From NCBI RefSeq assembly GCF_014635185.1, contig NZ_BMCM01000001.1, forward strand, positions 992,001-1,056,000: DNA of 64,000 nucleotides, read 5' to 3'. The stretch is from Microbacterium murale. Lineage in GTDB: Bacteria; Actinomycetota; Actinomycetes; Actinomycetales; Microbacteriaceae. The notes below the pieces were generated by a model that worked only from the letters and a program-made list of their open reading frames with translations, searched no databases and was not told the DNA's origin. The translations under genes and the position numbers were made by a program. This document shows positions 1 to 64,000 of the stretch, piece after piece (the first letter of the stretch is position 1; each line of letters starts with the position of its first letter).

Positions 1-468
1 CGCCGCTGCCGCCGGCTTGAGCCACCGAATCGGCCCTGCACCCTTGCTCCCCAGCACATCGGCAGGGTTCTGCAGCGCGCAGGAGTTCAGGCTCAGGCAT
101 CCGCACCCGATGCATCCGTCCAGGTCTCCTCGAAGATGCTCGAGCTGTCGGATGCGCGCGTCGAGCTCATCGCGCCAACGCTGAGAGAGGCGCGCCCAGT
201 CCTTCTTGGTGGGTGTGCGACCCTCCGGCAGCGACTCGAGCGCTGAGCGGATGTCCTTGAGCGGGATGCCGACACGCTGCGACACACGGATGAAGGCAAC
301 GCGCCGCAGGGTGTCACGGCAGTAGCGGCGCTGATTGCCGTCGGTGCGCTCGGAGTGGATGAGGCCGTTGCGCTCGTAGAAGTGCAGGGCAGAGGATGCC
401 ACGCCGCTGCGGCTGGAGAGTTCGCCGATCGTGAGCTTGCGGTGCTTGTTGCCGTCCAACTGGGGCAT
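1..468 (-). CDS. soxR: SoxR-type redox-sensing MerR regulator (partial, runs off the left edge)
   Basis: Translating the minus strand from the ATG at 468 gives 156 residues with no stop before the edge. Residues 12-37 are a MerR winged-helix start ([20 protein letters not shown]). Residues 119-130 carry C-x2-C-x-C-x5-C ([12 protein letters not shown]), the [2Fe-2S] site that defines SoxR, with the same spacing as the E. coli protein. An AGGAGG ribosome site precedes the start. In actinobacteria SoxR senses redox-active compounds and drives export and quinone-reducing genes. Here it is divergent from exactly such a pair, with a SoxR box between them. SoxR proteins are usually about 150-175 residues, so only the extreme C-terminus is missing. 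Confidence 0.95.
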
Positions 469-494
469 GCGCTCCTCCTGACGTCACTGCCGGC

Positions 495-525
495 TTGACC
501 TCAACCATAGTTGAGGTTCTAGCGT
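495..525 (+). promoter_or_regulatory. SoxR box inside a 19-bp-spacer promoter of the exporter operon
   Basis: CCTCAA-CCATAG-TTGAGG (499-516) is a perfect 6-6-6 dyad with the half-sites of the E. coli soxS operator. It lies between a -35 TTGACC (495-500) and a -10 TAGCGT (520-525), a 19-bp spacer, which is the stretched spacing MerR-family activators act on. The -10 ends only 7 nt before the ATG at 533, so the mRNA should be leaderless or nearly so. Confidence 0.88.
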
Positions 526-532
526 CAGGGGA

Positions 533-1924
533 ATGACAACGGACACAGGAGAGGTGCGGGCCGTCGGTGCCGCCGCACCCGGCATCATGAGCGGCACGTT
601 CCTCTGGATCACGATCGGTGCGTGCGCCCTCGTGTTCCTTGGGGCTTTCGAGTCGCTAGCGGTCACGACGGTGATGCCGGTGGTGAGCGCCGAGCTCGGC
701 GGTGAGCGGCTCTACGCCCTCGCGTTCGCCGGCCCGCTGGCCACCGGGGTGATCGGCATGGTGGCCGCGGGGAACTGGTCGGACCGCCGTGGACCGACGG
801 CGCCGCTGTACTCGTCAGTGGCCGCGTTCGTCGCCGGCCTGCTGATCGCCGGGCTCGCACCGACGATGGAGATCCTGGTGGCCGGCCGCTTCGTGCAGGG
901 GTTGGGCAGCGGCGGCATGATGGTCGCACTCTACGTCGTCGTCGCCAGGGTGTACCCGCAGGACAAGCACCCCGCGATCTTCGCCGCATTCGCCGCAGCT
1001 TGGGTCGTGCCGTCGCTGATCGGGCCGACGATCGCAGCAGTGGTGACGGATCTGTGGAGCTGGCACTGGGTGTTCCTTGGCGTCGTCGTGCTCGCTCTCG
1101 CCGCGCTGTTCATGGTGGTGCCGGCGTTGCGGGGCCTGTCGCGCGACGGCGACACGTCGACGCCCTGGGCGCTCGGGCGTCTCGCCTGGTCCGTCCTCGC
1201 GGCGCTCGCCGTGCTCGCCTTGAATCTCGTGGGCGATGTTCCGGGCGTCGGCCCGGTGCTCGCCGTCGGTGCGGTGGTCGTGGCGCTGATCGCCGTGCGA
1301 CCGCTGGTGCCGCGGGGAACGTTCATCGCGCGCCGAGGTCTGCCGTCGGTGATCCTCGTCCGCGGGCTCGTGGCGGGCGCCTTCTTCGGCACGCAGGTGT
1401 ACGTGCCGTACCTGCTGACTGATCGGTACCTGCTCACCCCCACCCTCGCTGGACTCGCGTTGACGGGCGGCGCGCTGGCATGGTCGACCGCGTCGACGGT
1501 GCAGGGAAGGATGGGCGCACGGCTCTCGAACGTGATCGCCCTGCGGATCGGAACCGCGCTGGTGCTGATCGGCATCGCGCTCGTCCTGGCGACCGCTGCT
1601 TTCGGGTGGGATGCCCTGGTCATCGTCGCGGCGTGGATCGTCGCCGGCTCGGGCATGGGGCTCATGAGTCCCCGAAGCAGCGTGCTGACGCTGTCGCTTT
1701 CGACACCCGCGAATCAGGGCTTCAACAGCGCCGCCATGACGGTCGCCGATTCGTTCGGCAGCGCAATGGTGCTGGCCATCACCGGCACGCTGTTCGCCGC
1801 ATTGGCGACGACGGCGGATCCCTTCACGGCCGTGTTCGCGCTGACCGTGGTGATCGCCGTCGTGGCGGTGATCCTCGCGCCTCGAGTCGCTGGTGGTCGC
1901 GTTCACGAGGAGGTCGGAGCATGA
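533..1924 (+). CDS. MFS multidrug exporter, SoxR-controlled
   Basis: 463-residue polytopic membrane protein of the major facilitator superfamily, expected to export a drug or redox-active toxin by proton antiport. After a short cytoplasmic N-terminus come regular hydrophobic segments along the whole length; the loop GNWSDRRGP near residue 83 is the MFS motif A between helices 2 and 3. No good ribosome site precedes the ATG, consistent with the leaderless promoter just upstream. The stop overlaps the next gene by ATGA, so the exporter and quinone reductase are one transcript. Substrate cannot be read from sequence. Confidence 0.9.
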   Translation: MTTDTGEVRAVGAAAPGIMSGTFLWITIGACALVFLGAFESLAVTTVMPVVSAELGGERLYALAFAGPLATGVIGMVAAGNWSDRRGPTAPLYSSVAAFVAGLLIAGLAPTMEILVAGRFVQGLGSGGMMVALYVVVARVYPQDKHPAIFAAFAAAWVVPSLIGPTIAAVVTDLWSWHWVFLGVVVLALAALFMVVPALRGLSRDGDTSTPWALGRLAWSVLAALAVLALNLVGDVPGVGPVLAVGAVVVALIAVRPLVPRGTFIARRGLPSVILVRGLVAGAFFGTQVYVPYLLTDRYLLTPTLAGLALTGGALAWSTASTVQGRMGARLSNVIALRIGTALVLIGIALVLATAAFGWDALVIVAAWIVAGSGMGLMSPRSSVLTLSLSTPANQGFNSAAMTVADSFGSAMVLAITGTLFAALATTADPFTAVFALTVVIAVVAVILAPRVAGGRVHEEVGA

Positions 1925-2901
1925 GGGCGGTCGTGCAGCGCGAGTTCGGTGGGCCGCAGGTGCTCGTCGTCGAGGAAGTCGGTCGACCTGATCCTGCCGA
2001 GGGACAGGTCCGCATACGAGTCGCTGCCGCAGGAGTGCACGCGGTGGACACGAACATCCGGCAGGGAGATGGCCCACCATCGATGCCACGACCATCGCTT
2101 CCCATGACGCCGGGTCGCGAGGTCGCGGGCACAGTGGATGCAGTGGGCCCTGACGTGGACGCCTCGTTCATCGGTGCGCAAGTGGTGGCGCACGTCGGCT
2201 TCCTGAACGGCGGCTACGCCGAGTACGCGCTCGCTCCGGTCGTCGCACTGCACACAGTTCCAGACGGCGTGACGTTTCCCCAGGCCGTCGCATCGATCGG
2301 CACGGGCCGTACGGCACAGTACGTGCTGGAGGAGGCGCGCGTGCAGTCGACAGATGTCCTGATCATCCCTGGATCATCAGGAGGACTCGGCAGCCAGCTC
2401 GTGCAGCTCGCCCTCTCGATGGGGGCCGCGGTCGTCGCGCTCTACGGTGGCGAGGCGAAGCGCGCGGTCGTGGAAGGGTTGGCGTCGGATTCCGAGAGAT
2501 TCTTCGCGCTGGATGCCACGGACGAGTCCTGGCCGTCGCAGATGGCCGCGTTGCTCGGAGAGCGCGAGCCGTCGCTGTTGATCGACGGCGTCGGTGGTGT
2601 GACGGGCCGCGCGGCCTTCGAGGCCTTGGGCCGCGGTGGGCGTGTGGTGATCATCGGATGGTCGAGTGGTGAGGTGCTGCGGATCGACACGGATGACATC
2701 GTCGACCGGTCGTTGACGGTGACGGTTCCACTCGGACGCCCGTTGCCGCAGCTGCGCGAACTGGAGGCGCGGGCGCTCGCCGCGGTCGCTGACGGGCGCG
2801 TGCATCCGCCCGTCGACGAGTACGCCCTCGAGCGTGCCGCAGATGCGCACGCGGCGATCGAGCAGCGCAGGCAGCGGGGGAAGGTCGTGCTGATCCCGTA
2901 G
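1921..2901 (+). CDS. Zinc-less MDR family NADPH:quinone reductase
   Basis: 326 residues; start set by the ATGA overlap with the exporter, since the long upstream open frame merely shadows the MFS gene. The N-terminal GroES-like fold (MRAVVQREFGGPQVLVVEEV) and the Rossmann nucleotide motif SSGGLGSQLVQLA near residue 151 place it in the quinone oxidoreductase branch of medium-chain dehydrogenases, which use NADPH and lack catalytic zinc. Pairing with SoxR and an exporter fits a role in two-electron reduction of quinones, avoiding superoxide. SoxR regulons of Streptomyces also contain such an enzyme (family knowledge). Zeta-crystallin-like or enoyl reductase activity is an alternative. Confidence 0.88.
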   Translation: MRAVVQREFGGPQVLVVEEVGRPDPAEGQVRIRVAAAGVHAVDTNIRQGDGPPSMPRPSLPMTPGREVAGTVDAVGPDVDASFIGAQVVAHVGFLNGGYAEYALAPVVALHTVPDGVTFPQAVASIGTGRTAQYVLEEARVQSTDVLIIPGSSGGLGSQLVQLALSMGAAVVALYGGEAKRAVVEGLASDSERFFALDATDESWPSQMAALLGEREPSLLIDGVGGVTGRAAFEALGRGGRVVIIGWSSGEVLRIDTDDIVDRSLTVTVPLGRPLPQLRELEARALAAVADGRVHPPVDEYALERAADAHAAIEQRRQRGKVVLIP

Positions 2902-2937
2902 CCCGGACCGGCGCCCGTTCGCCCCTGTTGCACCTGT

Positions 2938-3000
2938 CGGAGGGTGTTACACCTGTCGGGCTTTCCAGGGGAAAACCTCCGACGGGCGCAGCACCCTCCG
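2938..3000. repeat. Imperfect palindrome in the intergenic gap
   Basis: Perfect outer arms CGGAGGGTG (2938-2946) and CACCCTCCG (2992-3000) enclose a less perfect inner dyad with CACCTGTCGG and CCTCCGACGGG. It sits downstream of the quinone reductase stop and could act as its terminator, though no T-run follows. The CACCTGTCGG word also occurs in the repeat at 30499-30584, so it may be a decayed member of that family. Confidence 0.55.
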
Positions 3001-3096
3001 CCATACGTCACACCGCGGGCGGGAACTACCCGGGGTGACATCGCGTTGCATCCAGGCAAGACTGGTGCGACACCGGTTCCGACGGAGGGCGACGCT

Positions 3097-4521
3097 ATGC
3101 CGACAGAAGAATACGACCTGATCGTCCTGGGCGGCGGCCCCGTCGGCGAGAACGTCGCCGACCGAGCCGTGCAGGGCGGACTCACCGCGATCATCGTCGA
3201 GAGCGAGCTCGTCGGCGGCGAATGCTCGTACTGGGCGTGCATGCCATCCAAGGCATTGCTGCGATCCGCGCAGGCGCTGCGGGCGGCTCAGCACGTGGCT
3301 GGTGCCGCCGAGGCGGTCACTGGAACCCTCGACGTGCGTGCGGTGCTCGCCCGCCGCAACTCGTTCACGAGCGACTGGTCGGACGACGGCCAGGTGAAGT
3401 GGCTCGACTCGGCCGGCATCGACCTCGCCCGCGGCCACGGCCGCATCACCGGTCCACGCGAAGTCACGGTGACGGCCGACGATGGCACCACGAAGGTGCT
3501 GAAAGCCCGCCACGCGGTCGCGATCAGCACCGGAACGGATGCCGCGATCGCACCGATAGACGGATTGGCGGATGCTGCGCCCTGGACGAGCCGCGAGGCG
3601 ACGAGTGCGCAGGAGATCCCGGCATCCCTCGCCATCATCGGCGGTGGCGTGGTGGCTGTTGAGATGGCCACCGCCTACGCGGGCCTGGGCTCGAAGGTGA
3701 CGCTGATCGCACGCAGCGGTCTGCTCGAGAAGATGGAGCCCTTCGCGGGAGAGCTGGTCGAGAAGGGGCTGCGCGAACTCGGCGTCGACATCCGCACGAA
3801 CACCGGCACGACCCGCGTCGCGCGCGACGCTGCGGGAGTGACGGTGACGCTCGACGACGGTACGGATGTCGTCGCGGAAGAGGTGCTCGCCGCGACCGGC
3901 CGCTCCCCACGCAGCGGCGACATCGGACTCGAGACCGTCGACCTCGAACCGGGCAGATACATCAAGACGGACGAGACCCTCCGCGTGCCGGGCAGCGACT
4001 GGCTGTACGCGGTGGGCGATGTCAACGGGCGCGTGCTGCTGACCCACCAGGGCAAGTACCAGGCCAGGGCGGCGGGCGACGTGATCGCGGCGCGTGCGAA
4101 CGGGGAAGACATCGATGACGCGGCGTGGGGGCGTCACGTCGCGACCGCCGACCACGCCGCCGTGCCGCAGGTCGTGTTCGGAGAGCCTGAGGTCGCATCG
4201 GTCGGACTGACGGCCAAGGCCGCTGAGGATGCCGGATACCGGACCCGCGTGATCGATCAGGATCTCGGGGCGATCGCCGGCTCCAGCCTGCGCGAGGACG
4301 GGTACAGCGGGCAGGCGCGCATGGTCGTCGACACCGAGCGCGACGTCATCCTCGGCGTCAGCTTCGTGGGTCCGGATGTCGCGGACCTGCTGCAGGCGGC
4401 GACCGTCGCGATCGTCGGCGAAGTCCCGATCTCACGGATGTGGCACGCGGTGCCCGCGTACCCGACGGTGAGCGAGGTCTGGCTGCGACTGCTCGAGCAG
4501 TACGGACGCGATTCGGCCTGA
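3097..4521 (+). CDS. FAD/NAD(P)-dependent pyridine nucleotide-disulfide oxidoreductase
   Basis: 474 residues of the dihydrolipoamide dehydrogenase / mercuric reductase fold. Residues 8-18 are the FAD-binding LIVLGGGPVGE; the redox disulfide is GGECSYWACMPSK (C-x4-C, about residues 42-54); a second dinucleotide site IIGGGVVAVEMA starts near residue 181; AVGDVNGR is the FAD-closing motif; the C-terminal HAVPAYPTVSE holds the His-Glu pair of this superfamily. Start chosen at ATG 3097 because GGAGGG precedes it by 9 nt and upstream codons run through a palindrome. The disulfide neighbourhood (SYWA) differs from classical Lpd (LNVG), so the substrate is unknown; no mer or acyltransferase genes are near. 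Confidence 0.88.
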   Translation: MPTEEYDLIVLGGGPVGENVADRAVQGGLTAIIVESELVGGECSYWACMPSKALLRSAQALRAAQHVAGAAEAVTGTLDVRAVLARRNSFTSDWSDDGQVKWLDSAGIDLARGHGRITGPREVTVTADDGTTKVLKARHAVAISTGTDAAIAPIDGLADAAPWTSREATSAQEIPASLAIIGGGVVAVEMATAYAGLGSKVTLIARSGLLEKMEPFAGELVEKGLRELGVDIRTNTGTTRVARDAAGVTVTLDDGTDVVAEEVLAATGRSPRSGDIGLETVDLEPGRYIKTDETLRVPGSDWLYAVGDVNGRVLLTHQGKYQARAAGDVIAARANGEDIDDAAWGRHVATADHAAVPQVVFGEPEVASVGLTAKAAEDAGYRTRVIDQDLGAIAGSSLREDGYSGQARMVVDTERDVILGVSFVGPDVADLLQAATVAIVGEVPISRMWHAVPAYPTVSEVWLRLLEQYGRDSA

Positions 4522-4606
4522 TTGTTTCCCACATTGACGCCCGACGCGCAAGCCCGCACCCGTTGTCCGTGATGTCTTATACGCTCGAACCCGAATCTGA
4601 GGAGAC

Positions 4607-4915
4607 ATGACCATGAAGGCTGTACTCGCAGGAACCGTCATCGCCGAGGCCGACGAGAGCGAGCTCATCGCGATCGAGGGCAACTGGTACTTCCCGCTCA
4701 CCTCTGTGACGCCGGGAGTGCTCGTGGAGAGCCCGACTCCCTATACCTGTCCGTGGAAGGGCGAGGCGCAGTACTACTCGCTGCACGTCGACGGCGAGAC
4801 GCACTCGGATCAGGCGTGGGGTTACCCGAACCCGTACCCCACCGCGTTCGAGCGCCTCGGCAAGGACATCTCGGGACACATCGCCTTCGGACCGGACGTC
4901 GAGGTCGGATCATAG
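4607..4915 (+). CDS. DUF427 domain protein
   Basis: 102-residue soluble protein matching the DUF427 pattern throughout: MKAVLAGTVIAEADESE at the N-terminus, then NWYFP and a C-P-W-KG core (TPYTCPWKGEAQYYSL) and a YPNPYP motif towards the C-terminus. Function of the family is not established. A GAGGAG ribosome site precedes 4607; an in-frame ATG at 4613 could also serve. It lies 25 nt upstream of the osmoprotectant ABC operon, so co-transcription is possible though a functional link is not evident. Confidence 0.85.
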   Translation: MTMKAVLAGTVIAEADESELIAIEGNWYFPLTSVTPGVLVESPTPYTCPWKGEAQYYSLHVDGETHSDQAWGYPNPYPTAFERLGKDISGHIAFGPDVEVGS

Positions 4916-4940
4916 GCCGGGCAACGGAAGCAGGGCACTC

Positions 4941-5810
4941 ATGATCGAGTTCCGTTCGGTCACGAAGAGGTTCCCCGATGGCACACTCGCCGTCGAGGAC
5001 TTCAGCCTCGTGCTGCCGTCACGCAAGACGACGGTGTTCGTCGGATCATCCGGATGCGGCAAGACGACGCTGCTGCGCATGATCAACCGCATGGTCGAGC
5101 CGACCGGCGGCGACGTCGAGATCGACGGCGAGAGCGTGCTCGACAAGAACCCGGTGAATCTGCGACGCGGCATCGGCTATGTCATGCAGAACTCCGGGCT
5201 CATGCCGCACTTCACCGTGATCGACAACGTCGCCACCGTGCTGCGACTGACCGGCACGTCCAGGAAGGATGCGCACGAGCGCGCCCGCACACTCCTCGAC
5301 ACCGTCGGGCTCGACCGCGCGCTCGCCGACCGCTACCCGAGCCAGCTCTCGGGCGGGCAGCAGCAGAGGGTCGGAGTGGCACGCGGCCTCGCGGCCGATC
5401 CGAACATCCTGCTGATGGACGAGCCGTTCGGCGCCGTCGACCCGATCGTGCGCGCCGATCTGCAGCAGGAGCTCATCCGACTGCAGCAGGAGCTCGACAA
5501 GACCGTCGTCTTCGTCACGCACGACATCGATGAGGCGTTCCTGCTCGGAGACCAGGTGGTCATCCTCGACAAGGGCGCCCGCATCGTGCAGGTCGGCAGC
5601 CCGAGCGAGATCATCGAGAATCCCGCCGACGACTTCGTGACGGCATTCATCGGCGCCGAGCGCGGCAGGAGGGCGCTGAGGATCAAGCAGACCTCGCGCG
5701 GCCGGGTGGTCGTCGATTCCGAGGGTCGCACGCAGGGCGCCCTTCTGGATGACGATGCCCCGGCGGATGCTCCGTCCGAGGTGCGCGCCGGGGGGGCCGG
5801 AACCTCGTGA
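4941..5810 (+). CDS. Osmoprotectant ABC importer, ATPase subunit (OpuCA-like)
   Basis: 289 residues. Walker A GSSGCGKTT near residue 35, Q-loop region MQNSGLMPHFTV, signature LSGGQQQRVGVARGLA and Walker B ILLMDEPFGAVD, followed by VTHDIDEA: a canonical importer ATPase closest to the glycine betaine/carnitine/choline OpuCA/ProV class. Unlike the second system at 36906 it has no CBS pair, only a 50-residue tail, so direct osmotic gating through CBS is not expected. First gene of a four-gene operon; the stop overlaps the permease start. Confidence 0.9.
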   Translation: MIEFRSVTKRFPDGTLAVEDFSLVLPSRKTTVFVGSSGCGKTTLLRMINRMVEPTGGDVEIDGESVLDKNPVNLRRGIGYVMQNSGLMPHFTVIDNVATVLRLTGTSRKDAHERARTLLDTVGLDRALADRYPSQLSGGQQQRVGVARGLAADPNILLMDEPFGAVDPIVRADLQQELIRLQQELDKTVVFVTHDIDEAFLLGDQVVILDKGARIVQVGSPSEIIENPADDFVTAFIGAERGRRALRIKQTSRGRVVVDSEGRTQGALLDDDAPADAPSEVRAGGAGTS

Positions 5811-6493
5811 ACTGGATCGCCGACAACTTCGGCCTCATCCTCGAGCTGACGCTCGCGCATCTCTGGCAGAGCGCGATCCCGATCGTGCTCGGTTTCCTGC
5901 TGTCGCTGCCGTTGGGATGGGTCGCATGGCGGTACCGACTCGTGCGGGGTCCAGTGGTCATCCTCACCGGGCTCCTGTACACGATCCCCTCTCTGGCGCT
6001 GCTCATCCTGCTCCCCGCGGTGATCGGCATCTCGACGCGTGATCCGGCGAACCTGATCATCGGCCTCACCATCTACGCGATCGCGATCCTCGTGCGTGCG
6101 GTCGCCGACGGCCTGGATTCGGTCGACCCGGCCATCCGGCAATCAGCGACGGCGATCGGCTACGGCGGATTCCGCAGGTTCTGGACAGTGGACTTCCCCC
6201 TCGCGGCGCCGGTGGTCCTCGCCGGGCTCCGCGTGACGGCAGTGAGCACGATCTCGCTCGCCACTGTCGGCATCCTGGTGGGCGTGGAGAACCTCGGCTA
6301 CCTGTTCACCAACGGTCTGCAGCGGCGCATCATCGCCGAGGTGTTCGCCGGCGTCATCGCCGTGGTGGTGATCGCCCTCGTCATCGATCTACTCCTTCTG
6401 CTCGCCGGACGCGCACTGATGCCGTGGACCCGCGCGGTGAAGAACCCGAATGCCGCGCGCCGACCCGCCCGCATCGTCAGGGCGGCCGCATGA
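5807..6493 (+). CDS. Osmoprotectant ABC importer, permease 1 (OpuCB-like)
   Basis: 228-residue inner-membrane permease starting at GTG 5807, overlapping the ATPase stop. About five to six hydrophobic helices and the cytoplasmic EAA-type loop (QSATAIGYGGFRRFWTVDFPLAAP) that contacts the ATPase. The length and the pairing with a second half-permease are typical of the OpuCB/OpuCD heterodimer of osmoprotectant importers. Ends in a short basic tail (RRPARIVRAAA). Confidence 0.9.
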   Translation: MNWIADNFGLILELTLAHLWQSAIPIVLGFLLSLPLGWVAWRYRLVRGPVVILTGLLYTIPSLALLILLPAVIGISTRDPANLIIGLTIYAIAILVRAVADGLDSVDPAIRQSATAIGYGGFRRFWTVDFPLAAPVVLAGLRVTAVSTISLATVGILVGVENLGYLFTNGLQRRIIAEVFAGVIAVVVIALVIDLLLLLAGRALMPWTRAVKNPNAARRPARIVRAAA

Positions 6494-7263
6494 ATCTGTT
6501 CGCCCAGGCCCTCGCCTGGCTGTTCTCCCCAGAACGGCTGGAAGGCCAGTACGCGCTGCCCGTCCTGCTCGGACAGCACCTGTTCTACACCGTCATCTCG
6601 GTGCTGATCGCGGCGGTCATCGCCGTTCCGGCCGGCTGGCTGATCGGCCACACCGGCCGCGGGCGCGAGGTGGCCGTGGCGATCTCCGGCGCGGCACGCG
6701 CGGTGCCGTCGTTCGGACTCATGGTGCTTCTCGTGCTGCTGCTGGGCGTGCTGCGCGTGCCGCAGGCCGCGACCATCACGTTCGTGCTGCTCGCGATCCC
6801 CTCCCTCCTCGCCGGCGCCTACACGGGTCTCGAAGCCATCGACCGTCGGGTGATCGACGCCGCCCGCGCCACCGGGATGACCGAGTGGCAGATCTTCTGG
6901 AAGGTCGAGGTGCCGCTCGGACTGCCCCTGCTCGTCGGCGGCCTGCGCGCCGCGACTCTGCAGGTGATCGCCACGGTCACGATCGCGGCCTACGTGAACC
7001 TCGGCGGCCTCGGATGGCCGATCATCCAGGGCATCCCGCTGCGCCGATTCGACCAGGTGCTCGGCGGTGCCATCCTCGTCGCAGTGCTCGCGCTGATCGC
7101 CGACATGTTGCTCGCCCTCGCCCAGAGAGCGGCTGTTCCCGCCGGCATCCGCATCGCCACCCCCGGCTCCCAGACGCCGCGAGCGACCAGGCGCGCAGCA
7201 TCCGCCGAGGCGGCTTCCGCCCGAGAAGATTCCGCCGCACCCGCCACGGCCTCCACCACTTGA
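6490..7263 (+). CDS. Osmoprotectant ABC importer, permease 2 (OpuCD-like)
   Basis: 257 residues from the ATG at 6490, which overlaps the previous stop (ATGA); an earlier in-frame ATG lies inside the first permease and is rejected. Six or so membrane segments with EAA loop IDAARATGMTEWQIFWKVEVPLGLP. Partner half of the permease at 5807. The C-terminus carries an extra cytoplasmic Ala/Ser/Thr-rich tail of about 40 residues absent from most homologues. Confidence 0.9.
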   Translation: MNLFAQALAWLFSPERLEGQYALPVLLGQHLFYTVISVLIAAVIAVPAGWLIGHTGRGREVAVAISGAARAVPSFGLMVLLVLLLGVLRVPQAATITFVLLAIPSLLAGAYTGLEAIDRRVIDAARATGMTEWQIFWKVEVPLGLPLLVGGLRAATLQVIATVTIAAYVNLGGLGWPIIQGIPLRRFDQVLGGAILVAVLALIADMLLALAQRAAVPAGIRIATPGSQTPRATRRAASAEAASAREDSAAPATASTT

Positions 7264-7264
7264 C

Positions 7265-7302
7265 CAGCACTCCCCACCAGGAACAGCACTCCCCACCAGG
7301 AA
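7265..7302 (+). repeat. Perfect 19-bp tandem duplication before the binding-protein gene
   Basis: CAGCACTCCCCACCAGGAA occurs twice head to tail (7265-7283 and 7284-7302) in the 47-nt gap between the second permease and the binding protein. Each copy carries the CAGGAA part of a ribosome site; only the second continues into AGGAAGGAAC before the ATG. Confidence 0.9.
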
Positions 7303-7310
7303 GGAACATC

Positions 7311-8231
7311 ATGTTCACCGCACGAAAGTCACGCCTCGCCCTCATTGGCGGCATCGGGCTCGCCGCCTCGCTCGTGCTCGCCGGCTGCGCGAGCAGCAAC
7401 CCGCTCGACACCCCCACCGAAGACGGCGGCGAGAGCGCCGGCTCCGACACGATCGTGATCGGCTCGCAGGCCTACTACTCCAACGAGATCATCGCCGAGA
7501 TCTACGCCCAGGCGCTCGAGAACGCCGACTTCACCGTCGAACGCGAGTTCAACATCGGTCAGCGCGACGCCTACATCCCCGATCTGGAGTCCGGTGCGCT
7601 CGACCTGTTCCCGGAGTACACCGGCAACCTGCTGGAGTTCTACGACGACTCGGCCGACGTGACCAGCCCTGAGGACGTGTACGCGGCGCTCCAGGACGCG
7701 CTGCCCGACGGATTGACGGCGCTCGACTACGCCGAGGCCAGCGACCAGGACACCTATACCGTCACGAAGGAGTTCGCCGAGGCGAACGACCTGACCTCGA
7801 TCGCCGACCTCGCGAACCTCAGCGAGAAGGCCACGATCGGCGGCGCGCCGGAGTTCGAGCAGCGTCCGTACGGGCCTGCCGGCGCCAAGGAACTGTACGG
7901 CGTCGACCTCGCCTTCTCCGCGACCGGCGACACCACGCTGGAGTCGCTGCTGGCCGGCGAGATCCAGATCGCCGACATCTACAGCGCAGACCCGGCCTTC
8001 GAGACCGAGGACATCGTCGCGCTCGAAGACCCGGAGAACCTGATCCTGGCATCGAACGTCGTGCCGATCGCCTCGAGCGATGTGTCCGATGAGATCGCCG
8101 ATGTCATCAACGCGGTCAGCGCAGCCCTCGGTGCCGACGACCTCGTCGCGCTCGGAGTGCAGAGCACGGTCGACGAGAAGTCGCCCGAGGATATCGCCAA
8201 GCAGTGGCTGGAAGACAACGACCTGCTCTGA
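7311..8231 (+). CDS. Osmoprotectant ABC importer, lipoprotein binding subunit (OpuCC-like)
   Basis: 306 residues from ATG 7311, with AGGAAGG just upstream; the longer open frame upstream is a shadow. The N-terminus is a lipoprotein signal (basic TARKSRL, hydrophobic stretch, lipobox LVLAGC), so the mature protein is anchored outside the membrane. The remainder (DTIVIGSQAYYSNEIIAEIYAQ..., LFPEYTGNLLEF) is typical of OpuAC-class quaternary-amine binders, which trap betaine, choline or similar compounds with aromatic cages. Last gene of the operon, followed by a strong hairpin terminator. Exact ligand not predictable. Confidence 0.9.
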   Translation: MFTARKSRLALIGGIGLAASLVLAGCASSNPLDTPTEDGGESAGSDTIVIGSQAYYSNEIIAEIYAQALENADFTVEREFNIGQRDAYIPDLESGALDLFPEYTGNLLEFYDDSADVTSPEDVYAALQDALPDGLTALDYAEASDQDTYTVTKEFAEANDLTSIADLANLSEKATIGGAPEFEQRPYGPAGAKELYGVDLAFSATGDTTLESLLAGEIQIADIYSADPAFETEDIVALEDPENLILASNVVPIASSDVSDEIADVINAVSAALGADDLVALGVQSTVDEKSPEDIAKQWLEDNDLL

Positions 8232-8256
8232 TCACGCAGGATCGACACACGCAGGA

Positions 8257-8294
8257 TCGAAGGGCCTTCCGGTGCACGCCGGGAGGCCCTTCGA
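8257..8294 (+). terminator. Rho-independent-type hairpin after the OpuC-like operon
   Basis: CGAAGGGCCTTCCGG (8258-8272) pairs with GCCGGGAGGCCCTTCG (8278-8293), one bulge, 5-nt loop TGCAC. No long T-run, as is common in high-GC actinobacteria. Confidence 0.8.
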
Positions 8295-8350
8295 CGCGTG
8301 CGGCACGCGGCGCCTGAGACAATGGAGCCCATGGCCATGGACTCACGCGC

Positions 8351-8716
8351 ATGATCTCGAAGCGCGATATCGCTCAGCGACTCGACATCCCCTTGGAGAT
8401 GGTCGACCGTCACGGCCTCGGCGACGGTATGAGCGAGGCAGCGTTCGCGGCGCTCGAGCAGGATCCGCCCGCATGGCTCATCCAGTCGCGGGCGAACCGC
8501 AAGAAGGGTGCGCGCCCTGTTTGGGCGACCCTGACCTGCGACGTGTGCGGTTACACCGAGACGGCCAGGCCCAAGAAGTGGTGGCCGGAGTTCACCTATC
8601 TGATGTGCGGTCACCATTCGCTGAGCGAGCTTCCGAAGCCGGCATCCGGCCACCACCGAGGTGAGTTCGAGGGCGTCGGAAGCCGATTCGTCGGCATCGT
8701 CGATCAGAGTCTCTGA
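8351..8716 (+). CDS. Conserved hypothetical protein with a Cys/His zinc-site candidate
   Basis: 121 residues, no signal or membrane segment. The N-terminal half (SKRDIAQRLDIPLEMVDRHG) looks helical and HTH-like; the second half has LTCDVCGYTE followed by a conserved-looking RPKKWWPEFTY and LMCGHH, so C-x2-C and C-x-H-H could bind one zinc. I recognise the layout from actinobacterial hypotheticals but cannot name a characterised family. Stand-alone gene between a terminator and a convergent AI-2E permease gene. A DNA- or RNA-binding role is only a guess. Confidence 0.65.
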   Translation: MISKRDIAQRLDIPLEMVDRHGLGDGMSEAAFAALEQDPPAWLIQSRANRKKGARPVWATLTCDVCGYTETARPKKWWPEFTYLMCGHHSLSELPKPASGHHRGEFEGVGSRFVGIVDQSL

Positions 8717-8735
8717 CCGATTCGAAATCGGGGCT

Positions 8736-9989
8736 CTAGATCCTCGAGTCCTGACGTGGGATCCAGATCTTCTTGATGATGATCAGGATGGATGCCGCGA
8801 CCGGCACCGCTACGAGCGCTCCGAGCAGCCCGAGCAGTGTTCCCCCGACCAGGGCGCCGATGACGACCAGCGAACCGGGGATCGAGATCGCCCTGTTCAT
8901 CACACGCGGCGTCAGGAAGTACGACTCCACCTGCATGTAGATCAGGTAGATCACCGCGAACACCAGCGCCAGGACGATGTTGTCGCCGAACAGCGCGATG
9001 CCGGTGCCGATCACCCAGAACAGGAGCGAGCCGACGAGCGGGATCAGCGTGATGAGGAAGGCGACGACGGCCAGCAGCAGCGGGAACGGCAACCCGAGCG
9101 CGGTGTACAGGATCAGCACGACCATCGCGTTGATGAACGCCAGCGTCACCATCCCCATGACATAGCCGCCGACGGAGTCGGTGATCTGCGTGCTGATGAT
9201 GTCGGCGTTCGCACGGTCGCGTGCCGGCACGAGGCGCAGCATCGCTGCCTTGATCCCGGGCAGCGTCGCCACGAAATAGATGATGAGCACGAGCACGATG
9301 ACCGCGCCGGAGATGCCGTTGGCGATGGAGGCTCCGACCTGCAGTGCGCCGCCGCCGATCGCGGCGATGTTGCCCGGGTCGGTGAGGAAGCCCTGCACGT
9401 CTCCCACGAGCGACTCGAACTGGTCGCCGAACTGATCCTCCAGGGTCGCGTAGAGATCGCTGCCCTGGAAGTCCGAGATCATCCCCGGGACGTCCTTCAC
9501 GAAGGATGTGATCTGCGTCACGACGACCGGAACGATGGCCCAGATGATCAGGCCCAGCGCGACGATGAGTGCGAACAGGACGATCAGCACGCCCCATCCG
9601 CGAGTCAGACCGCGGCGCTCCAGGAAGCGCACGGCGGGGTCGAGGCCCAGCGCGGCGAACAGCGCGAGTGCGATGTAGATGATGACCGTCGAGAGGTTCG
9701 ACAGCGCGAGCCCGAGCAGGATCGCGGCGAGTCCGCCGAGGGTCACGAGGAATCCGAACACGAACGGCCGCTCGATACGCGTCCAGAACGAGCGGTTCGA
9801 CAGCACGGGCTCGATGACCGGCTTCGTCCTGATCTCCGGTTCTGCCGGCGGCTCCGCCTTGGCAGCCCTCTGCTTCTTCGGCTTCACCTTCGTCGCGGCT
9901 TCGGCTTTCGTCGCGGCCTCGGCCCGCCGGGAGACCGGCGCTTCGGCAGCGGAGGAATCGTCGGATGCCGCAGGCTCTTCGATGCTCAT
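8736..9989 (-). CDS. AI-2E family transporter
   Basis: 417 residues. A cytoplasmic N-terminal extension of about 85 residues rich in Ala, Lys and Glu precedes eight or so hydrophobic segments typical of the AI-2E/PerM family (VIIYIALALFAALGLDPAVRFLERRGLTRGWGVLI..., PLVGSLLFWVIGTGIAL). The family includes an autoinducer-2 exporter and Na+/H+ antiporter-like members, so the substrate is open. Single gene, convergent with the preceding one and divergent from chorismate mutase (about 90 nt shared upstream region). Confidence 0.88.
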   Translation of the reverse strand: MSIEEPAASDDSSAAEAPVSRRAEAATKAEAATKVKPKKQRAAKAEPPAEPEIRTKPVIEPVLSNRSFWTRIERPFVFGFLVTLGGLAAILLGLALSNLSTVIIYIALALFAALGLDPAVRFLERRGLTRGWGVLIVLFALIVALGLIIWAIVPVVVTQITSFVKDVPGMISDFQGSDLYATLEDQFGDQFESLVGDVQGFLTDPGNIAAIGGGALQVGASIANGISGAVIVLVLIIYFVATLPGIKAAMLRLVPARDRANADIISTQITDSVGGYVMGMVTLAFINAMVVLILYTALGLPFPLLLAVVAFLITLIPLVGSLLFWVIGTGIALFGDNIVLALVFAVIYLIYMQVESYFLTPRVMNRAISIPGSLVVIGALVGGTLLGLLGALVAVPVAASILIIIKKIWIPRQDSRI

Positions 9990-10080
9990 GCGCTCACTCT
10001 ATGGCGTGCATAACGCCCAGGCAGGAGCCGCACCAGCGGTCCGTCGCGATATCGTCGTACCTGCGACCAGGAGGAGACAC

Positions 10081-10380
10081 ATGACCGAGGCAGAAGACGC
10101 CCGCGCCGAACTGCTGCGGCTGCGCGGCAGCATCGACAACATCGACGCCGCGCTCATCTACATGCTCGCCGAGCGGTTCCGCGCGACTCAACAGGTCGGC
10201 GTTCTCAAGGCCGAGCACGACATGCCGGCATCCGATCCGAAGCGCGAGGAGCAGCAGGTCGCACGCCTGCGAGCCGTGGCGGAAGAGGCGCACCTCGACC
10301 CCGAGTTCGCCGAGAAGTGGTTCAACTTCGTCGTCGCGGAGGTCATCCGCCACCACACCGAGGCCAAAGAGGGACGCTGA
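10081..10380 (+). CDS. Chorismate mutase, AroQ class
   Basis: 99 residues from ATG 10081, with AGGAGGAGA ahead; a longer in-frame extension is the shadow of the permease gene. All-helical AroQ pattern: LRGSIDNIDAALIYMLAERFRATQQVGVLKAEHDMPASDPKREEQQVARL, including the arginine and lysine positions that bind chorismate carboxylates, and the C-terminal helix FVVAEVIRHH. Converts chorismate to prephenate in Phe/Tyr synthesis. Four nt before the next gene, so probably co-transcribed. Confidence 0.93.
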   Translation: MTEAEDARAELLRLRGSIDNIDAALIYMLAERFRATQQVGVLKAEHDMPASDPKREEQQVARLRAVAEEAHLDPEFAEKWFNFVVAEVIRHHTEAKEGR

Positions 10381-10384
10381 CCAG

Positions 10385-11455
10385 ATGACTCGGCCGGCGA
10401 TCGATGACAGGGATGCGCGTTTCCGGCTCGGGATCATCGGCCATGGGATGTGGCCGTCCACGTACCTCATCCCCGGCGCGCGACAGCTGGACGACGTGGA
10501 TGTCGTCGCCGTGTGCGGTCGCGATTCCGCACGGGCATCCGAATTCGCCGATGCGCACGGCATCCCGCGTTCCCATGACTCGATCGATCGGATGCTGACG
10601 GTCGAGGATCTCGACGGGGTGATCATCGCAACTCCTCCGCGTCAGCATGAGGAGGCGGTGCGAGCCGTCTCGGGCTTCAGAGTCGCCGCCCTCTGCGAGA
10701 AGCCCCTCGCGCTCGACGTGGACAGCGCCCGCCGCATCCGGGATCTGCTCGCGGGCCGCCCGGCACTCACCGGGTTCACGCTGCGATGGCAGCCGCTGTT
10801 CCGCGCACTCCGCGGCGTGATCAGCGAAGGTGCGGCCGGCCAGCTGCGGCACGTGCGCATCCGCTACGTCCAGTCCTCCGCCGCGACGCCGGCGCGAGGC
10901 TGGGGCTGGCATTTCGACGCGGCCGACGAGCCGCTGGGCGTCGTGTCGGACCTCGGCCCGCACGCCGTCGACCTCGTGCGGTGGATGCTCGGCGACGTGA
11001 CCCAGGTCACCGCCTTCGCTCGCACGACGATCTCCGAGCGGACGGATCCCGAATCCGGTCGCGTTCGCCGGGTCACCAACCACGACGACGCGGATCTGCA
11101 CCTGAGCGTCGAGTCGGGCGCGACCGCGTCATTGACGATCAGCCGCGTCGCACCGGATGCCGGGGTGCCGGGCGCGATCATGATCGAGGTCCTCGCTGAC
11201 GAGGGGTGGATCAGGGTCGACTCCAACGAGGCGGACGTCGTCATCGGCACAGCATCCGGAATCCAGCGGCGGCCGGTCCCAGCCATGTCCTTGCTCGACG
11301 GTGCGGGATCGCAGATCAGGGACTTCGTCCGCGTCTCCCGCGGCGAGCACGTGGAAGGGCTGCCGAGCATCGAGGATGGCTTTCGGGCGCAGCTCGTGAT
11401 GGATGCCGTCGCCCGGTCGCTCGACGCGGGCGAGAGCGTTCTCGTCAGACGGTGA
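10385..11455 (+). CDS. Gfo/Idh/MocA family NAD(P)-dependent oxidoreductase
   Basis: 356 residues. N-terminal Rossmann fold (FRLGIIGHGMWPSTYLIPG), the family's CEKPLA motif near residue 99 (its Lys is the usual catalytic base region), then the GFO/IDH C-terminal sheet with DLGPHAVDLVRWMLGD (the D-x3-H motif). Such enzymes oxidise or reduce sugars, inositols or their derivatives. It begins 4 nt after chorismate mutase and ends before a hairpin terminator. The next region handles amino sugars, but it is convergent, so a link is not implied. Confidence 0.88.
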   Translation: MTRPAIDDRDARFRLGIIGHGMWPSTYLIPGARQLDDVDVVAVCGRDSARASEFADAHGIPRSHDSIDRMLTVEDLDGVIIATPPRQHEEAVRAVSGFRVAALCEKPLALDVDSARRIRDLLAGRPALTGFTLRWQPLFRALRGVISEGAAGQLRHVRIRYVQSSAATPARGWGWHFDAADEPLGVVSDLGPHAVDLVRWMLGDVTQVTAFARTTISERTDPESGRVRRVTNHDDADLHLSVESGATASLTISRVAPDAGVPGAIMIEVLADEGWIRVDSNEADVVIGTASGIQRRPVPAMSLLDGAGSQIRDFVRVSRGEHVEGLPSIEDGFRAQLVMDAVARSLDAGESVLVRR

Positions 11456-11503
11456 TCATGCCAGGCGGTGTCGATCCCATCGGCGCCCCCTCTGACCGTC
11501 GAT

Positions 11504-11535
11504 GCCCCCTCGCGTGCCCGTAGGTGCGAGGGGGC
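11504..11535. terminator. Bidirectional hairpin between convergent genes
   Basis: GCCCCCTCGC (11504-11513) and GCGAGGGGGC (11526-11535) form a perfect 10-bp stem with a 12-nt loop, midway between the oxidoreductase stop (11455) and the ngcG-like stop (11569). It can serve both strands. Confidence 0.8.
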
Positions 11536-11568
11536 GTGGGCGACAACCAGGGGCGCCGACGAGGCGTG

Positions 11569-12483
11569 CTACCTCGACGTTCCCTGCGACACCGATCCCT
11601 GCAGCTGGCGCTGGAAGAAGATGTAGACGACGAGCACCGGCACGATCGTGATGATCACGGCCGCGAACAGCGCGCCCTGATCGACCTCATATCCCGCGGC
11701 CGATGCGAAAGCCGCCATCCCCTGCGAAAGCACGTACTGCGAGGTGTTCGGGTTCAATGCGACCGGCAGCAGGAACTGGTTCCACAGGCCGAGGAAGTTC
11801 AGGATCCCGACGGCCGCAAGGCCCGGCTTCGCCATCGGCAGCATCACCTGGAAGAAGGTGCGCCACTCGCTCGCGCCGTCGACATATGCGGCTTCCTGGA
11901 TCTCGTACGGCAATGACTTGAAGAACGAGTAGAGGAAGAACACCGTGAACGGCAGGGCGAAAGCCACGTACGTGATGATGAGGCCGGGCAGGGTGCCGAG
12001 CAGTCCGATGCCCTGCAGGACGAAGAACAGCGGCACGATCGCGAGGAACACCGGGAAGGTGAGACCGGCGAGCATCAGGTAGTAGATCACCCTGCTGCCC
12101 GGTACCGAGAAGCGCGCCAGCACATACGCGCACATCGCGCCGAGCAGCATCACCAGGAACAGCGCGACGCCGACGACGATCACGGTGTTCAGGAACATCT
12201 GACCGAAGTTGTACTTCGTCCAGGCGTTGACGTAGTTCGTGAAGTCCCACGACGACGGCAGCGTGAAGGGAGACGCGAAGATCTCCGACGTGGACTTGAA
12301 AGAACTGAACAACGTCCACAGCAGGGGCAGGATCACGATGATCGACCAGATCGCCAGGACGATATGCGAGATAGTCGCGACGACCTTGTCGCCGCGCGTC
12401 ACCGTGGTCTTGCGGGTGGGAAGGGCGTTCCTGCGAGCGCGCTTCGGGTCGATGGCGATCAGCGCCCGGGTCTTGTCGCTCAT
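11569..12483 (-). CDS. ngcG: Amino-sugar ABC importer permease (NgcG-like)
   Basis: 304 residues, six membrane helices, CUT1 sugar permease of the MalG type. The EAA loop is QEAAYVDGASEWRTFFQVMLPMAKPGL. The N-terminal cytoplasmic stretch of about 30 residues is basic. Overlaps the upstream permease gene by 4 nt. Assigned to the NgcEFG type because of the binding protein at 13496 and the amino-sugar neighbours; no ATPase is encoded here, as is usual for CUT1 systems that share an MsiK-like ATPase elsewhere. Confidence 0.82.
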   Translation of the reverse strand: MSDKTRALIAIDPKRARRNALPTRKTTVTRGDKVVATISHIVLAIWSIIVILPLLWTLFSSFKSTSEIFASPFTLPSSWDFTNYVNAWTKYNFGQMFLNTVIVVGVALFLVMLLGAMCAYVLARFSVPGSRVIYYLMLAGLTFPVFLAIVPLFFVLQGIGLLGTLPGLIITYVAFALPFTVFFLYSFFKSLPYEIQEAAYVDGASEWRTFFQVMLPMAKPGLAAVGILNFLGLWNQFLLPVALNPNTSQYVLSQGMAAFASAAGYEVDQGALFAAVIITIVPVLVVYIFFQRQLQGSVSQGTSR

Positions 12484-13499
12484 AGCCGTCCCTCGTCGTC
12501 CTTGCCGCCCGTGAACCTGTTGACCAGGAATACGACCGCGGCGAACAGCAGTGTGATCACCGCGAGCACGACGCCCATGGCGCTGGCCAGACCGAACTGG
12601 CTCTTCTCGAAAGCGGTGCGGTACAGGTACTGCGACATCACGAGAGTGGTGTTTCCCGGACCGCCGGTCGAATTCAGGGCCGCCATGTAGACGAACGCGT
12701 CGAGTGCCAGGATGCCGATGTAGATGTACGCGGTCTGCACGTTGTCGCGGATCAGTGGCAGCGTGATCGAGATCGTCGTCCGGAATCGGCCGGCACCGTC
12801 GATGCGGGAGGCCTCGTAGATCTCGGACGGGATGCCTTTGATCGCAGCGATGAACAGCACCATGTAGAAGCCGACCATGCCCCAGATGATCACGAAGATC
12901 GAAGCCCCCATCGCGGTCCGCTCATCGCCGAGCCACGCGAAGCCCTTCACGTCGAGCCCGGCAGCGTCGAGGATGCCGTTGAGCAGGCCCTCCGGTGAGT
13001 AGATCAGCGCCCAGAGGATGCCGATGACGATCGCGGGGATCACGTACGGGAAGAAGGAGACGACGCGGTAGAAGCTCGATCCGGCGAGGCCTCGGACCTG
13101 GCCTGTGCTCGGCCCTCCGACGGTGATCATGCTCGCGAAGACGAGTGCGACCGAGAGCGTGATCAGCGGCACGGCGATGGCCAGGACGATGTTGTTGCCC
13201 ATGGCCTGAAGGAACGTCGAGTCCGTGAAGAGACGGACGAAGTTCTGCAGCCCGACAAAGTCCATCTCGGGTGTGAACCCGGTCCAGTTCGTCATCGAGT
13301 AGTACACGGCCTGCACGAACGGCGAGATCACGAAGATCAGGAAGACCGCCACCGGCAGGACGAGGAACACCAGCAGGAAGGAGACGTAGTCGAAGGTCAG
13401 CGGACGCCTGCCAAGGCGGGGCGGCCGACGCCGCCCCGCCTTGGCAGCCGTGACGGCGACGGTGTCCAGCGCCGCGTCAAGACCTGGAGCAGTGGTCAC
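12480..13499 (-). CDS. ngcF: Amino-sugar ABC importer permease (NgcF-like)
   Basis: 339 residues, MalF-type CUT1 permease with about six helices. Long basic N-terminus (KAGRRRPPRLGRRPLTF) and EAA loop YEASRIDGAGRFRTTISITLPLIRDN that docks the shared ATPase. Overlaps the binding-protein stop by 4 nt and the next permease start by 4 nt, so the three subunits are translationally coupled. The NgcF name follows from context. Confidence 0.82.
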   Translation of the reverse strand: MTTAPGLDAALDTVAVTAAKAGRRRPPRLGRRPLTFDYVSFLLVFLVLPVAVFLIFVISPFVQAVYYSMTNWTGFTPEMDFVGLQNFVRLFTDSTFLQAMGNNIVLAIAVPLITLSVALVFASMITVGGPSTGQVRGLAGSSFYRVVSFFPYVIPAIVIGILWALIYSPEGLLNGILDAAGLDVKGFAWLGDERTAMGASIFVIIWGMVGFYMVLFIAAIKGIPSEIYEASRIDGAGRFRTTISITLPLIRDNVQTAYIYIGILALDAFVYMAALNSTGGPGNTTLVMSQYLYRTAFEKSQFGLASAMGVVLAVITLLFAAVVFLVNRFTGGKDDEGRL

Positions 13500-14911
13500 T
13501 TGATCTCGATTTTGGTCACCGAGTCGTCGTTGCGGACCTTGTCAGTGAGATCCTGCAGTTGCTTCGTGATCTCTTCGACCGTCATCTTGCCGTCGAGGAA
13601 CGAGTTCCAGATCGGCAGCTGGTCGCCGTTCATGCCGTACAGGTTGTAGAACTTGATCGTGAAGACGTTGTCGCCGGCGGCTGCCAGCAGCTTGCCCTGC
13701 GACTGAAGAGCGGTCGAGCCGAAACCGTCCTCGGGGACGGTGTCCTTGACGATCGTCGGGGCGAGCTTCTCCTTCGCGAAAGCGACTGCCGACTCCTTCG
13801 ACAGCATGGTGCGCAGCAGTTCCTTGCCACCGGCCGGGTTCTTCGCCTTGCTCGGCACGATGAACGGCTCGCCGGCCTCAGCACGCATGAACCCCGCCGG
13901 CGTGGTCTGGCTGCCATCGAGCGGGAGCTCGGCGATGCCCATCATCTCGAAGCCCTCGGCGGTCTGCGACTTCATCTCGTTCTCGATCCACGAGCCGGAC
14001 GGGTACAGCAGAGCCTCCTGCTTGTTGCTCCACTGCGCCTGCGCCTCGGTGAACTGAGTACCCGAGCCGCCCGGCTTCACGTACCCCGACGCGATCAGGT
14101 CGTGCAGGATCGTCAGGATCTCCTGGATGACCGGGTTCGACCAGCATCCCTCCTCGAGGTTCTCGAGCGGCAGGCGCACGTCGTCGCCGCCCTGGATGAC
14201 GGCGGAGTCGATGACCATCGTCTGGTAGTAGGTCGCGGCCTCCTTGCCCCACAGGAACAGGAACTTGCCCTGTGCCTTCGCGGCTTCGCCGAGGGCCTTC
14301 AGGTCCTGCCACGACGTCGGAACCTGCCAGCCGTTCTGCTCGAACAGGCTGGACGAGTACCAGATGCCGTACACGGTCATGACGTAGTTCAGTGCGACGA
14401 ACTTGCCGTCGAACGTGCCTGGCTCCTTGACTCCGGCGAACAGGGTGTCGCTGATCTTCGTGCCTTCTAGGTTCTCGGAGTCCAGCACCTCGGTCAGATC
14501 TTCGAGCTGTTCGATGATCGTGTTCCAACCGATGGAGTTGGCGCCGGAGTTGTCGACCAGGTCCGGCGGGTTGCCGCCGACGAAGCGCGGCTGCAACTCG
14601 GTCGCGATCTTCGTCGAGGGGGAGACCTTGACGGTCACGCCCTCCAGGCCCTTGCTCTTCTCCATGATCTTCGCGGCGTTCTCGACGTAGTCGACGCCGT
14701 AGCCGCCGTTGAAGATGACCGCATCGACGGTCGTGTTGGCCGCGACGCCGAACGGGTTGTCCGCGGTGACTTCGCCCTTGGGCCCGGCCGCGCCTCCGCC
14801 GCCCGGTGCTGCGCAGGATGCGAGGGACATGCCAAATGGCAGCAGCAGCGCCGTCGCTGCCGCGCCGCGCAACAGGTTGCGGCGGCTGATGGAGGTTTGT
14901 GTGAGTTCCAT
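13496..14911 (-). CDS. ngcE: Extracellular amino-sugar binding lipoprotein (NgcE-like)
   Basis: 471 residues from ATG 14911, preceded by AAAGG at 8 nt; an ATG at 14926 adds five residues and is less favoured. The N-terminus SRRNLLRGAAATALLLPFG...LASC combines a Tat-like twin arginine with a lipobox. The following ADNPFGV and VDAVIFNGGYGVDYVENA segments match, as I recall it, the NgcE family that binds N-acetylglucosamine and chitobiose in Streptomyces. Exported, membrane-anchored, delivers sugar to NgcFG. Fourth from the top of the rpiR operon, 36 nt after the SIS gene. Confidence 0.83.
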   Translation of the reverse strand: MELTQTSISRRNLLRGAAATALLLPFGMSLASCAAPGGGGAAGPKGEVTADNPFGVAANTTVDAVIFNGGYGVDYVENAAKIMEKSKGLEGVTVKVSPSTKIATELQPRFVGGNPPDLVDNSGANSIGWNTIIEQLEDLTEVLDSENLEGTKISDTLFAGVKEPGTFDGKFVALNYVMTVYGIWYSSSLFEQNGWQVPTSWQDLKALGEAAKAQGKFLFLWGKEAATYYQTMVIDSAVIQGGDDVRLPLENLEEGCWSNPVIQEILTILHDLIASGYVKPGGSGTQFTEAQAQWSNKQEALLYPSGSWIENEMKSQTAEGFEMMGIAELPLDGSQTTPAGFMRAEAGEPFIVPSKAKNPAGGKELLRTMLSKESAVAFAKEKLAPTIVKDTVPEDGFGSTALQSQGKLLAAAGDNVFTIKFYNLYGMNGDQLPIWNSFLDGKMTVEEITKQLQDLTDKVRNDDSVTKIEIK

Positions 14912-14947
14912 CTTCGTACCTTTCATTGTGGTGATCAGTGTTCGGGT

Positions 14948-15700
14948 TCAGGCGCCCCGGCGGATGCGACCGCGATAGCGGTCTTCCAGGACGGAGTTGT
15001 GCTCATCGCCGCCAGGGATGTTGGCGGAGATGTACATCGGGGGAGTGTCGCCGCGGTCGGCGATGGTGCGTGCCACCCCGAGGGTGAGCAGCTGGGCGAT
15101 GTACGCACCGGTGATCGACGAGATCGCACCCGCACCGATGCCGCCCGAGACCTCGAGGGTCGTGTCGCCGTAGGGGGCGAGGTTGTCGATCACGACGTCG
15201 GCGACGTCGGCGAGACGCTTGCCGGACGGATGCTTCGGTTCGACGCGCATGGTGTGCTCCATGCTCGTCACCGCGATCACGCTGTGTCCGCGCTCCTTCG
15301 CCCACAGCGCTGCACCGACGATCGATCCGTTGACACCGGAGTTCGAGGCGATCATGAAGACGTCGCCCTCGCCGACCGGAACGGTCGCCATCAGCTCGTC
15401 GACCAGCCAGGGCTCCCGCTCCAGCGCGCTGGTCAGCACGTCGGCCTCGCGATCGCCGTGCATCACGAGGTCGCGCAGCGCGAACTTGTTGGTCGGGATG
15501 AGTCCGCCGGCACGGCCGGAGATCTCCATCGCGAATGCCTCGGAGTGCCCGGTGCCGAAGGCGTGGATCACTCCGCCGGCATCCAGTGCCGCGACCATCA
15601 ACTCGATCGCGGGATCGAGGGCGCCGGCCTCGGCACCCGCGGTGAGGCGGGTGAGGCGCTCGTTCGCCTCACGGAACAGGTCGGACGGTGTCGCGGTCAA
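14948..15700 (-). CDS. SIS-domain sugar isomerase-like protein (UPF0309-type), TTG start
   Basis: 250 residues of one sugar-isomerase (SIS) domain: GGVIHAFGTGHSEAFAMEISGRAGG near residue 43 and DVFMIASNSGVNGSIVGAALWAKERGHSVIAVTSMEHT in the middle. It resembles the UPF0309 group found beside amino-sugar genes. The start codon is TTG at 15700, overlapping the rpiR stop (TTGA), with AGGAGG seven nt upstream. It lies between the RpiR regulator and the NgcE binding protein. Likely acts on a phosphorylated amino sugar; whether it isomerises, deaminates or cleaves an ether bond is not determinable. Confidence 0.8.
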   Translation of the reverse strand: MTATPSDLFREANERLTRLTAGAEAGALDPAIELMVAALDAGGVIHAFGTGHSEAFAMEISGRAGGLIPTNKFALRDLVMHGDREADVLTSALEREPWLVDELMATVPVGEGDVFMIASNSGVNGSIVGAALWAKERGHSVIAVTSMEHTMRVEPKHPSGKRLADVADVVIDNLAPYGDTTLEVSGGIGAGAISSITGAYIAQLLTLGVARTIADRGDTPPMYISANIPGGDEHNSVLEDRYRGRIRRGA

Positions 15701-16656
15701 CTCGCAGCCTCCTGGATCTCGGACGGGACTTCCGCCGGCGCTTCCGCCTCGCGCGGGTTCAGCGTTCGCGGTCGACGGTGTGCCGACACCGCTGTCGCGG
15801 TGGCGGCGAGGCGCCTCGTCGCGGGATCGAACATCTGCTGGGCGATGAGCAGGTAGAGCAGGTCGATCACGAAGAGCTGCGAGTGCTTCACGGACATGTC
15901 GTCGGGTCGCAGATAGCCGACGGGGGCCGCAGTGGTTATCGACACATCGGCCACATCCGCGATCCAGCTCTCGTCGTCGTGCGTGATCGCGACGGTGAGC
16001 GCTCCGACGGCTCCGGCCTGCGTGAGCATCTGCACGGTCTCATTGGTCTGCCCGGTGCTGGAGACTCCGATCGCCACGGAGCCCTCGTCCTGAAGCGAGG
16101 CACTCGCCAGACCGTCGTGCACATCCGACCATGCGTGCGAGCTGATGCCGATGCGGTGCATCCTGCGCTGGAACTCCTGCGCGATCCCCGCACTGCCGCC
16201 GAGGCCGTAGATGTCGACGTGGCGGCTGGCGGTGATCGCGCGAGCGGCCCGGCCGACGGCATCCAGATCGATGCCCTCCCGCGTCGTCTCCAGACCGCTC
16301 ACGTGCACGTTGAGCAGCGTGCGCAGGATCTTCTCGGGCGAATCGGTCGGCTCGAACTCGGCGCCGATGTCGGAGATCCACGCATGCTCGGCGGAGGCGT
16401 GTCCGAGCTCGGTCGCGATCGCGACGCGGAACTGCGTGTACCCGGCGAAGCCGAGGGATCGGCAGAAGCGCGTGACGCTCGCAGGCGAGCTACCCGCCCG
16501 CTCGGCGAGTTCGGTGATCGTCAGTTCGGCAGGTGTGGTCGGGTTCGAGATCACCAGATCGGCGATCTTCGACAGCGCGGCGGGCATGGCATCACGACGC
16601 TCGGCTATGCGGCCGGCGATCGCGCCATTGCCCGTGCTCATGCTGCGTGGCACCAT
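15697..16656 (-). CDS. MurR/RpiR family transcriptional regulator
   Basis: 319 residues from ATG 16656 (CTGGGGG precedes it; a second ATG at 16641 is possible). N-terminal RpiR HTH with LTITELAERAGSSPASVTRFCRSLGFAGYTQF, then a SIS effector domain (VDIYGLGGSAGIAQEFQRRMHRIG, GVSSTGQTNETVQML) that senses a phosphosugar. Head of the operon rpiR-SIS-ngcEFG and divergent from the GlcNAc-type kinase. It probably controls both through the dyad at 16694-16708. The C-terminal 30 residues are an unstructured Pro/Glu/Ala tail. Confidence 0.87.
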   Translation of the reverse strand: MVPRSMSTGNGAIAGRIAERRDAMPAALSKIADLVISNPTTPAELTITELAERAGSSPASVTRFCRSLGFAGYTQFRVAIATELGHASAEHAWISDIGAEFEPTDSPEKILRTLLNVHVSGLETTREGIDLDAVGRAARAITASRHVDIYGLGGSAGIAQEFQRRMHRIGISSHAWSDVHDGLASASLQDEGSVAIGVSSTGQTNETVQMLTQAGAVGALTVAITHDDESWIADVADVSITTAAPVGYLRPDDMSVKHSQLFVIDLLYLLIAQQMFDPATRRLAATATAVSAHRRPRTLNPREAEAPAEVPSEIQEAAS

Positions 16657-16693
16657 TGCCCCCAGAACTCGTCGCAGTAAGTCTCCGTTGCGT

Positions 16694-16708
16694 TGAAAAC
16701 TATTCTCA
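16694..16708. promoter_or_regulatory. Candidate RpiR operator between regulator and kinase
   Basis: TGAAAA-CTA-TTCTCA is an inverted repeat with one mismatch in the 86-nt gap between the divergent rpiR and kinase starts. Its AT-rich TGAAA half-site resembles MurR/RpiR targets. Assignment rests on position and symmetry. Confidence 0.5.
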
Positions 16709-16742
16709 CCGTCGAGGAACGTCAAGTTAGGGCGGATAACAA

Positions 16743-17729
16743 ATGGGTCACGACACCCTGATGCTGGGACTGGACGCCGGCGGGACGTCGACCAGAGCAG
16801 TGCTGACGACGAGCCAGGGGGAGTGCATCGGGTACGGCGTAGGCGGGCGTGGGAACCCCATCGCCGCAGGTGCCGACCTCGCAGCCGAAGGCGTGCTGGA
16901 TGCTGTCGCTCTGGCTCTTGCCCCCTCATCGCGCAGCCTGGCGGATGTGTCGGTGATCACCGCGGCGATGGCGGGGCAGAAGGCCGTCGAGGGTGAAGGC
17001 GGATGGCTGCGCGATCGACTGGCTGCCGAAGGGTTCGCCGGCACGCTCACCTTCGAATCGGATCTGTTGGCGACGTACTCCAGCGGCTCGGTGGAACCGT
17101 TCGGCTACGCGATCGTGGCCGGAACCGGCGCGTGCGCCGTCCGTGTCTCGGGAGGCCGGATCGAGGCGACCGCAGATGGGCTGGGCTGGCTGCTCGGCGA
17201 CCGCGGGAGCGGCTTCTGGATCGGGCGCAGGGTGGCGAGGGCGGTCGTGCGGGATCTGGACGATGCGGGGCCGGCGACGGCGCTGACCGACGCAGTGCTC
17301 GAGCGTCTCGACATCGTCGAGGATGCGACCCGCAGAGAAGGCCGCTCGCGCACACTCGAGAATCTGGTCGGCTCGCTCTACGGTGTCCGCCCGATCGAAC
17401 TCGCCGCTCTCGCGCCGCTCGCCTTCACGGCTGACGACCCGGTGGCCGAGAGCATCCTCCGTCGAGCGGGCGAGCACCTCGCCGATTCGTTCGCCGCTGT
17501 GCTGTCCGGGCCGGGGCCGCTCGTCGTCGGAGGAAGCGTGCTCTTCCGGCCGAGCGAGGTCAGGGATGCCTTCATGCAGCGCCTCGGCGATTCCGCGGCC
17601 GGTCTCGAACTGCTTCCGGTCGTCGATGGGGCCGTCGGAGCGGGCGTGCTCGCGCTGCGTGCCGGCGGGGCTCGGCTGTCGTCCGAGACGCACGCCAGGC
17701 TCTGCGAGTCGATCGAGCGCTTCCGCTGA
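16743..17729 (+). CDS. BadF/BadG-family N-acetylglucosamine-type kinase
   Basis: 328 residues of the ASKHA kinase fold. Phosphate-1 motif LMLGLDAGGTSTRAVL at the N-terminus, GYAIVAGTGACAVR as phosphate-2, and GWLLGDRGSGFWIGRR, a pattern typical of BadF-type GlcNAc kinases; near the C-terminus GPLVVGGSVLFRP is the adenosine motif. Expected to phosphorylate an incoming N-acetylated or free amino sugar with ATP. Divergent from the regulator and importer operon, so import and phosphorylation can be co-regulated. Weak ribosome site; the AT-rich GGATAACAA just before the ATG may be a -10 of a short-leader transcript. Confidence 0.86.
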   Translation: MGHDTLMLGLDAGGTSTRAVLTTSQGECIGYGVGGRGNPIAAGADLAAEGVLDAVALALAPSSRSLADVSVITAAMAGQKAVEGEGGWLRDRLAAEGFAGTLTFESDLLATYSSGSVEPFGYAIVAGTGACAVRVSGGRIEATADGLGWLLGDRGSGFWIGRRVARAVVRDLDDAGPATALTDAVLERLDIVEDATRREGRSRTLENLVGSLYGVRPIELAALAPLAFTADDPVAESILRRAGEHLADSFAAVLSGPGPLVVGGSVLFRPSEVRDAFMQRLGDSAAGLELLPVVDGAVGAGVLALRAGGARLSSETHARLCESIERFR

Positions 17730-17751
17730 TCCCGACCAGTGCCGCATCATG

Positions 17752-17771
17752 TTCGATACTCTATGATCGAA
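17752..17771 (+). promoter_or_regulatory. Promoter with dyad operator for the SIS/ROK/PfkB/aldolase operon
   Basis: TTCGAT (17752-17757) and ATCGAA (17766-17771) form a perfect dyad with 8-nt spacer that covers a good -10 TATGAT (17762-17767). No clear -35 is seen. TCGAAAG recurs at 17804-17810. The stretch to 17820 is strikingly AT-rich. The DeoR regulator encoded at the end of the operon is the natural candidate to bind here. Confidence 0.6.
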
Positions 17772-17820
17772 AGTAGACACAATCAATCAAAATAAAGCAT
17801 TCTTCGAAAGGCTCGACTAC

Positions 17821-18723
17821 ATGACCGACTCGGTCCCCGGCGCGTTCATGCGTGCGGAGCTCTTCTCCCAGCCCGAGACCTGGGCGCGCGCCGCCGACAT
17901 GCGTGACGAGCAGAAGCTGCTTCCTGCCGCAGGCACCCGTGTCGCCGTCGTCGGCTGCGGTACTTCGTGGTTCATCGCGCAGTCGTATGCCGCTCTGCGC
18001 GAGACCTCCGGCCTCGGCATCACGGATGCGTACGCGGCATCCGAGGCGTTCCTCGACCGTGACTACGACGCCGTCGTGGCGCTCACTCGTTCGGGAACCA
18101 CCAGCGAGGTGCTCGAGCTCGCCGAGCAGATCAAGGGCCGCATTCCGGTCATCGGCGTGATCGGCGACCCGACCTCGCCCCTGGTCGACCTGGTCGACGA
18201 GGCCGTGCTGATGCCGTTCGCCGACGAGCAGTCGGTCGTGCAGACGCGCTTCGCCACCACCGCGCTCACGCTGTTCCGCGCCTCGCTCGGCCTCGATGGC
18301 GACGTCGCGCGCTCGATCACGGATGCTTCGGCCGTGCTCGCCGCCACCGACGATGCCGCGCTCGCCGAGGCCGAGCAGTACACGTTCCTCGGCCGCAACT
18401 GGACGATCGGCCTCGCGCATGAGGCCGCTCTGAAGATGCGCGAGTCGTCGCAGTCGTGGACCGAGTCGTACCCGTCGATGGACTACCGGCACGGCCCGAT
18501 CGCGATCGCCGCTCCCGGCCGCATCACCTGGCAGTTCGGCGTCGCACCCGAAGGGCTCGCAGACCAGGTGCAGGCGACCGGCGGCCGCTTCGTGCAGCAC
18601 GACGTCGACCCGCTCGCCGATCTCGTGCGTCTGCACCGCGTGGCACTCGAGCGGGCCGTGGCCAAGGGCCTCGACCCCGACCTGCCCCGCAACCTCACCC
18701 GCTCGGTCGTCCTGGACGCGTGA
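17821..18723 (+). CDS. SIS-domain aldose-ketose isomerase/deaminase (AgaS-like)
   Basis: 300 residues with two SIS halves as in GlmS C-terminal and AgaS proteins: RVAVVGCGTSWFIAQSYAALRE near residue 41, VALTRSGTTSEVLELAEQIKG near residue 86, and FLGRNWTIGLAHEAALKMRESS near residue 196. AgaS-type enzymes convert galactosamine-6-P to tagatose-6-P; related SIS proteins act as fructosamine deglycases. First gene of an operon that next encodes a ROK kinase, a PfkB kinase and a class II aldolase, which fits production of a ketose-6-phosphate here. AAAGG precedes the ATG. Confidence 0.8.
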   Translation: MTDSVPGAFMRAELFSQPETWARAADMRDEQKLLPAAGTRVAVVGCGTSWFIAQSYAALRETSGLGITDAYAASEAFLDRDYDAVVALTRSGTTSEVLELAEQIKGRIPVIGVIGDPTSPLVDLVDEAVLMPFADEQSVVQTRFATTALTLFRASLGLDGDVARSITDASAVLAATDDAALAEAEQYTFLGRNWTIGLAHEAALKMRESSQSWTESYPSMDYRHGPIAIAAPGRITWQFGVAPEGLADQVQATGGRFVQHDVDPLADLVRLHRVALERAVAKGLDPDLPRNLTRSVVLDA

Positions 18724-18740
18724 TGGCCCCCGCCGAGACC

Positions 18741-18793
18741 GCAACACCGCGCCGAGACGGCGGCGAACCGTCGCCGTCTCGGCGCGGTGTTGC
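18741..18793. repeat. Long perfect hairpin between the SIS and ROK kinase genes
   Basis: A 22-bp arm starting GCAACACCGCGCCGAGACGG (18741-18762) is perfectly complementary to 18772-18793. The 9-nt centre GCGAACCGT can extend pairing by two to three base pairs. It lies just after the SIS stop. No T-run follows, so it may attenuate downstream transcription or stabilise the upstream mRNA. It shares the CGCCGAGAC/GTCTCGGCG arm with the element at 32665. Confidence 0.85.
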
Positions 18794-18854
18794 AGGTTCG
18801 CGGGTTCCGGATGCGCGGGCGTCCGCGCGGCTCGGGATCGGTGAGGGGGCGGCG

Positions 18855-19748
18855 GTGCTCGCCTTCGACGTCGGGGGCACGGACATCAAGTCGGCGATCT
18901 TCGACGCTTACGGCACAGCCCTCGGGCTGCGCCGCACACCGACACCGCCGCTTGGCGATGAACCGGCGGCCGCGCTGATCGAGGAGCTGGCGCGTCTCTC
19001 GGACGAGCTGCGGGCGCAGCATCCGCAGGTCGTACCGGCCGCGCTCGGTTTCGTCGTGCCGGGGATCGTCGATGCGGATGCCGGGATCGGCGTCTTCGCG
19101 AGCAATCTGGGCTGGCGTGATGCACCGCTTCGCGACCTCGCGGCAGAACGGCTGCAGCTGCCGATCGCGTTCGACCATGACGTGCGTTCGGCGAGTTGGG
19201 CTGAGCACCGGCTCGGCGGCGCACGTGCGCACGACGATGTCGTGGTGCTGATCATCGGCACCGGCATCGCGGGTGCCATCCTCGTGGGAGGCGAGCCGTA
19301 CACGGCGGGCGGCTACGCCGGCGAGATCGGGCACTCTCCCATCGCCGACGGACCCGAGTGCGCGTGCGGAGCGCGCGGCTGCCTCGAGGCCATCGCCTCG
19401 GCAGGCGTCATCGCCCGCCGCTACGCCGCAGAGACCGGCACCACTCCCGACGGAGCCAGGGACGTCATCGCGCGCGCGGCCGCCGGCGATGCCGTCGCCG
19501 CGCGCATCTGGGACGACGCGCTCGACGCGCTCACGATGTCGCTCGCGCAGCTGACCGCGATGTTCGCACCCCAGGCGATCGTGATCGGCGGCGGCCTGTC
19601 TCTCGCCGGCGGTGCGCTGTTCGACGAGCTGCGTACACGGCTCGCGGCCAGGCTCAGCTTCCATCGGATGCCGGAACTGCTGCCAGCCGAACTCCAGGGC
19701 AACGCCGGACTCATCGGTGCGGCCCTGCGTGCCAGGGAGCTGACATGA
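18855..19748 (+). CDS. ROK family sugar kinase
   Basis: 297 residues from GTG 18855, which has GAGGGGG five nt upstream and gives the usual ROK length. An ATG at 18723 would overlap the SIS stop and give 341 residues, but its first 44 codons would consist largely of the long hairpin. Motifs: LAFDVGGTDIKSAIFD (phosphate-1), AFDHDVRSASWAE (catalytic Asp region), VLIIGTGIAGAIL, and the ROK zinc-type signature CACGARGCLEAIASAG. Phosphorylates a hexose or amino sugar. Stop overlaps the next start by 4 nt. Confidence 0.85.
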   Translation: MLAFDVGGTDIKSAIFDAYGTALGLRRTPTPPLGDEPAAALIEELARLSDELRAQHPQVVPAALGFVVPGIVDADAGIGVFASNLGWRDAPLRDLAAERLQLPIAFDHDVRSASWAEHRLGGARAHDDVVVLIIGTGIAGAILVGGEPYTAGGYAGEIGHSPIADGPECACGARGCLEAIASAGVIARRYAAETGTTPDGARDVIARAAAGDAVAARIWDDALDALTMSLAQLTAMFAPQAIVIGGGLSLAGGALFDELRTRLAARLSFHRMPELLPAELQGNAGLIGAALRARELT

Positions 19749-20818
19749 TCCTGACCGTCACCGCGAACCCCGCGCTCGATCTGACGTGGGAGATCGACCG
19801 CATCGAGATCGGCGGCACGCACCGTGCCGACACCGGTGCTGTCCGTGCCGGCGGCAAGGGCCTCAACGTCGCCAGGGTCGCTCACGCACAGGGCTTCGAT
19901 GTCCGCGCACTGACGACCTGCGGCGGGGCGACAGGCGCAGAGCTGCGCGATGAACTCGAGGCGAGCGGGATGCCGCACGTGCTCATCCCGGTCACCGCAC
20001 CCACCCGGCGCAGCGTCGCGTGGGTCGATCGCTCACTCGGCGACACCACGATCGTCAACGAACGCGGCGTGAACCCGAGCGTGGAAGAGTGGTCGGCATT
20101 CACCGCGGCTGTGCGCGGGCAGGCCGCCGCGGCATCCGTGCTGGTGATCTCGGGCAGCTTCCCGCCCTGCGCACCGTCGAGGCTTCTGCCGGAGCTCATC
20201 GCGGCGGGTGCCGGGCGCCCCGTGATCGTCGACACCTCCGGACCAGCGCTGCTCACGGCGGCGGATGCCGGAGCATCCGTCCTCAAACCGAACAAGGCCG
20301 AACTCGCCGAGGCGACCGGCATGGCCGACCCGATCGACGGGGCGCGCGCACTCATCGCCCGCGGGGCGGGGCTCGTGCTGCTGTCGCTCGGCGCCGAGGG
20401 CATGTATGCGGTCACGGCCGATCGGGTGCTGCGCGCCCGACTGCCCGAGCGACTCGCCGGCAACCCGACCGGAGCGGGCGACGCGGCTGTCGCCGCCGCC
20501 GCGACGCTCCTTGCCGAGAAGGTCGGTGCCGCAAGCGACAGTGCGAGCGACCTTGCTGCTGACCCGGCCGCCTCGGGCTTCGACCCGGAAGCGATCCTGC
20601 GCCGTGCGACCGCGTGGTCGGCTGCGGCAGTGCTCATGCCGCTCGCGGGCGAGATCCACCCCACGTGGCGCGACCTCCAACGCGCGCTGATACTCGACAC
20701 CGTTCCCGGCGAGACATCACCGCCGACACGACACGCCACCGCGCACGAGGTGTCTCATGCCGCAGATGGTGTCTCACCCGTTCCCGCCGCATCACACGAC
20801 CCGGAAGAGCCCGCATGA
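19745..20818 (+). CDS. PfkB family 1-phosphofructokinase/tagatose-6-phosphate kinase
   Basis: 357 residues. ILTVTANPALDLTWEID at the N-terminus and RAGGKGLNVARVAHAQG (PfkB signature 1) are typical of the FruK/LacC branch, which phosphorylates ketohexose monophosphates; NPTGAGDAAVAA holds the catalytic Asp of signature 2. Start fixed by the ATGA overlap. In this operon the expected reaction is tagatose-6-P or fructose-1-P to the bisphosphate. The last 60 or so residues after the fold are low-complexity, an unusual C-terminal extension. Confidence 0.85.
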   Translation: MILTVTANPALDLTWEIDRIEIGGTHRADTGAVRAGGKGLNVARVAHAQGFDVRALTTCGGATGAELRDELEASGMPHVLIPVTAPTRRSVAWVDRSLGDTTIVNERGVNPSVEEWSAFTAAVRGQAAAASVLVISGSFPPCAPSRLLPELIAAGAGRPVIVDTSGPALLTAADAGASVLKPNKAELAEATGMADPIDGARALIARGAGLVLLSLGAEGMYAVTADRVLRARLPERLAGNPTGAGDAAVAAAATLLAEKVGAASDSASDLAADPAASGFDPEAILRRATAWSAAAVLMPLAGEIHPTWRDLQRALILDTVPGETSPPTRHATAHEVSHAADGVSPVPAASHDPEEPA

Positions 20819-21717
20819 CCCTCGTCTCCGCCGCTGACCTCGTCCGCGCTGCCGCCACCCAGAACCGCGGGATCGGCGCGTTCAACGTGATCCACCTCGA
20901 GACGGCAGAGGCGCTGGTCGCGGCATCCGCTCAGGCAGATCTTCCGGTCATCCTGCAGATCTCGCAGAACTGCGCGAAGTATCACGGCGCGCTCGAGCCG
21001 ATCGCCCTCGCCACGCTCGCGGTGGCGCGCCGGGCCGAGACCCCGGTCGCCGTGCACCTCGACCACGCCGAGAACCCCGAGCTCGTCGACGAGGCCATCG
21101 CCCTCGGATTCGGTTCGGTCATGTTCGACGGCGGCGCGCTGCCCTACGACGACAACGTCGCTCTGACCCGCGCCGTCGCCGCCCGCGCGCATGCCGCTGG
21201 CGTCTACGTCGAGGGTGAGCTGGGTGAGGTCGGCGGCAAGGACGGCGCGCATGCGCCCGGCGTGCGCACGGATCCGGACGAGGCTCGCGCGTTCGTCGCC
21301 GAGACCGGAGTCGACGCATTGGCCGTCGCGGTCGGCTCGTCGCACGCCATGACCGATCGCAGCGCGTCACTCGACATCGCGTTGATCGGCCGGCTGCGTG
21401 CGGCGCTCCGGCAGAGCGGCCGGAATGGTGCGGATGTGCCGCTCGTGCTGCACGGATCGTCCGGCGTCGCGGATGCTGTCATCATGGATGCTGTGCGCGC
21501 AGGCATGACGAAGATCAATGTGTCCACGCATCTGAACGGCTTCTTCACGCGGGCGGTGCGCTCGATTCTCGACGGCGACGAGGGCCTGGTCGATTCGCGC
21601 AAGTACATCGCTCCCGGACGTGCGGCGGTTGTCGACGAGGCGGCGCGGATGCTGCGACTGTTCGCGCTGCAGGACGCACAACCCACCACTTCCGCCGCGT
21701 CTCAGGAATCGGTGTGA
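20815..21717 (+). CDS. Class II ketose-bisphosphate aldolase (tagatose/fructose-bisphosphate type)
   Basis: 300 residues from ATG 20815 (ATGA overlap). Class II aldolase motifs: HLDHAENPELVDEAIALGFGSVMFDGG (zinc His and catalytic Asp), EGELGEVGGKDG (Glu), VGSSHAMT, LVLHGSSGVADAVI (zinc His) and TKINVSTHLNGFF (phosphate site). Cleaves a ketose-1,6-bisphosphate to dihydroxyacetone phosphate and glyceraldehyde-3-phosphate. Its place after a PfkB kinase argues for a dedicated catabolic aldolase (GatY/KbaY/AgaY-like) and not the housekeeping enzyme. Confidence 0.87.
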   Translation: MTLVSAADLVRAAATQNRGIGAFNVIHLETAEALVAASAQADLPVILQISQNCAKYHGALEPIALATLAVARRAETPVAVHLDHAENPELVDEAIALGFGSVMFDGGALPYDDNVALTRAVAARAHAAGVYVEGELGEVGGKDGAHAPGVRTDPDEARAFVAETGVDALAVAVGSSHAMTDRSASLDIALIGRLRAALRQSGRNGADVPLVLHGSSGVADAVIMDAVRAGMTKINVSTHLNGFFTRAVRSILDGDEGLVDSRKYIAPGRAAVVDEAARMLRLFALQDAQPTTSAASQESV

Positions 21718-22469
21718 AGCGCGCATCGCGGTTGACTGCGATCCTCGACCTGCTCGCTGCCCAGGGCGAGGTGACTGTCGAAGAACTGGTCGAGCGGCTC
21801 GATGCGTCTCCGGCGACGGCGAGGCGCGATCTCGACAGCCTCGCCGAGCAGCGGCTGCTCACCCGCACGCATGGCGGCGCGGTGGCGCAGTCGGTCGCCT
21901 ACGAGCTGCCCGTCCGCTACAAGAGCCACCAGCGCACGCATGAGAAGGACGCCATCGCGCGCGCAGCATCCGCACTCGTCACGACCGCATCCGTCGTCGG
22001 GCTTTCGGGCGGAACGACGACCACGGCGATCGCGGCGGCGCTCGCCGCCCGCGCCGACCTCGGCGAGTTCACCGTCGTCACCAACGCGGTGAACATCGCC
22101 GCCCAGCTGGCGACCAGGCCCGACATCAAGGTCGTGGTGACCGGCGGAGTGATCCACTCCCGCAGCTACGAGCTCGTCGGTCCGTTCGCTGAGCAGCTGC
22201 TCAGCGGCATCCGCCTCGACATCGCCTTCATCGGCGTGAACGCGCTCTCGGCCGAAGACGGCGCGAGCACCCACGACGAGCGCGAGGCCGCCGTCAACCG
22301 GATGATGGCGTCGCGTGCCGCGCGGGCCGTCGCGGTGGCCGATTCAAGCAAGATCGGCCAGGCGGCGTTCGCGTTCGTCGGCGGTCCGGAGCTGTTCCCG
22401 ACGGTGATCACGGATGCTCCGGCCCCTGAACTCGCGGATGCCGGCTACGAGGTCGTTGTGGCCCGCTGA
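21714..22469 (+). CDS. DeoR/GlpR family transcriptional regulator
   Basis: 251 residues from GTG 21714, overlapping the aldolase stop. N-terminal DeoR HTH (RLTAILDLLAAQGEVTVEELVERLDASPATARRDLDSL) and DeoRC sensor domain with VVGLSGGTTTTAIAAAL and FIGVNALSAEDGASTHDEREAAVNRMM, a phosphosugar-binding fold. Last gene of the operon, so probably an autoregulatory repressor acting at the dyad upstream of 17821. Related family members (AgaR, LacR) answer to tagatose-6-P or similar intermediates. Confidence 0.88.
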   Translation: MKRASRLTAILDLLAAQGEVTVEELVERLDASPATARRDLDSLAEQRLLTRTHGGAVAQSVAYELPVRYKSHQRTHEKDAIARAASALVTTASVVGLSGGTTTTAIAAALAARADLGEFTVVTNAVNIAAQLATRPDIKVVVTGGVIHSRSYELVGPFAEQLLSGIRLDIAFIGVNALSAEDGASTHDEREAAVNRMMASRAARAVAVADSSKIGQAAFAFVGGPELFPTVITDAPAPELADAGYEVVVAR

Positions 22470-22710
22470 GCCGCCGTCACCCCGCTACTCGCTCGGCGGG
22501 GTTGACGGGGCGCAGACACACGAAGGGGTGCGCGCGAGTGAAATCGCACGCACCCCAAGTAGTCGGTGTCTGTCGTCTACGTCCCCGAACGTAACCCCAG
22601 TGACTGGCGCCCCCTCGCGCTCCGTGACCCTCCTGGAGCGCTTCGCCTGACACCTTCCGCATATCAGGAGCGATGAGCATCCCTCCTGATACATCGGAAC
22701 GGGAATTCAC
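22470..22710. other. Convergent intergenic gap with three hairpins
   Basis: No gene seen. Three dyads: 22525-22556 (GGGGTGCGCGCGA with TCGCACGCACCCC, one mismatch, 6-nt loop), 22617-22641 (GCGCTCC/GGAGCGC) and 22662-22691 (TATCAGGAG/CTCCTGATA). The first suits termination of the DeoR operon and the last termination of the leftward CHAT gene. Confidence 0.6.
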
Positions 22711-25191
22711 TTAGAATCCGCTGCCGTGGCACTGGAACGGGGTTCGGTGGCCGGTCGCCTCGGACGCCGCGGCCAGTGCGACGGCTGGGCTGTCGCCTCG
22801 GCTGAGGCCTACATGAACCGCGGCCAGGAGGGTGCTGGCGATGTCGTCGGAGACGACTGCGGGAGCGGCGATCACGCTGCGCGTCCCGGCGTGCAACCAC
22901 ACCCGTGTCATCCCGAGCGCCTCCTCACCCCACCGCACCGACGAGTGCCCGAGTTCGCAGGCCGAGAGCACGACCGTCTCGGGTGCGTGCGGGATGAGAT
23001 CGACGTCGTACCCGAACAGTGTGCCGTCGACGAGCTCGAAACCGGCGAACAGCGGGTTGTCGACGGCGTGGTGCCCATGAGCGGCGATGTGCAGCAGGTC
23101 GACGCGTCCGGCGAGGTCGGTGACGGCATCGACTCTCGCATTCTCGCCGGTGAGCACGGCCGGGTCGGACCAGGCGGATGCTGCGGCACGCACCTCTTCG
23201 ACGGCGCGGGGAACGCGCGGCCCGCCGGCGAACCCCACGAACCTCATCGGCGCTGCCGCCGGGCGCTCCTGCATCCATCGCGACGCCGACGTGGCGAGAG
23301 TGAACGGTCGGGCGTGATTGGTCGGCAGCATGGCCCACGGGATGCCGGCGAGGAGGCCGGGCACGGTCAGCACGAGGCGGCGAGCGCCGATCGCGGCACG
23401 CACCGGAGCGAGTAGTGCGTCGTCGAGGCGCAGCATCCGATCGTCCAGCGCGCGAGCGACCACCTCTGCCATCGGACCGCTGCGGATGGAGGCCGACACG
23501 TCGAGGTCTGCGCGCAGCCCGTCGGAGGCGCGCTTCACGTCAGGCCAGTCGAGGTCGACGATGCGGCTGGCGTCGGCAGTCGTGACGAGGCACAGCAGGG
23601 AGGCTCCGGTGAAGACGTAGGACAGCACTGCGGTGTCCGGATCGAGCGAGGCCCTCAACTCGTCGAGCGTCACCCGTGGACGCAGGTCCCCGGCGCCGGT
23701 CGCCGTCCACTGGCGGTCGCGCACTCGATCGCGCAGCGTGCGCACCTGGGGATCGGTGGTCCATTCAGTCCCGGAGAGATCTGTGCGCAGCATCCGCAAC
23801 GTCGCCAGGTCGTCGGCGAGATGACTGTCGCGGGGCGGACGTACGGGGGCCACCTGTTGGCTGAGGTGGCGTGCACGCTCGGACCAGTCGAACAGGATCG
23901 CGGGGTCCCGGCTGTCCCCCGCGGCTGCGAGCCCTCGGAAGATCAGACCGGTGCCGTGCATCGCAAGCGACACCTGCAGGTCGAGCGCGCCGAAGGATCG
24001 TTGCCAATCGGAGAGGAGGTCGAGTCCGTGGGCCGCATGGCGACGGGCTTGCGCTGCGCGTCCGTGCGCCTGCGCGCGAGCGGCGCGCACCTCGGCGGCG
24101 CGCAGGCGCAACGGAGTCGGGGAATCACGCGGAAGCCGGGGGAGGCGCTCAGCCGGATCGCCATCGCCACGCTGATCGGCGGCGAGGGCGGCGCTGAATC
24201 GCACGGCCGTGGCTTCGGCGGGGAATCCGCAGGTGTTGAGCGCATCGACGGTCGCGGCGAATTCGGCGGCGGTCGGGAGAGCGGCATCGCGTCCGCCGAT
24301 GCCCAGGCGATCGTTGGCGACCGCATGGGCGAGTCGGGCATCAAGGCGAATGGCGTCGCTGCGCGCGGCCCAGCTCTCAGCACCGAGCGCGCGGAACCGG
24401 CGGGCAGCCGAGCGAGCGACCCCCTGCGCCCGCTCGGGGTCGTGCCGGACCAGCGAACGGGCGAGGTGGTACTCCGCCTCGGCCTGTGACTGGCGCATCC
24501 GGGCCGCTCCGAACGTCGTGGCGACGCTGTCGAGCAGGCGTTCCGCCTCGTCGACGAGGCCCGCGTCGCGCAGCACCTCGGCCCGATCGAGGTCGCTCAT
24601 CGCCGCACCCTCAGGGGAGGAGGCCGCGATCACCGGGCGCGACCTGGCCATGAGCTCGAGAGCTTCGACGAGGTCGCCGCGCAGCAACGCGGTGTAACCG
24701 AGGTTGTGGCGTGCCTCGGCGGCCGCGGCGACGTCGCCCTCGGCCTCGTAGATCGTGACCGCCTGTTCGAGATCGGCGGTGGACGCGGCGAACGCCCGTC
24801 GGTGCATGTGCACGAGAGAGCGGTTCAACAGGCAGTTGGCGCGCGCTGTGCCGCTGAGGCCCGTGATCGCTCGGGTGAGCATCTCGTCGGCGTCGTCCAG
24901 GCGTCCCGCGCGCGTGAACAGGACGCCCAGCTGGCCTGCGATGATCGCCTGGGTCTCGACGCTCACGCCGTCGCGGTCGAGTGCTTCGCGGCACAACGCC
25001 TCGGCCCGCACCGGTTCGCCGGTCTGCGCGAGCACGTACGCCATGGTCCCCGCGATCCGGGACTGCAGGTCCGCTCCGGCATCCGTCGCCCGCGAGGCCG
25101 CACGTTCGAGGAGCCGGCGCGCCTCTGCGTACCGCTGCGCGTTCGAGGCGTCGCGTCCTCGCTCATACAACTCACGCGCAGTAGTCCCCAT
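22711..25191 (-). CDS. TPR-CHAT protease (caspase-like)
   Basis: 826 residues from ATG 25191; the upstream extension to 25281 runs into a palindromic repeat and is rejected. The N-terminal half or more is helical repeat (Ala/Leu/Arg-rich TPR units such as LYERGRDASNAQRYAEARRLLERAA, ANCLLNRSLVHMHRRAFA). The last 230 residues are a CHAT domain; the likely catalytic pair is His705 in LLHIAAHGHH and Cys745 in VVLSACELG. CHAT proteins are caspase-like cysteine proteases, and TPRs usually sense a partner or substrate. No signal peptide or membrane segment, so cytoplasmic. Last gene of a cassette with a subtilisin-like protease, a small partner and an ECF sigma factor. Confidence 0.88.
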   Translation of the reverse strand: MGTTARELYERGRDASNAQRYAEARRLLERAASRATDAGADLQSRIAGTMAYVLAQTGEPVRAEALCREALDRDGVSVETQAIIAGQLGVLFTRAGRLDDADEMLTRAITGLSGTARANCLLNRSLVHMHRRAFAASTADLEQAVTIYEAEGDVAAAAEARHNLGYTALLRGDLVEALELMARSRPVIAASSPEGAAMSDLDRAEVLRDAGLVDEAERLLDSVATTFGAARMRQSQAEAEYHLARSLVRHDPERAQGVARSAARRFRALGAESWAARSDAIRLDARLAHAVANDRLGIGGRDAALPTAAEFAATVDALNTCGFPAEATAVRFSAALAADQRGDGDPAERLPRLPRDSPTPLRLRAAEVRAARAQAHGRAAQARRHAAHGLDLLSDWQRSFGALDLQVSLAMHGTGLIFRGLAAAGDSRDPAILFDWSERARHLSQQVAPVRPPRDSHLADDLATLRMLRTDLSGTEWTTDPQVRTLRDRVRDRQWTATGAGDLRPRVTLDELRASLDPDTAVLSYVFTGASLLCLVTTADASRIVDLDWPDVKRASDGLRADLDVSASIRSGPMAEVVARALDDRMLRLDDALLAPVRAAIGARRLVLTVPGLLAGIPWAMLPTNHARPFTLATSASRWMQERPAAAPMRFVGFAGGPRVPRAVEEVRAAASAWSDPAVLTGENARVDAVTDLAGRVDLLHIAAHGHHAVDNPLFAGFELVDGTLFGYDVDLIPHAPETVVLSACELGHSSVRWGEEALGMTRVWLHAGTRSVIAAPAVVSDDIASTLLAAVHVGLSRGDSPAVALAAASEATGHRTPFQCHGSGF

Positions 25192-25237
25192 GCTCTCAGG
25201 ATGCCGTGTCCGCCCCGCACGCGAAAGCCTCGGGCGC

Positions 25238-25326
25238 CGGTACAGATGGCGGCCCAAAGGTACAGATGTGGGTTCACACACCGTGTTTCGACCGACATCT
25301 GTGAAAATCCACCGACATCTGTACCG
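25238..25326. repeat. Dispersed palindromic repeat, copy A
   Basis: Outer arms CGGTACAGATG (25238-25248) and CATCTGTACCG (25316-25326) are perfect; inner arms contain TACAGATGTGGGT and ACCGACATCTGTGA. The element fills the gap between the protease and CHAT genes. The same arms recur at 30499, 51214 and 53785. Confidence 0.85.
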
Positions 25327-25368
25327 CGATCAGCCGAAAGCGGTGCGGTCAGCCGGAGGGCGGTGGGG

Positions 25369-26946
25369 TCATCCGAAGGGCGCGAGGGGCGGCAGCTCCT
25401 TCAACACGGCATCCGCTGCCTTCTTCACCACTGCTGCGGGCGCGCACCCGTCGTGCGGTACGACTCCGAGGCGGGCGGCGATCTTCCCTGCCACATACGG
25501 CGCCGCGAACGACGTGCCGCTCCAGGCCGCGAAGCCGCCGCGATAGTCGTCCGGATCGATCGTCTCGCGGGGGAGGTCGCCGATGTCATCCCTGGTGACG
25601 GCCTGCGTCCCGCCCGTGAAGCCCGGAGTCGTCGAGACCACCGCCGCCCCCGGCGCGAAAGTCCGCACCCATGGTCCGACGTTCGAGAACAGCGCCAGCG
25701 ATCGGCGGGAGGGATTGAGCGCCCCGACCGACACCAACGGCACCGCCTTGTCCGCCGAAAGGCCGTTGTCGGCGCCGGGCCATGCCCACAGAGACGCGGG
25801 GAACGATGGGCGATCGATCGCGTCGTTGCCCGCGGAGCACACGATCACCATGCCCAGTCGGCGCGCCGTGCGCAGCAGCTCGTACAGCAGCAGGGAGAAC
25901 TGTCCGTCCTTCGGAGTCTCGTGGTAGTACCCGAGCGACAGGTTCAGCACGTCGATCGGTCGACCGCCTTCTGCTCCCTCCACGAACCGCCGATGCAGCT
26001 CCACGAGTGCCGCAAGCGCTCGCAAGAACGTCGACTCGTCCACCACTCCCAGCGACCCTGCGACCCGGATCGAGAGGATGTCGGCATCCGGGGCAGTCTG
26101 GCGCATCAGGCCCGCGATGAACGTGCCGTGCCCTGCCACCGCATCGATCTCGCCGTCGAGCTGCCCGTAGAGGTCGGGGTAGACCTCGGGGTCATCGGCG
26201 CCGGTGAGGCCGATCGGTGTCCCATCCAGCTCCACCGTCCTGGTCACGATCGAATCGGGCAGCCACTCGTGCACGCCGCATCCCGTGTCGAGCACCGCGA
26301 TGACCGCCCTGCGCCCGCTCCCCTGGTCCGCAGTGCGCACTGGCGCGGCGCCGATCCAGGCGATCGGCTGCCTGCCACCACGACCCGGTTCCATGTAGTC
26401 GTCGCTTCCGACGGCGCCGGCTCCGCGCACCGGATTCGTGCGTGTGAACGGGTTCGTCCGCGTGAACGGGTTCGTGCGTGTGAACGGATTCAGCCCGACG
26501 GGATCGATCGCGAGCACGTGTTCGAGGCCGGCACGCGGCATGGGGCCGCCTGTGATCTTGCGTGCGCGCTGAAGCACACGCCAGGCGTCCGGCGCCACGG
26601 GCGATTCGCCCGCACCGGGCTCGTCCGGGGTGGTGAGTTGAGCGCGATGCAATCCGGGAACGTCCGGGAGGGTGTTCGCACGTCGCCCCGCACGCAACAC
26701 GTCGTCCGCGTCGACCTGCAGCCGCCATCCGAAGGTCCCCGCGGCCTCCATCAGCGCCTTGAGGTCGCGGTCGTAGGCGCCGTTCTCGTCATCGGGATGC
26801 TCGGTTATCAGCATCCGATCCGGCAGATAGGCCGTCGGAAACGCGCGGATGCCCTCGACGGGATCCACACCGGGATCGAGCGCCGCACCACGGGGGATCG
26901 ACCCCTCGGCGCGGTCCTGCCAGCTCCAGCCTCTTGGGTGCTCCAT
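25369..26946 (-). CDS. Cytoplasmic subtilisin-like (S8) serine protease with NPFTRT repeat
   Basis: 525 residues. Catalytic triad: Asp220 (VIAVLDTGCG), His273 (GHGTFIAGLM) and Ser479 (SGTSFAAPYVAGK), with oxyanion Asn374 (CSAGND). There is no signal peptide, so it should act inside the cell. A 150-residue N-terminal domain of unknown fold is joined to the protease by residues 153-170, three exact NPFTRT units, then an NP. This may be a cleavable or binding linker. GAGGGAG precedes the ATG. It sits between the small partner protein and the CHAT gene, so two protease types are in one operon. Confidence 0.92.
   Translation of the reverse strand: MEHPRGWSWQDRAEGSIPRGAALDPGVDPVEGIRAFPTAYLPDRMLITEHPDDENGAYDRDLKALMEAAGTFGWRLQVDADDVLRAGRRANTLPDVPGLHRAQLTTPDEPGAGESPVAPDAWRVLQRARKITGGPMPRAGLEHVLAIDPVGLNPFTRTNPFTRTNPFTRTNPVRGAGAVGSDDYMEPGRGGRQPIAWIGAAPVRTADQGSGRRAVIAVLDTGCGVHEWLPDSIVTRTVELDGTPIGLTGADDPEVYPDLYGQLDGEIDAVAGHGTFIAGLMRQTAPDADILSIRVAGSLGVVDESTFLRALAALVELHRRFVEGAEGGRPIDVLNLSLGYYHETPKDGQFSLLLYELLRTARRLGMVIVCSAGNDAIDRPSFPASLWAWPGADNGLSADKAVPLVSVGALNPSRRSLALFSNVGPWVRTFAPGAAVVSTTPGFTGGTQAVTRDDIGDLPRETIDPDDYRGGFAAWSGTSFAAPYVAGKIAARLGVVPHDGCAPAAVVKKAADAVLKELPPLAPFG
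26437..26490 (-). repeat. Coding 18-bp tandem repeat (NPFTRT x3)
   Basis: Three consecutive 18-nt units encode NPFTRT between the N-terminal and catalytic domains of the S8 protease. The units differ at a few third positions (for example gtgcgtgtgaacg versus gtccgcgtgaacg), so the peptide is kept while the DNA has begun to drift. Confidence 0.9.
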
Positions 26947-27003
26947 CAGATCTCCCTCTCCGCGGCGTCAGTGCCGGGCTCGTCCTCGTGACTGCGTACG
27001 CTC

Positions 27004-27465
27004 TCAGACTTCGAATTGCGGCGTGAGCAGATCCTTCGCAGCTCCGGTGATGATGAGCAGTGCACGGCTGAGTCCCGCGGGTATCTCGTCGAACGCGCAC
27101 CGACCCTGCTCGTCCGGTACAGCCGTCCAGATGCGCTCGCCGCGCCCCTCGCCCTGAATCAGACGCAGCTCGGCGGCGTCGGCATCCACCCAACCGTCCA
27201 CTCGGCGCCGACCGCTCGCCGTGCGGCTGATGTGCAGCAGGATGCTCGCCTTGCCGTCGCTGAATTGCAGCGTGGTCGTATCGCTGTCGCCGCGAACGGC
27301 TGCGTGCGCATTCTCCATCAGCGTCAGCAGAGCGTACTCGCGCGAGACATCTGCGACCGCGACCGCGGCGATCATGCGGTCGGCGAGACCCTGCGGCATC
27401 GGATCGATCTCGTCGATCGTTGTGCGCAGGAGCGCGAAGAGCTCATCATCCGAGCGGCTCATCAT
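27004..27465 (-). CDS. Small partner protein of the sigma/protease cassette
   Basis: 153 residues from ATG 27465 (a second ATG follows directly), overlapping the sigma-factor stop by 20 nt, which implies translational coupling. N-terminus is helical with the motif DPMPQGLADRMIAAVAVADVSREYALLTL; I recall similar D-P-x-P-x-G-L/V-x-x-R stretches in proteins beside actinobacterial sigma factors. The second half alternates hydrophobic residues as in a beta-sandwich (RVDGWVDADAAELRLIQ..., GLSRALLIITGAAKDLL). No membrane segment, so not a classical membrane anti-sigma factor. It may bind the sigma factor and be a protease target, but that is inference. Confidence 0.7.
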   Translation of the reverse strand: MMSRSDDELFALLRTTIDEIDPMPQGLADRMIAAVAVADVSREYALLTLMENAHAAVRGDSDTTTLQFSDGKASILLHISRTASGRRRVDGWVDADAAELRLIQGEGRGERIWTAVPDEQGRCAFDEIPAGLSRALLIITGAAKDLLTPQFEV

Positions 27466-28084
27466 GACCTCCCTCGGCCGGCGCGAGCCCCGTGCGCACC
27501 AGCTCGGTGCGCAGCTTCGCGAGGCATCGTCTGCGAGTCGGGCCGATGCTGCCGATCGGCATGTCGAGGTCGGTGGCGATCGTGGCGTAGTCCGGTCGGT
27601 CATCGAAGGCCACGACGCGCAACAGTCGCTGGCAGCGTTCGTTGAGCGTGCTGACAGCGGCCCAGATGCGTCGAGCCTCGTCGGATGCTGCGACCTCGGT
27701 CTCGGCCGATTCCTGTGGCGGAAGCATGGGCTCGAGCAGATCGTCCGCCGTGGCATCCGCTCGTCGCTGCCCCTTGCTGACCCGCCATGCCTCGCGGCGC
27801 GCGGTGACGGTGAGCCAGCCGGAGACCGCCCGGCCGTCTGCGATCCTGTCGTGTCCGCGCACGAGCGCGAGCCAGGTCGACTGCACGACGTCTTCAGCGA
27901 GTGAGCGTTCGAGCCCGTACGCGCGTACGACGTGCCACAGCACGGGGGTCATGAGGCGCACCAGGTCATCCATGGCACGCCCGTTTCCGGAGCGCCAGTC
28001 GGCGAACAGATCAGCCGCGCGTTCCCAGCGCGCCGATCCGTCGCTGACGGCGCCCGCGGGAGAGGCGTCGGTCATGAAGATCAT
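27446..28084 (-). CDS. ECF-type RNA polymerase sigma factor
   Basis: 212 residues from ATG 28084; ATGs at 28129 and 28075 are also possible and none has a convincing ribosome site. Region 2 includes LAEDVVQSTWLALVRGHDRI (core binding and -10 recognition); region 4 is CQRLLRVVAFDDRPDYATIATDLDMPIGSIGPTRRRCLAKLRTEL, an HTH for -35 recognition. Only sigma-2 and sigma-4 are present, so it is extracytoplasmic-function class. First gene of the leftward cassette with the small partner, S8 protease and TPR-CHAT protease, which suggests control of the sigma factor by proteolysis or control of the proteases by the sigma factor. Confidence 0.9.
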   Translation of the reverse strand: MIFMTDASPAGAVSDGSARWERAADLFADWRSGNGRAMDDLVRLMTPVLWHVVRAYGLERSLAEDVVQSTWLALVRGHDRIADGRAVSGWLTVTARREAWRVSKGQRRADATADDLLEPMLPPQESAETEVAASDEARRIWAAVSTLNERCQRLLRVVAFDDRPDYATIATDLDMPIGSIGPTRRRCLAKLRTELVRTGLAPAEGGHDEPLG

Positions 28085-28164
28085 TGTGCTCACATCTACC
28101 AGGAGCGCGGCAAGGGGTCTCTGATACATCGGTCGCGAAGCTCGGCCGCGCCTAGGCTGAAGGG

Positions 28165-28383
28165 GTGACCCTTCTTGCTGTGCTCCTGTTCGTCAACGCG
28201 GCCTTCAACGTCATCGTGTGGCCGCGTTTCTACAAGCGGGTCGCGAACGACCCCAGGGCGCGGGATGCCGATGGCAAGGCCACGACGTTCCTCAAGGTGC
28301 ATGCCGTGTTGATCGCAATCGCACTGGTGATCGCACTGGTTTCCGTGATCGCCGGCATCGCCGCGCTCGCCGGCGCTCTCTGA
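28165..28383 (+). CDS. SCO4848-like small membrane protein
   Basis: 72 residues from GTG 28165 with AAGGG upstream. Two membrane helices, one at the start (TLLAVLLFVNAAFNVIVW) and one at the end, flank a polar middle (PRFYKRVANDPRARDADGKATTFLKVH). The WPxFyk...DPRa...g..t.F...H layout resembles the SCO4848 family of actinobacterial membrane proteins of unknown role. Divergent from the sigma factor cassette with only 80 nt between, so it could share regulation. Confidence 0.72.
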   Translation: MTLLAVLLFVNAAFNVIVWPRFYKRVANDPRARDADGKATTFLKVHAVLIAIALVIALVSVIAGIAALAGAL

Positions 28384-28399
28384 CCGACTTCAGGGTGAA

Positions 28400-29689
28400 T
28401 CACTCGAACCGGCGTGCGTGGGCTGACCATCCGGCTTCGACGGGTAGTGCGCGCAGCCCTCGATTCGCGACGGCGAGCAGCACCGAGATCGCGCACAGGA
28501 CGGATGCCGTGACGAGCGTGTTCTCGCGTCCGATCGCAGCGAGTCCGAACCCGGCGATCAGCGGGGCGAGGGGCATCGCCCCCATGCCGAGGACGGCGGA
28601 TGCACTGTTCGCCCGGCCGAGCAGTTCGGTCGGCGTCGCGACCATGAAGTAGCCCATCAGGGCGGCGTTCACAGCGGGGACGAAGAACACCGTCACCGCG
28701 AGGACGACCACCAGTGCCAGCGGTTCGTGGGCGGGAATCATCCCGAAGACGCCCAGGGTCGCGACACCGAGCCCGCCGATGATGACGACGCTCGCGCGCA
28801 CCCTTGACACCAGGAGCGGCGCGATCAGTGCTCCGACCAGCATCGCGACTCCCGCGCCAGTGGCGAGCAGACCGATCGTGATCGTGGAGTGGCCGGCCTG
28901 CTGCAGCGCGTAGATGACGGTCGTCATGGCCGTGCTGAATCCGAGGTTGACGATCGTGGCGACGAAGAGGACGCCGCGCAGGTCCGGACGGGAGATCAGC
29001 CACCGGAATCCTTCGGCGATCTCGCGCAGCGCGTTCGGGCGTCCGATCGCCACGGCCGCGGCCGCCAGGCCGACCTCGGATGCTGCCCCGTCTGCGTCTG
29101 AGGGGGCTGAGCGCCGCAGCATCCATGCCGTCGCCATCGCGATCACGTGGCACACCGCCATCGCGGCGCCGATCAGCCATGCTCCCGCCGCGAGCAGCAC
29201 GCCGCCCAGAGGTCCGCCGGCGAGCTGCAGCACGGCGTCGCGTCCCTGGTTCGCCGCTTGGGCTCTGCCCATCGCATCGTCAGGAACGATCTCCTTCAGC
29301 GCGCTCTCGCCCGCGATGTCGAAGAATCCGGCGCGCGCGGCGAGGGCGACATCGATCACCAGCAGCGTCACGAACGTGAACGCATCGGTCAGGGCCAGGG
29401 CGGTGAACGCCCCCGCGAGCACGACGCCGGCGGCCGAACCGATGATCATCATGACGATGCGGCTGTGCCGGTCGGCGAGCACGCCGCCGAAGACGGTGGT
29501 GATGGTGCGGATCGTCATGCCGACCGCGCTGATGATGCCGGCCTGCGCCGGATCATTCGTGACGAACAGCGCGATCAGCGGGATCGCGAAGCCGAACAGC
29601 GCGGACGCCAGACCCTTGGCGGTGTCGCTGATCAGCCACGTGATGTAGCGGACATTGCGCGTCAGACGGTGGGCGATTGCGGTGGTCAT
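28400..29689 (-). CDS. MFS exporter
   Basis: 429 residues from ATG 29689; an ATG at 29725 would lie inside the operator and upstream of the promoter -10, so it is rejected. About twelve membrane helices; FGGVLADRHSRIVMMIIGS is MFS motif A. The layout resembles the macrolide-efflux/enterobactin-exporter type MFS_3 proteins. Controlled with its divergent ArsR-like regulator through two TTGCGCAA sites. A promoter fits so closely to 29689 that the mRNA should be leaderless. Substrate unknown. Confidence 0.86.
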   Translation of the reverse strand: MTTAIAHRLTRNVRYITWLISDTAKGLASALFGFAIPLIALFVTNDPAQAGIISAVGMTIRTITTVFGGVLADRHSRIVMMIIGSAAGVVLAGAFTALALTDAFTFVTLLVIDVALAARAGFFDIAGESALKEIVPDDAMGRAQAANQGRDAVLQLAGGPLGGVLLAAGAWLIGAAMAVCHVIAMATAWMLRRSAPSDADGAASEVGLAAAAVAIGRPNALREIAEGFRWLISRPDLRGVLFVATIVNLGFSTAMTTVIYALQQAGHSTITIGLLATGAGVAMLVGALIAPLLVSRVRASVVIIGGLGVATLGVFGMIPAHEPLALVVVLAVTVFFVPAVNAALMGYFMVATPTELLGRANSASAVLGMGAMPLAPLIAGFGLAAIGRENTLVTASVLCAISVLLAVANRGLRALPVEAGWSAHARRFE

Positions 29690-29696
29690 GTGTTCG

Positions 29697-29739
29697 AGAA
29701 TAGATCCGCAAGAGAAATTGCGCAACTAGAATTGCGCAA
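29697..29739. promoter_or_regulatory. Leaderless MFS promoter overlapped by two TTGCGCAA operators
   Basis: TTGCGCAA, itself a perfect palindrome, occurs at 29718-29725 and 29732-29739 inside AATTGCGCAA direct repeats 14 bp apart. On the minus strand TTGCGC (29725-29720) is the -35, followed by a 17-nt spacer and TATTCT (29702-29697). Seven nt then separate it from the exporter ATG. Bound regulator would cover the -35. Confidence 0.8.
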
Positions 29740-29764
29740 TATCTGTTGTGGATAGGATGGCGGC

Positions 29765-30421
29765 ATGGCAGATGAGACATCCCCGGCGGATGCGCAGCCC
29801 GACGCGGAGGCCGTGCATTCCGACGCGAAGCCCATGCAGCCCGGCTCGAGACCCGTGCACGCTGACGCCCGCCAGGCGACAACCGCGATGCTCAAGGCCT
29901 ACGCGCATCCGCTGCGCCGGCGCATCGCCAAGTCGGTCGCCGGCCGCGGTCATGCTCGTGCCGCCGATGTCGCCGCGGACCTCGGCGTCGCGGCCAACAG
30001 TGTGAGCTTCCACCTGCGTGTGCTCGCAGATGCCGGACTCATAGAGGAGGCGCCGGAGCACGCCCGCGACAAGCGCGATCGGGTGTGGAAGGCGACCGAC
30101 GGGTCGTGGAATGTCGGCTCGCCGGAGCATCCGATCGCAGATGAGGAACTCGGCGGGGTGCTGATGAACGCCCTCGCCGACGATCACGTCGAGATGATGC
30201 GGCGCGTCATGGCCTGGGCGCCGGAGTACGTGTCCGGGCGCGACCCCGCGACGCACGGCACCTTCTCACAGGCGAACCTGCGACTCACCGAGGCGGAGTT
30301 CAAAGAGATGGAGCGGCGGATCCACGAGGTCATCAGAGAGGTCGAGGACGCCCACGACCCCGATGACCCTGCGACTCGCATCTGGGGCCTCGACATCATC
30401 GCGGCCGACGACACGATCTGA
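29765..30421 (+). CDS. ArsR-like winged-helix regulator of the MFS exporter
   Basis: 218 residues. The first 40 are low-complexity (Asp/Ala/Pro/His) and the true start may be later, such as the ATG of MQPGSRP. The DNA-binding domain is MLKAYAHPLRRRIAKSVAGRGHARAADVAADLGVAANSVSFHLRVLADAGLIEEA, an HTH_20/ArsR fold. The C-terminal half is acidic and helical, probably for dimerisation or ligand sensing. Divergent from the MFS exporter, a pairing seen often in actinobacteria. It most likely binds the TTGCGCAA pair. Confidence 0.85.
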   Translation: MADETSPADAQPDAEAVHSDAKPMQPGSRPVHADARQATTAMLKAYAHPLRRRIAKSVAGRGHARAADVAADLGVAANSVSFHLRVLADAGLIEEAPEHARDKRDRVWKATDGSWNVGSPEHPIADEELGGVLMNALADDHVEMMRRVMAWAPEYVSGRDPATHGTFSQANLRLTEAEFKEMERRIHEVIREVEDAHDPDDPATRIWGLDIIAADDTI

Positions 30422-30498
30422 TCGGGGTCTCACCGCGACCCCGGCGCCTCGGCCGCTCGATCGCTCGGCACTCGATCGCCCACAGCCTCGGACGCTCG

Positions 30499-30584
30499 AT
30501 ACAGATGTCGGTCGAAAGGAACACCTGTCGGCTCAGATCCCGGATCTGGACTGACATCTGTGATCTCGACCGACGGTTGTACAG
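30499..30584. repeat. Dispersed palindromic repeat, copy C
   Basis: Outer TACAGATGTCGGTCGA (from 30500) opposes TCGACCGACGGTTGTA (ending 30581); the inner part has ACACCTGTCGGCTCAGATC opposite GACTGACATCTGTGATC. The arms are more diverged than in the other copies. It is followed at once by a separate terminator hairpin. Confidence 0.78.
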
Positions 30585-30589
30585 CCGAA

Positions 30590-30619
30590 GGGCCCGCGAT
30601 CTCCGAGGATCGCGGGCCC
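30590..30619. terminator. Bidirectional terminator hairpin
   Basis: GGGCCCGCGATC (30590-30601) and GATCGCGGGCCC (30608-30619) form a perfect 12-bp stem with a 6-nt loop between the rightward regulator and the leftward ABC permease gene. Confidence 0.85.
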
Positions 30620-30630
30620 TACAGCGCCGG

Positions 30631-31317
30631 CTACGGCTTCGCCCGACGGAACGCGAGGAACGAGATCCCTGCGAGCACCGCGACCGCGACCAGGCCCCAC
30701 AGTGCGAGTCCGAGGGCTCCGAGATCGAGGATGCCGAGCCACACCTGCTCCCACAGCTCGAGCCGCGTGATGAGGTAGATGATCCCGAGCAGCACGAGTC
30801 CGACAGCGACTCCGACGACCGTGATCACCACGGGGCCCCAGCTCTTGTAGATCGTGGCACCGGTGAAGCCGACCACGAAGAAGAACAGCGCAAGAGTGAA
30901 GTAGACGACGAACGCTCCGAGCGGCCCGGCCTCCCACAGCCACGGCAGGTGGAAGACGTAGCCGTTCACGCCGTATCCGTTCGTGAGCATCTCGATCCCA
31001 CCGCCGATCAGGAACAGCACGCCCATGAACGCGCTGCCCAGGATCGCCGTGATCAGGGTGCCGACGAAGAACTCGCGCCGGGTGATGCTCATCGCCTGTG
31101 AGAACGGGAAGGTCAGGGTCATCGCCGACAGCCCGACGGCGAAGAAGACCCACAGCGGAGCCTGACCGCCGCCACCGTATTTGGGTTCGTCGACGGGGAT
31201 CATGGCGTAGATCAGCACCGACAGGAGCACGGAGCCTGCGAGGACGATCAGCGGCACCCAGATGAAGGTCTGCTTGTTGATCAGCTGCAGACGGATGACA
31301 TTGAGCGTGCGGGACAT
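30631..31317 (-). CDS. ABC transporter membrane subunit of a YtrABC-like system
   Basis: 228 residues, six hydrophobic segments, starting MSRTLNVIRLQLINKQTFIWVPLIVLAGS. Its start overlaps the stop of the ATPase by one nt, and the operon order GntR-ATPase-membrane protein matches YtrA-type operons of Bacillus and actinobacteria, which respond to cell-envelope antibiotics. Likely an ABC-2 type exporter or envelope-stress component. No substrate can be inferred. Confidence 0.8.
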   Translation of the reverse strand: MSRTLNVIRLQLINKQTFIWVPLIVLAGSVLLSVLIYAMIPVDEPKYGGGGQAPLWVFFAVGLSAMTLTFPFSQAMSITRREFFVGTLITAILGSAFMGVLFLIGGGIEMLTNGYGVNGYVFHLPWLWEAGPLGAFVVYFTLALFFFVVGFTGATIYKSWGPVVITVVGVAVGLVLLGIIYLITRLELWEQVWLGILDLGALGLALWGLVAVAVLAGISFLAFRRAKP

Positions 31318-32210
31318 CAGCGGACCTCCTGGTTTTCTGCGCTGGCCTTCTGGGTGAGGCGGACGATGAGCTGCTGCAGGGAGACGGGTGCGAGATCGAG
31401 ACCGGATGCCGTGACCTCCGCGCGTTCCTCGGGCGAGAGCGCCCCGAGCACGGTGACGGACGCCACTCGTCCGAGCTGATCGCGATGGAGAACTTCGCGC
31501 GACGCCGCCCAGGCGTCGACCTCGGTCGAGTCGCCGACGACGGTCACGGCGCGGTCGCGCACGGCATCCGTCTCCTCGTTCAGAAGGATCTTGCCGTCAT
31601 CGATCACGATGACCCGCTCGATGAGGTTCGCGACCTCGTCGATAAGGTGCGACGAGAGGATGATCGTGCGCGGATGCTCGGCGTAGTCCTCGATGAGCCG
31701 GTCGTAGAAGATCTGCCTGGCGACGGCGTCGAGTCCGAGGTAGGGCTCGTCGAAGAACGTGATGTCGGCGCGTGAGGCGAGCCCGATGATCACGCCGACG
31801 GCAGACAGCTGCCCGCGGGAGAGCTTCTTGATCGTCTGCTTCATCGGCAGCTGGAAGTCCTTGATCAGCTGCTCGGCGAGTTCCTGATCCCAGTTCGTGA
31901 AGAACAGCGAGGCGGCCTTGAACGCGTGGCGGGGCGTCGCGTCATCCGGGTACTTCTGGCTCTCGCGGACGAAGCAGATCCTGCTGAGCACGCGGGCGTT
32001 CTCGTACGGATGCTCGCCGAACACCTTCACATCACCGGCGGTGGCGAAGTTCTGTGCGGTGAGGATCGACATGAGGGTCGTCTTGCCTGCGCCGTTGCGA
32101 CCCAGCAGGCCGTAGATGGCATCGCCCTCGAGCGACAGCGACACGTTGTCGAGTGCGCGCTTGTCCTTGTAGTGCTTGGAGAGGTTGTTCACCTCGATGA
32201 CGGCGGTCAT
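31317..32210 (-). CDS. ABC transporter ATPase of the YtrABC-like system
   Basis: 297 residues. Walker A YGLLGRNGAGKTTLMSIL near residue 34, signature LSRGQLSAVGVIIGLA (LSRGQ instead of LSGGQ) and Walker B ITFFDEPYLGLDA, followed by SSHLIDEVANLIERV. The DrrA/BcrA-like C-terminus follows. Overlaps the GntR gene by 4 nt and the permease gene by 1 nt. Confidence 0.87.
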   Translation of the reverse strand: MTAVIEVNNLSKHYKDKRALDNVSLSLEGDAIYGLLGRNGAGKTTLMSILTAQNFATAGDVKVFGEHPYENARVLSRICFVRESQKYPDDATPRHAFKAASLFFTNWDQELAEQLIKDFQLPMKQTIKKLSRGQLSAVGVIIGLASRADITFFDEPYLGLDAVARQIFYDRLIEDYAEHPRTIILSSHLIDEVANLIERVIVIDDGKILLNEETDAVRDRAVTVVGDSTEVDAWAASREVLHRDQLGRVASVTVLGALSPEERAEVTASGLDLAPVSLQQLIVRLTQKASAENQEVR

Positions 32211-32602
32211 GCGGGGTTCCCTTTCTGGCTGGATGCTGCGGCGCGGTCACGCAGCAGCGTTGCGAGGTCGTCGGCGCTGAGGCCGAGTGTGTACGCCTCG
32301 GCGAGCATCGGGTCGATGTAGCGGTCGGCGAATGCGGAGCGCCGTTCGCCGAGCAGAAGCTCGCGGGCTCCGGTCTGCACGAACATGCCGATTCCGCGGC
32401 GCTTGTACAGCACTCCCTTTTCGGTGAGCATGGCGACTCCTTTCGCGGCGGTGGCGGGGTTGATCCGGTAGAAGGCGGCGAGCTCGTTCGTCGACGGAGC
32501 CTTGGACTCCTCCTCGAGCGAGCCGTCGAGGATCGAGTCCTCGATCTGCTCGGAGATCTGGAGGAAGAGCGCCTTGCCTTCTTCGATCACTGATGCCTCC
32601 AC
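32207..32602 (-). CDS. GntR family regulator, YtrA subfamily
   Basis: 131 residues. N-terminal GntR winged helix (FLQISEQIEDSILDGSLEEESKAPSTNELAAFYRINPATAAKGVAMLTEKGVLYKRRGIGMFV) and only a short helical C-terminal dimerisation tail, the hallmark of the YtrA subfamily. First gene of the ABC operon, so an autoregulator; a near-perfect dyad lies 12-35 nt upstream of its start. Confidence 0.88.
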   Translation of the reverse strand: MEASVIEEGKALFLQISEQIEDSILDGSLEEESKAPSTNELAAFYRINPATAAKGVAMLTEKGVLYKRRGIGMFVQTGARELLLGERRSAFADRYIDPMLAEAYTLGLSADDLATLLRDRAAASSQKGNPA

Positions 32603-32613
32603 GGTGGTCAGTT

Positions 32614-32637
32614 GGTTACTTACTCGACTAACTAACC
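32614..32637 (-). promoter_or_regulatory. YtrA-type operator
   Basis: GGTTACTTA (32614-32622) and TAACTAACC (32629-32637) form a 9-6-9 dyad with one mismatch just upstream of the GntR start at 32602. YtrA regulators bind GGTTA-like arms (family knowledge), and the position suits autorepression. Confidence 0.75.
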
Positions 32638-32640
32638 ATA

Positions 32641-32739
32641 GAACCCTGGGCGCGTCAACCCCTTCGCCGAGACCCCGTCTTCGTGTCGAGACCTCACGTT
32701 GCTGGCGTCAATGCGATGGGGTCTCGGCGGAACCCTGGG
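32641..32739. repeat. Inverted-repeat element flanked by 10-bp direct repeats
   Basis: CGCCGAGACCCC (32665-32676) and GGGGTCTCGGCG (32718-32729) are perfect 12-bp inverted arms around a 41-nt centre. GAACCCTGGG occurs at 32641-32650 and again at 32730-32739, the right copy abutting the arm. The gap otherwise holds no gene. Confidence 0.75.
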
Positions 32740-32778
32740 GTCTCGGGGCCAGGCCGGGGTGAGTGGCGAGGTAGGGCG

Positions 32779-33576
32779 TCAGCCGCGCAGGTCGCGGGCG
32801 CGCAGCGCAAGGGCGGATGCCGCGGCGAACACCAGCCCGACACCCCAGGTCAATGCGAGCCCGCCGACGTCGACACCCTCGGCGAGCGGCGACTGCCGGA
32901 ACACCCAGGCATACGGCGACAGCGCGTTCAGCCACTCGAGGTCGTCGGACTGCTTCGCGAGTGCCTGCAGGATGTACCCGAGCACCGCGATCCCCGCACC
33001 CACACCCGTCGCCCAGATGCGGCGCCCGGTCGCCGCGCCCGCAAGCAGCGCGGCGCCGGCGGTGAGGAAGGCGAGACCGACGAGTGCGGCGCTCGCGCCG
33101 ACGATGCGCACCGGTTCCAGCTCGAGTTCGGCGGGGCCGTTCAACGCCCAGATCACGAGCCCGGCGGAGGCTCCGAGCCAGATCAGGCGCACGAGCACGG
33201 AGAGCGCTGTCTCCAGCGCATACTGACCGCGCCCGATGCCGTGCGCGAGGTCGAGTTCGGCGCGGCCGCTCTCCTCCGCGGTCGCCAGTGACGCGCCCCA
33301 GATCACTGCCGCGATCGTCATCAGCAGGAACCCCATGAGTCCGTAGAACGTGGCCTCGGTGTAACCGGCGCCGCTGGCGATCTGGTCGTAGCCGAGCGTG
33401 TCGACCAACTGCTCGGGCATCGAGTCGATGAGCTGCTGCATCTGATCGCTGGCACCGATGCTCGGATACAGCGGCAGGTAGAGGAACAGCACGGCGGTGA
33501 TGCCGATCGTCCAACCGAGCAGGCTGCGCCACGATTCCCGGATGCTGCGCCGGAACACCGGCAGGATGCTGCGCAT
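32779..33576 (-). CDS. ABC exporter membrane subunit
   Basis: 265 residues from ATG 33576; the upstream extension lies in the ATPase gene. Six membrane segments: an N-terminal helix (WRSLLGWTIGITAVLFLYLPL), a long external loop with SDQMQQLIDSMPEQLVDTLGY, then five helices ending in ALRARDLRG. Typical of ABC-2 exporter permeases in TetR-controlled drug-export operons. It starts at the ATPase stop. Confidence 0.83.
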   Translation of the reverse strand: MRSILPVFRRSIRESWRSLLGWTIGITAVLFLYLPLYPSIGASDQMQQLIDSMPEQLVDTLGYDQIASGAGYTEATFYGLMGFLLMTIAAVIWGASLATAEESGRAELDLAHGIGRGQYALETALSVLVRLIWLGASAGLVIWALNGPAELELEPVRIVGASAALVGLAFLTAGAALLAGAATGRRIWATGVGAGIAVLGYILQALAKQSDDLEWLNALSPYAWVFRQSPLAEGVDVGGLALTWGVGLVFAAASALALRARDLRG

Positions 33577-33577
33577 G

Positions 33578-34651
33578 TCAGTGCCTCCGTCCGCGGCGAG
33601 AGCGCCGGGTGCGTGGCGCTCCTGTCTGCTCGTCGATGCCCCCGCCTGTCGCCGAGGCCCCCGCGCGGCGACGTCGTTCACGGGGGGCGTCGTCCGCGTG
33701 AGGGGGCGCCGATGCATCGGCAGGCCGCGACCGGTCGCCGTACAGCCGCAGCACCGACTCCTCCAGATCGGGCTCTTCGACCGTGAGATCCTGCACCTCG
33801 TGCTGCGCGAGCGCCTTCACGAACGGATCGATCGCCCCCTCGATCGTCGTCGACAGCTGCACGCCCTCACCGTGATCGGTGACGTCCAGTCCTTCGACGC
33901 CGGGGAGCTTCTCGAACGCCGCGCGGGCGGCCGCGGCATCCGATCCTCCGATGCGCACACGCACGCGGCGCACGGATCCGAGACGGAGCGAGGCGACGTC
34001 TCCCTCGGCGACGATGCGACCGGCGCTGAGCACGGCCACCTCATCCGCCGTCTGCTGGATCTCGCTGAGCACGTGCGAGCTCAGCAGCACGGTCTGCCCG
34101 GCATCCCGCGCTTCGCGCACCATCGCGAGGAACTCGCGCTGCACGAGCGGATCGAGTCCGCTGGTCGGCTCGTCGAGGATGAGCAGCTCCGGGCGATGCA
34201 TGAACGCCTGGATGAGCCCGACCTTCTGCTTGTTGCCCTTCGACAGCGTGCGCACCGGTCGGTCGAGATCGACGCCGAGACGATCGGCGAGGTCACGGGC
34301 GGTGCGCAGCACGGATGCCGAAGAGCCGGCCGATCCGGACACCTCGGCGTAGAACGCGAGCAGCCGGTGCCCGCTCGACCGGCCCTCGAGATGCAGCTCG
34401 CCGGGAACGTATCCGATCCTCCGCCGCAGCGCCGCTCCGCCGTGGCGAGGTTCCTCGCCGAGTACGCGGACCGTGCCGGAGGAGGGGCGGATGACGTCGA
34501 CGAGGGTGCGCAGGGTCGTGGTCTTGCCGGCACCGTTCGGTCCGATCAGCCCGAACACGGTGCCGGGGTGCACGCGCAGGTCGAGCTCGTGCAGCGCGAT
34601 GTTGCGCCCGTACCGCTTGTGCAGGGCGCGCACTTCGATGGTGTCGGTCAT
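33578..34651 (-). CDS. ABC exporter ATPase
   Basis: 357 residues. Walker A LIGPNGAGKTTTLRTLV near residue 35, signature LSKGNKQKVGLIQAFM and Walker B LLILDEPTSGLDPL, then SSHVLSEIQQTADEV: the DrrA/CcmA multidrug-export class. The last 50 residues are an unusual low-complexity basic tail (ERRRRAGASATGGG...RRSRRGRRH). Second gene of the TetR-ATPase-permease operon; its start overlaps the TetR stop by 4 nt. Confidence 0.88.
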   Translation of the reverse strand: MTDTIEVRALHKRYGRNIALHELDLRVHPGTVFGLIGPNGAGKTTTLRTLVDVIRPSSGTVRVLGEEPRHGGAALRRRIGYVPGELHLEGRSSGHRLLAFYAEVSGSAGSSASVLRTARDLADRLGVDLDRPVRTLSKGNKQKVGLIQAFMHRPELLILDEPTSGLDPLVQREFLAMVREARDAGQTVLLSSHVLSEIQQTADEVAVLSAGRIVAEGDVASLRLGSVRRVRVRIGGSDAAAARAAFEKLPGVEGLDVTDHGEGVQLSTTIEGAIDPFVKALAQHEVQDLTVEEPDLEESVLRLYGDRSRPADASAPPHADDAPRERRRRAGASATGGGIDEQTGAPRTRRSRRGRRH

Positions 34652-35325
34652 CGCTCCTCCTCGGTGTCGGGCTTCGCCTCGTCGACGGGGTCGGATGCCG
34701 CGGCATCCATCGCCGCGCGCGCCCCGTCGAGGAACGCGCCGGTCGCGTAGATGCCGTGCGTCAGCAGCTCCATCATCGGCAGTGTCGTGCGCAGCAGTCC
34801 TGCCGGACTCAGCTGATCCTGACCGAGCGCCCGCGTGACCTGCGTGCGCATCACGACCGGTGCGAGTCCCATGAGGGCGACGACGAGTGACGTCATCTCC
34901 GGGTCGCTCATCGGCTCGAGCAATCCGGCGTCGCGCTGCTCGTCGAGCACGGATCGCGTGCCGGCGAGGATGCTGTCGAACAGGCGATCCGCGGCGGGAG
35001 AGCCGTCGATCAGCATCCGGGCGAGGTAGTCGATGTACGGGCCGTAGCGGTCGATGTCGTGCAGTGCGGCGCGGACGCGGTCCGTCGTCGGCGCGTCGAT
35101 GAGCTCGTGGTTCTCGTCGGTGAAGATGCTGACGACGTAGTCGTCGCAGATCGTACGCAGTGAGGTCTTATCGCCGAAGTGGTGCACGATCAGCGCCGCG
35201 CTGACACCGGCATCGGCGGCTATCGTGCGCAGGCTCACCGAGTCGAAGCCGTCCCGGCCGAACGCGGCGATTGCCGCGTCGCGGATACGGGCGCGAGCGG
35301 TGAGATCATCTGCCACTGAACGCAT
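34648..35325 (-). CDS. TetR family regulator of the ABC exporter
   Basis: 225 residues from ATG 35325, placed 7 nt after a good -10, so probably leaderless; ATGs at 35361 and 35334 would lie in the promoter. N-terminal TetR HTH (ARIRDAAIAAFGRDGFDSVSLRTIAADAGVSAALIVHHFGDKTSL) and helical ligand domain. Heads the ABC exporter operon and lies beside a perfect dyad, so it is a local autorepressor responding to an exported compound. Confidence 0.88.
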   Translation of the reverse strand: MRSVADDLTARARIRDAAIAAFGRDGFDSVSLRTIAADAGVSAALIVHHFGDKTSLRTICDDYVVSIFTDENHELIDAPTTDRVRAALHDIDRYGPYIDYLARMLIDGSPAADRLFDSILAGTRSVLDEQRDAGLLEPMSDPEMTSLVVALMGLAPVVMRTQVTRALGQDQLSPAGLLRTTLPMMELLTHGIYATGAFLDGARAAMDAAASDPVDEAKPDTEEER

Positions 35326-35361
35326 GTACAGCATGCTAAACATGCGTTCAGTCAGTGTCAA
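35316..35361 (-). promoter_or_regulatory. TetR operator embedded in a leaderless promoter
   Basis: CTGAACGCATG (35316-35326) and CATGCGTTCAG (35341-35351) are perfect 11-bp arms with a 14-nt centre. On the minus strand a consensus TTGACA (35361-35356), a 17-nt spacer and TAGCAT (35338-35333) lie over it, and 7 nt later comes the ATG at 35325. The operator covers spacer, -10 and start codon. Confidence 0.88.
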
Positions 35362-35386
35362 GACATCGCACTCCTAGTCTGGGGAG

Positions 35387-36568
35387 ATGGACTTCTCCTA
35401 CGCCTCGCTGCGCCGATTCCCCGACGTGGAGGCGCCGAACCTGCAGGCTTGGGATGCTACCGACGAGCTCCTCGTCCAGCGTGCGCTCGCCGCGGACGTG
35501 CCGGGCGATGCGATCGCGGTGATCGGCGACGAGTACGGCGCGATCACGCTGGCGCTGACGGATGCCGGATACGACGGCATCCGCGTGCACCAGGATCTCG
35601 CCACCGGGCGCCGAGCGCTGGCGCGCAATGCCGCCGAGCTCCGCCTCGGGGGATTCGCGTCGCACGAACTGGATGCGTCGCTGCTCGAAGGTGCGCGGCT
35701 TGTGCTGCTGCAGTTGCCGAAGGCGCTCTCCGAGTTGGAGGAGATCGCGGATGCCGTGGCCCGCTGGGCCGCGCCAGACGTGGTGCTCGTGGCCGGAGGG
35801 CGCGTGAAGCACATGACGCTCACGCAGAACGAAGTGCTCGGGCGGGTGTTCGGGACCGTGCAGGCGCAGCGCGCCGAACGGAAGTCGCGGCTGCTCGTGG
35901 CATCCGATCCGCTGCCCGTGCCGGATGAGCCGCCGTATCCGCAACGGGCGGAGCACCCCGAGTTCGGCCTGACCCTCGTCGCGCACGGCGGAGCATTCGC
36001 CGCGAACCGCATCGACATCGGCACCCGCGTGCTGCTCGAGGTGCTGGCGGAAAGGTCTCGACTCGCTCCGCTCGCTCAACCCGTTTCGTCTCGCTCCGCT
36101 CGCTCAACGACCCGCGAGGATGCTGCCGAAGAAACGACCCGCGTCATCGACCTCGGCTGCGGCACAGGAGCACTCGCCGCCCACTACGCGCTGAATCACC
36201 CCGATGCCCGCGTCACGGCGACCGATCGTTCAGCCTCAGCCGTGGCATCCGCCCGTCAGACGATGATCGCGAACGGCGTCGCCGACCGCGTGATGGTGAC
36301 GCACGACGACGCCGGCTCCGAGCTCCCAGGCGGCAGTGCCGACCTCATCTTGCTGAACCCGCCGTTCCACCTCGGCGCGAGCGTCCACACCGGGGCGGCG
36401 ACCCGCCTTTTCGAAGCCGCGGCGAGACTTCTCCGCCCCGGCGGCGAACTGCTCACAGTGTTCAACTCGAGCCTCCTCTACCGCCCTGAACTGACGAGAT
36501 TGATAGGCCAGACCGAGCAGTTGCATCGAACGGCGAAGTTCACTGTGACCCGCAGCATCCGCCGCTGA
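35387..36568 (+). CDS. RsmC/RlmG-like class I SAM methyltransferase
   Basis: 393 residues with the two-domain plan of 16S/23S rRNA guanine-N2 methyltransferases: a degenerate N-terminal Rossmann domain (1-220) and an active C-terminal one with VIDLGCGTGALAAHYAL (SAM motif I) and the catalytic LLNPPFH (motif IV). Between the domains about 30 residues (RSRLAPLAQPVSSRSARSTTR) come from an inserted intergenic-type repeat at 36051-36114 that keeps the frame. Divergent from the TetR operon, about 60 nt away. Exact rRNA target not predictable. Confidence 0.86.
   Translation: MDFSYASLRRFPDVEAPNLQAWDATDELLVQRALAADVPGDAIAVIGDEYGAITLALTDAGYDGIRVHQDLATGRRALARNAAELRLGGFASHELDASLLEGARLVLLQLPKALSELEEIADAVARWAAPDVVLVAGGRVKHMTLTQNEVLGRVFGTVQAQRAERKSRLLVASDPLPVPDEPPYPQRAEHPEFGLTLVAHGGAFAANRIDIGTRVLLEVLAERSRLAPLAQPVSSRSARSTTREDAAEETTRVIDLGCGTGALAAHYALNHPDARVTATDRSASAVASARQTMIANGVADRVMVTHDDAGSELPGGSADLILLNPPFHLGASVHTGAATRLFEAAARLLRPGGELLTVFNSSLLYRPELTRLIGQTEQLHRTAKFTVTRSIRR
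36051..36114 (+). repeat. Tandem repeat inserted in the methyltransferase coding sequence
   Basis: The core CTCGCTCCGCTCGCTCAAC occurs twice, at about 36062-36080 and 36090-36108, with similar TCTCG flanks. I recognise this word as a common Microbacteriaceae dispersed repeat. It adds an in-frame linker between the two Rossmann domains. Confidence 0.75.
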
Positions 36569-36616
36569 CACGCCAACACGCAGATTGTCGACATTCGACA
36601 GAATCCCCGTTCAGGC

Positions 36617-36673
36617 AACAAAAAGGTGCCGCATCGAGTCGGTCGAGATTTGCCCCTGACCGGCCCTTTTGTT
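36617..36673 (+). terminator. Hairpin terminator after the methyltransferase
   Basis: AACAAAAAGGTGCCG (from 36617) pairs imperfectly with CGGCCCTTTTGTT (ending 36673) with a long internal loop. The A- and T-rich ends and the placement 50 nt after the stop suit a terminator usable in both directions. Confidence 0.6.
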
Positions 36674-36676
36674 ACG

Positions 36677-36704
36677 TTGAAATGTAGGCCTTTCGGCTTA
36701 TAGA
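36677..36704 (+). promoter_or_regulatory. Promoter of the second osmoprotectant operon
   Basis: TTGAAA (36677-36682), 16-nt spacer, TATAGA (36699-36704). It is the best sigma-A-like match in the gap and would start RNA near 36711. Confidence 0.65.
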
Positions 36705-36710
36705 CCAGTC

Positions 36711-36905
36711 CGCGGTCACGTCCTTCATTCGATGAGCTGTGCTGCGAAGAGGCGTGGGCGTACGGTCGATGTTCTTTGCGCGGATCCGAAATCCGTTGCC
36801 TGAGCCGCCAGCGCGACACTGTCGAAGCGGCCTCGTGATCATCACCCGGGCGTAACCGAAGTCGGCTCCCGAGACCCGAAGAACCGGTGAGCCACCGGGA
36901 GAAAC
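36711..36905 (+). promoter_or_regulatory. Structured 5' leader of the ProV-like gene
   Basis: About 195 nt with no gene. Near its end, CTCCCG (about 36869-36874) is complementary to CGGGAG (36896-36901), which is the ribosome site of the GTG at 36906. The overlapping pair GGCTC/GAGCC could form instead. Two exclusive pairings around the ribosome site suggest translational control. I found no match to the c-di-AMP (ydaO), glycine or guanidine riboswitch signatures I know. Confidence 0.5.
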
Positions 36906-38207
36906 GTGACCGAAACCGCTCTCGAAGCGCGCCATCTTTTCAAGGTGTTCGGAAGGAATCCGAACCAGGCCGTCCGCCGCCTGAAGGCGGGCGAATCCCG
37001 CACCGACACACTGGATGCCGGGACCGCTGCCGTCATCGACGCCAGCTTCACCGTCAACCGCGGTGAGATCTTCGTCATCATGGGCCTGTCCGGATCGGGC
37101 AAGTCCACCATCATCCGCATGCTCAACGGGCTGCACGAGATCACCGACGGTTCCGTCGTGATCAACGGCGACGAGATCGCCGGAGTGCCGGCATCCCGCC
37201 TGCGCGAGATCCGCCGCGAGAACGTGTCGATGGTGTTCCAGCACTTCGCGCTCCTGCCGCACCGCACGGTCGCCGCGAACGTCGCCTACCCGCTCGAGCT
37301 CAAGGGCGTCGGCAAGGCCGAGCGCGCGGCCAAGGCCGATGAAGTGCTCGCCATGGTCGGCCTCGACGGCTGGGGCGACAAGCTCCCGTCCGAGCTCTCC
37401 GGTGGAATGCAGCAGCGCGTCGGCATCGCCCGCGCTCTCGCCGCCGACACAGACATCCTGCTCATGGACGAGGCGTTCAGCGCTCTCGACCCGCTCATCC
37501 GCCGCGAGATGCAGGAACAGCTTCTCGAATTGCAGCAGAAGCTGCAGAAGACCATCGTCTTCATCACGCACGACCTGAACGAGGCGATGTTCCTCGGCGA
37601 CCGCATCGCGGTCATGCGCGACGGTCGCATCGTGCAGATCGGCACTCCGGAAGACATCCTCACGGATCCTGCCAACGACTACGTCGAGCAGTTCGTACAG
37701 GATGTAGACCGTGCACGCGTGCTCACGGCATCCAACGTCATGGAGCGCCCGCGCCCCGTCGTCGCCGACAACGCCGGCCCTCGCACGGCACTGCGCCAGA
37801 TGCGCGACGCCTACATGTCGGCCGCGTACGTCACCGGCCGCGACCGCAAGCTGCTCGGAATGGTCACCGACCGCGATGCCGTCAAGCTCGTGCGCAAGGG
37901 CGAGACGTCGCTGAAGTCGATCCTGAAGCCGGTGCCGCAGAGCGTTTCAGAGGACGAGGTCCTGATGAACCTCTTCGTCCCCGCCGTCGAGTCGCAGCTG
38001 CCGCTCGCGGTCGTCGATGCCGAAGGGCGCCTGACCGGCGTCATCCCGCGCGTCACGCTGCTCGCAGCTCTCGGGCCCGGCCCGAACTCCACCGAGGAGA
38101 TCACCTTGCCGCTTCCGCCTGTCTCGCACGCCGAGATCGCCGCGGTGCTGGGTGAGGCGGCGGATGCCGTCGCTCCTGAGGCCGCGACTGAAGGAGAGGT
38201 GCGCTGA
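36906..38207 (+). CDS. Glycine betaine/proline-type ABC ATPase with CBS domains (ProV-like)
   Basis: 433 residues from GTG 36906. N-terminal LFKVFGRNPNQAVRRLKAG is typical of ProV/OpuAA. Walker A GLSGSGKSTIIRML near residue 60, signature LSGGMQQRVGIARALA, Walker B ILLMDEAFSALDPL. Residues about 290-400 form a CBS pair (DAYMSAAYVTGRDRKLLGMVTDRDAV and LPLAVVDAEGRLTGVIPRVTLLAAL), the module that gates OpuA by ionic strength or c-di-AMP. First gene of a three-gene importer. Contrast with the CBS-less ATPase at 4941. Confidence 0.93.
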   Translation: MTETALEARHLFKVFGRNPNQAVRRLKAGESRTDTLDAGTAAVIDASFTVNRGEIFVIMGLSGSGKSTIIRMLNGLHEITDGSVVINGDEIAGVPASRLREIRRENVSMVFQHFALLPHRTVAANVAYPLELKGVGKAERAAKADEVLAMVGLDGWGDKLPSELSGGMQQRVGIARALAADTDILLMDEAFSALDPLIRREMQEQLLELQQKLQKTIVFITHDLNEAMFLGDRIAVMRDGRIVQIGTPEDILTDPANDYVEQFVQDVDRARVLTASNVMERPRPVVADNAGPRTALRQMRDAYMSAAYVTGRDRKLLGMVTDRDAVKLVRKGETSLKSILKPVPQSVSEDEVLMNLFVPAVESQLPLAVVDAEGRLTGVIPRVTLLAALGPGPNSTEEITLPLPPVSHAEIAAVLGEAADAVAPEAATEGEVR

Positions 38208-39160
38208 TGGATGGATTCCGCATTCCGATCGGCGAGTGGGCCGCGGCAGCCGTCGGCTGGGTCAAGGACAACCTCGAGGGCCTGCTCGATTTCATCTCGT
38301 TCATCGTCAAGTTCCTCGTCAACGGTCTGACCGATGTCCTCCTGGGCACGCCGATCGTCGCGCTCATCATCATCGCCGCGCTGATCGCCTGGGCAGTGCG
38401 CTCGATCTGGATGGCAGTCGGTACGGCGGTGTCGTTCGCGCTGATCCTCAGCATGGGGCTGTGGGTCGCGGCGATGCAGACGCTGTCGCTCGTGGTCGTC
38501 GCCGCGCTCATCGCGGTGGTCATCGCGATCCCGCTGGGCATCTGGTCGGCGCGCAACGCCACGGTGCGAACAATCATGAAGCCGATCCTCGACTTCATGC
38601 AGACGATGCCGGCCTTCGTTTACCTCATCCCTGCGATCGTGTTCTTCAGCATCGGCGTCGTGCCCGGGCTTGTCGCCACGGTGATCTTCGCCCTGCCTCC
38701 CGGCGTGCGTATGACCGAGCTCGGCATCCGAGGCGTGGACTCCGAGACGGTCGAGGCCGGACACGCGTTCGGTGCGACACCGGGGCAGATCCTGCGCGGC
38801 ATCCAGCTTCCGCTCGCGATGCCGACCATCATGGCCGGTGTCAACCAGGTCATCATGCTCTCGCTGTCAATGGCGGTCATCGCCGGCATGGCCGGGGCCG
38901 ACGGCCTCGGAAAGCTGGTCGTTCAGGCCATCTCGACCGTGAACATTGGCAAGGGCGTCGAAGCCGGCCTCGGCGTCGTGCTGCTCGCCGTCTTCCTCGA
39001 CCGCGTCACCGCAGCACTCGGCACGCCGAACGAGCACCCGTCGTCGCTGCTGGGCATGATGGCTCGCCGTCGCGGTGCGCGGCAGGCGGAGAAGGCGGAT
39101 GCCGCGAACCTCGAGGCCGACCGAGCTACAGCCAAAGGCATGCGCCGCGCGGCTCCCTGA
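38207..39160 (+). CDS. Glycine betaine/proline-type ABC permease (ProW-like)
   Basis: 317 residues, start overlapping the ATPase stop by one nt (TGATG). N-terminal amphipathic and cytosolic part (WVKDNLEGLLDFISFIVKFLVNGL) then at least six membrane helices. EAA loop VEAGHAFGATPGQILRGIQLPLAMPTIMAG is characteristic of ProW/OpuAB. Single permease gene, so a homodimer is expected. Basic C-terminal tail of about 40 residues. Confidence 0.93.
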   Translation: MDGFRIPIGEWAAAAVGWVKDNLEGLLDFISFIVKFLVNGLTDVLLGTPIVALIIIAALIAWAVRSIWMAVGTAVSFALILSMGLWVAAMQTLSLVVVAALIAVVIAIPLGIWSARNATVRTIMKPILDFMQTMPAFVYLIPAIVFFSIGVVPGLVATVIFALPPGVRMTELGIRGVDSETVEAGHAFGATPGQILRGIQLPLAMPTIMAGVNQVIMLSLSMAVIAGMAGADGLGKLVVQAISTVNIGKGVEAGLGVVLLAVFLDRVTAALGTPNEHPSSLLGMMARRRGARQAEKADAANLEADRATAKGMRRAAP

Positions 39161-39211
39161 CCCATCCCTCACCCATACGAAACGCAGCAGAACATACGGA
39201 AGGAAAGCACC

Positions 39212-40135
39212 ATGAAGAAGTTCCGGCACATCACAGCCGCCGTGGCCCTGGGGGCCGTGGCATCCCTCGCCCTCGCCGGTTGCGCGACGGGCAACGACAC
39301 CGCAGGCGGAAACGGCGGCGGTGACAGCGAAGGCGGAGACAAGGGCACCATCACCCTCGGCTTCATCCCCTCCTGGACCGACGGCCTCAGCATGGCCTAC
39401 CTCGTCCAGGACCAGCTCGAGAAGCTCGGCTACACGGTCGAGCTCGAGACGCTGACCGAGGCGGGCCCGCTCTACACCGGCCTCGCACAGGGCGATGTCG
39501 ACATGTTCCCGTCGGCGTGGCCTGAGGTCACGCACGCGGAGTACATGGAGACGTACGGCGACGACCTCGAAGACCTCGGCGCGTACTACGACAACGCCAA
39601 GCTCACGATCGCCGTGCCCAGCTACATGGACATCGACTCGATCGAAGACCTCAAGGGTCAGGCTGCCCGCTTCGACGGCAAGATCATCGGAATCGAGCCC
39701 GGCGCAGGCCTCACCGGCGTGACGCAGGACTCGATGATGCCCGAGTACGGCCTCGACGGTGAGTACACCCTCGAGACGTCGTCGACCTCTGGCATGCTCA
39801 CCGTCCTCGGTGAGGCCATCGACAACGAAGAAGACCTCGTCGTCACGCTGTGGAAGCCGTTCTGGGCGAACAGCAAGTACGACGTCAAGGAGCTCGAGGA
39901 CCCGCTGGGTGCGATGGGTGAGGCCGAGACGCTGAACTTCATGGCGCACAAGGGCTTCGCCGAGGAGTTCCCCGAGGCCGCTGAGCTCGTCGAGCAGATC
40001 AAGCTCGACGACGACCAGTACGGCTCGCTCGAGGACCTCGTCGTCAACGAGTTCGGCGAGGGCCAGGAGGCCGAAGCCGTCGACAAGTGGCTCGAGGAGA
40101 ACGGCGACCAGTTCGACTGGGTCGTCAAGGACTGA
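39212..40135 (+). CDS. Glycine betaine/proline-type binding lipoprotein (ProX-like)
   Basis: 307 residues, GGAAGGAAAG before the ATG. Lipoprotein signal with lipobox LALAGC near residue 20, Gly/Asp-rich linker, then an OpuAC domain: ITLGFIPSWTDGLSMAYLVQDQLEKLGY, LYTGLAQGDVDMFPSAWPEVTHAEYM, ending in VDKWLEENGDQF. The Trp residues in PSWTDG, SAWPE and LWKPFWAN could form the aromatic cage for quaternary ammonium. Terminated by the hairpin at 40162. Confidence 0.92.
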   Translation: MKKFRHITAAVALGAVASLALAGCATGNDTAGGNGGGDSEGGDKGTITLGFIPSWTDGLSMAYLVQDQLEKLGYTVELETLTEAGPLYTGLAQGDVDMFPSAWPEVTHAEYMETYGDDLEDLGAYYDNAKLTIAVPSYMDIDSIEDLKGQAARFDGKIIGIEPGAGLTGVTQDSMMPEYGLDGEYTLETSSTSGMLTVLGEAIDNEEDLVVTLWKPFWANSKYDVKELEDPLGAMGEAETLNFMAHKGFAEEFPEAAELVEQIKLDDDQYGSLEDLVVNEFGEGQEAEAVDKWLEENGDQFDWVVKD

Positions 40136-40161
40136 CTCTCTTCACGCTCAGTGAGCGTCAC

Positions 40162-40194
40162 GAGGGCGTCGCGGCTTCGGCCGCGGCGCCCTTC
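40162..40194. terminator. Terminator between ProX-like gene and SDR
   Basis: GAGGGCGTCGCGGC-TTCG-GCCGCGGCGCCCTTC is a strong stem with a UUCG tetraloop between convergent genes. A smaller palindrome ACGCTCAGTGAGCGT lies just before it. Confidence 0.85.
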
Positions 40195-40199
40195 GTCGT

Positions 40200-40994
40200 C
40201 TACGGGACGATCGAGTCGATGTACCCGCCGTCGACGCGCACCGCGGCTCCCGTCGTGGCGGATGCCAGCGGCGAGGCGAGGTACGCCACCATGTTCGCGA
40301 TCTCCTCTGGCTCGATCAGCCGCTGCAGCAGCGACTGCGGCCGGTGCAGGCGCATGAATTCGCGCTGCGCCTCTTCCCAAGGAAGGGCGGTGTCGACCAG
40401 TTCGTACACGAACGTCTCCACGCCGCCGGTGTGCGTCGGGCCGGCGAGCACCGAGTTGACCGTGACGCCGGTGCCGGCGGCATCCTTCGCGAATCCGCGG
40501 GAGACTGCGAGGAGCGCGGTCTTCGACATGCCGTAGTGGATCATCTCGGCTGGGATGACGACCGCCGAGTCGCTGGCGATGTTGAGGATGCGTCCCCATC
40601 CGCGCGACTTCATGCCCGGGAGCGTCGCGCGGATCAGGCGCACGGCGGCGAGCACGTTGACGTCGAAGTAGCGGCGCCATTCCTCGTCGGTGATCTCCAG
40701 CGCGTCAGTCGCACCGAAGATGCCGAGGTTGTTGACGAGCACGTCGATGTCGCCGGTCGCGGTGAGCACAGCATCCGCCCCTTCCTGATCCGTGACGTCG
40801 CCCGGAGCCGCGATGAACTCGCGCTCGGCCGACTCCGCCTGCAGTTCGGCGATCGTGGATGCCACGGTGTCGGCGCTGCGGCCGTTGATGGCGACGCGCG
40901 CCCCCGCGTCGGCCAGGGTCGCGGCGATGGCCCTTCCGATGCCCTGGGTGGAGCCGGTGACGAGTGCGGTCTTGCCGCTGAGATCGATGCGCAT
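40200..40994 (-). CDS. Short-chain dehydrogenase/reductase
   Basis: 264 residues from ATG 40994; the much longer open frame on this strand is a shadow of the next gene. Classical SDR: TGSTQGIGRAIA (cofactor site), NNLGIFGA, catalytic Ser in NIASDSAVV and Tyr/Lys in YGMSKTALL (Y-x3-K), C-terminal VRVDGGYIDSIV. The active-site order matches fatty-acid or sugar alcohol oxidoreductases; the substrate is unknown. Convergent with the ProX-like gene and divergent from the lipase maturation factor. Confidence 0.9.
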   Translation of the reverse strand: MRIDLSGKTALVTGSTQGIGRAIAATLADAGARVAINGRSADTVASTIAELQAESAEREFIAAPGDVTDQEGADAVLTATGDIDVLVNNLGIFGATDALEITDEEWRRYFDVNVLAAVRLIRATLPGMKSRGWGRILNIASDSAVVIPAEMIHYGMSKTALLAVSRGFAKDAAGTGVTVNSVLAGPTHTGGVETFVYELVDTALPWEEAQREFMRLHRPQSLLQRLIEPEEIANMVAYLASPLASATTGAAVRVDGGYIDSIVP

Positions 40995-41096
40995 GGTGGA
41001 TGCAACCACAGCCGGGTCGGATTCATGCCGCGGCTCACCGATGCACGGTGCGCGCAACCCCCTGCCGCATCTGGGCGACGCGCGTAGCCTGAAGGC

Positions 41097-42563
41097 ATGG
41101 ACGGTTTCGCGGCTGTCGACTTCGGGTTCGCGCGCGAAGTGCTCCAGCGGGGCATTGCGGCGCTGTTCTTCGTCGCGTTCGTCTCGTCGCTGAACCAGTT
41201 CCGTCCGCTGCTCGGAGAGCGGGGGCTGCTGCCCGCGCCGGCGCTGCTGGAATGGGCCTCGTCCTCGAAGTCGAGAGGGCGGATGCTGCGCCCCACACTG
41301 TTCCGTCGCATCCGCTACACCGACCGCCGACTGGCGACGCTGTGCTGGGCGGGCATCGTCGTCTCGGCGCTGCTCGTCGCCGGCATCCCGCAGTTCGCGC
41401 CGCCGTGGGTGCCGATGGTGTGCTTCCTCGCGCTGTGGTTCGGGTACATGTCGATCACCAGCATCGGGCAGACGTTCTACGGCTTCGGGTGGGAGATGCT
41501 GCTGCTGGAGGCCGGGTTCCTCGCCGCCTTCCTCGGTTCGCGGGATCAGCCGCCGCCGACTGTGGTGATCGTGCTGATGTGGTGGCTCGTGTTCCGACTG
41601 GAGTTCGGTGCGGGCATGATCAAGATCCGCGGCGGACGGGAGTGGCGCGACCTCACGGCCCTCACCTACCACCACGAGACGCAGCCGATGCCTGGGCCAC
41701 TGAGCCGGCAGGCGCATCTGCTGCCGCGCTGGTTCCACAAGGGCGAGGTACTGGGAAATCACTTCGCGCAGCTGGTGGTGCCGTTCTTCCTGTTCGCCCC
41801 GCTGCTCTCCTTGTGGGTGCCGGGACCGGTGCCCCAGATCGTCGGCGCCGTCGCGGGGGCCATCGTCATCGTGACGCAGCTGTGGCTCGTCGCCACCGGC
41901 AACTTCGCGTGGTTGAACTGGGCGACGATCGTGCTGGCCTTCTCCGCCGTGGGGGTGCCCGGGGCGTTCGGTGCGCCGACGACTGCCGCCGGTGCGGCGG
42001 CACTCCCGCTCTACTGGATCGTGATCACCTCGGCCATCGGCATCCTGTACCTCATCGTCAGCTGGCCGGCCCTGCGCAACCTGTTCGCCCGACGTCAGCT
42101 GATGAACGCGAGCTTCAATCGGTGGCAGCTCGCGAACGCCTATGGCGCGTTCGGCACCGTCACGAAGGACCGCATGGAGATCGTCATCGAGGGCACTCTT
42201 GATGAGGACCCGGATGCCGCGATCTGGCGCGAGTACGAGTTCAAGGGCAAGCCCGGCGATGTGCGCCGCGTGCCGCGGCAGTTCGCGCCGTACCATCTGC
42301 GCCTCGACTGGCTGATGTGGTTCCTGCCGCTCGGGCGCTCATTGGATGACTGGTTCACGATGCTGCTCGCACGGCTGCTTCAGGCGGATGATCCGACGCT
42401 CGCGCTGCTGCGGGTCGACCCATTCGCTGGGCAGCAGCCGCGATGGGTGCGTGCGCTGTCGTACCGCTACCGGTTCGCGACAAGGGAGGAACGGCGGCGC
42501 GACGGTGTGGTGTGGGTGCGCGACCGCAGGCACGTGATCGTCGGGCCCGCGGAGCTGCCGTGA
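41097..42563 (+). CDS. Lipase maturation factor family membrane protein
   Basis: 488 residues. Starts with a helix LQRGIAALFFVAFVSSLNQFRPLLGERGLLP, the opening typical of LMF1 homologues, then several membrane segments and FRLEFGAGMIKIRGGREWRDLTALTYHHETQPMPGPLSR, the strongly conserved core of the family. The last 150 residues are soluble (NRWQLANAYGAFGTVTKDRMEIVIEGT...). Eukaryotic LMF1 folds lipases in the ER; the bacterial role is not established. Stop overlaps the esterase start by 4 nt, a suggestive coupling with a hydrolase. Confidence 0.9.
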   Translation: MDGFAAVDFGFAREVLQRGIAALFFVAFVSSLNQFRPLLGERGLLPAPALLEWASSSKSRGRMLRPTLFRRIRYTDRRLATLCWAGIVVSALLVAGIPQFAPPWVPMVCFLALWFGYMSITSIGQTFYGFGWEMLLLEAGFLAAFLGSRDQPPPTVVIVLMWWLVFRLEFGAGMIKIRGGREWRDLTALTYHHETQPMPGPLSRQAHLLPRWFHKGEVLGNHFAQLVVPFFLFAPLLSLWVPGPVPQIVGAVAGAIVIVTQLWLVATGNFAWLNWATIVLAFSAVGVPGAFGAPTTAAGAAALPLYWIVITSAIGILYLIVSWPALRNLFARRQLMNASFNRWQLANAYGAFGTVTKDRMEIVIEGTLDEDPDAAIWREYEFKGKPGDVRRVPRQFAPYHLRLDWLMWFLPLGRSLDDWFTMLLARLLQADDPTLALLRVDPFAGQQPRWVRALSYRYRFATREERRRDGVVWVRDRRHVIVGPAELP

Positions 42564-43492
42564 CTGCCGACCGGCGGTCATGGCAGACTTCCGACGTGGA
42601 TGAACGCGCTGTTCCCGACGACTTCGACGACTTCTGGCAGTCGCTTGCCGCCCGTGCGCGCGAGGTGGAGGTGAGGCCGAGTCGCACACCAGTGGACGGC
42701 GGCATCGAGCTGATCGAGTACACGTCGCTCGACGGAGTCCGCCTCGGTGGATGGCTCACCCTGCCGCCGGGCGACATCCGCTCCGCCGTGATCGTCGGCC
42801 ACGGCTATGGCGGTCGTGCCGAACCTGAGCCGTGGTGGGCGCCGGCCGACGCGGCCGTGCTCTACCCCGTCTCGCGTGGTCTGCCGACTCTGTCATTGGT
42901 CGACGGCATTCCGTCGGATGGCGCGGAGCATGTGCTGCACGGCATCCGCTCCCGGGAGACGTACGTGCACGGCGGGTGCGCGGCCGACGTCTGGTGCGCG
43001 ATCACCGCGCTCGAAGAGCTGCTCGACGCGCGGCTGGGCGAGCAGCACGGCGGCCTTCGGCTCGGCTACTTCGGGCCGAGTTTCGGCGGCGGGATCGGCG
43101 CGATGGCCCTCCCGTGGGACGACCGCATCGACGCGGCCTCGCTGCACGTGCCGTCGTTCGGCGCGCACGCGCGGAGGCTCGCGGTGCCGAATGAGGGCAG
43201 CAGCGCGGCCGTCGGTGCCTGGGTCCGCGAGCATCCGGAGGCGTGGGATGTGCTCGACTACTTCGATGCCGCGACGGCGGCCACCCGCATCCGCGTTCCG
43301 ACGATCGTCGCCGCCGCGCGTGAGGACCCGTCGGTGCCTCCGGTCGGGCAGTTCGCCGTCGCGGATGCTGTTCCCGAGCAGCATCGCAGGGTCATGGTGA
43401 TGACGGCCGGGCATCGCGAGTATCCGGAGGAGCAGGCGGAGATGGCGGCGTACGCGGCAGCGACGCGGGAGCTGTTCGCCGCCGTGGGGTGA
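42560..43492 (+). CDS. Acetylxylan esterase-like alpha/beta hydrolase
   Basis: 310 residues from GTG 42560 (GTGA overlap). The N-terminal FDDFWQSLAAR...DGVRLGGWLTLP and the nucleophile elbow GYFGPSFGGGIGAM (Ser in G-x-S-x-G) match AXE1/cephalosporin-C deacetylase-type esterases; PTIVAAAREDPSVPP holds the acid Asp and GHREYP the catalytic His. No signal peptide, so cytoplasmic. It likely removes acetyl groups from sugars or short oligosaccharides. Confidence 0.85.
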   Translation: MTADRRSWQTSDVDERAVPDDFDDFWQSLAARAREVEVRPSRTPVDGGIELIEYTSLDGVRLGGWLTLPPGDIRSAVIVGHGYGGRAEPEPWWAPADAAVLYPVSRGLPTLSLVDGIPSDGAEHVLHGIRSRETYVHGGCAADVWCAITALEELLDARLGEQHGGLRLGYFGPSFGGGIGAMALPWDDRIDAASLHVPSFGAHARRLAVPNEGSSAAVGAWVREHPEAWDVLDYFDAATAATRIRVPTIVAAAREDPSVPPVGQFAVADAVPEQHRRVMVMTAGHREYPEEQAEMAAYAAATRELFAAVG

Positions 43493-43501
43493 GATCGCGC
43501 G

Positions 43502-44347
43502 CTACGACGCGTCGTGCTTCGGCTGCCGGATGGGCTCCGGCTGAGGCGTGCGCTCCGGCTGCGGTGCGCGCTCGGGCTGCGTGCGCTCGGGTTCGGAGGC
43601 GCCATCGGAGGTCGGGGCCGGAGTCGGACCCGTCGTGATCTCCCTGGCGACCTGCTTCTCGAGCACGGTCACGGCGTCGTCGCTGAGCACGATGAGCCCC
43701 TCGAGCTCTTCACGCACGCGCTTGTATGCGACGTTGCGCTCGGCCTGCGTGGCCGACTCGTCGACGGCGACCTTCAGCAGTTTCTGTGCGCGGTCGAGCT
43801 TCTTGCGCTCGGCCTCACTGAACGTGGAGTTGCGCAGCCGGCGGGCTTCCTTCTCGGCGATCTCGAACGCGACGGCGTAGTTGCCGACCGCATCCAGATA
43901 CTCGCTGATCTGCTGATCGCTGACCTTCGCATCCGCAGAGGAAGGCCGCAGCGCGTCCGCGGTCTTCTTCGCCCGTAGGAACGCGGCCGTCAGCGGCTGG
44001 CGTCCGTCGCTCATGGCGGGGAAGGCGATGAGCTTGGCGACGTCGAGCTCGTAATCCAGCCACCGGGCGGTGATCTCGTCGTGCTCGGCGAAGAGCCGCT
44101 CGAGCAGCTGATTCGACGACGGCTGCGCATCGGAAGCGATCTCGCGCCGCTTCCTCGACGGTGCGACCTGGCCGCGCGCGGCGAGTTCAGCGGCCTTGAG
44201 CTCGCCCTTGAGGCGCAGTGTCTCGAGGCGTCGCTCGTGCCGGCGCTTCGCGCCCTGCTCCCACGCCTTCGCAGCCCCGCCGGCCATTCCCATGATGGGG
44301 AAGATGAGCCACCAGAAGCTGCCCGCCCACTGCCAGAACTCTTGCAT
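43502..44347 (-). CDS. Hypothetical membrane-anchored coiled-coil protein
   Basis: 281 residues, not recognised. One N-terminal membrane helix (FWQWAGSFWWLIFPIMGMAGGAA), a basic cytoplasmic stretch (KRRHERRLETLRLKGELKAAELAARG), and then a long charged helical region likely to form coiled coil. The C-terminus is a degenerate repeat of PERTQPE/QPERTP type. Stands alone between convergent esterase and VOC genes. Short-chain hypotheticals of this sort are common in Microbacterium; no function is offered. Confidence 0.7.
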   Translation of the reverse strand: MQEFWQWAGSFWWLIFPIMGMAGGAAKAWEQGAKRRHERRLETLRLKGELKAAELAARGQVAPSRKRREIASDAQPSSNQLLERLFAEHDEITARWLDYELDVAKLIAFPAMSDGRQPLTAAFLRAKKTADALRPSSADAKVSDQQISEYLDAVGNYAVAFEIAEKEARRLRNSTFSEAERKKLDRAQKLLKVAVDESATQAERNVAYKRVREELEGLIVLSDDAVTVLEKQVAREITTGPTPAPTSDGASEPERTQPERAPQPERTPQPEPIRQPKHDAS

Positions 44348-44415
44348 GATGGCTTCAGCCTACTGCGATGACTCCCTCGCCACCCCTCTCCGCTCGGCGA
44401 ACCCACGCGGCAATC

Positions 44416-44937
44416 TCAGCGGATGGGAGCGCTGCTGCGTCCCTCTGCTCGTCCGGTCATCTCCGCGTCGAATGTCTCCTGTGCGATTCGCATCTGCTCG
44501 GCGTACACCGGCTGCTGCAGCCGTGCCCACATCACGTCCTCCGGCACGTCCTCGACGTGGGCCATGACCCACCAGATGTTGCCGAACGGATCCTTGATCC
44601 GTCCGCCGCGCTGGCCGAACGCGTTCTCCGCGATCTCGGTCACGACCTGACCCCCCGCAGCGATCGCCCTCTCGAAGGCGGCGTCCGCATCGGGCACCCA
44701 TACGCGCAGAAGGCTCGGCATCACCGGCCACGCCGGGTCGCGGTCGAACGCCAGCACGATGGTGTCGCCGATCTTGATCTCGGCGTGACCGATAGCGCCG
44801 CTCTCGGTCGCGACGCGGCCGAGCTCTTCCCCTTCGAACGCGCTGGTGACGAAGTCGAGGAATGCCCCGGTGTCTTCTGTGGTCACCCAGGGGGCGACGC
44901 TCGTGTAGCCGGCAGGTGCGGAATTGTTCTGGTCCAT
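44416..44937 (-). CDS. VOC family protein (PhnB-like)
   Basis: 173 residues of the vicinal-oxygen-chelate fold: SVAPWVTTEDTGAFLDFVTSAFEGEELGR at the start, IGHAEIKIGDTIVLAFDRDP in the middle and GQRGGRIKDPFGNIWWVMAH near the end, the Y/W-x-DPFGN motif of PhnB/glyoxalase-like proteins. Possible functions include drug resistance or isomerase-like chemistry. Divergent from a WYL-type regulator at 45030 with a dyad between. GGGAAC precedes the ATG. Confidence 0.85.
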   Translation of the reverse strand: MDQNNSAPAGYTSVAPWVTTEDTGAFLDFVTSAFEGEELGRVATESGAIGHAEIKIGDTIVLAFDRDPAWPVMPSLLRVWVPDADAAFERAIAAGGQVVTEIAENAFGQRGGRIKDPFGNIWWVMAHVEDVPEDVMWARLQQPVYAEQMRIAQETFDAEMTGRAEGRSSAPIR

Positions 44938-44989
44938 CTCGGTTCCCTTCGAATCCGGTCTTTTGTCATCGGCAACGTTAGATTCGAAC

Positions 44990-45008
44990 TAGGGCGAATA
45001 TCGTCCTA
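44990..45008. promoter_or_regulatory. Candidate operator between VOC and WYL genes
   Basis: TAGGGCGA-ATA-TCGTCCTA is an 8-3-8 dyad with one mismatch in the 92-nt divergent gap, 21 nt before the regulator ATG. Confidence 0.6.
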
Positions 45009-45029
45009 CTTCTCGAGGAGAGTTGTTCC

Positions 45030-45977
45030 ATGGCTGATCCGACGTCGCGACTGCTCACCCTGCTGTCGCTGCTGCAGACCTCTCGCACGTGGTCAGGCAG
45101 CGAACTCGCCGAGCGGCTCGGCATCACGCACCGCACAGTTCGACGCGATATCGACCGTCTGCGCGAGATGGGATATCCCATCGATGCCGACCTCGGCGCT
45201 CACGGCGGCTATCGACTCGTGGCGGGCACATCGATGCCGCCGCTTCTCCTCGAGGACGATGAAGCCGTGGCCGTCGCACTCGGGCTGCGCACGGTAGCCG
45301 TTCACGGCCTCCCAGGACTCGAGGATGCCGGCGTCCGAGCACTCGCCAAGCTGAGCGTGTCGCTTCCCTCTCGACTGCGGTACCGCGTCCGCACGCTCGG
45401 CGCGACGGCGATGACCTGGTCCCGCCCGTCTGGCGACGCGGTCGACCCTGACGTTCTCACAGTGCTGGCCGCCGCGACGGCGAGTCAGGAACGTGTCCGC
45501 ATGCAGTACGAGGATCACGGCGGCAATCTCACCGCGCGGCATGTCGAACCGCAGCGCCTGGTCAACGCCCATCAGCGGTGGTACCTCATCGCTTTCGACA
45601 TCGATCGCGGTGCGTGGCGCCATTTCCGCGCGGATCGCGTCACCTCACTTCGAGCCACCGGAGTGCGTGCGACGCGCGGGCTCGTACCGGAGGAGAGTGT
45701 GCTGGCCCACCTCGAGCGTTCCGAGTCGGCCATGGCCCCGACGTACCGTGCGGACGTGACGCTGCATCTGCCGTTGGACACCGCCCGGGCTCGGCTGCGC
45801 GACTACCTCGGAACCGGTGAGCTGGTGGCTGAGGAGGGTCGCACGCGGTGGCGCAGTGCCGAGGACACCGTCGAGTGGCTGGCCATCCGCCTGCTCACGC
45901 TGGACTGCGACTTCGTCGTGCACGGGCCGCCGGCACTGAGGGCCCAGCTCGACAGCATCCACCGACGAACCGGCTGA
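45030..45977 (+). CDS. YafY-type HTH/WYL transcriptional regulator
   Basis: 315 residues. HTH_11 domain (RLLTLLSLLQTSRTWSGSELAERLGITHRTVRRDIDRLREMGYPID), then a WYL domain with QRWYLIAFDIDRGAWRHFRADRVTS, and a C-terminal WCX segment. WYL domains bind nucleotides or nucleic acid ligands. It is divergent from the VOC gene and GAGGAG precedes its ATG, so a local regulator is likely. Confidence 0.88.
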   Translation: MADPTSRLLTLLSLLQTSRTWSGSELAERLGITHRTVRRDIDRLREMGYPIDADLGAHGGYRLVAGTSMPPLLLEDDEAVAVALGLRTVAVHGLPGLEDAGVRALAKLSVSLPSRLRYRVRTLGATAMTWSRPSGDAVDPDVLTVLAAATASQERVRMQYEDHGGNLTARHVEPQRLVNAHQRWYLIAFDIDRGAWRHFRADRVTSLRATGVRATRGLVPEESVLAHLERSESAMAPTYRADVTLHLPLDTARARLRDYLGTGELVAEEGRTRWRSAEDTVEWLAIRLLTLDCDFVVHGPPALRAQLDSIHRRTG

Positions 45978-45993
45978 ACGTCCAGTCGCCCCG

Positions 45994-46656
45994 TCAGCGT
46001 CCGGGCGCAACCAGCCCCGTCTCATACGCCATCACCACGAGCGCCGCACGGTCGCGGGCGGCGAGCCTACCGAGCAGGCGGCTGACATACGTGCGGGCGG
46101 TGGAAGGGCTGAGGAAGAGGTCGGCGGCGATCTCGTCGTTCGTGCGCCCGCGGCCGACGAGTGTGAGCACCTCGATCTCGCGTTCGCTCAGTCCGTCGAG
46201 CTGGGTTCGATCGATGACCGTTCGTGATGCGGCGGCGCGCATGACCGTTGCGGTCACCGACGGCGACAGCAGTGAGTCGCCGTCGGCGACCGTGCGGATC
46301 GCGGCGCGCAGGTCTTCCGGTGACACGTCCTTCAGCAGATATCCGGACGCGCCGGAACGGATCGCCTCGTAGACGTTCTCGTCTTCGTCGAACGTGGTCA
46401 GGATCAGGACTCGGATACCGTCGAGCGCAGCATCCGCGACGATCGCCCTCGTCGCCTCGAGGCCGTCCATCACAGGCATCCGGATGTCCATCAGCACCAC
46501 GTCGGGACGCAGCTCGCGCACGCGGGACAGGCCGCTGCGCCCGTCCGGCGCCTCCTCGACGACGGTGATGTCGCCGTCGCGCTCGGCGAGCGAGCGCAGG
46601 CCGGCGCGCACGAGTTCCTGGTCATCGACGATCACCACACGAATCGGTTCGTTCAC
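45994..46656 (-). CDS. NarL/LuxR family response regulator
   Basis: 220 residues. Receiver domain with acidic pocket IVDDQE, phospho-acceptor Asp in VVLMDIRMPVMDG and Lys in LLKDVSPED; C-terminal LuxR HTH LSEREIEVLTLVGRGRTNDEIAADLFLSPSTARTYVSRLLGRL. Its start overlaps the histidine kinase stop by 4 nt. Binds DNA after phosphorylation by the neighbour kinase. The target is unknown; no transporter is adjacent on this strand. Confidence 0.93.
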   Translation of the reverse strand: MNEPIRVVIVDDQELVRAGLRSLAERDGDITVVEEAPDGRSGLSRVRELRPDVVLMDIRMPVMDGLEATRAIVADAALDGIRVLILTTFDEDENVYEAIRSGASGYLLKDVSPEDLRAAIRTVADGDSLLSPSVTATVMRAAASRTVIDRTQLDGLSEREIEVLTLVGRGRTNDEIAADLFLSPSTARTYVSRLLGRLAARDRAALVVMAYETGLVAPGR

Positions 46657-47789
46657 GACTCTCCTCCTGCCCGCGCCGGAATCTCGGCGCGCACGATGAA
46701 TCCGCCAGGTGCAGGATGCGCGGTGAGCGTGCCGCCGAGCAGATCGGCACGCTCCTGCATGCCCCTGATGCCGGCACCCGTACGCTGGCTGCCTCGCGCA
46801 CTGGTGCCGTCATCCACGATGCGCAGGGCCAGCGTCCCCTCCACCGCGCGTGCGGTCACTCGAACCGTCGAGGCGCCCGAGTGCCGCAGCACGTTGGTCA
46901 GCGACTCCTGCACGATCCGGTAGGCCGCAGCGTCGACGGAGCGTGACAGCGCATCGGATGCGACCGAGATCTCGGTCTCCACGCGCAGCCCGGCCGTCCG
47001 CGCCGCGGCGAAGAGCGGTTCGAGCGCCGCCAGACCCTGCACGGGCTCCGGACCGGAGGCGTCGTCCGACCGCAGCACCTTCACCGTCCGACGCAGCTCA
47101 CGCAGCGCATCCGATGTCGCCGCGCGCACCTGATCGAGCGCGGGGCGTGCGGCCGCAGCATCCGGCGCCTCGGCGGCGACCCCGGCATGCAGGGACGCGA
47201 CCGAGAGCGTGTGCCCGATGGTGTCGTGCAGATCGCGGGCGATCTGCATCCGCTCCGCCTGCATCCTGGCATCTGCGGCGTGCGATTCTTCAGCGGCGGT
47301 GAGTGCGGCGATCTGCGCGGTGCGCTCCCGCGACTCACGGGCGAGACGCACTGCGGAGCCGAGGGCGATGGCCGCAGCGGCGAGCGCCAGCTCGGTGACG
47401 AACGTGTAGCCGTTGAGCGTCGCTTCCGGCTCTGATCCGTCGAGGCGGAAGTAGGTGGCGACCGCGAGCAGCACGACGGCCGACCCGACGGCCCAGTACG
47501 TGCGATGCTGCTCCGCCGCGGAGAAGAGGGCGCCGATCGCGGGGAGCACCATGCCGACCGGCGGCAGATCCAGCGTGTAGTACGCGAAGATCGCGAGCAG
47601 CGTCACGACCAGCGTGGTTCGCGGCAGCCGACGGCGCACGAGCAGGATGAGTCCGAATCCGAGCGCGAACGCGTATCCGCCGAACGAAGTGCGACCGACC
47701 GGATCGGCGGCGATGACGACCGCGAGCACCAGAGTCACTGCGATCGCGAGCCCCGCGTCGGCGAGTCGTGGGTTCACCTCGCTGCGCAT
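46653..47789 (-). CDS. Membrane sensor histidine kinase (HisKA_3 type)
   Basis: 378 residues from ATG 47789, with GGAGG four nt before it; the 578-residue open frame is an over-extension. About four to six N-terminal membrane helices without an extracellular domain, a cytoplasmic coiled coil, then DHp motif MQIARDLHDTIGHTLSVASLHAGV with the phosphorylated His, and ATPase motifs NVLRHSGAS (N box) and GAGIRGMQERADLLGG (G box). Short-loop sensors of this type in actinobacteria often detect envelope changes. Cognate to the NarL-type regulator. Confidence 0.92.
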   Translation of the reverse strand: MRSEVNPRLADAGLAIAVTLVLAVVIAADPVGRTSFGGYAFALGFGLILLVRRRLPRTTLVVTLLAIFAYYTLDLPPVGMVLPAIGALFSAAEQHRTYWAVGSAVVLLAVATYFRLDGSEPEATLNGYTFVTELALAAAAIALGSAVRLARESRERTAQIAALTAAEESHAADARMQAERMQIARDLHDTIGHTLSVASLHAGVAAEAPDAAAARPALDQVRAATSDALRELRRTVKVLRSDDASGPEPVQGLAALEPLFAAARTAGLRVETEISVASDALSRSVDAAAYRIVQESLTNVLRHSGASTVRVTARAVEGTLALRIVDDGTSARGSQRTGAGIRGMQERADLLGGTLTAHPAPGGFIVRAEIPARAGGES

Positions 47790-47951
47790 GCCTCCAGCGT
47801 AGGAGGGCGGGGTGGCGTGCGCGATCCCCCCATGTCGACGGCGGTAGTCGCTTCCGGGCGACATCGACGTGGTGGGACGTCGCCTCCTGACGGGGCGAAG
47901 TGACGCTCCAGCGCCGATGTGCCGTGCGCGGCTGCTGGCGAGGCTGGATTC

Positions 47952-48335
47952 ATGACTGAGACGACCCCCTCCACGACCGCCCGACCCGCACTGCCCTGGC
48001 TGCTCATCGTCGGCCTCGCCTCGCTCTCGCTGCTCTGGCCGCTCACGAACCTGATCGGCATCGGCCAGGGAGCGCCGCGGGCACTGACGATCATCGCGGT
48101 CGTCGCCGTGACCTGGATCGCCGTCGTCGGCTTCGGCCGGGTGCCGCGGCCGGTGCTCGTGCTGACGCTCACCGGACTCGCCCACGGCGCGATCTCTATG
48201 ATCGTCGCGGCGATCTTCGGCGGCGTTGACGGCCCCATCTGGACCGCGTTCGCCGCCCTGGCCATCGACACGTTCTGGGGTGCCGTCGCCGGGCTTATCG
48301 CCCTTGCGATCCAGAAGATGCGGAAGCGGGCGTGA
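47952..48335 (+). CDS. Small four-helix membrane protein, unknown function
   Basis: 127 residues from ATG 47952. Four hydrophobic segments (LPWLLIVGLASLSLLWPL, ALTIIAVVAVTWIAVVGF, VLVLTLTGLAHGAISMIVAAIF, TFWGAVAGLIALAI) and a basic end KMRKRA. Not recognised. Its stop overlaps the multicopper oxidase start by 4 nt, so a role in the copper enzyme's export or use is suggested but unproven. Confidence 0.75.
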   Translation: MTETTPSTTARPALPWLLIVGLASLSLLWPLTNLIGIGQGAPRALTIIAVVAVTWIAVVGFGRVPRPVLVLTLTGLAHGAISMIVAAIFGGVDGPIWTAFAALAIDTFWGAVAGLIALAIQKMRKRA

Positions 48336-49876
48336 AGCGCATTCCGAGCGGAGTGCGCATCGCCGCTGCGCTCGCCGTGGTCGCGGCATCCGCAGCCCTC
48401 CTCACCGCATGCGACACGTTCTCCACCACCACGGTCGCCGAACAGGACTTCGTCAACGAACTCGCCATCCCGCCGCTCGCCGATTCCACCGTCGAGGACG
48501 GCGTGCGCACCTTCCAGTTGACGGCGCAGGAAGGCACGACAGACTTCCCCGGCATCGGGGATGCTGAGACCTGGGGCTTCAACGGATCGTTCCTCGGCCC
48601 GACCCTTCGCGCCGAACGTGGCGAGCAGGTCGCATTCGAGATCGACAACCAGCTGCCGGAGGCGACCAGCGTGCACTGGCACGGGATGCACCTGCCCGCT
48701 GTGATGGACGGCGGCCCGCATCAGATGATCGAGCAGGGTGAGACGTGGCGGCCGACGTGGACGATCGATCAGCCGGCGTCGACGCTCTGGTACCACCCGC
48801 ATCCGCACGGCGAGACGGAGAAGCATGTCTATCTCGGCCTCGCCGGCATGTTCATCCTCGACGACGACGCGAGCCTGGCTGCCGATCTGCCGAGCGAGTA
48901 CGGCGTCGACGATCTGCCGCTCATCGTCCAGGACAAGGAGTTCGACGGCGCCGGGCAACTCGTGCTGAATGACGACGGATCCGAACCGGGGACGCTGGGC
49001 GACACCGTCATGGTCAACGGCACGGTCGGCGCATATCAAGACGTGACCACGGAGCGGGTGCGCCTGAGACTGCTGAACGGATCGACCGCGCGCACGTACA
49101 CGTTCGAGATGCCGGATCGTCCTATGACGATGATCGCGTCCGACGGCGGCTTCCTCGATGCTCCGGTCGAGATGGATCAGATGCGCCTCGCGCCGGGCGA
49201 GCGCGCCGAGGTCGTCGTCGAGTTCGAGCCGGGCGAGACCGTGCGACTGCGTTCGTCGAAGACCGACCTCGGTGGCATCGTCGTGCCCGCGACCTCTGGT
49301 GGAAACGACGAGTTCGACGTGCTGGAGTTCCGGGCGGCCGACACGCTGACACCATCGCCCGAGCCGACATGGCCGCAGGCGCAGGATGCTGTCGCCGACG
49401 AGCTGCATGAGGACGAAGCATCCGTCACTCGAGACTTCGTGCTGAACACCCGCGAGATCAACGGCGAGCAGATGGACATGAACCGCATCGACGAGATCGT
49501 GCACGTCGGCGACACCGAGGTGTGGGAGGTGCGCAGCACGCAGCCGATTCCGCACAGCTTCCACATCCACGATGTGCAGTTCCGAGTGCTGAGCATCGAC
49601 GGGCAGGCACCGCCGCCCGAGCTTGCGGGTCCGAAGGACACGATCTACCTCAACCCGAACCTGACCTACCGGCTGCTGGTGCGCTTCGAGGACTACGCCG
49701 ATCCGACCATGCCGTACATGTACCACTGCCACATGTTGCTGCATGAGGACGAGGGGATGATGGGGCAGTTCGTCGTGATCGAACCGGGGGATGAGGACAA
49801 GGTGCGGGCGCCTGAGCATTCGGAGCATGTCGACGACTCGGATGACGCCGTGATCGGCGGTCACTCTGGGCACTGA
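48332..49876 (+). CDS. Multicopper oxidase lipoprotein
   Basis: 514 residues from GTG 48332. Lipoprotein signal with LLTAC at about residue 27, so exported and anchored. All four copper motifs are visible: HWHGMH, WYHPHPHG, HSFHIHD and YMYHCHMLLHEDEGMM (HCH plus the axial Met of type-1 copper). Three cupredoxin domains as in CueO/bilirubin oxidase. Probably oxidises Cu(I), Mn(II) or phenolics outside the membrane. Translationally coupled to the small membrane protein upstream. Confidence 0.92.
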   Translation: MKRIPSGVRIAAALAVVAASAALLTACDTFSTTTVAEQDFVNELAIPPLADSTVEDGVRTFQLTAQEGTTDFPGIGDAETWGFNGSFLGPTLRAERGEQVAFEIDNQLPEATSVHWHGMHLPAVMDGGPHQMIEQGETWRPTWTIDQPASTLWYHPHPHGETEKHVYLGLAGMFILDDDASLAADLPSEYGVDDLPLIVQDKEFDGAGQLVLNDDGSEPGTLGDTVMVNGTVGAYQDVTTERVRLRLLNGSTARTYTFEMPDRPMTMIASDGGFLDAPVEMDQMRLAPGERAEVVVEFEPGETVRLRSSKTDLGGIVVPATSGGNDEFDVLEFRAADTLTPSPEPTWPQAQDAVADELHEDEASVTRDFVLNTREINGEQMDMNRIDEIVHVGDTEVWEVRSTQPIPHSFHIHDVQFRVLSIDGQAPPPELAGPKDTIYLNPNLTYRLLVRFEDYADPTMPYMYHCHMLLHEDEGMMGQFVVIEPGDEDKVRAPEHSEHVDDSDDAVIGGHSGH

Positions 49877-49974
49877 GGTGCCACGGCCGCGCGCCCTCAC
49901 CGTGCTGGGTGGCTGACGAGTTGGAGTCGCCGCTGCCTCGCTGGAGGCATCACAGGTTGACGCGTACGCCGAGT

Positions 49975-50040
49975 TCGGAGAAGTGCACGTTCTTCGGACC
50001 GATCGCCCCCGAACTCTCCGAAGAAGATGCACTTCTCCGA
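49975..50040. repeat. Long inverted-repeat hairpin
   Basis: Arms TCGGAGAAGTGCA-CG-TTCTTCGGA (49975-49998) and TCCGAAGAA-GA-TGCACTTCTCCGA (50017-50040) are complementary except for a 2-nt mismatch; the loop is 18 nt. It lies between the oxidase stop and gnd and could terminate the oxidase transcript. Not of the 85-bp family. Confidence 0.85.
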
Positions 50041-50128
50041 GGATGAGGTGCTGGCATCCCGCCGGACGGCGTGTCAGGATGACCACGACTCGGCTCACGG
50101 CGGGCCGGACTGAACGGTGGGAGCGGAT

Positions 50129-51184
50129 ATGCAGCTGGCCATGATCGGACTCGGCAGGATGGGCGCGAACATCGTCCGGCGTTTGATGCGCGACGGGCAC
50201 GACTGCGTCGTCTACGACGTGAACGCCGATGCCGTCGCCGCACTCGTCGCGGAGGGTGCCACCGGCGCCGACAGCATGGCCGACCTCGCGGCGAAGCTGA
50301 CCCCGACCCGGGTGGTCTGGATGATGGTGCCCGCCTCGCTCACCGGCAAGGTCGCCGAAGAGGTGGCGGCCGTTCTCGACAAGGGCGACATCCTCATCGA
50401 CGGTGGCAACTCGAACTACCGCGACGATGTGCGCAGGGCCGCGAAACTGCGCGAGAGCGGCATCGAGTACGTCGACATCGGCACCAGCGGCGGTGTCTTC
50501 GGACTCGAGCGCGGCTACTGCCTCATGGTCGGCGGCAGCGACAGGGCGTTCGAGCACATCGAGCCCGTGCTGCGCACGATCGCTCCTGGCGTCGGTGAGA
50601 TCGAACGGACACCCGGGCGTGAGGGTGACCTCACGCCCGAGGAGCAGGGCTACCTGCACTGCGGTCCGTCCGGCGCCGGGCACTTCGTGAAGATGGTGCA
50701 CAACGGCATCGAATACGGCATCATGGCGTCGATCGCCGAGGGGCTCAACCTGCTCGAGAACGCGGATGCCGGTGTGCGCGAAGCCGAGCACTCGGCCGAG
50801 ATCGCGCCACTGGAGGAACCCGAGTTCTACCAGTTCCCCATCGAGACAGACAAGGTCGCCGAACTGTGGCGCCGGGGGTCGGTGATCTCGTCGTGGCTGC
50901 TCGACCTCACCGCCGCCGCGCTGCACGAGAACCCAGGCCTCGAGGGGCTCGCCGGTCGCGTCTCGGACTCGGGCGAAGGTCGATGGACGGTCAAGGCCGC
51001 AGTCGATGTCGGTGTTCCAGTGCCGGTGCTCGCGGCGTCGTTGTTCGAGCGCTTCTCCTCACGCGACGAGGATCAGTTCGCGAACCAGGTGCTCTCGGCG
51101 ATGCGGCTGCAGTTCGGCGGGCACAAGGAGCTGCCGGCCGGTGACGTGCTTGAGGCGGGCGCCCGCAAGGCCGACGCCGGTTGA
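50129..51184 (+). CDS. gnd: 6-phosphogluconate dehydrogenase (decarboxylating)
   Basis: 351 residues from ATG 50129, with GGGAGC eight nt upstream; a start at 50117 is disfavoured. Rossmann motif MIGLGRMGANIVRRLMRDGHDCVVYD, substrate-binding IDGGNSNYRDDVRRA, YVDIGTSGGVFGLERGYCLMVGG, and the catalytic lysine in HCGPSGAGHFVKMVHNGIEYGIM. The short C-terminal domain identifies the NAD-preferring, YqeC/GndA-like form (about 300-350 residues). Oxidises 6-phosphogluconate to ribulose-5-phosphate and CO2. Confidence 0.92.
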   Translation: MQLAMIGLGRMGANIVRRLMRDGHDCVVYDVNADAVAALVAEGATGADSMADLAAKLTPTRVVWMMVPASLTGKVAEEVAAVLDKGDILIDGGNSNYRDDVRRAAKLRESGIEYVDIGTSGGVFGLERGYCLMVGGSDRAFEHIEPVLRTIAPGVGEIERTPGREGDLTPEEQGYLHCGPSGAGHFVKMVHNGIEYGIMASIAEGLNLLENADAGVREAEHSAEIAPLEEPEFYQFPIETDKVAELWRRGSVISSWLLDLTAAALHENPGLEGLAGRVSDSGEGRWTVKAAVDVGVPVPVLAASLFERFSSRDEDQFANQVLSAMRLQFGGHKELPAGDVLEAGARKADAG

Positions 51185-51213
51185 GCGGCGCTCGGCGCTG
51201 CGCGCCTGTCGCG

Positions 51214-51296
51214 ACACGGATGTCAGTCCAGATCACGGATGCCGGTCGAAAACAGCTGTTTCGCGCCGACATCCGTGATTCGAGCCGACATCTGTA
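51214..51296. repeat. Dispersed palindromic repeat, copy B
   Basis: Inner arms ATCACGGATGCCGGTCGAAA and TTTCGCGCCGACATCCGTGAT pair with few mismatches around ACAGCTG; outer arms are ACACGGATGTCAGTC and GCCGACATCTGTA. Between gnd and the XRE gene; the 170-nt gap holds no coding sequence. Confidence 0.85.
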
Positions 51297-51354
51297 GCCG
51301 GTGCTCTGGCGGCGCCGCGGCGCGGCGCGGCCACGGTGAGCGAGTGCGGTGCGG

Positions 51355-52218
51355 TCACGCCCTCGGCGCCCTCTCGTCCGCCCGGAACCGCTGCGCCCCG
51401 AGCACGCCGAGCAGCCGGATCTTCTCCTCATCCTCGCTGCGAGGCGCCGCAGTCAGCACGAGCAGCGCCTGACCGCGGTCCTCCGTGAAGAGCACCTGGC
51501 AGTCCACTTCGATCGGCCCGACTTCCGGGTGGAGCAGTGTCTTGTGATCAGCGAAGCGCTGCGCGACCTCGTGCCGTTCCCACAGCGCGCGGAACTCCTC
51601 GCTGCGCCGTGACAGCTCGGCTACCAGCATCCCGGCCTGCGAATCAGGGCCCATGGCGCCGTATGCGGCGCGCAATCCGGCGACCTGCGCGCGGCTGTTG
51701 CGGGCGTGATCGTCCTCGGGATAGTGGGCCCGTGCCTGTTCCGGCTGGATGAACCAGCGATACGGTTCGTAGCGCTCGAACCCGGCACGGCCGAGGTTGT
51801 CGCCGAGCAGTGCTGCGGCCAGCGCGTTCTGCACCAGCGTCTCGCCGAGGGTCGAGATGATCAGGGCAGGCGTGTCGTGCAGCCGGTCGAACACCCGCTG
51901 CAGTGCAGGTGCGACGTGATCGGACGGCGTGATGCGATCGGGCACCGCGTGACCCGCGGCGCGGTACAGGTAGTCGCGTTCGTCGGCGGTGAGGCGAAGC
52001 GCACGGGCGAGTGAGCTGAGCATCTGCGTGCTGGGCTGCGGTCCTCGTTGCTGCTCGAGCCGTGTGTAGTAGTCGGTCGACATGAGCGCGAGCTGCGCGA
52101 CCTCTTCGCGGCGCAGGCCCGGCGCGCGCCGGCGCACTCCAGCCGACAGGCCGACGTCGCCGGGCTGCAGCTGCTCCCGGCGTCGGCGGAGGAACACGGC
52201 GAGGGCTTCACGATCCAT
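51355..52218 (-). CDS. XRE family regulator, MmyB-like ligand domain
   Basis: 287 residues from ATG 52218 (MDREALAVFLRRRREQLQPGDVGL, the usual family start, although GGAGGA is very close). A GTG at 52242 preceded by TTGTCG-18-GATAAC would fit a leaderless transcript. HTH_3/31 domain REEVAQLALMSTDYYTRLEQQRGPQPSTQMLSSLARAL, then the MmyB-like helical PAS-like domain with a C-terminal LTAAPRSEDEEKIRLLGVLG. Divergent from the SDR gene; typical of XRE-SDR pairs in actinobacteria where the regulator represses the dehydrogenase. Confidence 0.88.
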   Translation of the reverse strand: MDREALAVFLRRRREQLQPGDVGLSAGVRRRAPGLRREEVAQLALMSTDYYTRLEQQRGPQPSTQMLSSLARALRLTADERDYLYRAAGHAVPDRITPSDHVAPALQRVFDRLHDTPALIISTLGETLVQNALAAALLGDNLGRAGFERYEPYRWFIQPEQARAHYPEDDHARNSRAQVAGLRAAYGAMGPDSQAGMLVAELSRRSEEFRALWERHEVAQRFADHKTLLHPEVGPIEVDCQVLFTEDRGQALLVLTAAPRSEDEEKIRLLGVLGAQRFRADERAPRA

Positions 52219-52319
52219 TCCTCCATCATGCGCGCCCGACACTGCGGTTATCCAGGGATCGCTGATCCCCCGACAATTGCTCTCTGCCGCGCGCCGCCGG
52301 CTCGATCGAGACTCGAAAC

Positions 52320-53087
52320 ATGCGAATCAACGGAAACACCATCTTCATCCCCGGCGCGACCAGCGGCATCGGCCTCGCGCTCGCGCTGCGCCTCCACGAC
52401 GCAGGCAATCAGGTTGTCATCGGTGGTCGCCGCACCGAGTTGCTCGCGGACATCGCCGCGCAGCATCCGGGAATCGACACCGTCCGGATCGACACGGCAG
52501 ATGCTGCCTCCATCGCCGCCGCAGCGCACGAGGTGATCGCGCGGCATCCGGATCTCAATGTGCTCGTCACGATGGCGGGCATCATGCGCGCGGAGGACTG
52601 GACGACACCCGGCAGTTTCCTCGAGAACGCCGAGGCCACGGTGACGACGAACCTCCTCGGCCCGATCCGGCTGATCTCGGCGTTCGTCGAGCATCTACTC
52701 GCGCAGCCGGATGCCACGATCATGACGGTCTCGTCGGGACTGGCGTTCGCGCCGCTGCGGGTGACGCCCACCTACAACGCGACGAAGGCCGCGATCCATC
52801 AACTCAGCGAGACGCTGCGGCTGCAGTTCGCAGGCTCGAGCGTGAGCGTGGTCGAACTCGTGCCGCCGTCGGTGCAGACCGAACTCATGCCCGGACATCA
52901 GGACGACCCGTTCGCGATGCCGCTCGCTGAGTACATCGACGAGACGATGACGATTCTCGAGACGCAGCCGGACGCTGCCGAGGTGCAGGTCGAGCGCGTG
53001 AAGTTCCTGCGTTACGGCGAAGCGCGCGGCGATCAGGCGCAGGTCATCAGGGCGCTGAACGGGTCGGACGCGCTCGCCGCGAACTGA
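52320..53087 (+). CDS. SDR family oxidoreductase (DltE-like)
   Basis: 255 residues. Cofactor motif GATSGIGLALALRLHDAGN near residue 12, VLVTMAGIM in place of the NNAG motif, Ser in MTVSSGLAF and Tyr/Lys in YNATKAAIH (Y-x3-K). The DltE-like SDRs of this type are common and of unknown substrate. Divergent from the XRE regulator, with about 100 nt of shared promoter region. Confidence 0.9.
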   Translation: MRINGNTIFIPGATSGIGLALALRLHDAGNQVVIGGRRTELLADIAAQHPGIDTVRIDTADAASIAAAAHEVIARHPDLNVLVTMAGIMRAEDWTTPGSFLENAEATVTTNLLGPIRLISAFVEHLLAQPDATIMTVSSGLAFAPLRVTPTYNATKAAIHQLSETLRLQFAGSSVSVVELVPPSVQTELMPGHQDDPFAMPLAEYIDETMTILETQPDAAEVQVERVKFLRYGEARGDQAQVIRALNGSDALAAN

Positions 53088-53144
53088 GTTCCCGGGCGCG
53101 CGACCACGAGACCGGTTGCCGTGCGCCGGGCTCAGGCACTGGGC

Positions 53145-53315
53145 TCAGGCGTCGGCATCCGTCTCGTCTGTGTCGTCTTCGTCCTCGTCTGCGACCTGTG
53201 CCGGCGGGAGGTCGTCGAGATACGCGCGGTCATCGTTCGGGTCGCCGGTGCCCTTGTCGAGACTGGTCTCGATGGGGTCGTCCATACGGGGTTCGCCGGT
53301 GTTCGGATCGCTCAT
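53145..53315 (-). CDS. Small acidic hypothetical protein
   Basis: 56 residues from ATG 53315 with AGGAG eight nt upstream; the longer open frame is rejected. Very acidic (MSDPNTGEPRMDDPIETSLDKGTGDPNDDRAYLDDLPP... ending in a run of Asp and Glu). No domain recognised and probably disordered; the ribosome site and codon pattern support translation. Possibly co-transcribed with the upstream TraR gene. Confidence 0.6.
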   Translation of the reverse strand: MSDPNTGEPRMDDPIETSLDKGTGDPNDDRAYLDDLPPAQVADEDEDDTDETDADA

Positions 53316-53403
53316 GGGGTGCTCCTGTTCGTCGGTGTCCGCCCAGCGTCGTCCGGCCGATTCGCGGTCACCAGAGGGTTGACAATCGCGATCGTCCGCA
53401 TGG

Positions 53404-53757
53404 TCAGCGTCCGAGCTTCTCCGCACATGGCACGCAGAGGGTGGCGAACGGCCGGACACGCAGCCGCGCGATCGGGATGCTGCGACCGCAGTTCGCGCAG
53501 ACGCCGTAGTCGCCGGCATCCATTCGAGTCAGCGCATCGTCGACCTGCTGCAGCTCGTCGCGGGCCCCGTCGAGCAGCCCGCTCAGCCTCGACCACTCGG
53601 CCGACAGCGGCACGCCCTCCGGATCGTGCTCGTCATCATCGCTCTGGCTGCTGCGATCGTGCATGAGCTCGGTGAGCGTGGCGGAGAGGGACTCGGTGCG
53701 ATCGTGTGCCTCGCGGCGCAGCACCTCCAGCAGGGCGCGCAGCTCGGAGTCCGTCAT
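53404..53757 (-). CDS. TraR/DksA family zinc-finger protein
   Basis: 117 residues from ATG 53757; the 392-residue open frame is a shadow. Coiled-coil N-terminus, DAGDYGVCANCGRSIPIARLRVRPFATLCVPCAEK with a C-x2-C...C-x2-C zinc site, the DksA/TraR finger. Related proteins bind the RNA polymerase secondary channel and modulate initiation, often with ppGpp; short TraR-like members such as this may do so alone. The loop acidic pair typical of DksA is not visible. Confidence 0.85.
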   Translation of the reverse strand: MTDSELRALLEVLRREAHDRTESLSATLTELMHDRSSQSDDDEHDPEGVPLSAEWSRLSGLLDGARDELQQVDDALTRMDAGDYGVCANCGRSIPIARLRVRPFATLCVPCAEKLGR

Positions 53758-53784
53758 GGTCTCAGAGTAGTGGTGAGCATCGCG

Positions 53785-53870
53785 GCACAGATGTAGGTCA
53801 GGAATCACGGATGTCGGTCGAAACCCGCTGTTTCGACTGACATCCGTGATTCCCGGCCGACAGGTGTACC
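53785..53870. repeat. Dispersed palindromic repeat, copy D
   Basis: GAATCACGGATGTCGGTCGA (53802-53821) pairs with TCGACTGACATCCGTGATTC (53833-53852) with one mismatch around an 11-nt centre; outer CACAGATGTAGGTC pairs with GGCCGACAGGTGTA. The best-preserved inner stem of the four. It fills the 122-nt gap between the TraR and cupin genes, which has no coding sequence. Confidence 0.88.
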
Positions 53871-53879
53871 GACCCGGTG

Positions 53880-54203
53880 CTACTCGAGCCACTCCGTGAC
53901 GAAGCGATCGTTCGCGTGCACGTGCGTGGCCTCGTACGTGCCGCCGTCCAGCACCTCGAACCGGTGCGACACGAGTGCGGGGACGACGAGGATCTGACCT
54001 CCGGCACCGACGACCTGCTCGTCGCCGACCGTGAACAGCGCCCGACCCCGGTGGATCACGAACGTCTCCGCGTACGGATGCCGGTGCAGGCGTGGTCCTC
54101 TGCCGGCAGTCGTGATGTACTCGCGCATGATGCTCACCGGTGAGCCGAGCAAGTATCCCTCGATGTCTTCGTCGCGTGCGACGTCTACGGGCTGGATGGT
54201 CAT
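53880..54203 (-). CDS. Cupin domain protein
   Basis: 107 residues from ATG 54203, with CGGAGGAACC ahead. Small single-domain cupin: RGPRLHRHPYAETFVIHRGRALFTVGDEQVVGAGGQILVVPALVSHRFEVL contains motif 1 (H-x-H...E) and motif 2 (with H in SHRFEV). Binds a metal; acts as a sensor or small-molecule enzyme. Isolated gene, convergent with none and upstream of the SulP gene on the same strand. Confidence 0.85.
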   Translation of the reverse strand: MTIQPVDVARDEDIEGYLLGSPVSIMREYITTAGRGPRLHRHPYAETFVIHRGRALFTVGDEQVVGAGGQILVVPALVSHRFEVLDGGTYEATHVHANDRFVTEWLE

Positions 54204-54421
54204 GGTTCCTCCGTTCACGCCCGAGGGTACGCCCGTCCTGTTGTGCGCGGAACCGTTGTCGGTCGTCACGCTCCCGCACGAGGATCCAGCAATGTCGATC
54301 AAGCAGAGCTCTCGGCTGAGCAACCTCGCGCACGTACTGACGTTCGCAGCTCACCGCCGCACGCTCGTGCTGCTGGCGCTGAATGTCCACGGGCACGGCG
54401 AGCTCGGCTGGGCGACCCGCG

Positions 54422-56104
54422 TCACTGGGTCGTGGAGGCCGCGGTGCGACCCGTCTCGCGCGAGATGTGGCTGCGCGCGTGCGTGACGGCGTCGTCCATC
54501 GAGGTGAAGAGGTGTCTGTGATGACGCAGCGACGCCAGCACCCCGATCGTGCGGAACAGATCCTCATGCACAGGCTGCACACCCTTGATGAGCACCGTCA
54601 CGCCGCGTCGCTCCAGGGACTGCACGATGTCCTGCAGGGCGTGCGCCCCACTCGCGTCGACATGCTCGAGTTTTGACATGCGCAGGATGACGACGGTGGC
54701 ACCGCGCATGCGGGTGATCTCCTCGAACACGCGATCTGCGGACGCGAAGATCAGGGGCCCGTCGATGCGCACGACCGAGATGCGCTCATCGCCGGCCAGC
54801 GGCGTTCCCGCGATCTCCTCCCGCTGCACTCCGGTGCCGCGCGAGAGGTTGCGGATCGCGAAGACCCCCGCGAACACGATGCCGATGACGACCGCGATGA
54901 TCAGGTCGAAGGAGACGGTGACGATCGCGGTCACGATGAAGGCGGCGGCATCCGATCTGGCCGACTTCAGGATCGATCGCATCGTCGCCTTATGCACCAT
55001 GCGGTACGCGGTCAGCATCAGCACGCCCGCGAGGCCCGCCAGCGGGATCATCCCGACCGGGCCCGACAACACGAGCACGAACAGCAGCAGCACGATGGCG
55101 TGGACGATCGACGCGAGGCGCGTGCGGCCGCCAGAGCGCACGTTGACGGCGGTGCGCGCGATGGCCCCGGTTGCGGGCATTCCGCCGAAGAGGCCGGAGC
55201 CGATGGAGGCGATGCCCTGACCGACCAGCTCGCGATCGGGGTCGTATGGGCCGGTGTCGGCGAGCGATGAGGCGACTCGCGCCGAGAGCAGCGACTCGAT
55301 GGCCGCCAGCGCGGCGATCGTGAGGGCGGGGCCGAGCAGGGATGCCGTGCTGCCGAGTGTCAGTGTCGGGAAAGTCGGCATCGGCAGGCCGTCTGGCAGG
55401 GCGCCTATGACGGCGAGAGGGCTGTCGATGACGAGGCAGAGGATCGTCACGATGGCGATTCCGGCGAGGGATCCGGTGATGCCGGGGTGCAGGCGCTGCG
55501 CGAGGAGCATGCACGCGATGACGATGAGGGCTGCGCCGACCGCCCACGGCACGTACGTCCAGTCGGCGCTGCTGATCGCCTGGATCGCGGCGACGAGTGC
55601 GTTGGAGCTGTGGCTCGCAGCATCTGCCTGCCCTCCCACCGTGAGTGACGGGACCTGCTGCAGGAAGATGATGACGGCGATGCCGAGCGTGAACCCCTCG
55701 ATCACCGGCCAGGGGATGATGCTGACCGCCCGGCCGAGGCGCAGCGCCCCGGCTGCGAGCACGATGACACCCGCCATGATGCTCACCAGTGCGACGGCGC
55801 CGACGCCGTGCTGCGCGACGATCGGCAGCAGCACGACGACCATGGCTCCGGTCGGTCCGGAGACCTGCACGTTCGATCCGCCGAAGATCGCCGCGAGCAC
55901 ACCCGCGATGATCGCCGTGATGAGCCCGGCCTCGGCGCTCACGCCGGAGCTGACGCCGAATCCGAGGGCCAGCGGAAGCGCGACGATGCCGACCGTGAGT
56001 CCGGCGACGAGGTCGCCCTTCCACGTGCGGCGCAGGTCACGGTAGTCGGGGCGGGAAGGCAGGAGGCCGCGGATGTATGCCGTGGCTCGAGTGGCGGATG
56101 TCAC
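54422..56104 (-). CDS. SulP family anion transporter with STAS domain
   Basis: 560 residues from GTG 56104, overlapping the ArsR stop. N-terminal DLVAGLTVGIVALPLALGFG and VSGPTGAMVVVLLPIV are core SLC26/SulP signatures; roughly ten to twelve membrane helices; the cytoplasmic C-terminal STAS domain begins near residue 440 (ISVVRIDGPLIFASADRVFEEI). Imports sulfate, bicarbonate or another anion. Downstream of an ArsR-type regulator, an arrangement known for bicarbonate-type SulP carriers. Confidence 0.9.
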   Translation of the reverse strand: MTSATRATAYIRGLLPSRPDYRDLRRTWKGDLVAGLTVGIVALPLALGFGVSSGVSAEAGLITAIIAGVLAAIFGGSNVQVSGPTGAMVVVLLPIVAQHGVGAVALVSIMAGVIVLAAGALRLGRAVSIIPWPVIEGFTLGIAVIIFLQQVPSLTVGGQADAASHSSNALVAAIQAISSADWTYVPWAVGAALIVIACMLLAQRLHPGITGSLAGIAIVTILCLVIDSPLAVIGALPDGLPMPTFPTLTLGSTASLLGPALTIAALAAIESLLSARVASSLADTGPYDPDRELVGQGIASIGSGLFGGMPATGAIARTAVNVRSGGRTRLASIVHAIVLLLFVLVLSGPVGMIPLAGLAGVLMLTAYRMVHKATMRSILKSARSDAAAFIVTAIVTVSFDLIIAVVIGIVFAGVFAIRNLSRGTGVQREEIAGTPLAGDERISVVRIDGPLIFASADRVFEEITRMRGATVVILRMSKLEHVDASGAHALQDIVQSLERRGVTVLIKGVQPVHEDLFRTIGVLASLRHHRHLFTSMDDAVTHARSHISRETGRTAASTTQ

Positions 56105-56469
56105 GGACGGGCCTGACCGAGTGCCGGCAGCGCGTCGACCTCGTCGATACGCTCTCCGTCGGAGCGCACGATCTCGAGCAGCAGCGCCCTGGCGACCGCG
56201 AGCATCTCGGCGGTGCGGCGGTCGGCGAGACGGTAGTAGACGTGGCTGGCACGCCGCTCGGACACGACGAGTCGGTGACGGCGCAGCACGGAAAGGTGCT
56301 GCGAGAGATGCGACGCCTCGAGCCCGGTCTCCTCGCCGAGGCGCGCGACGCTCACCTCGTCGGCATCCGAGAGCAGTTCGAGGATGCGAATGCGGAACGG
56401 GTGGGCGAGTCCCTTGAAGAGGTTCGCCTTCACTTCGTACAAGGGGCGGTGTGCGTCACTTAGTGGCAT
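56101..56469 (-). CDS. ArsR family regulator of the SulP transporter
   Basis: 122 residues from ATG 56469. ArsR winged helix: KANLFKGLAHPFRIRILELLSDADEVSVARLGEETGLEASHLSQHLSVLRRHRLVVSERRASHVYYRLAD. No metal-binding cysteines, so not a classical metal sensor. Overlaps the SulP start by 4 nt. On the minus strand TATGAT lies 9 nt before the ATG, so a nearly leaderless promoter is likely; the sequence ATATGATGA is a partial dyad there. Confidence 0.88.
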   Translation of the reverse strand: MPLSDAHRPLYEVKANLFKGLAHPFRIRILELLSDADEVSVARLGEETGLEASHLSQHLSVLRRHRLVVSERRASHVYYRLADRRTAEMLAVARALLLEIVRSDGERIDEVDALPALGQARP

Positions 56470-56491
56470 GATGAACTCATCATATCGAACG

Positions 56492-57217
56492 TCAGCGGGA
56501 TAAGCCCCGCCCGACCGTGACCGCGCTGCCGCCGGTGTTCGCCTCGAGACCCGATCGATGCCCGTGCGAGAAGGCCGAACGATCGGCGCCCTGGCGCGCT
56601 CGTCCCCGGCGATGCGGAATCGCGTCGACCACGGCATCCACCTGATCCTGACGATCCGCGAGCACGAGCGCAGTGCCCGAACCTGATTCCTCCACGATCG
56701 CGGCACGACTCTCACGCAGGCGCTGGGCGGCACCGATGCCGAACCCGCGGATGAATCCGCTGCGCGCGCGACGCTTCTCGCTCTCGGAGTGCCATCGATA
56801 CATCTCCCGACGGCTCGCCCACCACGCCCTCATCGCGACCATCACCTGCACCTCGAGGCTGGCCGTAAGGATCTTCGCCTGCTGCACATCGGACGTGAAT
56901 CCGACGAAGTACAGGATGAATCCGCCGCCCGGCCGCTCCGACTGCATCGGCCTGATCGAGCCGAGCGCGAAGGCGACGTTCCCGCCCAGTTCACGGATGT
57001 CTCGCGCGTAGGAGCCGGTGAAGACCATCTGCTCCTGCACGATCTCTTCGCGCTCCTGACCCAGCTTCGCTCGTCGCGCATCGAGCCGCGCCTGCTCGAT
57101 GCCGTACTTCACCATCAGGCGTTCGGCGTGCTCGGTCAGCGCCTCGGCCTCTTCCGGCGTCGTGCTCTCGGCCTTCGCCAGCAGCTTCGCGATCAGATCC
57201 AACTTGGATTCGCTCAT
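56492..57217 (-). CDS. DUF2786 domain protein
   Basis: 241 residues from ATG 57217 with AGAGGA ahead; the ATG at 57244 lies within a hairpin. The opening KLDLIAKLLAKAESTTPEEAEALTEHAERLMVKYGIEQARLDARRAK is the DUF2786 signature. The middle is a mixed alpha/beta domain, and the C-terminus is basic and disordered (RRGRARQGADRSAFSHGHRSG). Function unknown; seen in phages and actinobacterial chromosomes. Leftward and near the end of the window's purL operon. Confidence 0.85.
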   Translation of the reverse strand: MSESKLDLIAKLLAKAESTTPEEAEALTEHAERLMVKYGIEQARLDARRAKLGQEREEIVQEQMVFTGSYARDIRELGGNVAFALGSIRPMQSERPGGGFILYFVGFTSDVQQAKILTASLEVQVMVAMRAWWASRREMYRWHSESEKRRARSGFIRGFGIGAAQRLRESRAAIVEESGSGTALVLADRQDQVDAVVDAIPHRRGRARQGADRSAFSHGHRSGLEANTGGSAVTVGRGLSR

Positions 57218-57229
57218 CGTGTCCTCTTT

Positions 57230-57260
57230 CGTCTGCGATGCCACTCAGTCTTCGCAGACG
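57230..57260. promoter_or_regulatory. Dyad in the DUF2786 leader
   Basis: CGTCTGCGA (57230-57238) and TCGCAGACG (57252-57260) are perfect 9-bp arms, 13 nt before the DUF2786 ATG. Could be an operator, or the terminator of the genes upstream on this strand. Confidence 0.5.
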
Positions 57261-57347
57261 CTCCGACATCGCAGAGCGCGATGGCGTGAAGGGTGGATGC
57301 TTCGGTGAAAGGCCGATCCTGTGGAGGAGGAGTCGGGGGGGCGGAAC

Positions 57348-57497
57348 TCAGCCGAAGAGCAGCGACAGCACGGTCGCGCCGCCACCGCCGAGGATGAGCG
57401 CGATGATCGTCGTCCAGGCGATGATGCGGATGCGCTTGTTGCGCTTCGCGTTGAGGTCGCCGTAATCGTCGTCGACGTGCCGCTCGACGTCGCTCAT
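57348..57497 (-). CDS. Tiny single-pass membrane protein
   Basis: 49 residues from ATG 57497, overlapping the purL stop (ATGA). A charged N-terminus ([23 protein letters not shown]) leads to one membrane helix ([23 protein letters not shown]). Type II topology expected (N inside). Function unknown, but overlap with purL implies translational coupling, so it is likely real and conserved. Confidence 0.68.
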
Positions 57498-59824
57498 ACG
57501 GGCTCCGAGACGGTGGGGCCGAAGGCCGCGGGCAGGGTCGCCCGCGAACGCTCGCGCAGCTCGGATGCCGAGACCGTGAACAGTCCCGTCACTTCGAGGT
57601 CGGAGACCGTGTCGGTCACGCCGATGCGCAGCACCGGGTATCCGCGGCCTTCGCACAGGCCCTGGAACTTCACGTCATCCTCGCGGGGAACGGTCACGAT
57701 GACGCGGCCCGTCGACTCGGAGAACAGGGCGGATGCCGCATCCACCCCGTCACGATCCATGAGCTCGGTCAACCACACCCGGGCACCGACGCCGAAGCGC
57801 ATGACGCCCTCCGCGAGAGCCTGGGCGAGCCCGCCCTCAGACACGTCGTGCGCGGAGGAGATCAGCCATTCGTCGCGCGCGGCGCCGATCAGGCCGGCGA
57901 GGGTCTTCTCGCCGGCGAGGTCGACCTTCGGGGGCAGTCCGCCGAGGTGGTTGTGCACCGTCTCCGCCCACGCCGAGCCGGACAGCTCGGTCGAGGTGGT
58001 GCCGAGCAGGTAGATGTTCTGGCCCTCGTCCTGCCAGGCCGACGGGATGCGGCGCGAGACGTCGTCGATGATGCCGAGCACGCCCACCAGCGGGGTGGGG
58101 TGGATCGGGGTGTCGCCGGTCTGGTTGTAGAACGAGACGTTGCCTCCCGTGACCGGGGTGCCCAGCTCGTAGCATCCGTCGGCCAGGCCGTCGACCGTCT
58201 GGCCGAACTGCCACATGACCTCGGGGTTCTCGGGGGATCCGAAGTTCAGGCAGTCGGTGATCGCGGTCGGGGTCGCGCCGGTGACGGCGACGTTGCGGTA
58301 CGCCTCGGCGAGGGCGAGCTGTGCGCCCGCATACGGGTCGAGCTGGCAGTAGCGGCCGTTGGCGTCGGTGGAGATCGCGAAGCCGAGGCCGGATTCCTCG
58401 TCGACGCGGATCATGCCCGCGTCATCCGGGAACGAGAGTGCGGTGTTGCCGAGCACGTAGTAGTCGTACTGGTTGGTGATCCAGCTGGTGTCCGCGAGGT
58501 TCGGGGATGCGACGAGCAGCAGGAACTGCTCGCGCAGCACGTCGGCGTCGTCGGTGCGGGGCAGGAGCTCAGCAGCATCCGCCTGCAGCGCGTCGATCCA
58601 CGTCGGGTAGGCGACCGGACGGTCGTAGACGGGGCCGTCGACCGCGACCGTCGACGGGTCGACGTCGACGATGCGCTCGCCCTGCCAGTCGATGACGAGG
58701 CGGCCGTCACCGGTGACCTCGCCGAGCACGGAGGTCTCGACCTCCCACTTGTTCACGACTTCGAGGAACGCCTCCAACTTGGAAGGAGCGACGATGGCCA
58801 TCATGCGCTCCTGCGACTCCGACATGAGGATCTCCTCAGCGGTCAGCGAGGGGTCGCGCAGCAGCACGTTGTCGAGCGAGACGTGCATGCCGCTGTTGCC
58901 GTTGGCTGCCAGCTCACTGGTCGCGCACGAGATGCCGGCGGCGCCGAGGTCTTGGATCGCCTCGACGAGCTCGCCCTTGTAGAGCTCGAGGCAGCACTCG
59001 ATGAGCACCTTCTCGGCGAAGGGGTCGCCGACCTGCACGGCGGGGCGCTTGGTCGGGCCACCGTCGTCGAAGGAGTCGGACGCCAGGATGCTGGCGCCGC
59101 CGATCCCGTCGCCGCCGGTGCGGGCGCCGAAGAGAACGACCTTGTTGCCGACGCCCTCGGCGTTCGCGAGCTTGAGGTCTTCGTGACGGAGCACGCCGAC
59201 CGCGAGGGCGTTCACGAGCGGGTTGGCCTGGTAGACGGAGTCGAAGACCGTCTCGCCGCCGATGTTGGGCAGACCGAGGCAGTTGCCGTAGAAGCTGATG
59301 CCGGCGGTGACGCCGTGAACGACGCGCGCGGTGTCGGGGTGGTCGATCGCGCCGAAGCGGAGCGCATCCATGACGGCGACCGGGCGAGCGCCCATTGAGA
59401 TGATGTCGCGGACGATGCCGCCGACGCCGGTGGCCGCGCCCTGGAACGGCTCGATGAAGGAGGGGTGGTTGTGGCTCTCGGCCTTGAAGGTGACGGCCCA
59501 GCCCTCACCGACGTCGACGACGCCCGCGTTCTGGCCCATGCCGACCATGAGGCGTTCCTTCATCTCGTCGGAGACCTTCGCGCCGAAACGCTTGAGGTAG
59601 TTCTTCGACGACTTGTAGGAGCAGTGCTCCGACCACATGACCGAGTACATCGCCAGCTCGCCGGAGGTAGGGCGACGGCCCAGGATCTCGCGGATGCGGG
59701 CGTACTCGTCTGGCTTGAGTCCCAGCGCCGCGTACGGCTGTTCCTTCTCGGGAGTCGCTTCGGCGTTGCTCACGGAGTCGGGGACGTGCTGACGAGTGGA
59801 TGCTTCGGGGGTGGGGGTGGTCAC
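57494..59824 (-). CDS. purL: Phosphoribosylformylglycinamidine synthase, large subunit
   Basis: 776 residues from GTG 59824, with GGAG five nt upstream; GTG 59830 would put the ribosome site against the codon. The short PurL form that pairs with PurS and Pur[22 protein letters not shown] is the N-terminal signature with catalytic His; [37 protein letters not shown] and [15 protein letters not shown] are the AIR-synthase ATP and Mg sites. Makes formylglycinamidine ribonucleotide in purine synthesis. The upstream pRiA4b gene ends about 80 nt before it. Confidence 0.96.
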
Positions 59825-59902
59825 GCGCACTCCAAGATCAGGGCCGGCGGGGCGTGGTCAAGTCTACCGGCGGTTCACATGCGTGAATCTGTGCGCAACC
59901 GG

Positions 59903-61276
59903 CTAACGCAGCGCCTCGCGTGCGAACGGCCTCAACAGCGGGCTCTCCTCGTCGAATCGAGGCAGGCGTGGTGCGTCCCCGAGCTGATTCAGCACCCGTT
60001 GCGTCCAGAAGGTCGCGTGGCCGATGTCCTGCTTGGTGAACCGCCATCCGGTCGATGACTGCCATCCGCACACCTCCAGGCCGAAGGCGACGGAGCGCCA
60101 CCGGTCTTCGCGCGGTCTGCCGTCGGCTATCGCGAGGAGCAGCAGAACCGCGGCATCCGTCTCGGCATCGCTGAGCTTTCGATACAGGCCCTCGGCGATC
60201 AGTCGCAACTGTGCTGGGGCATCGCCGAGCGCCTTCTTCGCCGCCGCGCTCAGCAGCAGGCGGCCCTTCTGCACACGCACGAGCCCGATGCGCTGCGCTG
60301 TCTCGCGCAGCACGGCGATCGGAGGAGTGACGTCTTCGCGGTTACCCTTGCCGATCCAGTCGGTGATCCAGCCGAGTTCGGTCATGCCGGCGAGCACTGT
60401 GGACTGCGGCATCCACCCTGCGGAGGTCAGGTCGAGGCCATCGGCGCCGACCGCGTCCATCAGCCATGCGAACGGGCGAATGATGCGCGCCGCGGTCTCG
60501 GGGTCGATGCCACCCGGCCCGAGGATGTTGGTGAACTGCAGATGCTGACGCAACTCTGAGCGGATCGGCGGCGGCAGTACGGAGGCGAACTCGGCGATCG
60601 GCGACCCCTCGTGCACATCGCCCGTGAGCCGGTGCTCCACGACCTTGACGAGGCCAGACATGTCATTCGGCGATATACCGGATGCGCCGGGATTGAACAT
60701 CAGATTCAGCTCGGACTGCACGCCGATGAGGTCGAACATCCCCGGCCCACGCGGTGCCCATGGCCCGACCGTGGTGTCGATCCAGTCGACGATCGACTCG
60801 TGCTCCGGATGCTGCGGGTCGGCCGCGATCGCGGTCTTCTCGGCGTAACCGCCCACGCCGCCGGAGTCTTCGAACGGTCCGCGGTTCGCGCCGTCGAGCA
60901 GCACGACCGTGGTGAGGTGGGGTTCGGACGGCACCTGTTCGACGATGTCCAGGCGGTGGACCCATCCGTCACCGAAGTCGTATTCGTACCAGAGCGGTCC
61001 GCCATCCCGCAGCACGTCGTCGACCGTGAAGTCATCTTCGGAGAGCGTGCCCTCTTCGCTCTCGATGTCGAGAGCTTCCCATCGCCGTGACGGATGCTGA
61101 GCGCGAGCGTGCGGGTCAGCGTCTGTGAACGCGTGCAGGTGCGACTCGCGCCATCCCATGATCGTCTGCAGCGCGAGGTGCAGCATCCGAAGGCGGGCGC
61201 TCCCTTCGATCTCGAACGTGCGCCAGATCTCGGGTTCGCTGCCGACAAGGGTCATGTGCAACCGGTGGCGGGTCAT
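59903..61276 (-). CDS. pRiA4b ORF-3-like domain protein
   Basis: 457 residues. N-terminal half is the plasmid pRiA4b ORF-3 domain: TRHRLHMTLVGSEPEIWRTFEIEGSARLRMLHLALQTIMGWRESHLHAF and YEYDFGDGWVHRLDIVE with the conserved YDFGD-W-H. The second half is helical (residues 180-457) and not recognised. The family is of unknown function, sometimes associated with mobile plasmids but common in chromosomes. Start codon ATG 61276, no strong ribosome site. Confidence 0.86.
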   Translation of the reverse strand: MTRHRLHMTLVGSEPEIWRTFEIEGSARLRMLHLALQTIMGWRESHLHAFTDADPHARAQHPSRRWEALDIESEEGTLSEDDFTVDDVLRDGGPLWYEYDFGDGWVHRLDIVEQVPSEPHLTTVVLLDGANRGPFEDSGGVGGYAEKTAIAADPQHPEHESIVDWIDTTVGPWAPRGPGMFDLIGVQSELNLMFNPGASGISPNDMSGLVKVVEHRLTGDVHEGSPIAEFASVLPPPIRSELRQHLQFTNILGPGGIDPETAARIIRPFAWLMDAVGADGLDLTSAGWMPQSTVLAGMTELGWITDWIGKGNREDVTPPIAVLRETAQRIGLVRVQKGRLLLSAAAKKALGDAPAQLRLIAEGLYRKLSDAETDAAVLLLLAIADGRPREDRWRSVAFGLEVCGWQSSTGWRFTKQDIGHATFWTQRVLNQLGDAPRLPRFDEESPLLRPFAREALR

Positions 61277-61322
61277 GGGTCGAGCGTAGAGCGGGGTGGG
61301 GACACGCGCCGCAGAACTGCGA

Positions 61323-61931
61323 TCAGCTGCGCTCGCCCGCCCGGTCCACGATGCGCCAGGTCGCCGGCAGCAGCCCCGCCATCGCGACGATCTTCACGGC
61401 ATCGCCGATGAGGAACGGCAGCACGCCGAGAGCGAAGGCTGCGGCGAGGTCGATGCCCGCGAACGCGGCGAGCCACGGCACGCCGAACGCGTAGATCGTG
61501 AGCGATCCGACGGCGGCGAGCCCAAGCGTCGACCACACAGAGCGGTCGGAGCGGCGGCGGGCGAGTGCGCCGACGATCAGCGCAGCGACGACGTAGCCGA
61601 CGATGTAACCGAACGATGAGAATGCCCAGCCGGATGCACCGTGGGCGAACAGCGGCACTCCGACGAGGCCGAGCACGAGGTACAGCCCGGCGCTCGCCGA
61701 CCCCCGGAGCGGCCCGAGCGCCGCGCCGGTCAGGAGCACGGCGAAGGTCGCGAGCGAGATCGGTACAGGCGTGAACGGCAGCGGGATCGTGATGTACCCG
61801 GCGACCGTGATGAACGCCGTGCCGATGATCGTGAGGACGACATCGCGCACTCGCGCGCCCTGCCGAGAGTTGACGCCGATGAGATCGGCCAGCACGGGGA
61901 AAGTGCGGCGGGTGGCTGCTGCGGTGGACAT
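61323..61931 (-). CDS. bioY: Biotin transporter S-component
   Basis: 202 residues, six membrane helices. BioY core: TIPLPFTPVPISLATFAVLLTGAALGPLRGSASAGLYLVLGLVGVPLFAHGASG and FSSFGYIVGY. It binds biotin and works with an energy-coupling factor (ECF) ATPase and EcfT encoded elsewhere, or alone with lower capacity. AAGGAGACCG ribosome site before ATG 61931. Divergent from bioQ, with four tandem operators between. Confidence 0.93.
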   Translation of the reverse strand: MSTAAATRRTFPVLADLIGVNSRQGARVRDVVLTIIGTAFITVAGYITIPLPFTPVPISLATFAVLLTGAALGPLRGSASAGLYLVLGLVGVPLFAHGASGWAFSSFGYIVGYVVAALIVGALARRRSDRSVWSTLGLAAVGSLTIYAFGVPWLAAFAGIDLAAAFALGVLPFLIGDAVKIVAMAGLLPATWRIVDRAGERS

Positions 61932-61952
61932 CGGTCTCCTTGGGGTCTTACT

Positions 61953-62008
61953 GAACGGTGCTCTCCTGAACAGTGCTCACTAGAACAGTGTTCACCTGAA
62001 CGGTGTTC
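61953..62008. promoter_or_regulatory. Four tandem BioQ-type operators
   Basis: GAACGGTGCTC (61953), GAACAGTGCTC (61968), GAACAGTGTTC (61983) and GAACGGTGTTC (61998) repeat at exactly 15-bp spacing. With flanks they fit TGAAC-N3-GTTCA, matching the BioQ operator TGAAC-N3-GTTAC described in Corynebacterium (from memory). They cover the divergent bioY/bioQ region. A -10 TAGAGT (62011-62016) for bioQ ends 6 nt before its ATG. Confidence 0.9.
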
Positions 62009-62022
62009 TGTAGAGTAGCAGG

Positions 62023-62625
62023 ATGAACGCCGTTCCTGCATCCGCCCGAAACGACCGAACCGGCGTCGTCGACGCGGCGATGCGCGTGCTGGGCGAGAAC
62101 GGCCTGCCGGGGCTGTCGATGCGGCGGATCGCCGACGTGCTCGATGTGCAGGTCAGTGCGCTGTACTGGCACTTCCCGAACAAGCAGACCCTGCTCGCCG
62201 CCGTGAGTGAGCGGATCGTCGCGCTGAACAACAAGACTCCGGATGCTGCGCCCGACCTCGCCGCCATCGCGACGACGCTGCGCGAGAGGTTGCTCGCCCA
62301 CCGCGACGGCGCCGAGCTGGTGTCGAGCTCACTGGCGCTCGGACTGCTCGAACTGCCGAGCCGAGCGCAGCTGGAGAAGGCCGCGCTCGCCGCAGGACTG
62401 GATGCGACGTCCGCGGGCATCGCGGCGGACACCATCGTGCACTACGTGATCGGCTTCACGTTCTACGAGCAGCAGCGCGTTCACGCCGCTGTGGTCGGGG
62501 CTGTGGATGCTTCGGCCGATCTCACACCCGTGCAGGTCGGGGACCGGGTCGACGCCTTCGATGCCGGGCTGAAGATGGTGGTCGCCGGTGTGCGGTCAGC
62601 CGCCGGTGCGCATAGAAGTCGTTGA
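62023..62625 (+). CDS. bioQ: TetR family biotin regulator (BioQ-like)
   Basis: 200 residues. TetR HTH: VVDAAMRVLGENGLPGLSMRRIADVLDVQVSALYWHFPNKQTLLAAVSERI, then a TetR_C-like helical domain. Divergent from bioY and next to four sites that match the BioQ consensus, so it should repress biotin uptake and itself when biotin is plentiful. In actinobacteria BioQ, and not BirA, regulates biotin genes. Start ATG 62023 lies 6 nt after a -10, so the mRNA is likely leaderless or nearly so. Confidence 0.87.
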   Translation: MNAVPASARNDRTGVVDAAMRVLGENGLPGLSMRRIADVLDVQVSALYWHFPNKQTLLAAVSERIVALNNKTPDAAPDLAAIATTLRERLLAHRDGAELVSSSLALGLLELPSRAQLEKAALAAGLDATSAGIAADTIVHYVIGFTFYEQQRVHAAVVGAVDASADLTPVQVGDRVDAFDAGLKMVVAGVRSAAGAHRSR

Positions 62626-62628
62626 CCT

Positions 62629-63057
62629 TCAACGGCGACTGGCCGTGTCCCACGGGCTGACGAGATCAATGCCCGTGCCGACGAAGTCGGTGAGGTTGCG
62701 CGTGGCAAGCGTTCCGCCGGACACCGCGGCGATGGCCGCGATCTGCGCATCGGCGATGCTGATGGGCGTTCCAGCGGCGGTGCGTGCCGCGATGACGGCT
62801 CCGTACTCGAGAGCTACGGCCGTGGTGAACGAGAGGATGCGCTCCTCGAAGCCGTCCAGCGCGAGTTGGAATGCTTCTGCAAGGCGATCCCGGCGAGCGC
62901 CCGTCGGGAGCAGTGCGATTCCGGCCGCGATCTCGCCGACGGTGATCGTCGTGGTCCAGATCTCTCCACGCGGAATCTCATCGAGCCAGGCGACGACGTC
63001 CGGATTCGGCTCCGCGCGCATCAGCTCGGAGATCACGTTCGTGTCGAGGATGATCAC
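62629..63057 (-). CDS. VapC-family PIN-domain toxin
   Basis: 142 residues. PIN-domain ribonuclease with acidic residues Asp5 (IILDTNVISELMR), Glu42, Asp103 (SIADAQIAAIA) and Asp124 (LATRNLTDF), which coordinate Mg2+. The DTNVISEL opening is typical of FitB/VapC toxins. Start overlaps the antitoxin stop by 4 nt. Cleaves RNA, often tRNA or rRNA in related toxins. The two genes form a complete and apparently intact toxin-antitoxin module. Convergent with bioQ (stop to stop). Confidence 0.92.
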   Translation of the reverse strand: MIILDTNVISELMRAEPNPDVVAWLDEIPRGEIWTTTITVGEIAAGIALLPTGARRDRLAEAFQLALDGFEERILSFTTAVALEYGAVIAARTAAGTPISIADAQIAAIAAVSGGTLATRNLTDFVGTGIDLVSPWDTASRR

Positions 63058-63290
63058 GTCAGATCGACGGGCTCGGAGAACTCGGTGCGTGCGGGAATCT
63101 CAGGAGCACCGGCACCAGCGAAGGTTGTCGTAAGGAAGCTGCCGAAGCCGCGGTCGTTCTCGGTGCCCTTCGCCGCGGCAGTCAGAATGGAGCGAACCTC
63201 GGCCTCCATCGATCGGCCCTCTCGTGCCGCGCGCAGCTTGAGCGCACGCACGATACGTTCGTCGAGCCCGCGCACTGTGATCGTCGACAT
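63054..63290 (-). CDS. FitA/VapB-family antitoxin
   Basis: 78 residues from ATG 63290 with AGGAG six nt upstream; the ATGs at 63326 and 63317 are less likely. N-terminal ribbon-helix-helix (MSTITVRGLDERIVRALKLRAAREGRSMEAEVRSIL) of FitA type, binding its own operator; the C-terminal tail (ARTEFSEPVDLT) should wrap the toxin. Upstream, GACAGCAAT occurs twice in tandem, a possible operator. Confidence 0.9.
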   Translation of the reverse strand: MSTITVRGLDERIVRALKLRAAREGRSMEAEVRSILTAAAKGTENDRGFGSFLTTTFAGAGAPEIPARTEFSEPVDLT

Positions 63291-63326
63291 GGTGTCTCCT
63301 GACGGCATTGCTGTCATTGCTGTCAC

Positions 63327-63532
63327 AAGTTTACCTCCAGACGGGTCGTCGGGCGACTGTATCGAGTCACGTCACCGCGCTGGATGACCTGTGGATAACG
63401 CGACCCGGATCTGATTGAGCGCTGCGCTGGATAGATCGTCGCCATAGCAGCATCCGCTGCGCACGCAAGGGGGTTATCGGTCCACCTGGGCCGTCGTAAG
63501 AAGGAGTGTGGAACAAGACGTAAGGAGACGCC
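63327..63532. other. Intergenic gap without gene
   Basis: 205 nt between the divergent antitoxin and DUF2188 genes. Seen: TGACAGCAATGACAGCAATG direct repeat next to the antitoxin start and GTTATCGGTCCACC/GTGGATAAC-like words in the middle. No open frame, tRNA or clear terminator; promoters for both genes should be here. Confidence 0.5.
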
Positions 63533-63772
63533 ATGGCTGCAGGTGACATCGAGACGTTCCGCCGGGATGGGTTGTGGTTCAACCGCATCGAGGGCGAATC
63601 GCGCACCCTCGGACCCGGGTTCGAGAAGGAGAAGGAGGCGATCGTCGCGGGGCGGGAAGCCGCCGTCGCCAGGCAGGTCGATCACAATCTGAAGTTCTCC
63701 GAGGGCCCGACGGATGACATCGCGGCCTACGGCACGAACCCCCGCGACGTCACCCCAAATGGAATCGGCTGA
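63533..63772 (+). CDS. DUF2188 domain protein
   Basis: 79 residues, AAGGAGACGCC before the ATG. Pattern GDIETFRRDGLWFNRIEGE...EAIVAGREAAVARQVDHNLK...YGTNPRDV matches DUF2188, a small family in actinobacteria and Rhizobia. Function unknown. The stop lies inside the start of the next gene if that begins at 63759. Confidence 0.85.
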   Translation: MAAGDIETFRRDGLWFNRIEGESRTLGPGFEKEKEAIVAGREAAVARQVDHNLKFSEGPTDDIAAYGTNPRDVTPNGIG

Positions 63773-64000
63773 CCCGGCCGATCACGCGCCGGGCATGCTG
63801 CTCAAAGCGTGCGTCAACGGTGCCAGGGATGTGTCCGAGCATCCACGACTCAGTGCCGACGCGCGAGCGGTCGCGGCAGACGCCGCGGCCGCCGTTGCGG
63901 AGGGAGCGGGAGCGATCCACGTGCACCCCAAGGGCGGCGCCGGTCGCGACAGCCTCGCGGCCGGCGATGTTGCGCGGTGGCTCAGCGCGATGCGCGATGC
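63759..64000 (+). CDS. 3-keto-5-aminohexanoate cleavage enzyme-type (BKACE) protein, partial
   Basis: Start of a beta-keto acid cleavage enzyme: LLKACVNGARDVSEHPRLSADARAVAADAAAAVAEGAGAIHVHPKGGAGRDSL contains the H-V-H zinc pair and N-G-A-R loop of the family. 80 residues are visible and the frame runs off the right edge. ATG 63759 overlaps the DUF2188 end by 14 nt; ATG 63795 is an alternative. These enzymes condense or split beta-keto acids with acetyl-CoA in lysine fermentation or carnitine degradation; the substrate is unknown here. Confidence 0.9.
   Translation, partial: MESADPADHAPGMLLKACVNGARDVSEHPRLSADARAVAADAAAAVAEGAGAIHVHPKGGAGRDSLAAGDVARWLSAMRD

Follow-up and report, generated by a model that had tools for sequence, protein, structure and literature searches.

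In a 2022 review (PMC8999054), the genomic context of ECF54 sigma factors is given as carboxypeptidase, subtilase and CHAT proteins, and proteolytic control of ECF54 is reported as proposed; in section 3.3 of that review, neither a promoter nor a regulon, an RNA or an S8 repeat is mentioned for the group. In type III-E CRISPR, the TPR-CHAT protease Csx29 is described as cleaving a sigma inhibitor (PMC10028731). An earlier note on the DNA studied here, a 64,000-nucleotide stretch from Microbacterium murale that we refer to as the window, had pointed to a cassette of an ECF sigma factor, a small partner, an S8 protease and a TPR-CHAT protease and knew of no pathway described with this gene set, a statement that the ECF54 context reported in that review does not support.

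All four minus-strand genes were confirmed in the window (Table 1), including the overlap between the sigma and small-partner genes. The catalytic assignments made previously also held, with Asp220, His273 and Ser479 of the S8 protease invariant in 25/25 aligned homologues and His705 and Cys745 of CHAT invariant in 28/28 aligned sequences, and no signal peptide was seen in S8. The start that we use for CHAT is the one common to its relatives, while a longer GTG open reading frame extends to 25281. The span originally described, 22711..28084, contains neither the RNA nor the promoter-like element ahead of sigma, and both promoter-like elements, the RNA, the TGTG-N2-CACA repeat and the S8 hexapeptide repeat had been overlooked.

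Table 1. Features of the sigma-protease cassette and its flanks (window positions)
Feature	Position	Strand	Remarks
Terminator-like hairpin 3' of RNA	22525..22556	-	13-bp stem, U tract not clear
Structured RNA	22559..22661	-	~100 nt; closing stem, hairpins, G-rich loops
Promoter-like element 2, TGTATCA-N15-GCTC	22668..22693	-	17 nt past CHAT stop; second exact genome-wide match
TPR-CHAT cysteine protease P0004	22711..25191	-	826 aa; PF12770 3.2e-27; separase-like fold
CATCCT, candidate -10 of separate leaderless CHAT promoter (ATG at 25191)	25198..25203	-	conserved block
S8 subtilase P0003	25369..26946	-	PF00082 9e-22; N-terminal domain, repeat, catalytic domain
Small partner P0001	27004..27465	-	153 aa; 20-nt overlap with sigma gene
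ECF sigma factor P0002	27446..28084	-	212 aa; TIGR02937 2.1e-15, residues 37-195
Inverted repeat TGTG-N2-CACA	28085..28094	-	touches sigma start codon; upstream-sequence comparison
Promoter-like element 1, TGTATCA-N15-GCTC	28103..28128	-	5' of sigma; one of two exact genome-wide matches

Among the 43 named loci of the Microbacteriaceae, 39 keep the order sigma-small-S8-CHAT on a single strand, and the full set of four genes is found at 15 of 20 loci from other genera of the class, located via the small protein, where the place of S8 varies. The profile of the small protein matches 21 of the 114 genera in the class sample. Several of the other-genus loci are surrounded by what appear, from the N-termini of the encoded proteins, to be housekeeping genes. 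As the genes are conserved together, the module stood up to the conservation test proposed for it, and reading it as a switch built of a sigma factor and proteases is fair. Judged by these comparisons, the four genes are a conserved regulatory module of actinobacteria, beyond what chance would give.

The small protein gave no family in Pfam, NCBIfam or PADLOC at E<=1 and no match among PDB sequences at E<=10, and a structure search returned generic folds only, among 50 of 1039 matches listed. Its predicted fold combines N-terminal helices (three, at residues 6-49, with a pLDDT of about 52-70) with a beta-sandwich. The proposed DPxPxGLxxR signature is present as DPMPQGLADR, with D21, P22, P24 and L27 invariant across 31/31 aligned sequences. 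Since the Pfam and NCBIfam profiles gave no match to any anti-sigma family, the cassette might have no anti-sigma factor at all: the proteases would degrade sigma itself and keep the system off, with the small protein as an adaptor or protease regulator. Degradation of this kind is reported as proposed for ECF54, and ClpXP is said in the same review to act likewise on the sigma factor AntA (PMC8999054). The small protein, however, adjoins sigma in 20/20 of the class loci, themselves found via the small protein, and also in five fetched loci at which no S8 or CHAT was seen, two of these being short contigs; moreover, its gene overlaps that of sigma and its N-terminus is predicted to be helical. 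We thus consider direct degradation of sigma unlikely, if still a serious contender, and treat the small protein as a candidate anti-sigma factor.

CHAT had no match among PDB sequences at E<=1, whereas a Foldseek search with its predicted model gave separase (9hm7, 1.1e-13) as the best fold match and also recovered Csx29 (8eex_B, 3.6e-9), which lends substance to the type III-E precedent invoked in the earlier note. A conserved block of the CATCCT type is present in 29 of 39 S8-CHAT gaps, suggesting that CHAT apparently has its own leaderless promoter, although the -35 word in the window deviates from consensus. The S8 protease carries an exact tandem repeat, NPFTRT x3, at residues 153-170 between its N-terminal and catalytic domains, and these repeats vary from lineage to lineage. 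Such variation, together with the commonness of CHAT/TPR proteins in conflict systems, would fit a biological-conflict or anti-phage system in which CHAT and S8 are effectors regulated by sigma and the RNA. S8 does match PADLOC models (IetS and subtilase), the former with an E-value of 4e-7, yet at 26.6 bits or less, and the other three proteins have no PADLOC match at E<=1. With several other-genus loci also lying among apparent housekeeping genes, the conflict reading, which had been raised before, gains little and strikes us as quite improbable.

Element 1, a candidate autoregulatory ECF promoter, recurs with slightly relaxed spelling in 60 of the 68 sequences compared upstream of sigma. 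The inverted repeat at the sigma start codon is found as TGTGNNCA[CG]A in 65 of the 68 upstream sequences and in none of 43 sequences searched within 70 nt of promoter 2; it is a candidate operator or leader element. The exact TGTATCA-N15-GCTC pattern occurs only twice in this genome, 5' of sigma and just past CHAT. Across 59 Microbacterium genomes there were 31 matches away from the cassette compared to 33 for the reversed pattern; exact copies outside the cassette are therefore not above chance in this genus. Among the 29 cassette-positive genomes, the motif lies upstream of sigma in 16; in 21 it lies beyond the small gene towards CHAT, on the same strand and more than 3 kb away, with both in 13 and either in 24.

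In 12 of the 20 other-genus loci, GTATCA-N(14-17)-NCTC stands ahead of the leading operon gene (sigma or S8) or of a small ORF that comes before that gene; in the remaining 8, the element is not found at the operon start. In eight genomes hand-picked from those 12, the fixed form gave 35 matches versus 7 for the reversed pattern. A loose motif in a wider sample gave 107 versus 60 reversed in 20 cassette-positive genomes and 56 versus 79 in 18 cassette-negative ones, and because it is not clean there we do not claim a class-wide regulon. At the level of single genera, two genomes of g50 (G211 and G301) have two sites apiece, all at the cassette, g38 offers partial support at orthologous places, and in two others (G283 and G320) the fixed form is absent at the cassette. 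What follows the second site in other genera is a peptide, a 105-aa protein or a secreted protein, and in the putative RNAs of these genera the UGGGG motif is absent or single. The 105-aa ORFs (L110 and L111) were considered, on appearance, as chagasin/I42-type inhibitors and rejected, as Pfam gives only PF22425, below its cut-off.

The RNA, which in the window lies between convergent genes, was assigned a 26-pair structure that was drawn manually on the L036 and window sequences. Double-change counts, the safer measure of this structure, reached 46 cells against 13.7 in shuffles, in line with covarying helices. The paired fraction was 89.4% of cells, compared to 30-47% with the structure slid and 86.3% in shuffles, a measure that leans towards the 26-pair structure because of the way in which it was set, and further pair types showed no excess (23 versus 22.5 shuffled). 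Without supervision, RNAalifold returned a weak consensus of 14 pairs at -8.3 kcal/mol. Single folds, on stretches that include the terminator-like hairpin whole or in part, were better than shuffles for the window (z = -3.74), L032 (-5.13), L036 (-3.51) and L064 (-4.00) and no better for three of the seven, L046 (-1.35), L074 (-0.53) and L066 (-0.25). TGGGG occurs 105 times in 56 RNAs versus 27.6 (sd 5.2) in shuffled sequences, and its GGGG is unpaired in 67% of cases compared to 39% for all RNA positions. In the window, nothing exceeded the Rfam 15 gathering cut-off, with sub-threshold matches only at laxer E-values. A coding gene in its place was rejected: the longest ORFs, many of which extend past the stretch examined, differ between species in start codon, phase and end, and the alignment shows single-base indels and no consistent reading frame among relatives.

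A covariance model, searched in Microbacterium only, found the RNA in 28 of 149 genomes, 27 of the 28 matches being on the same contig as the small gene and 4.4-12.6 kb from it. The filters were strict, and 54 of the 82 cassette-positive genomes were missed, 17 of which were examined. Read and folded singly, 17 diverged Microbacterium RNAs (13 from survey genomes, plus L064-L066 and L074) lie 3' of such a site; L147 and L150 have sites in a different arrangement, and no exact site was seen in L149 or L152. The RNA could also have nothing to do with the cassette beside it and be a terminator or leader that shares the motif by chance or for another factor. Convergent genes, as flank it in the window, are where terminators are expected, and its distance from CHAT is about 4 kb in L041 and L051 and about 7.7 kb in G001. 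All the same, a TGTATC/GTATCAG element follows CHAT in 42 of 43 named loci, model matches are confined to cassette-positive genomes (28/82 versus 0/67, kinship uncorrected), and in L262 the RNA retains its promoter element despite a several-kb insertion between it and CHAT. An unrelated RNA thus seems very improbable to us, and the structured RNA may instead be the output of the sigma switch.

The most likely explanation is an ECF54-type switch, so assigned by gene context, whose sigma factor drives its own operon and a dedicated RNA. Sigma would read both copies of the element, so that the operon amplifies itself and a single RNA is made as output. The small protein, which is coupled to sigma and combines helices with a beta-sandwich, would keep it inactive. 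On a signal sensed by its TPR repeats, the separase-like CHAT could then set off the proteolysis that frees sigma, the substrate being either the small protein or the linker that holds the repeats in an S8 zymogen. The RNA, for its part, may use its G-rich loops to base-pair with C-rich targets or to bind a protein. For this explanation as a whole, with ECF54-type switch, small-protein inhibitor, CHAT-triggered proteolysis and RNA output, our confidence is about evenly balanced. A far more speculative extension, which we think rather improbable, takes the RNA to be more than an output: its conserved G-rich loops would bind either TPR-CHAT or the small protein and thereby define the threshold at which the switch responds. 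This would close a CRISPR-independent RNA-protease-sigma feedback loop, and the second product, which varies between RNA, basic peptide and small protein, would be the effector that a widespread module can exchange.

For a little-studied sigma group, this provides a promoter element open to testing, a regulon predicted to have two promoters and, in addition, a new structured RNA; if the reading is true, this sigma factor would seem to serve, apart from its own operon, only one non-coding RNA. The cassette also offers a non-CRISPR setting for asking what separase-like CHAT proteases cut beside a sigma factor, and it raises the question of why a cytoplasmic subtilase with a lineage-specific exact repeat stays beside CHAT.

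CsrB/RsmZ-type RNAs carry GGA loops, and the cassette RNA resembles them in its repeated, mostly unpaired G-rich motifs, but its motif is UGGGG, usually in two copies per RNA. With eukaryotic separase CHAT shares the fold alone, at 10-15% identity among the separase matches listed. Mycosins of type VII secretion systems (TIGR03921) and ISP chains are among the closest subtilase families to S8 by sequence; S8 differs from mycosins and intracellular subtilisins in that it scores 67.3 bits against a mycosin cut-off of 278.75, below family membership, has no visible signal peptide and carries exact repeats before its catalytic domain. Type III-E loci (Csx29/Csx30/CASP-sigma) likewise encode a TPR-CHAT protease, an ECF sigma factor and a sigma partner together, and the CHAT fold is common to both, whereas gRAMP/Cas7-11 is not among the four genes here, the cassette has an S8 protease in addition, and the 153-aa small protein has no PDB sequence match. 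The likeness to ECF54 lies in gene context: there the ECF sigma factor stands beside a subtilase and CHAT just as the Pfam matches place them here. The carboxypeptidase neighbour of ECF54 is represented weakly: of three distant homologues of the small protein that were scanned, one gave a CarboxypepD_reg match of 9e-4, below the Pfam cut-off, and P0001 itself gave none. Beyond the ECF54 context described, this cassette has a fifth component, a predicted structured RNA that is preceded by a second copy of the promoter-like element found ahead of sigma.

The earlier note had read four leftward genes from the window, and all four are present on the minus strand: an ECF sigma factor, a 153-aa small protein whose gene overlaps that of sigma by 20 nt, as claimed, an S8 subtilase in which no signal peptide is visible, and a TPR-CHAT protease. 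The catalytic residues it had assigned are invariant, Asp220/His273/Ser479 in 25/25 aligned S8 proteins and His705/Cys745 in 28/28 aligned CHAT proteins. The 43 CHAT relatives from named genomes comprise 42 Microbacterium records and one "Microbacteriaceae bacterium". The proposed cassette is indeed kept together, with the order sigma-small protein-S8-CHAT on one strand in 39 of the 43 named loci. In this set, L074 gave fragmentary gene matches and a few other loci gave split ones; three loci (L050, L063, and L069) have CHAT at the edge of a contig, and in L036 the small protein is apparently ∼15 kb away. Among 29 shorter loci (L003 to L031), sigma always precedes the small protein (29/29), with S8 next in 26; a contig edge ends two, and in L031 the small protein is directly followed by CHAT. 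Genome G034 has an insertion of five genes on the opposite strand between S8 and CHAT, with sigma-small protein-S8 still together on one side and CHAT-RNA still together on the other.

A search across Microbacterium genomes, drawn from the window's own genus, found the small protein in 82 of 149, including one (G043) whose weak partial match (E value of 5.7e-4) was not confirmed by the profile; this genome counted as cassette negative in the motif survey of 59 genomes. In a sample of the class, the small-protein profile matched 35/296 genomes and 21/114 genera, 29 of the 35 lying outside the genus. We fetched 20 of these 29 loci, mostly the better-scoring matches. Sigma adjoins the small protein in all 20, and all four genes occur in 15, where S8 follows the small protein (7 loci), precedes sigma (6 loci), or is inverted between the small protein and CHAT (2 loci). 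S8 or CHAT was not seen in the remaining five, of which L112 and L117 are short contigs. In loci L115, L118, and L121, sigma and the small protein occur with no S8 or CHAT in 14 kb of sequence, an arrangement that may represent a two-gene version of the module. Several of the extra-genus loci sit among genes that, judging by their N termini, appear to be housekeeping genes.

The part that the earlier note missed lies beyond CHAT. Alignment of 68 regions upstream of sigma yielded a conserved promoter-like element that recurs past CHAT, followed by a structured RNA; the form TGTATCA-N15-GCTC occurs exactly twice in the window's genome, once at each place. In the 59 genomes of the genus surveyed, this pattern gave 72 matches, of which 41 are no more than 15 kb from the cassette. 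The other 31, of which 19 come from the 29 cassette-positive and 12 from the 30 cassette-negative genomes, compare with 33 matches for the reversed pattern in the whole set of 59. The 29 cassette-positive genomes have the site upstream of sigma in 16 cases, on the side of CHAT (defined as the same strand and a distance of over 3 kb beyond the small gene) in 21, at both in 13, and at either in 24. A slightly looser form stands upstream of sigma in 60/68 sequences, and several of the other eight have a wrongly placed start or a different spacing. Past CHAT, TGTATC or GTATCAG lies 20 to 56 nt beyond the last matched codon in 38 of the 43 named loci; the element is ∼4 kb further from CHAT in L041 and L051, in L068 and L074 it follows a CHAT match that is broken or incomplete, and it was not found past CHAT in L069.

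The putative RNA spans ∼100 nt, with a closing stem, hairpins, and G-rich loops, and is followed by a strong terminator-like hairpin with no clear U tract. The trimming pattern fitted 39 of 43 extracted sequences (not L064, L065, L066, or L074); leaving out L055, L059, L062, L070, and L073 as well gave an alignment of 34 RNAs. On this alignment a 26-pair structure pairs 89.4% of cells compared to 86.3% with 3′ letters shuffled and 30 to 47% when slid, a fraction biased toward the structure because this was drawn manually on the basis of L036 and the window. Double-sided changes number 46 cells versus 13.7 in shuffles and affect 9 pairs versus 4.4; further pair types are no more numerous than in shuffles (23 versus 22.5).

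A covariance model found one match each in 28 of the 149 genomes, all among the 82 cassette-positive genomes and none among the 67 others (Fisher P of 5e-9, genomes being treated without correction for relatedness). All but one of the 28 matches (27/28) lie on the small gene's contig, 4.4 to 12.6 kb away and 24 within 6.5 kb; in G066 the match is on a different contig. Inspection of 17 of the 54 cassette-positive genomes that the model missed showed that 13 have a diverged G-rich RNA behind a second site and that 4 lack this arrangement. In the 43 extracted and 13 diverged RNAs together, TGGGG occurs 105 times versus 27.6 (standard deviation, 5.2) in dinucleotide shuffles, exactly twice in 41/56, and its GGGG is unpaired at 67% of positions versus 39% overall. 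The motif is not common to putative RNAs outside the genus, with one copy in L174 and none in L181, L184, or L109. No Rfam family fits the RNA, and no consistent reading frame was seen in it.

Outside the genus, GTATCA-N(14-17)-NCTC precedes the first operon gene (sigma or S8), or a small open reading frame (ORF) before it, in 12/20 loci (L105 to L111, L113, L119, L120, L122, and L123), and GTATCA also occurs, with a different spacing, in L114 and L116. In eight cassette-positive genomes of other genera, hand-picked from the best matches, GTATCA-N16-CTC gave 35 matches versus 7 reversed; a wider sample was less clean, with 107 versus 60 in 20 cassette-positive and 56 versus 79 in 18 cassette-negative genomes. 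In genus g50, genomes G211 and G301 contain just two sites each, the first upstream of sigma and the second upstream of a 105-aa ORF that lies past CHAT, a pattern from which G283 and G320 of that genus depart. The sole Pfam match of the 105-aa ORFs tabulated is subthreshold (ORF126-like). In genus g38 the sites occupy orthologous places across species, and in G354 several precede genes with signal-peptide-like starts. The narrow regulon seen in Microbacterium thus does not hold everywhere.

Coordinates of promoter-like elements, the RNA, repeats, and associated features in the window and other loci
Feature	Location	Remark
Element before sigma	window:28103-28128	
Element after CHAT	window:22668-22693	
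Structured RNA	window:22559-22661 (-)	
TGTG-N2-CACA inverted repeat	window:28085-28094	abuts sigma start; also in L105, L106 (another genus)
Exact NPFTRT x3	window:26437-26490	S8 residues 153-170
Repeated words, S8-CHAT gap	window:25236-25322	
Gene insertion in G034	L261:3743-7691	
Similar 105-aa ORFs	L110:2917-3234, L111:2579-2896	beyond CHAT, behind second GTATCA element
GTATCA before basic peptide ORFs (∼60-75 aa)	L119:4815, L123:9413, L122:5528, L120:4423	by cassette, other genera; ORFs of L119 and L123 alike
g38 site before ∼630-aa protein	L183, L258	signal-peptide-like start
g38 site before ∼236-aa protein	L180, L185	
g38 site before putative G-rich RNA	L181, L256, L184	between same genes

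An inverted repeat, TGTG-N2-CA[C/G]A, is present at the sigma start in 65/68 sequences and near the second element in 0/43, and its TGTG-N2-CACA form could possibly be the operator of some regulator. Upstream of CHAT, 29/39 S8-CHAT gaps contain a conserved block that looks like a leaderless promoter. In the window, this gap also contains repeats of words such as ACAGATGTCGGT and ACATCTGTAC, in both orientations. Between its N-terminal domain, which is predicted from sequence to adopt a subtilase propeptide-like β-α-β-β-α-β fold, and its catalytic domain, S8 carries exact tandem repeats. Every full-length S8 protein from the named loci (36/36) has them, with a unit that varies by lineage (NPFTRT, NPFSRT, or NPFSHT three times in 34/36; PYGSTN seven to eight times in 2/36); units elsewhere include NPFKG, NPHSIT, APFTRG, and HPYDSS, and no repeat was seen in the S8 proteins of L119, L122, and L124, which are shorter.

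The earlier note knew of no described pathway with this gene set, but the set is already known: PMC8999054 reports a proposal that group ECF54 is controlled by proteolysis with no anti-sigma factor involved, on the grounds that its conserved gene neighborhood includes carboxypeptidase, subtilase, and CHAT proteins. Our small protein is plausibly that "carboxypeptidase", judging by a weak CarboxypepD_reg match (9e-4, below the cutoff) in one of three distant homologues scanned. Its model (mean pLDDT of 78.3) has three helices at residues 6 to 49 (pLDDT of about 52 to 70) and a confident seven-stranded sandwich at 63 to 139, and the 50 PDB matches listed are generic folds (best, 8.6e-3). Among open-licence papers, we found no earlier description of a sigma-dependent RNA with such a cassette.

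Comparative evidence supports the promoter element and the RNA; the scheme that we favor, a proteolytic switch of the kind suggested before, is inferred. The sigma factor would read two promoters, those of its own operon and of the RNA; the small protein would hold sigma as an anti-sigma factor; and a proteolytic step triggered by CHAT, possibly via an S8 zymogen, would free it. The CHAT model (mean pLDDT of 84.7) resembles human separase (1.1e-13) and Csx29 (8eex_B; 3.6e-9). In type III-E systems, Csx29 cuts Csx30, relieving a sigma factor (PMC10028731); this is a parallel in logic and protease fold rather than evidence that the cassette belongs to such systems.
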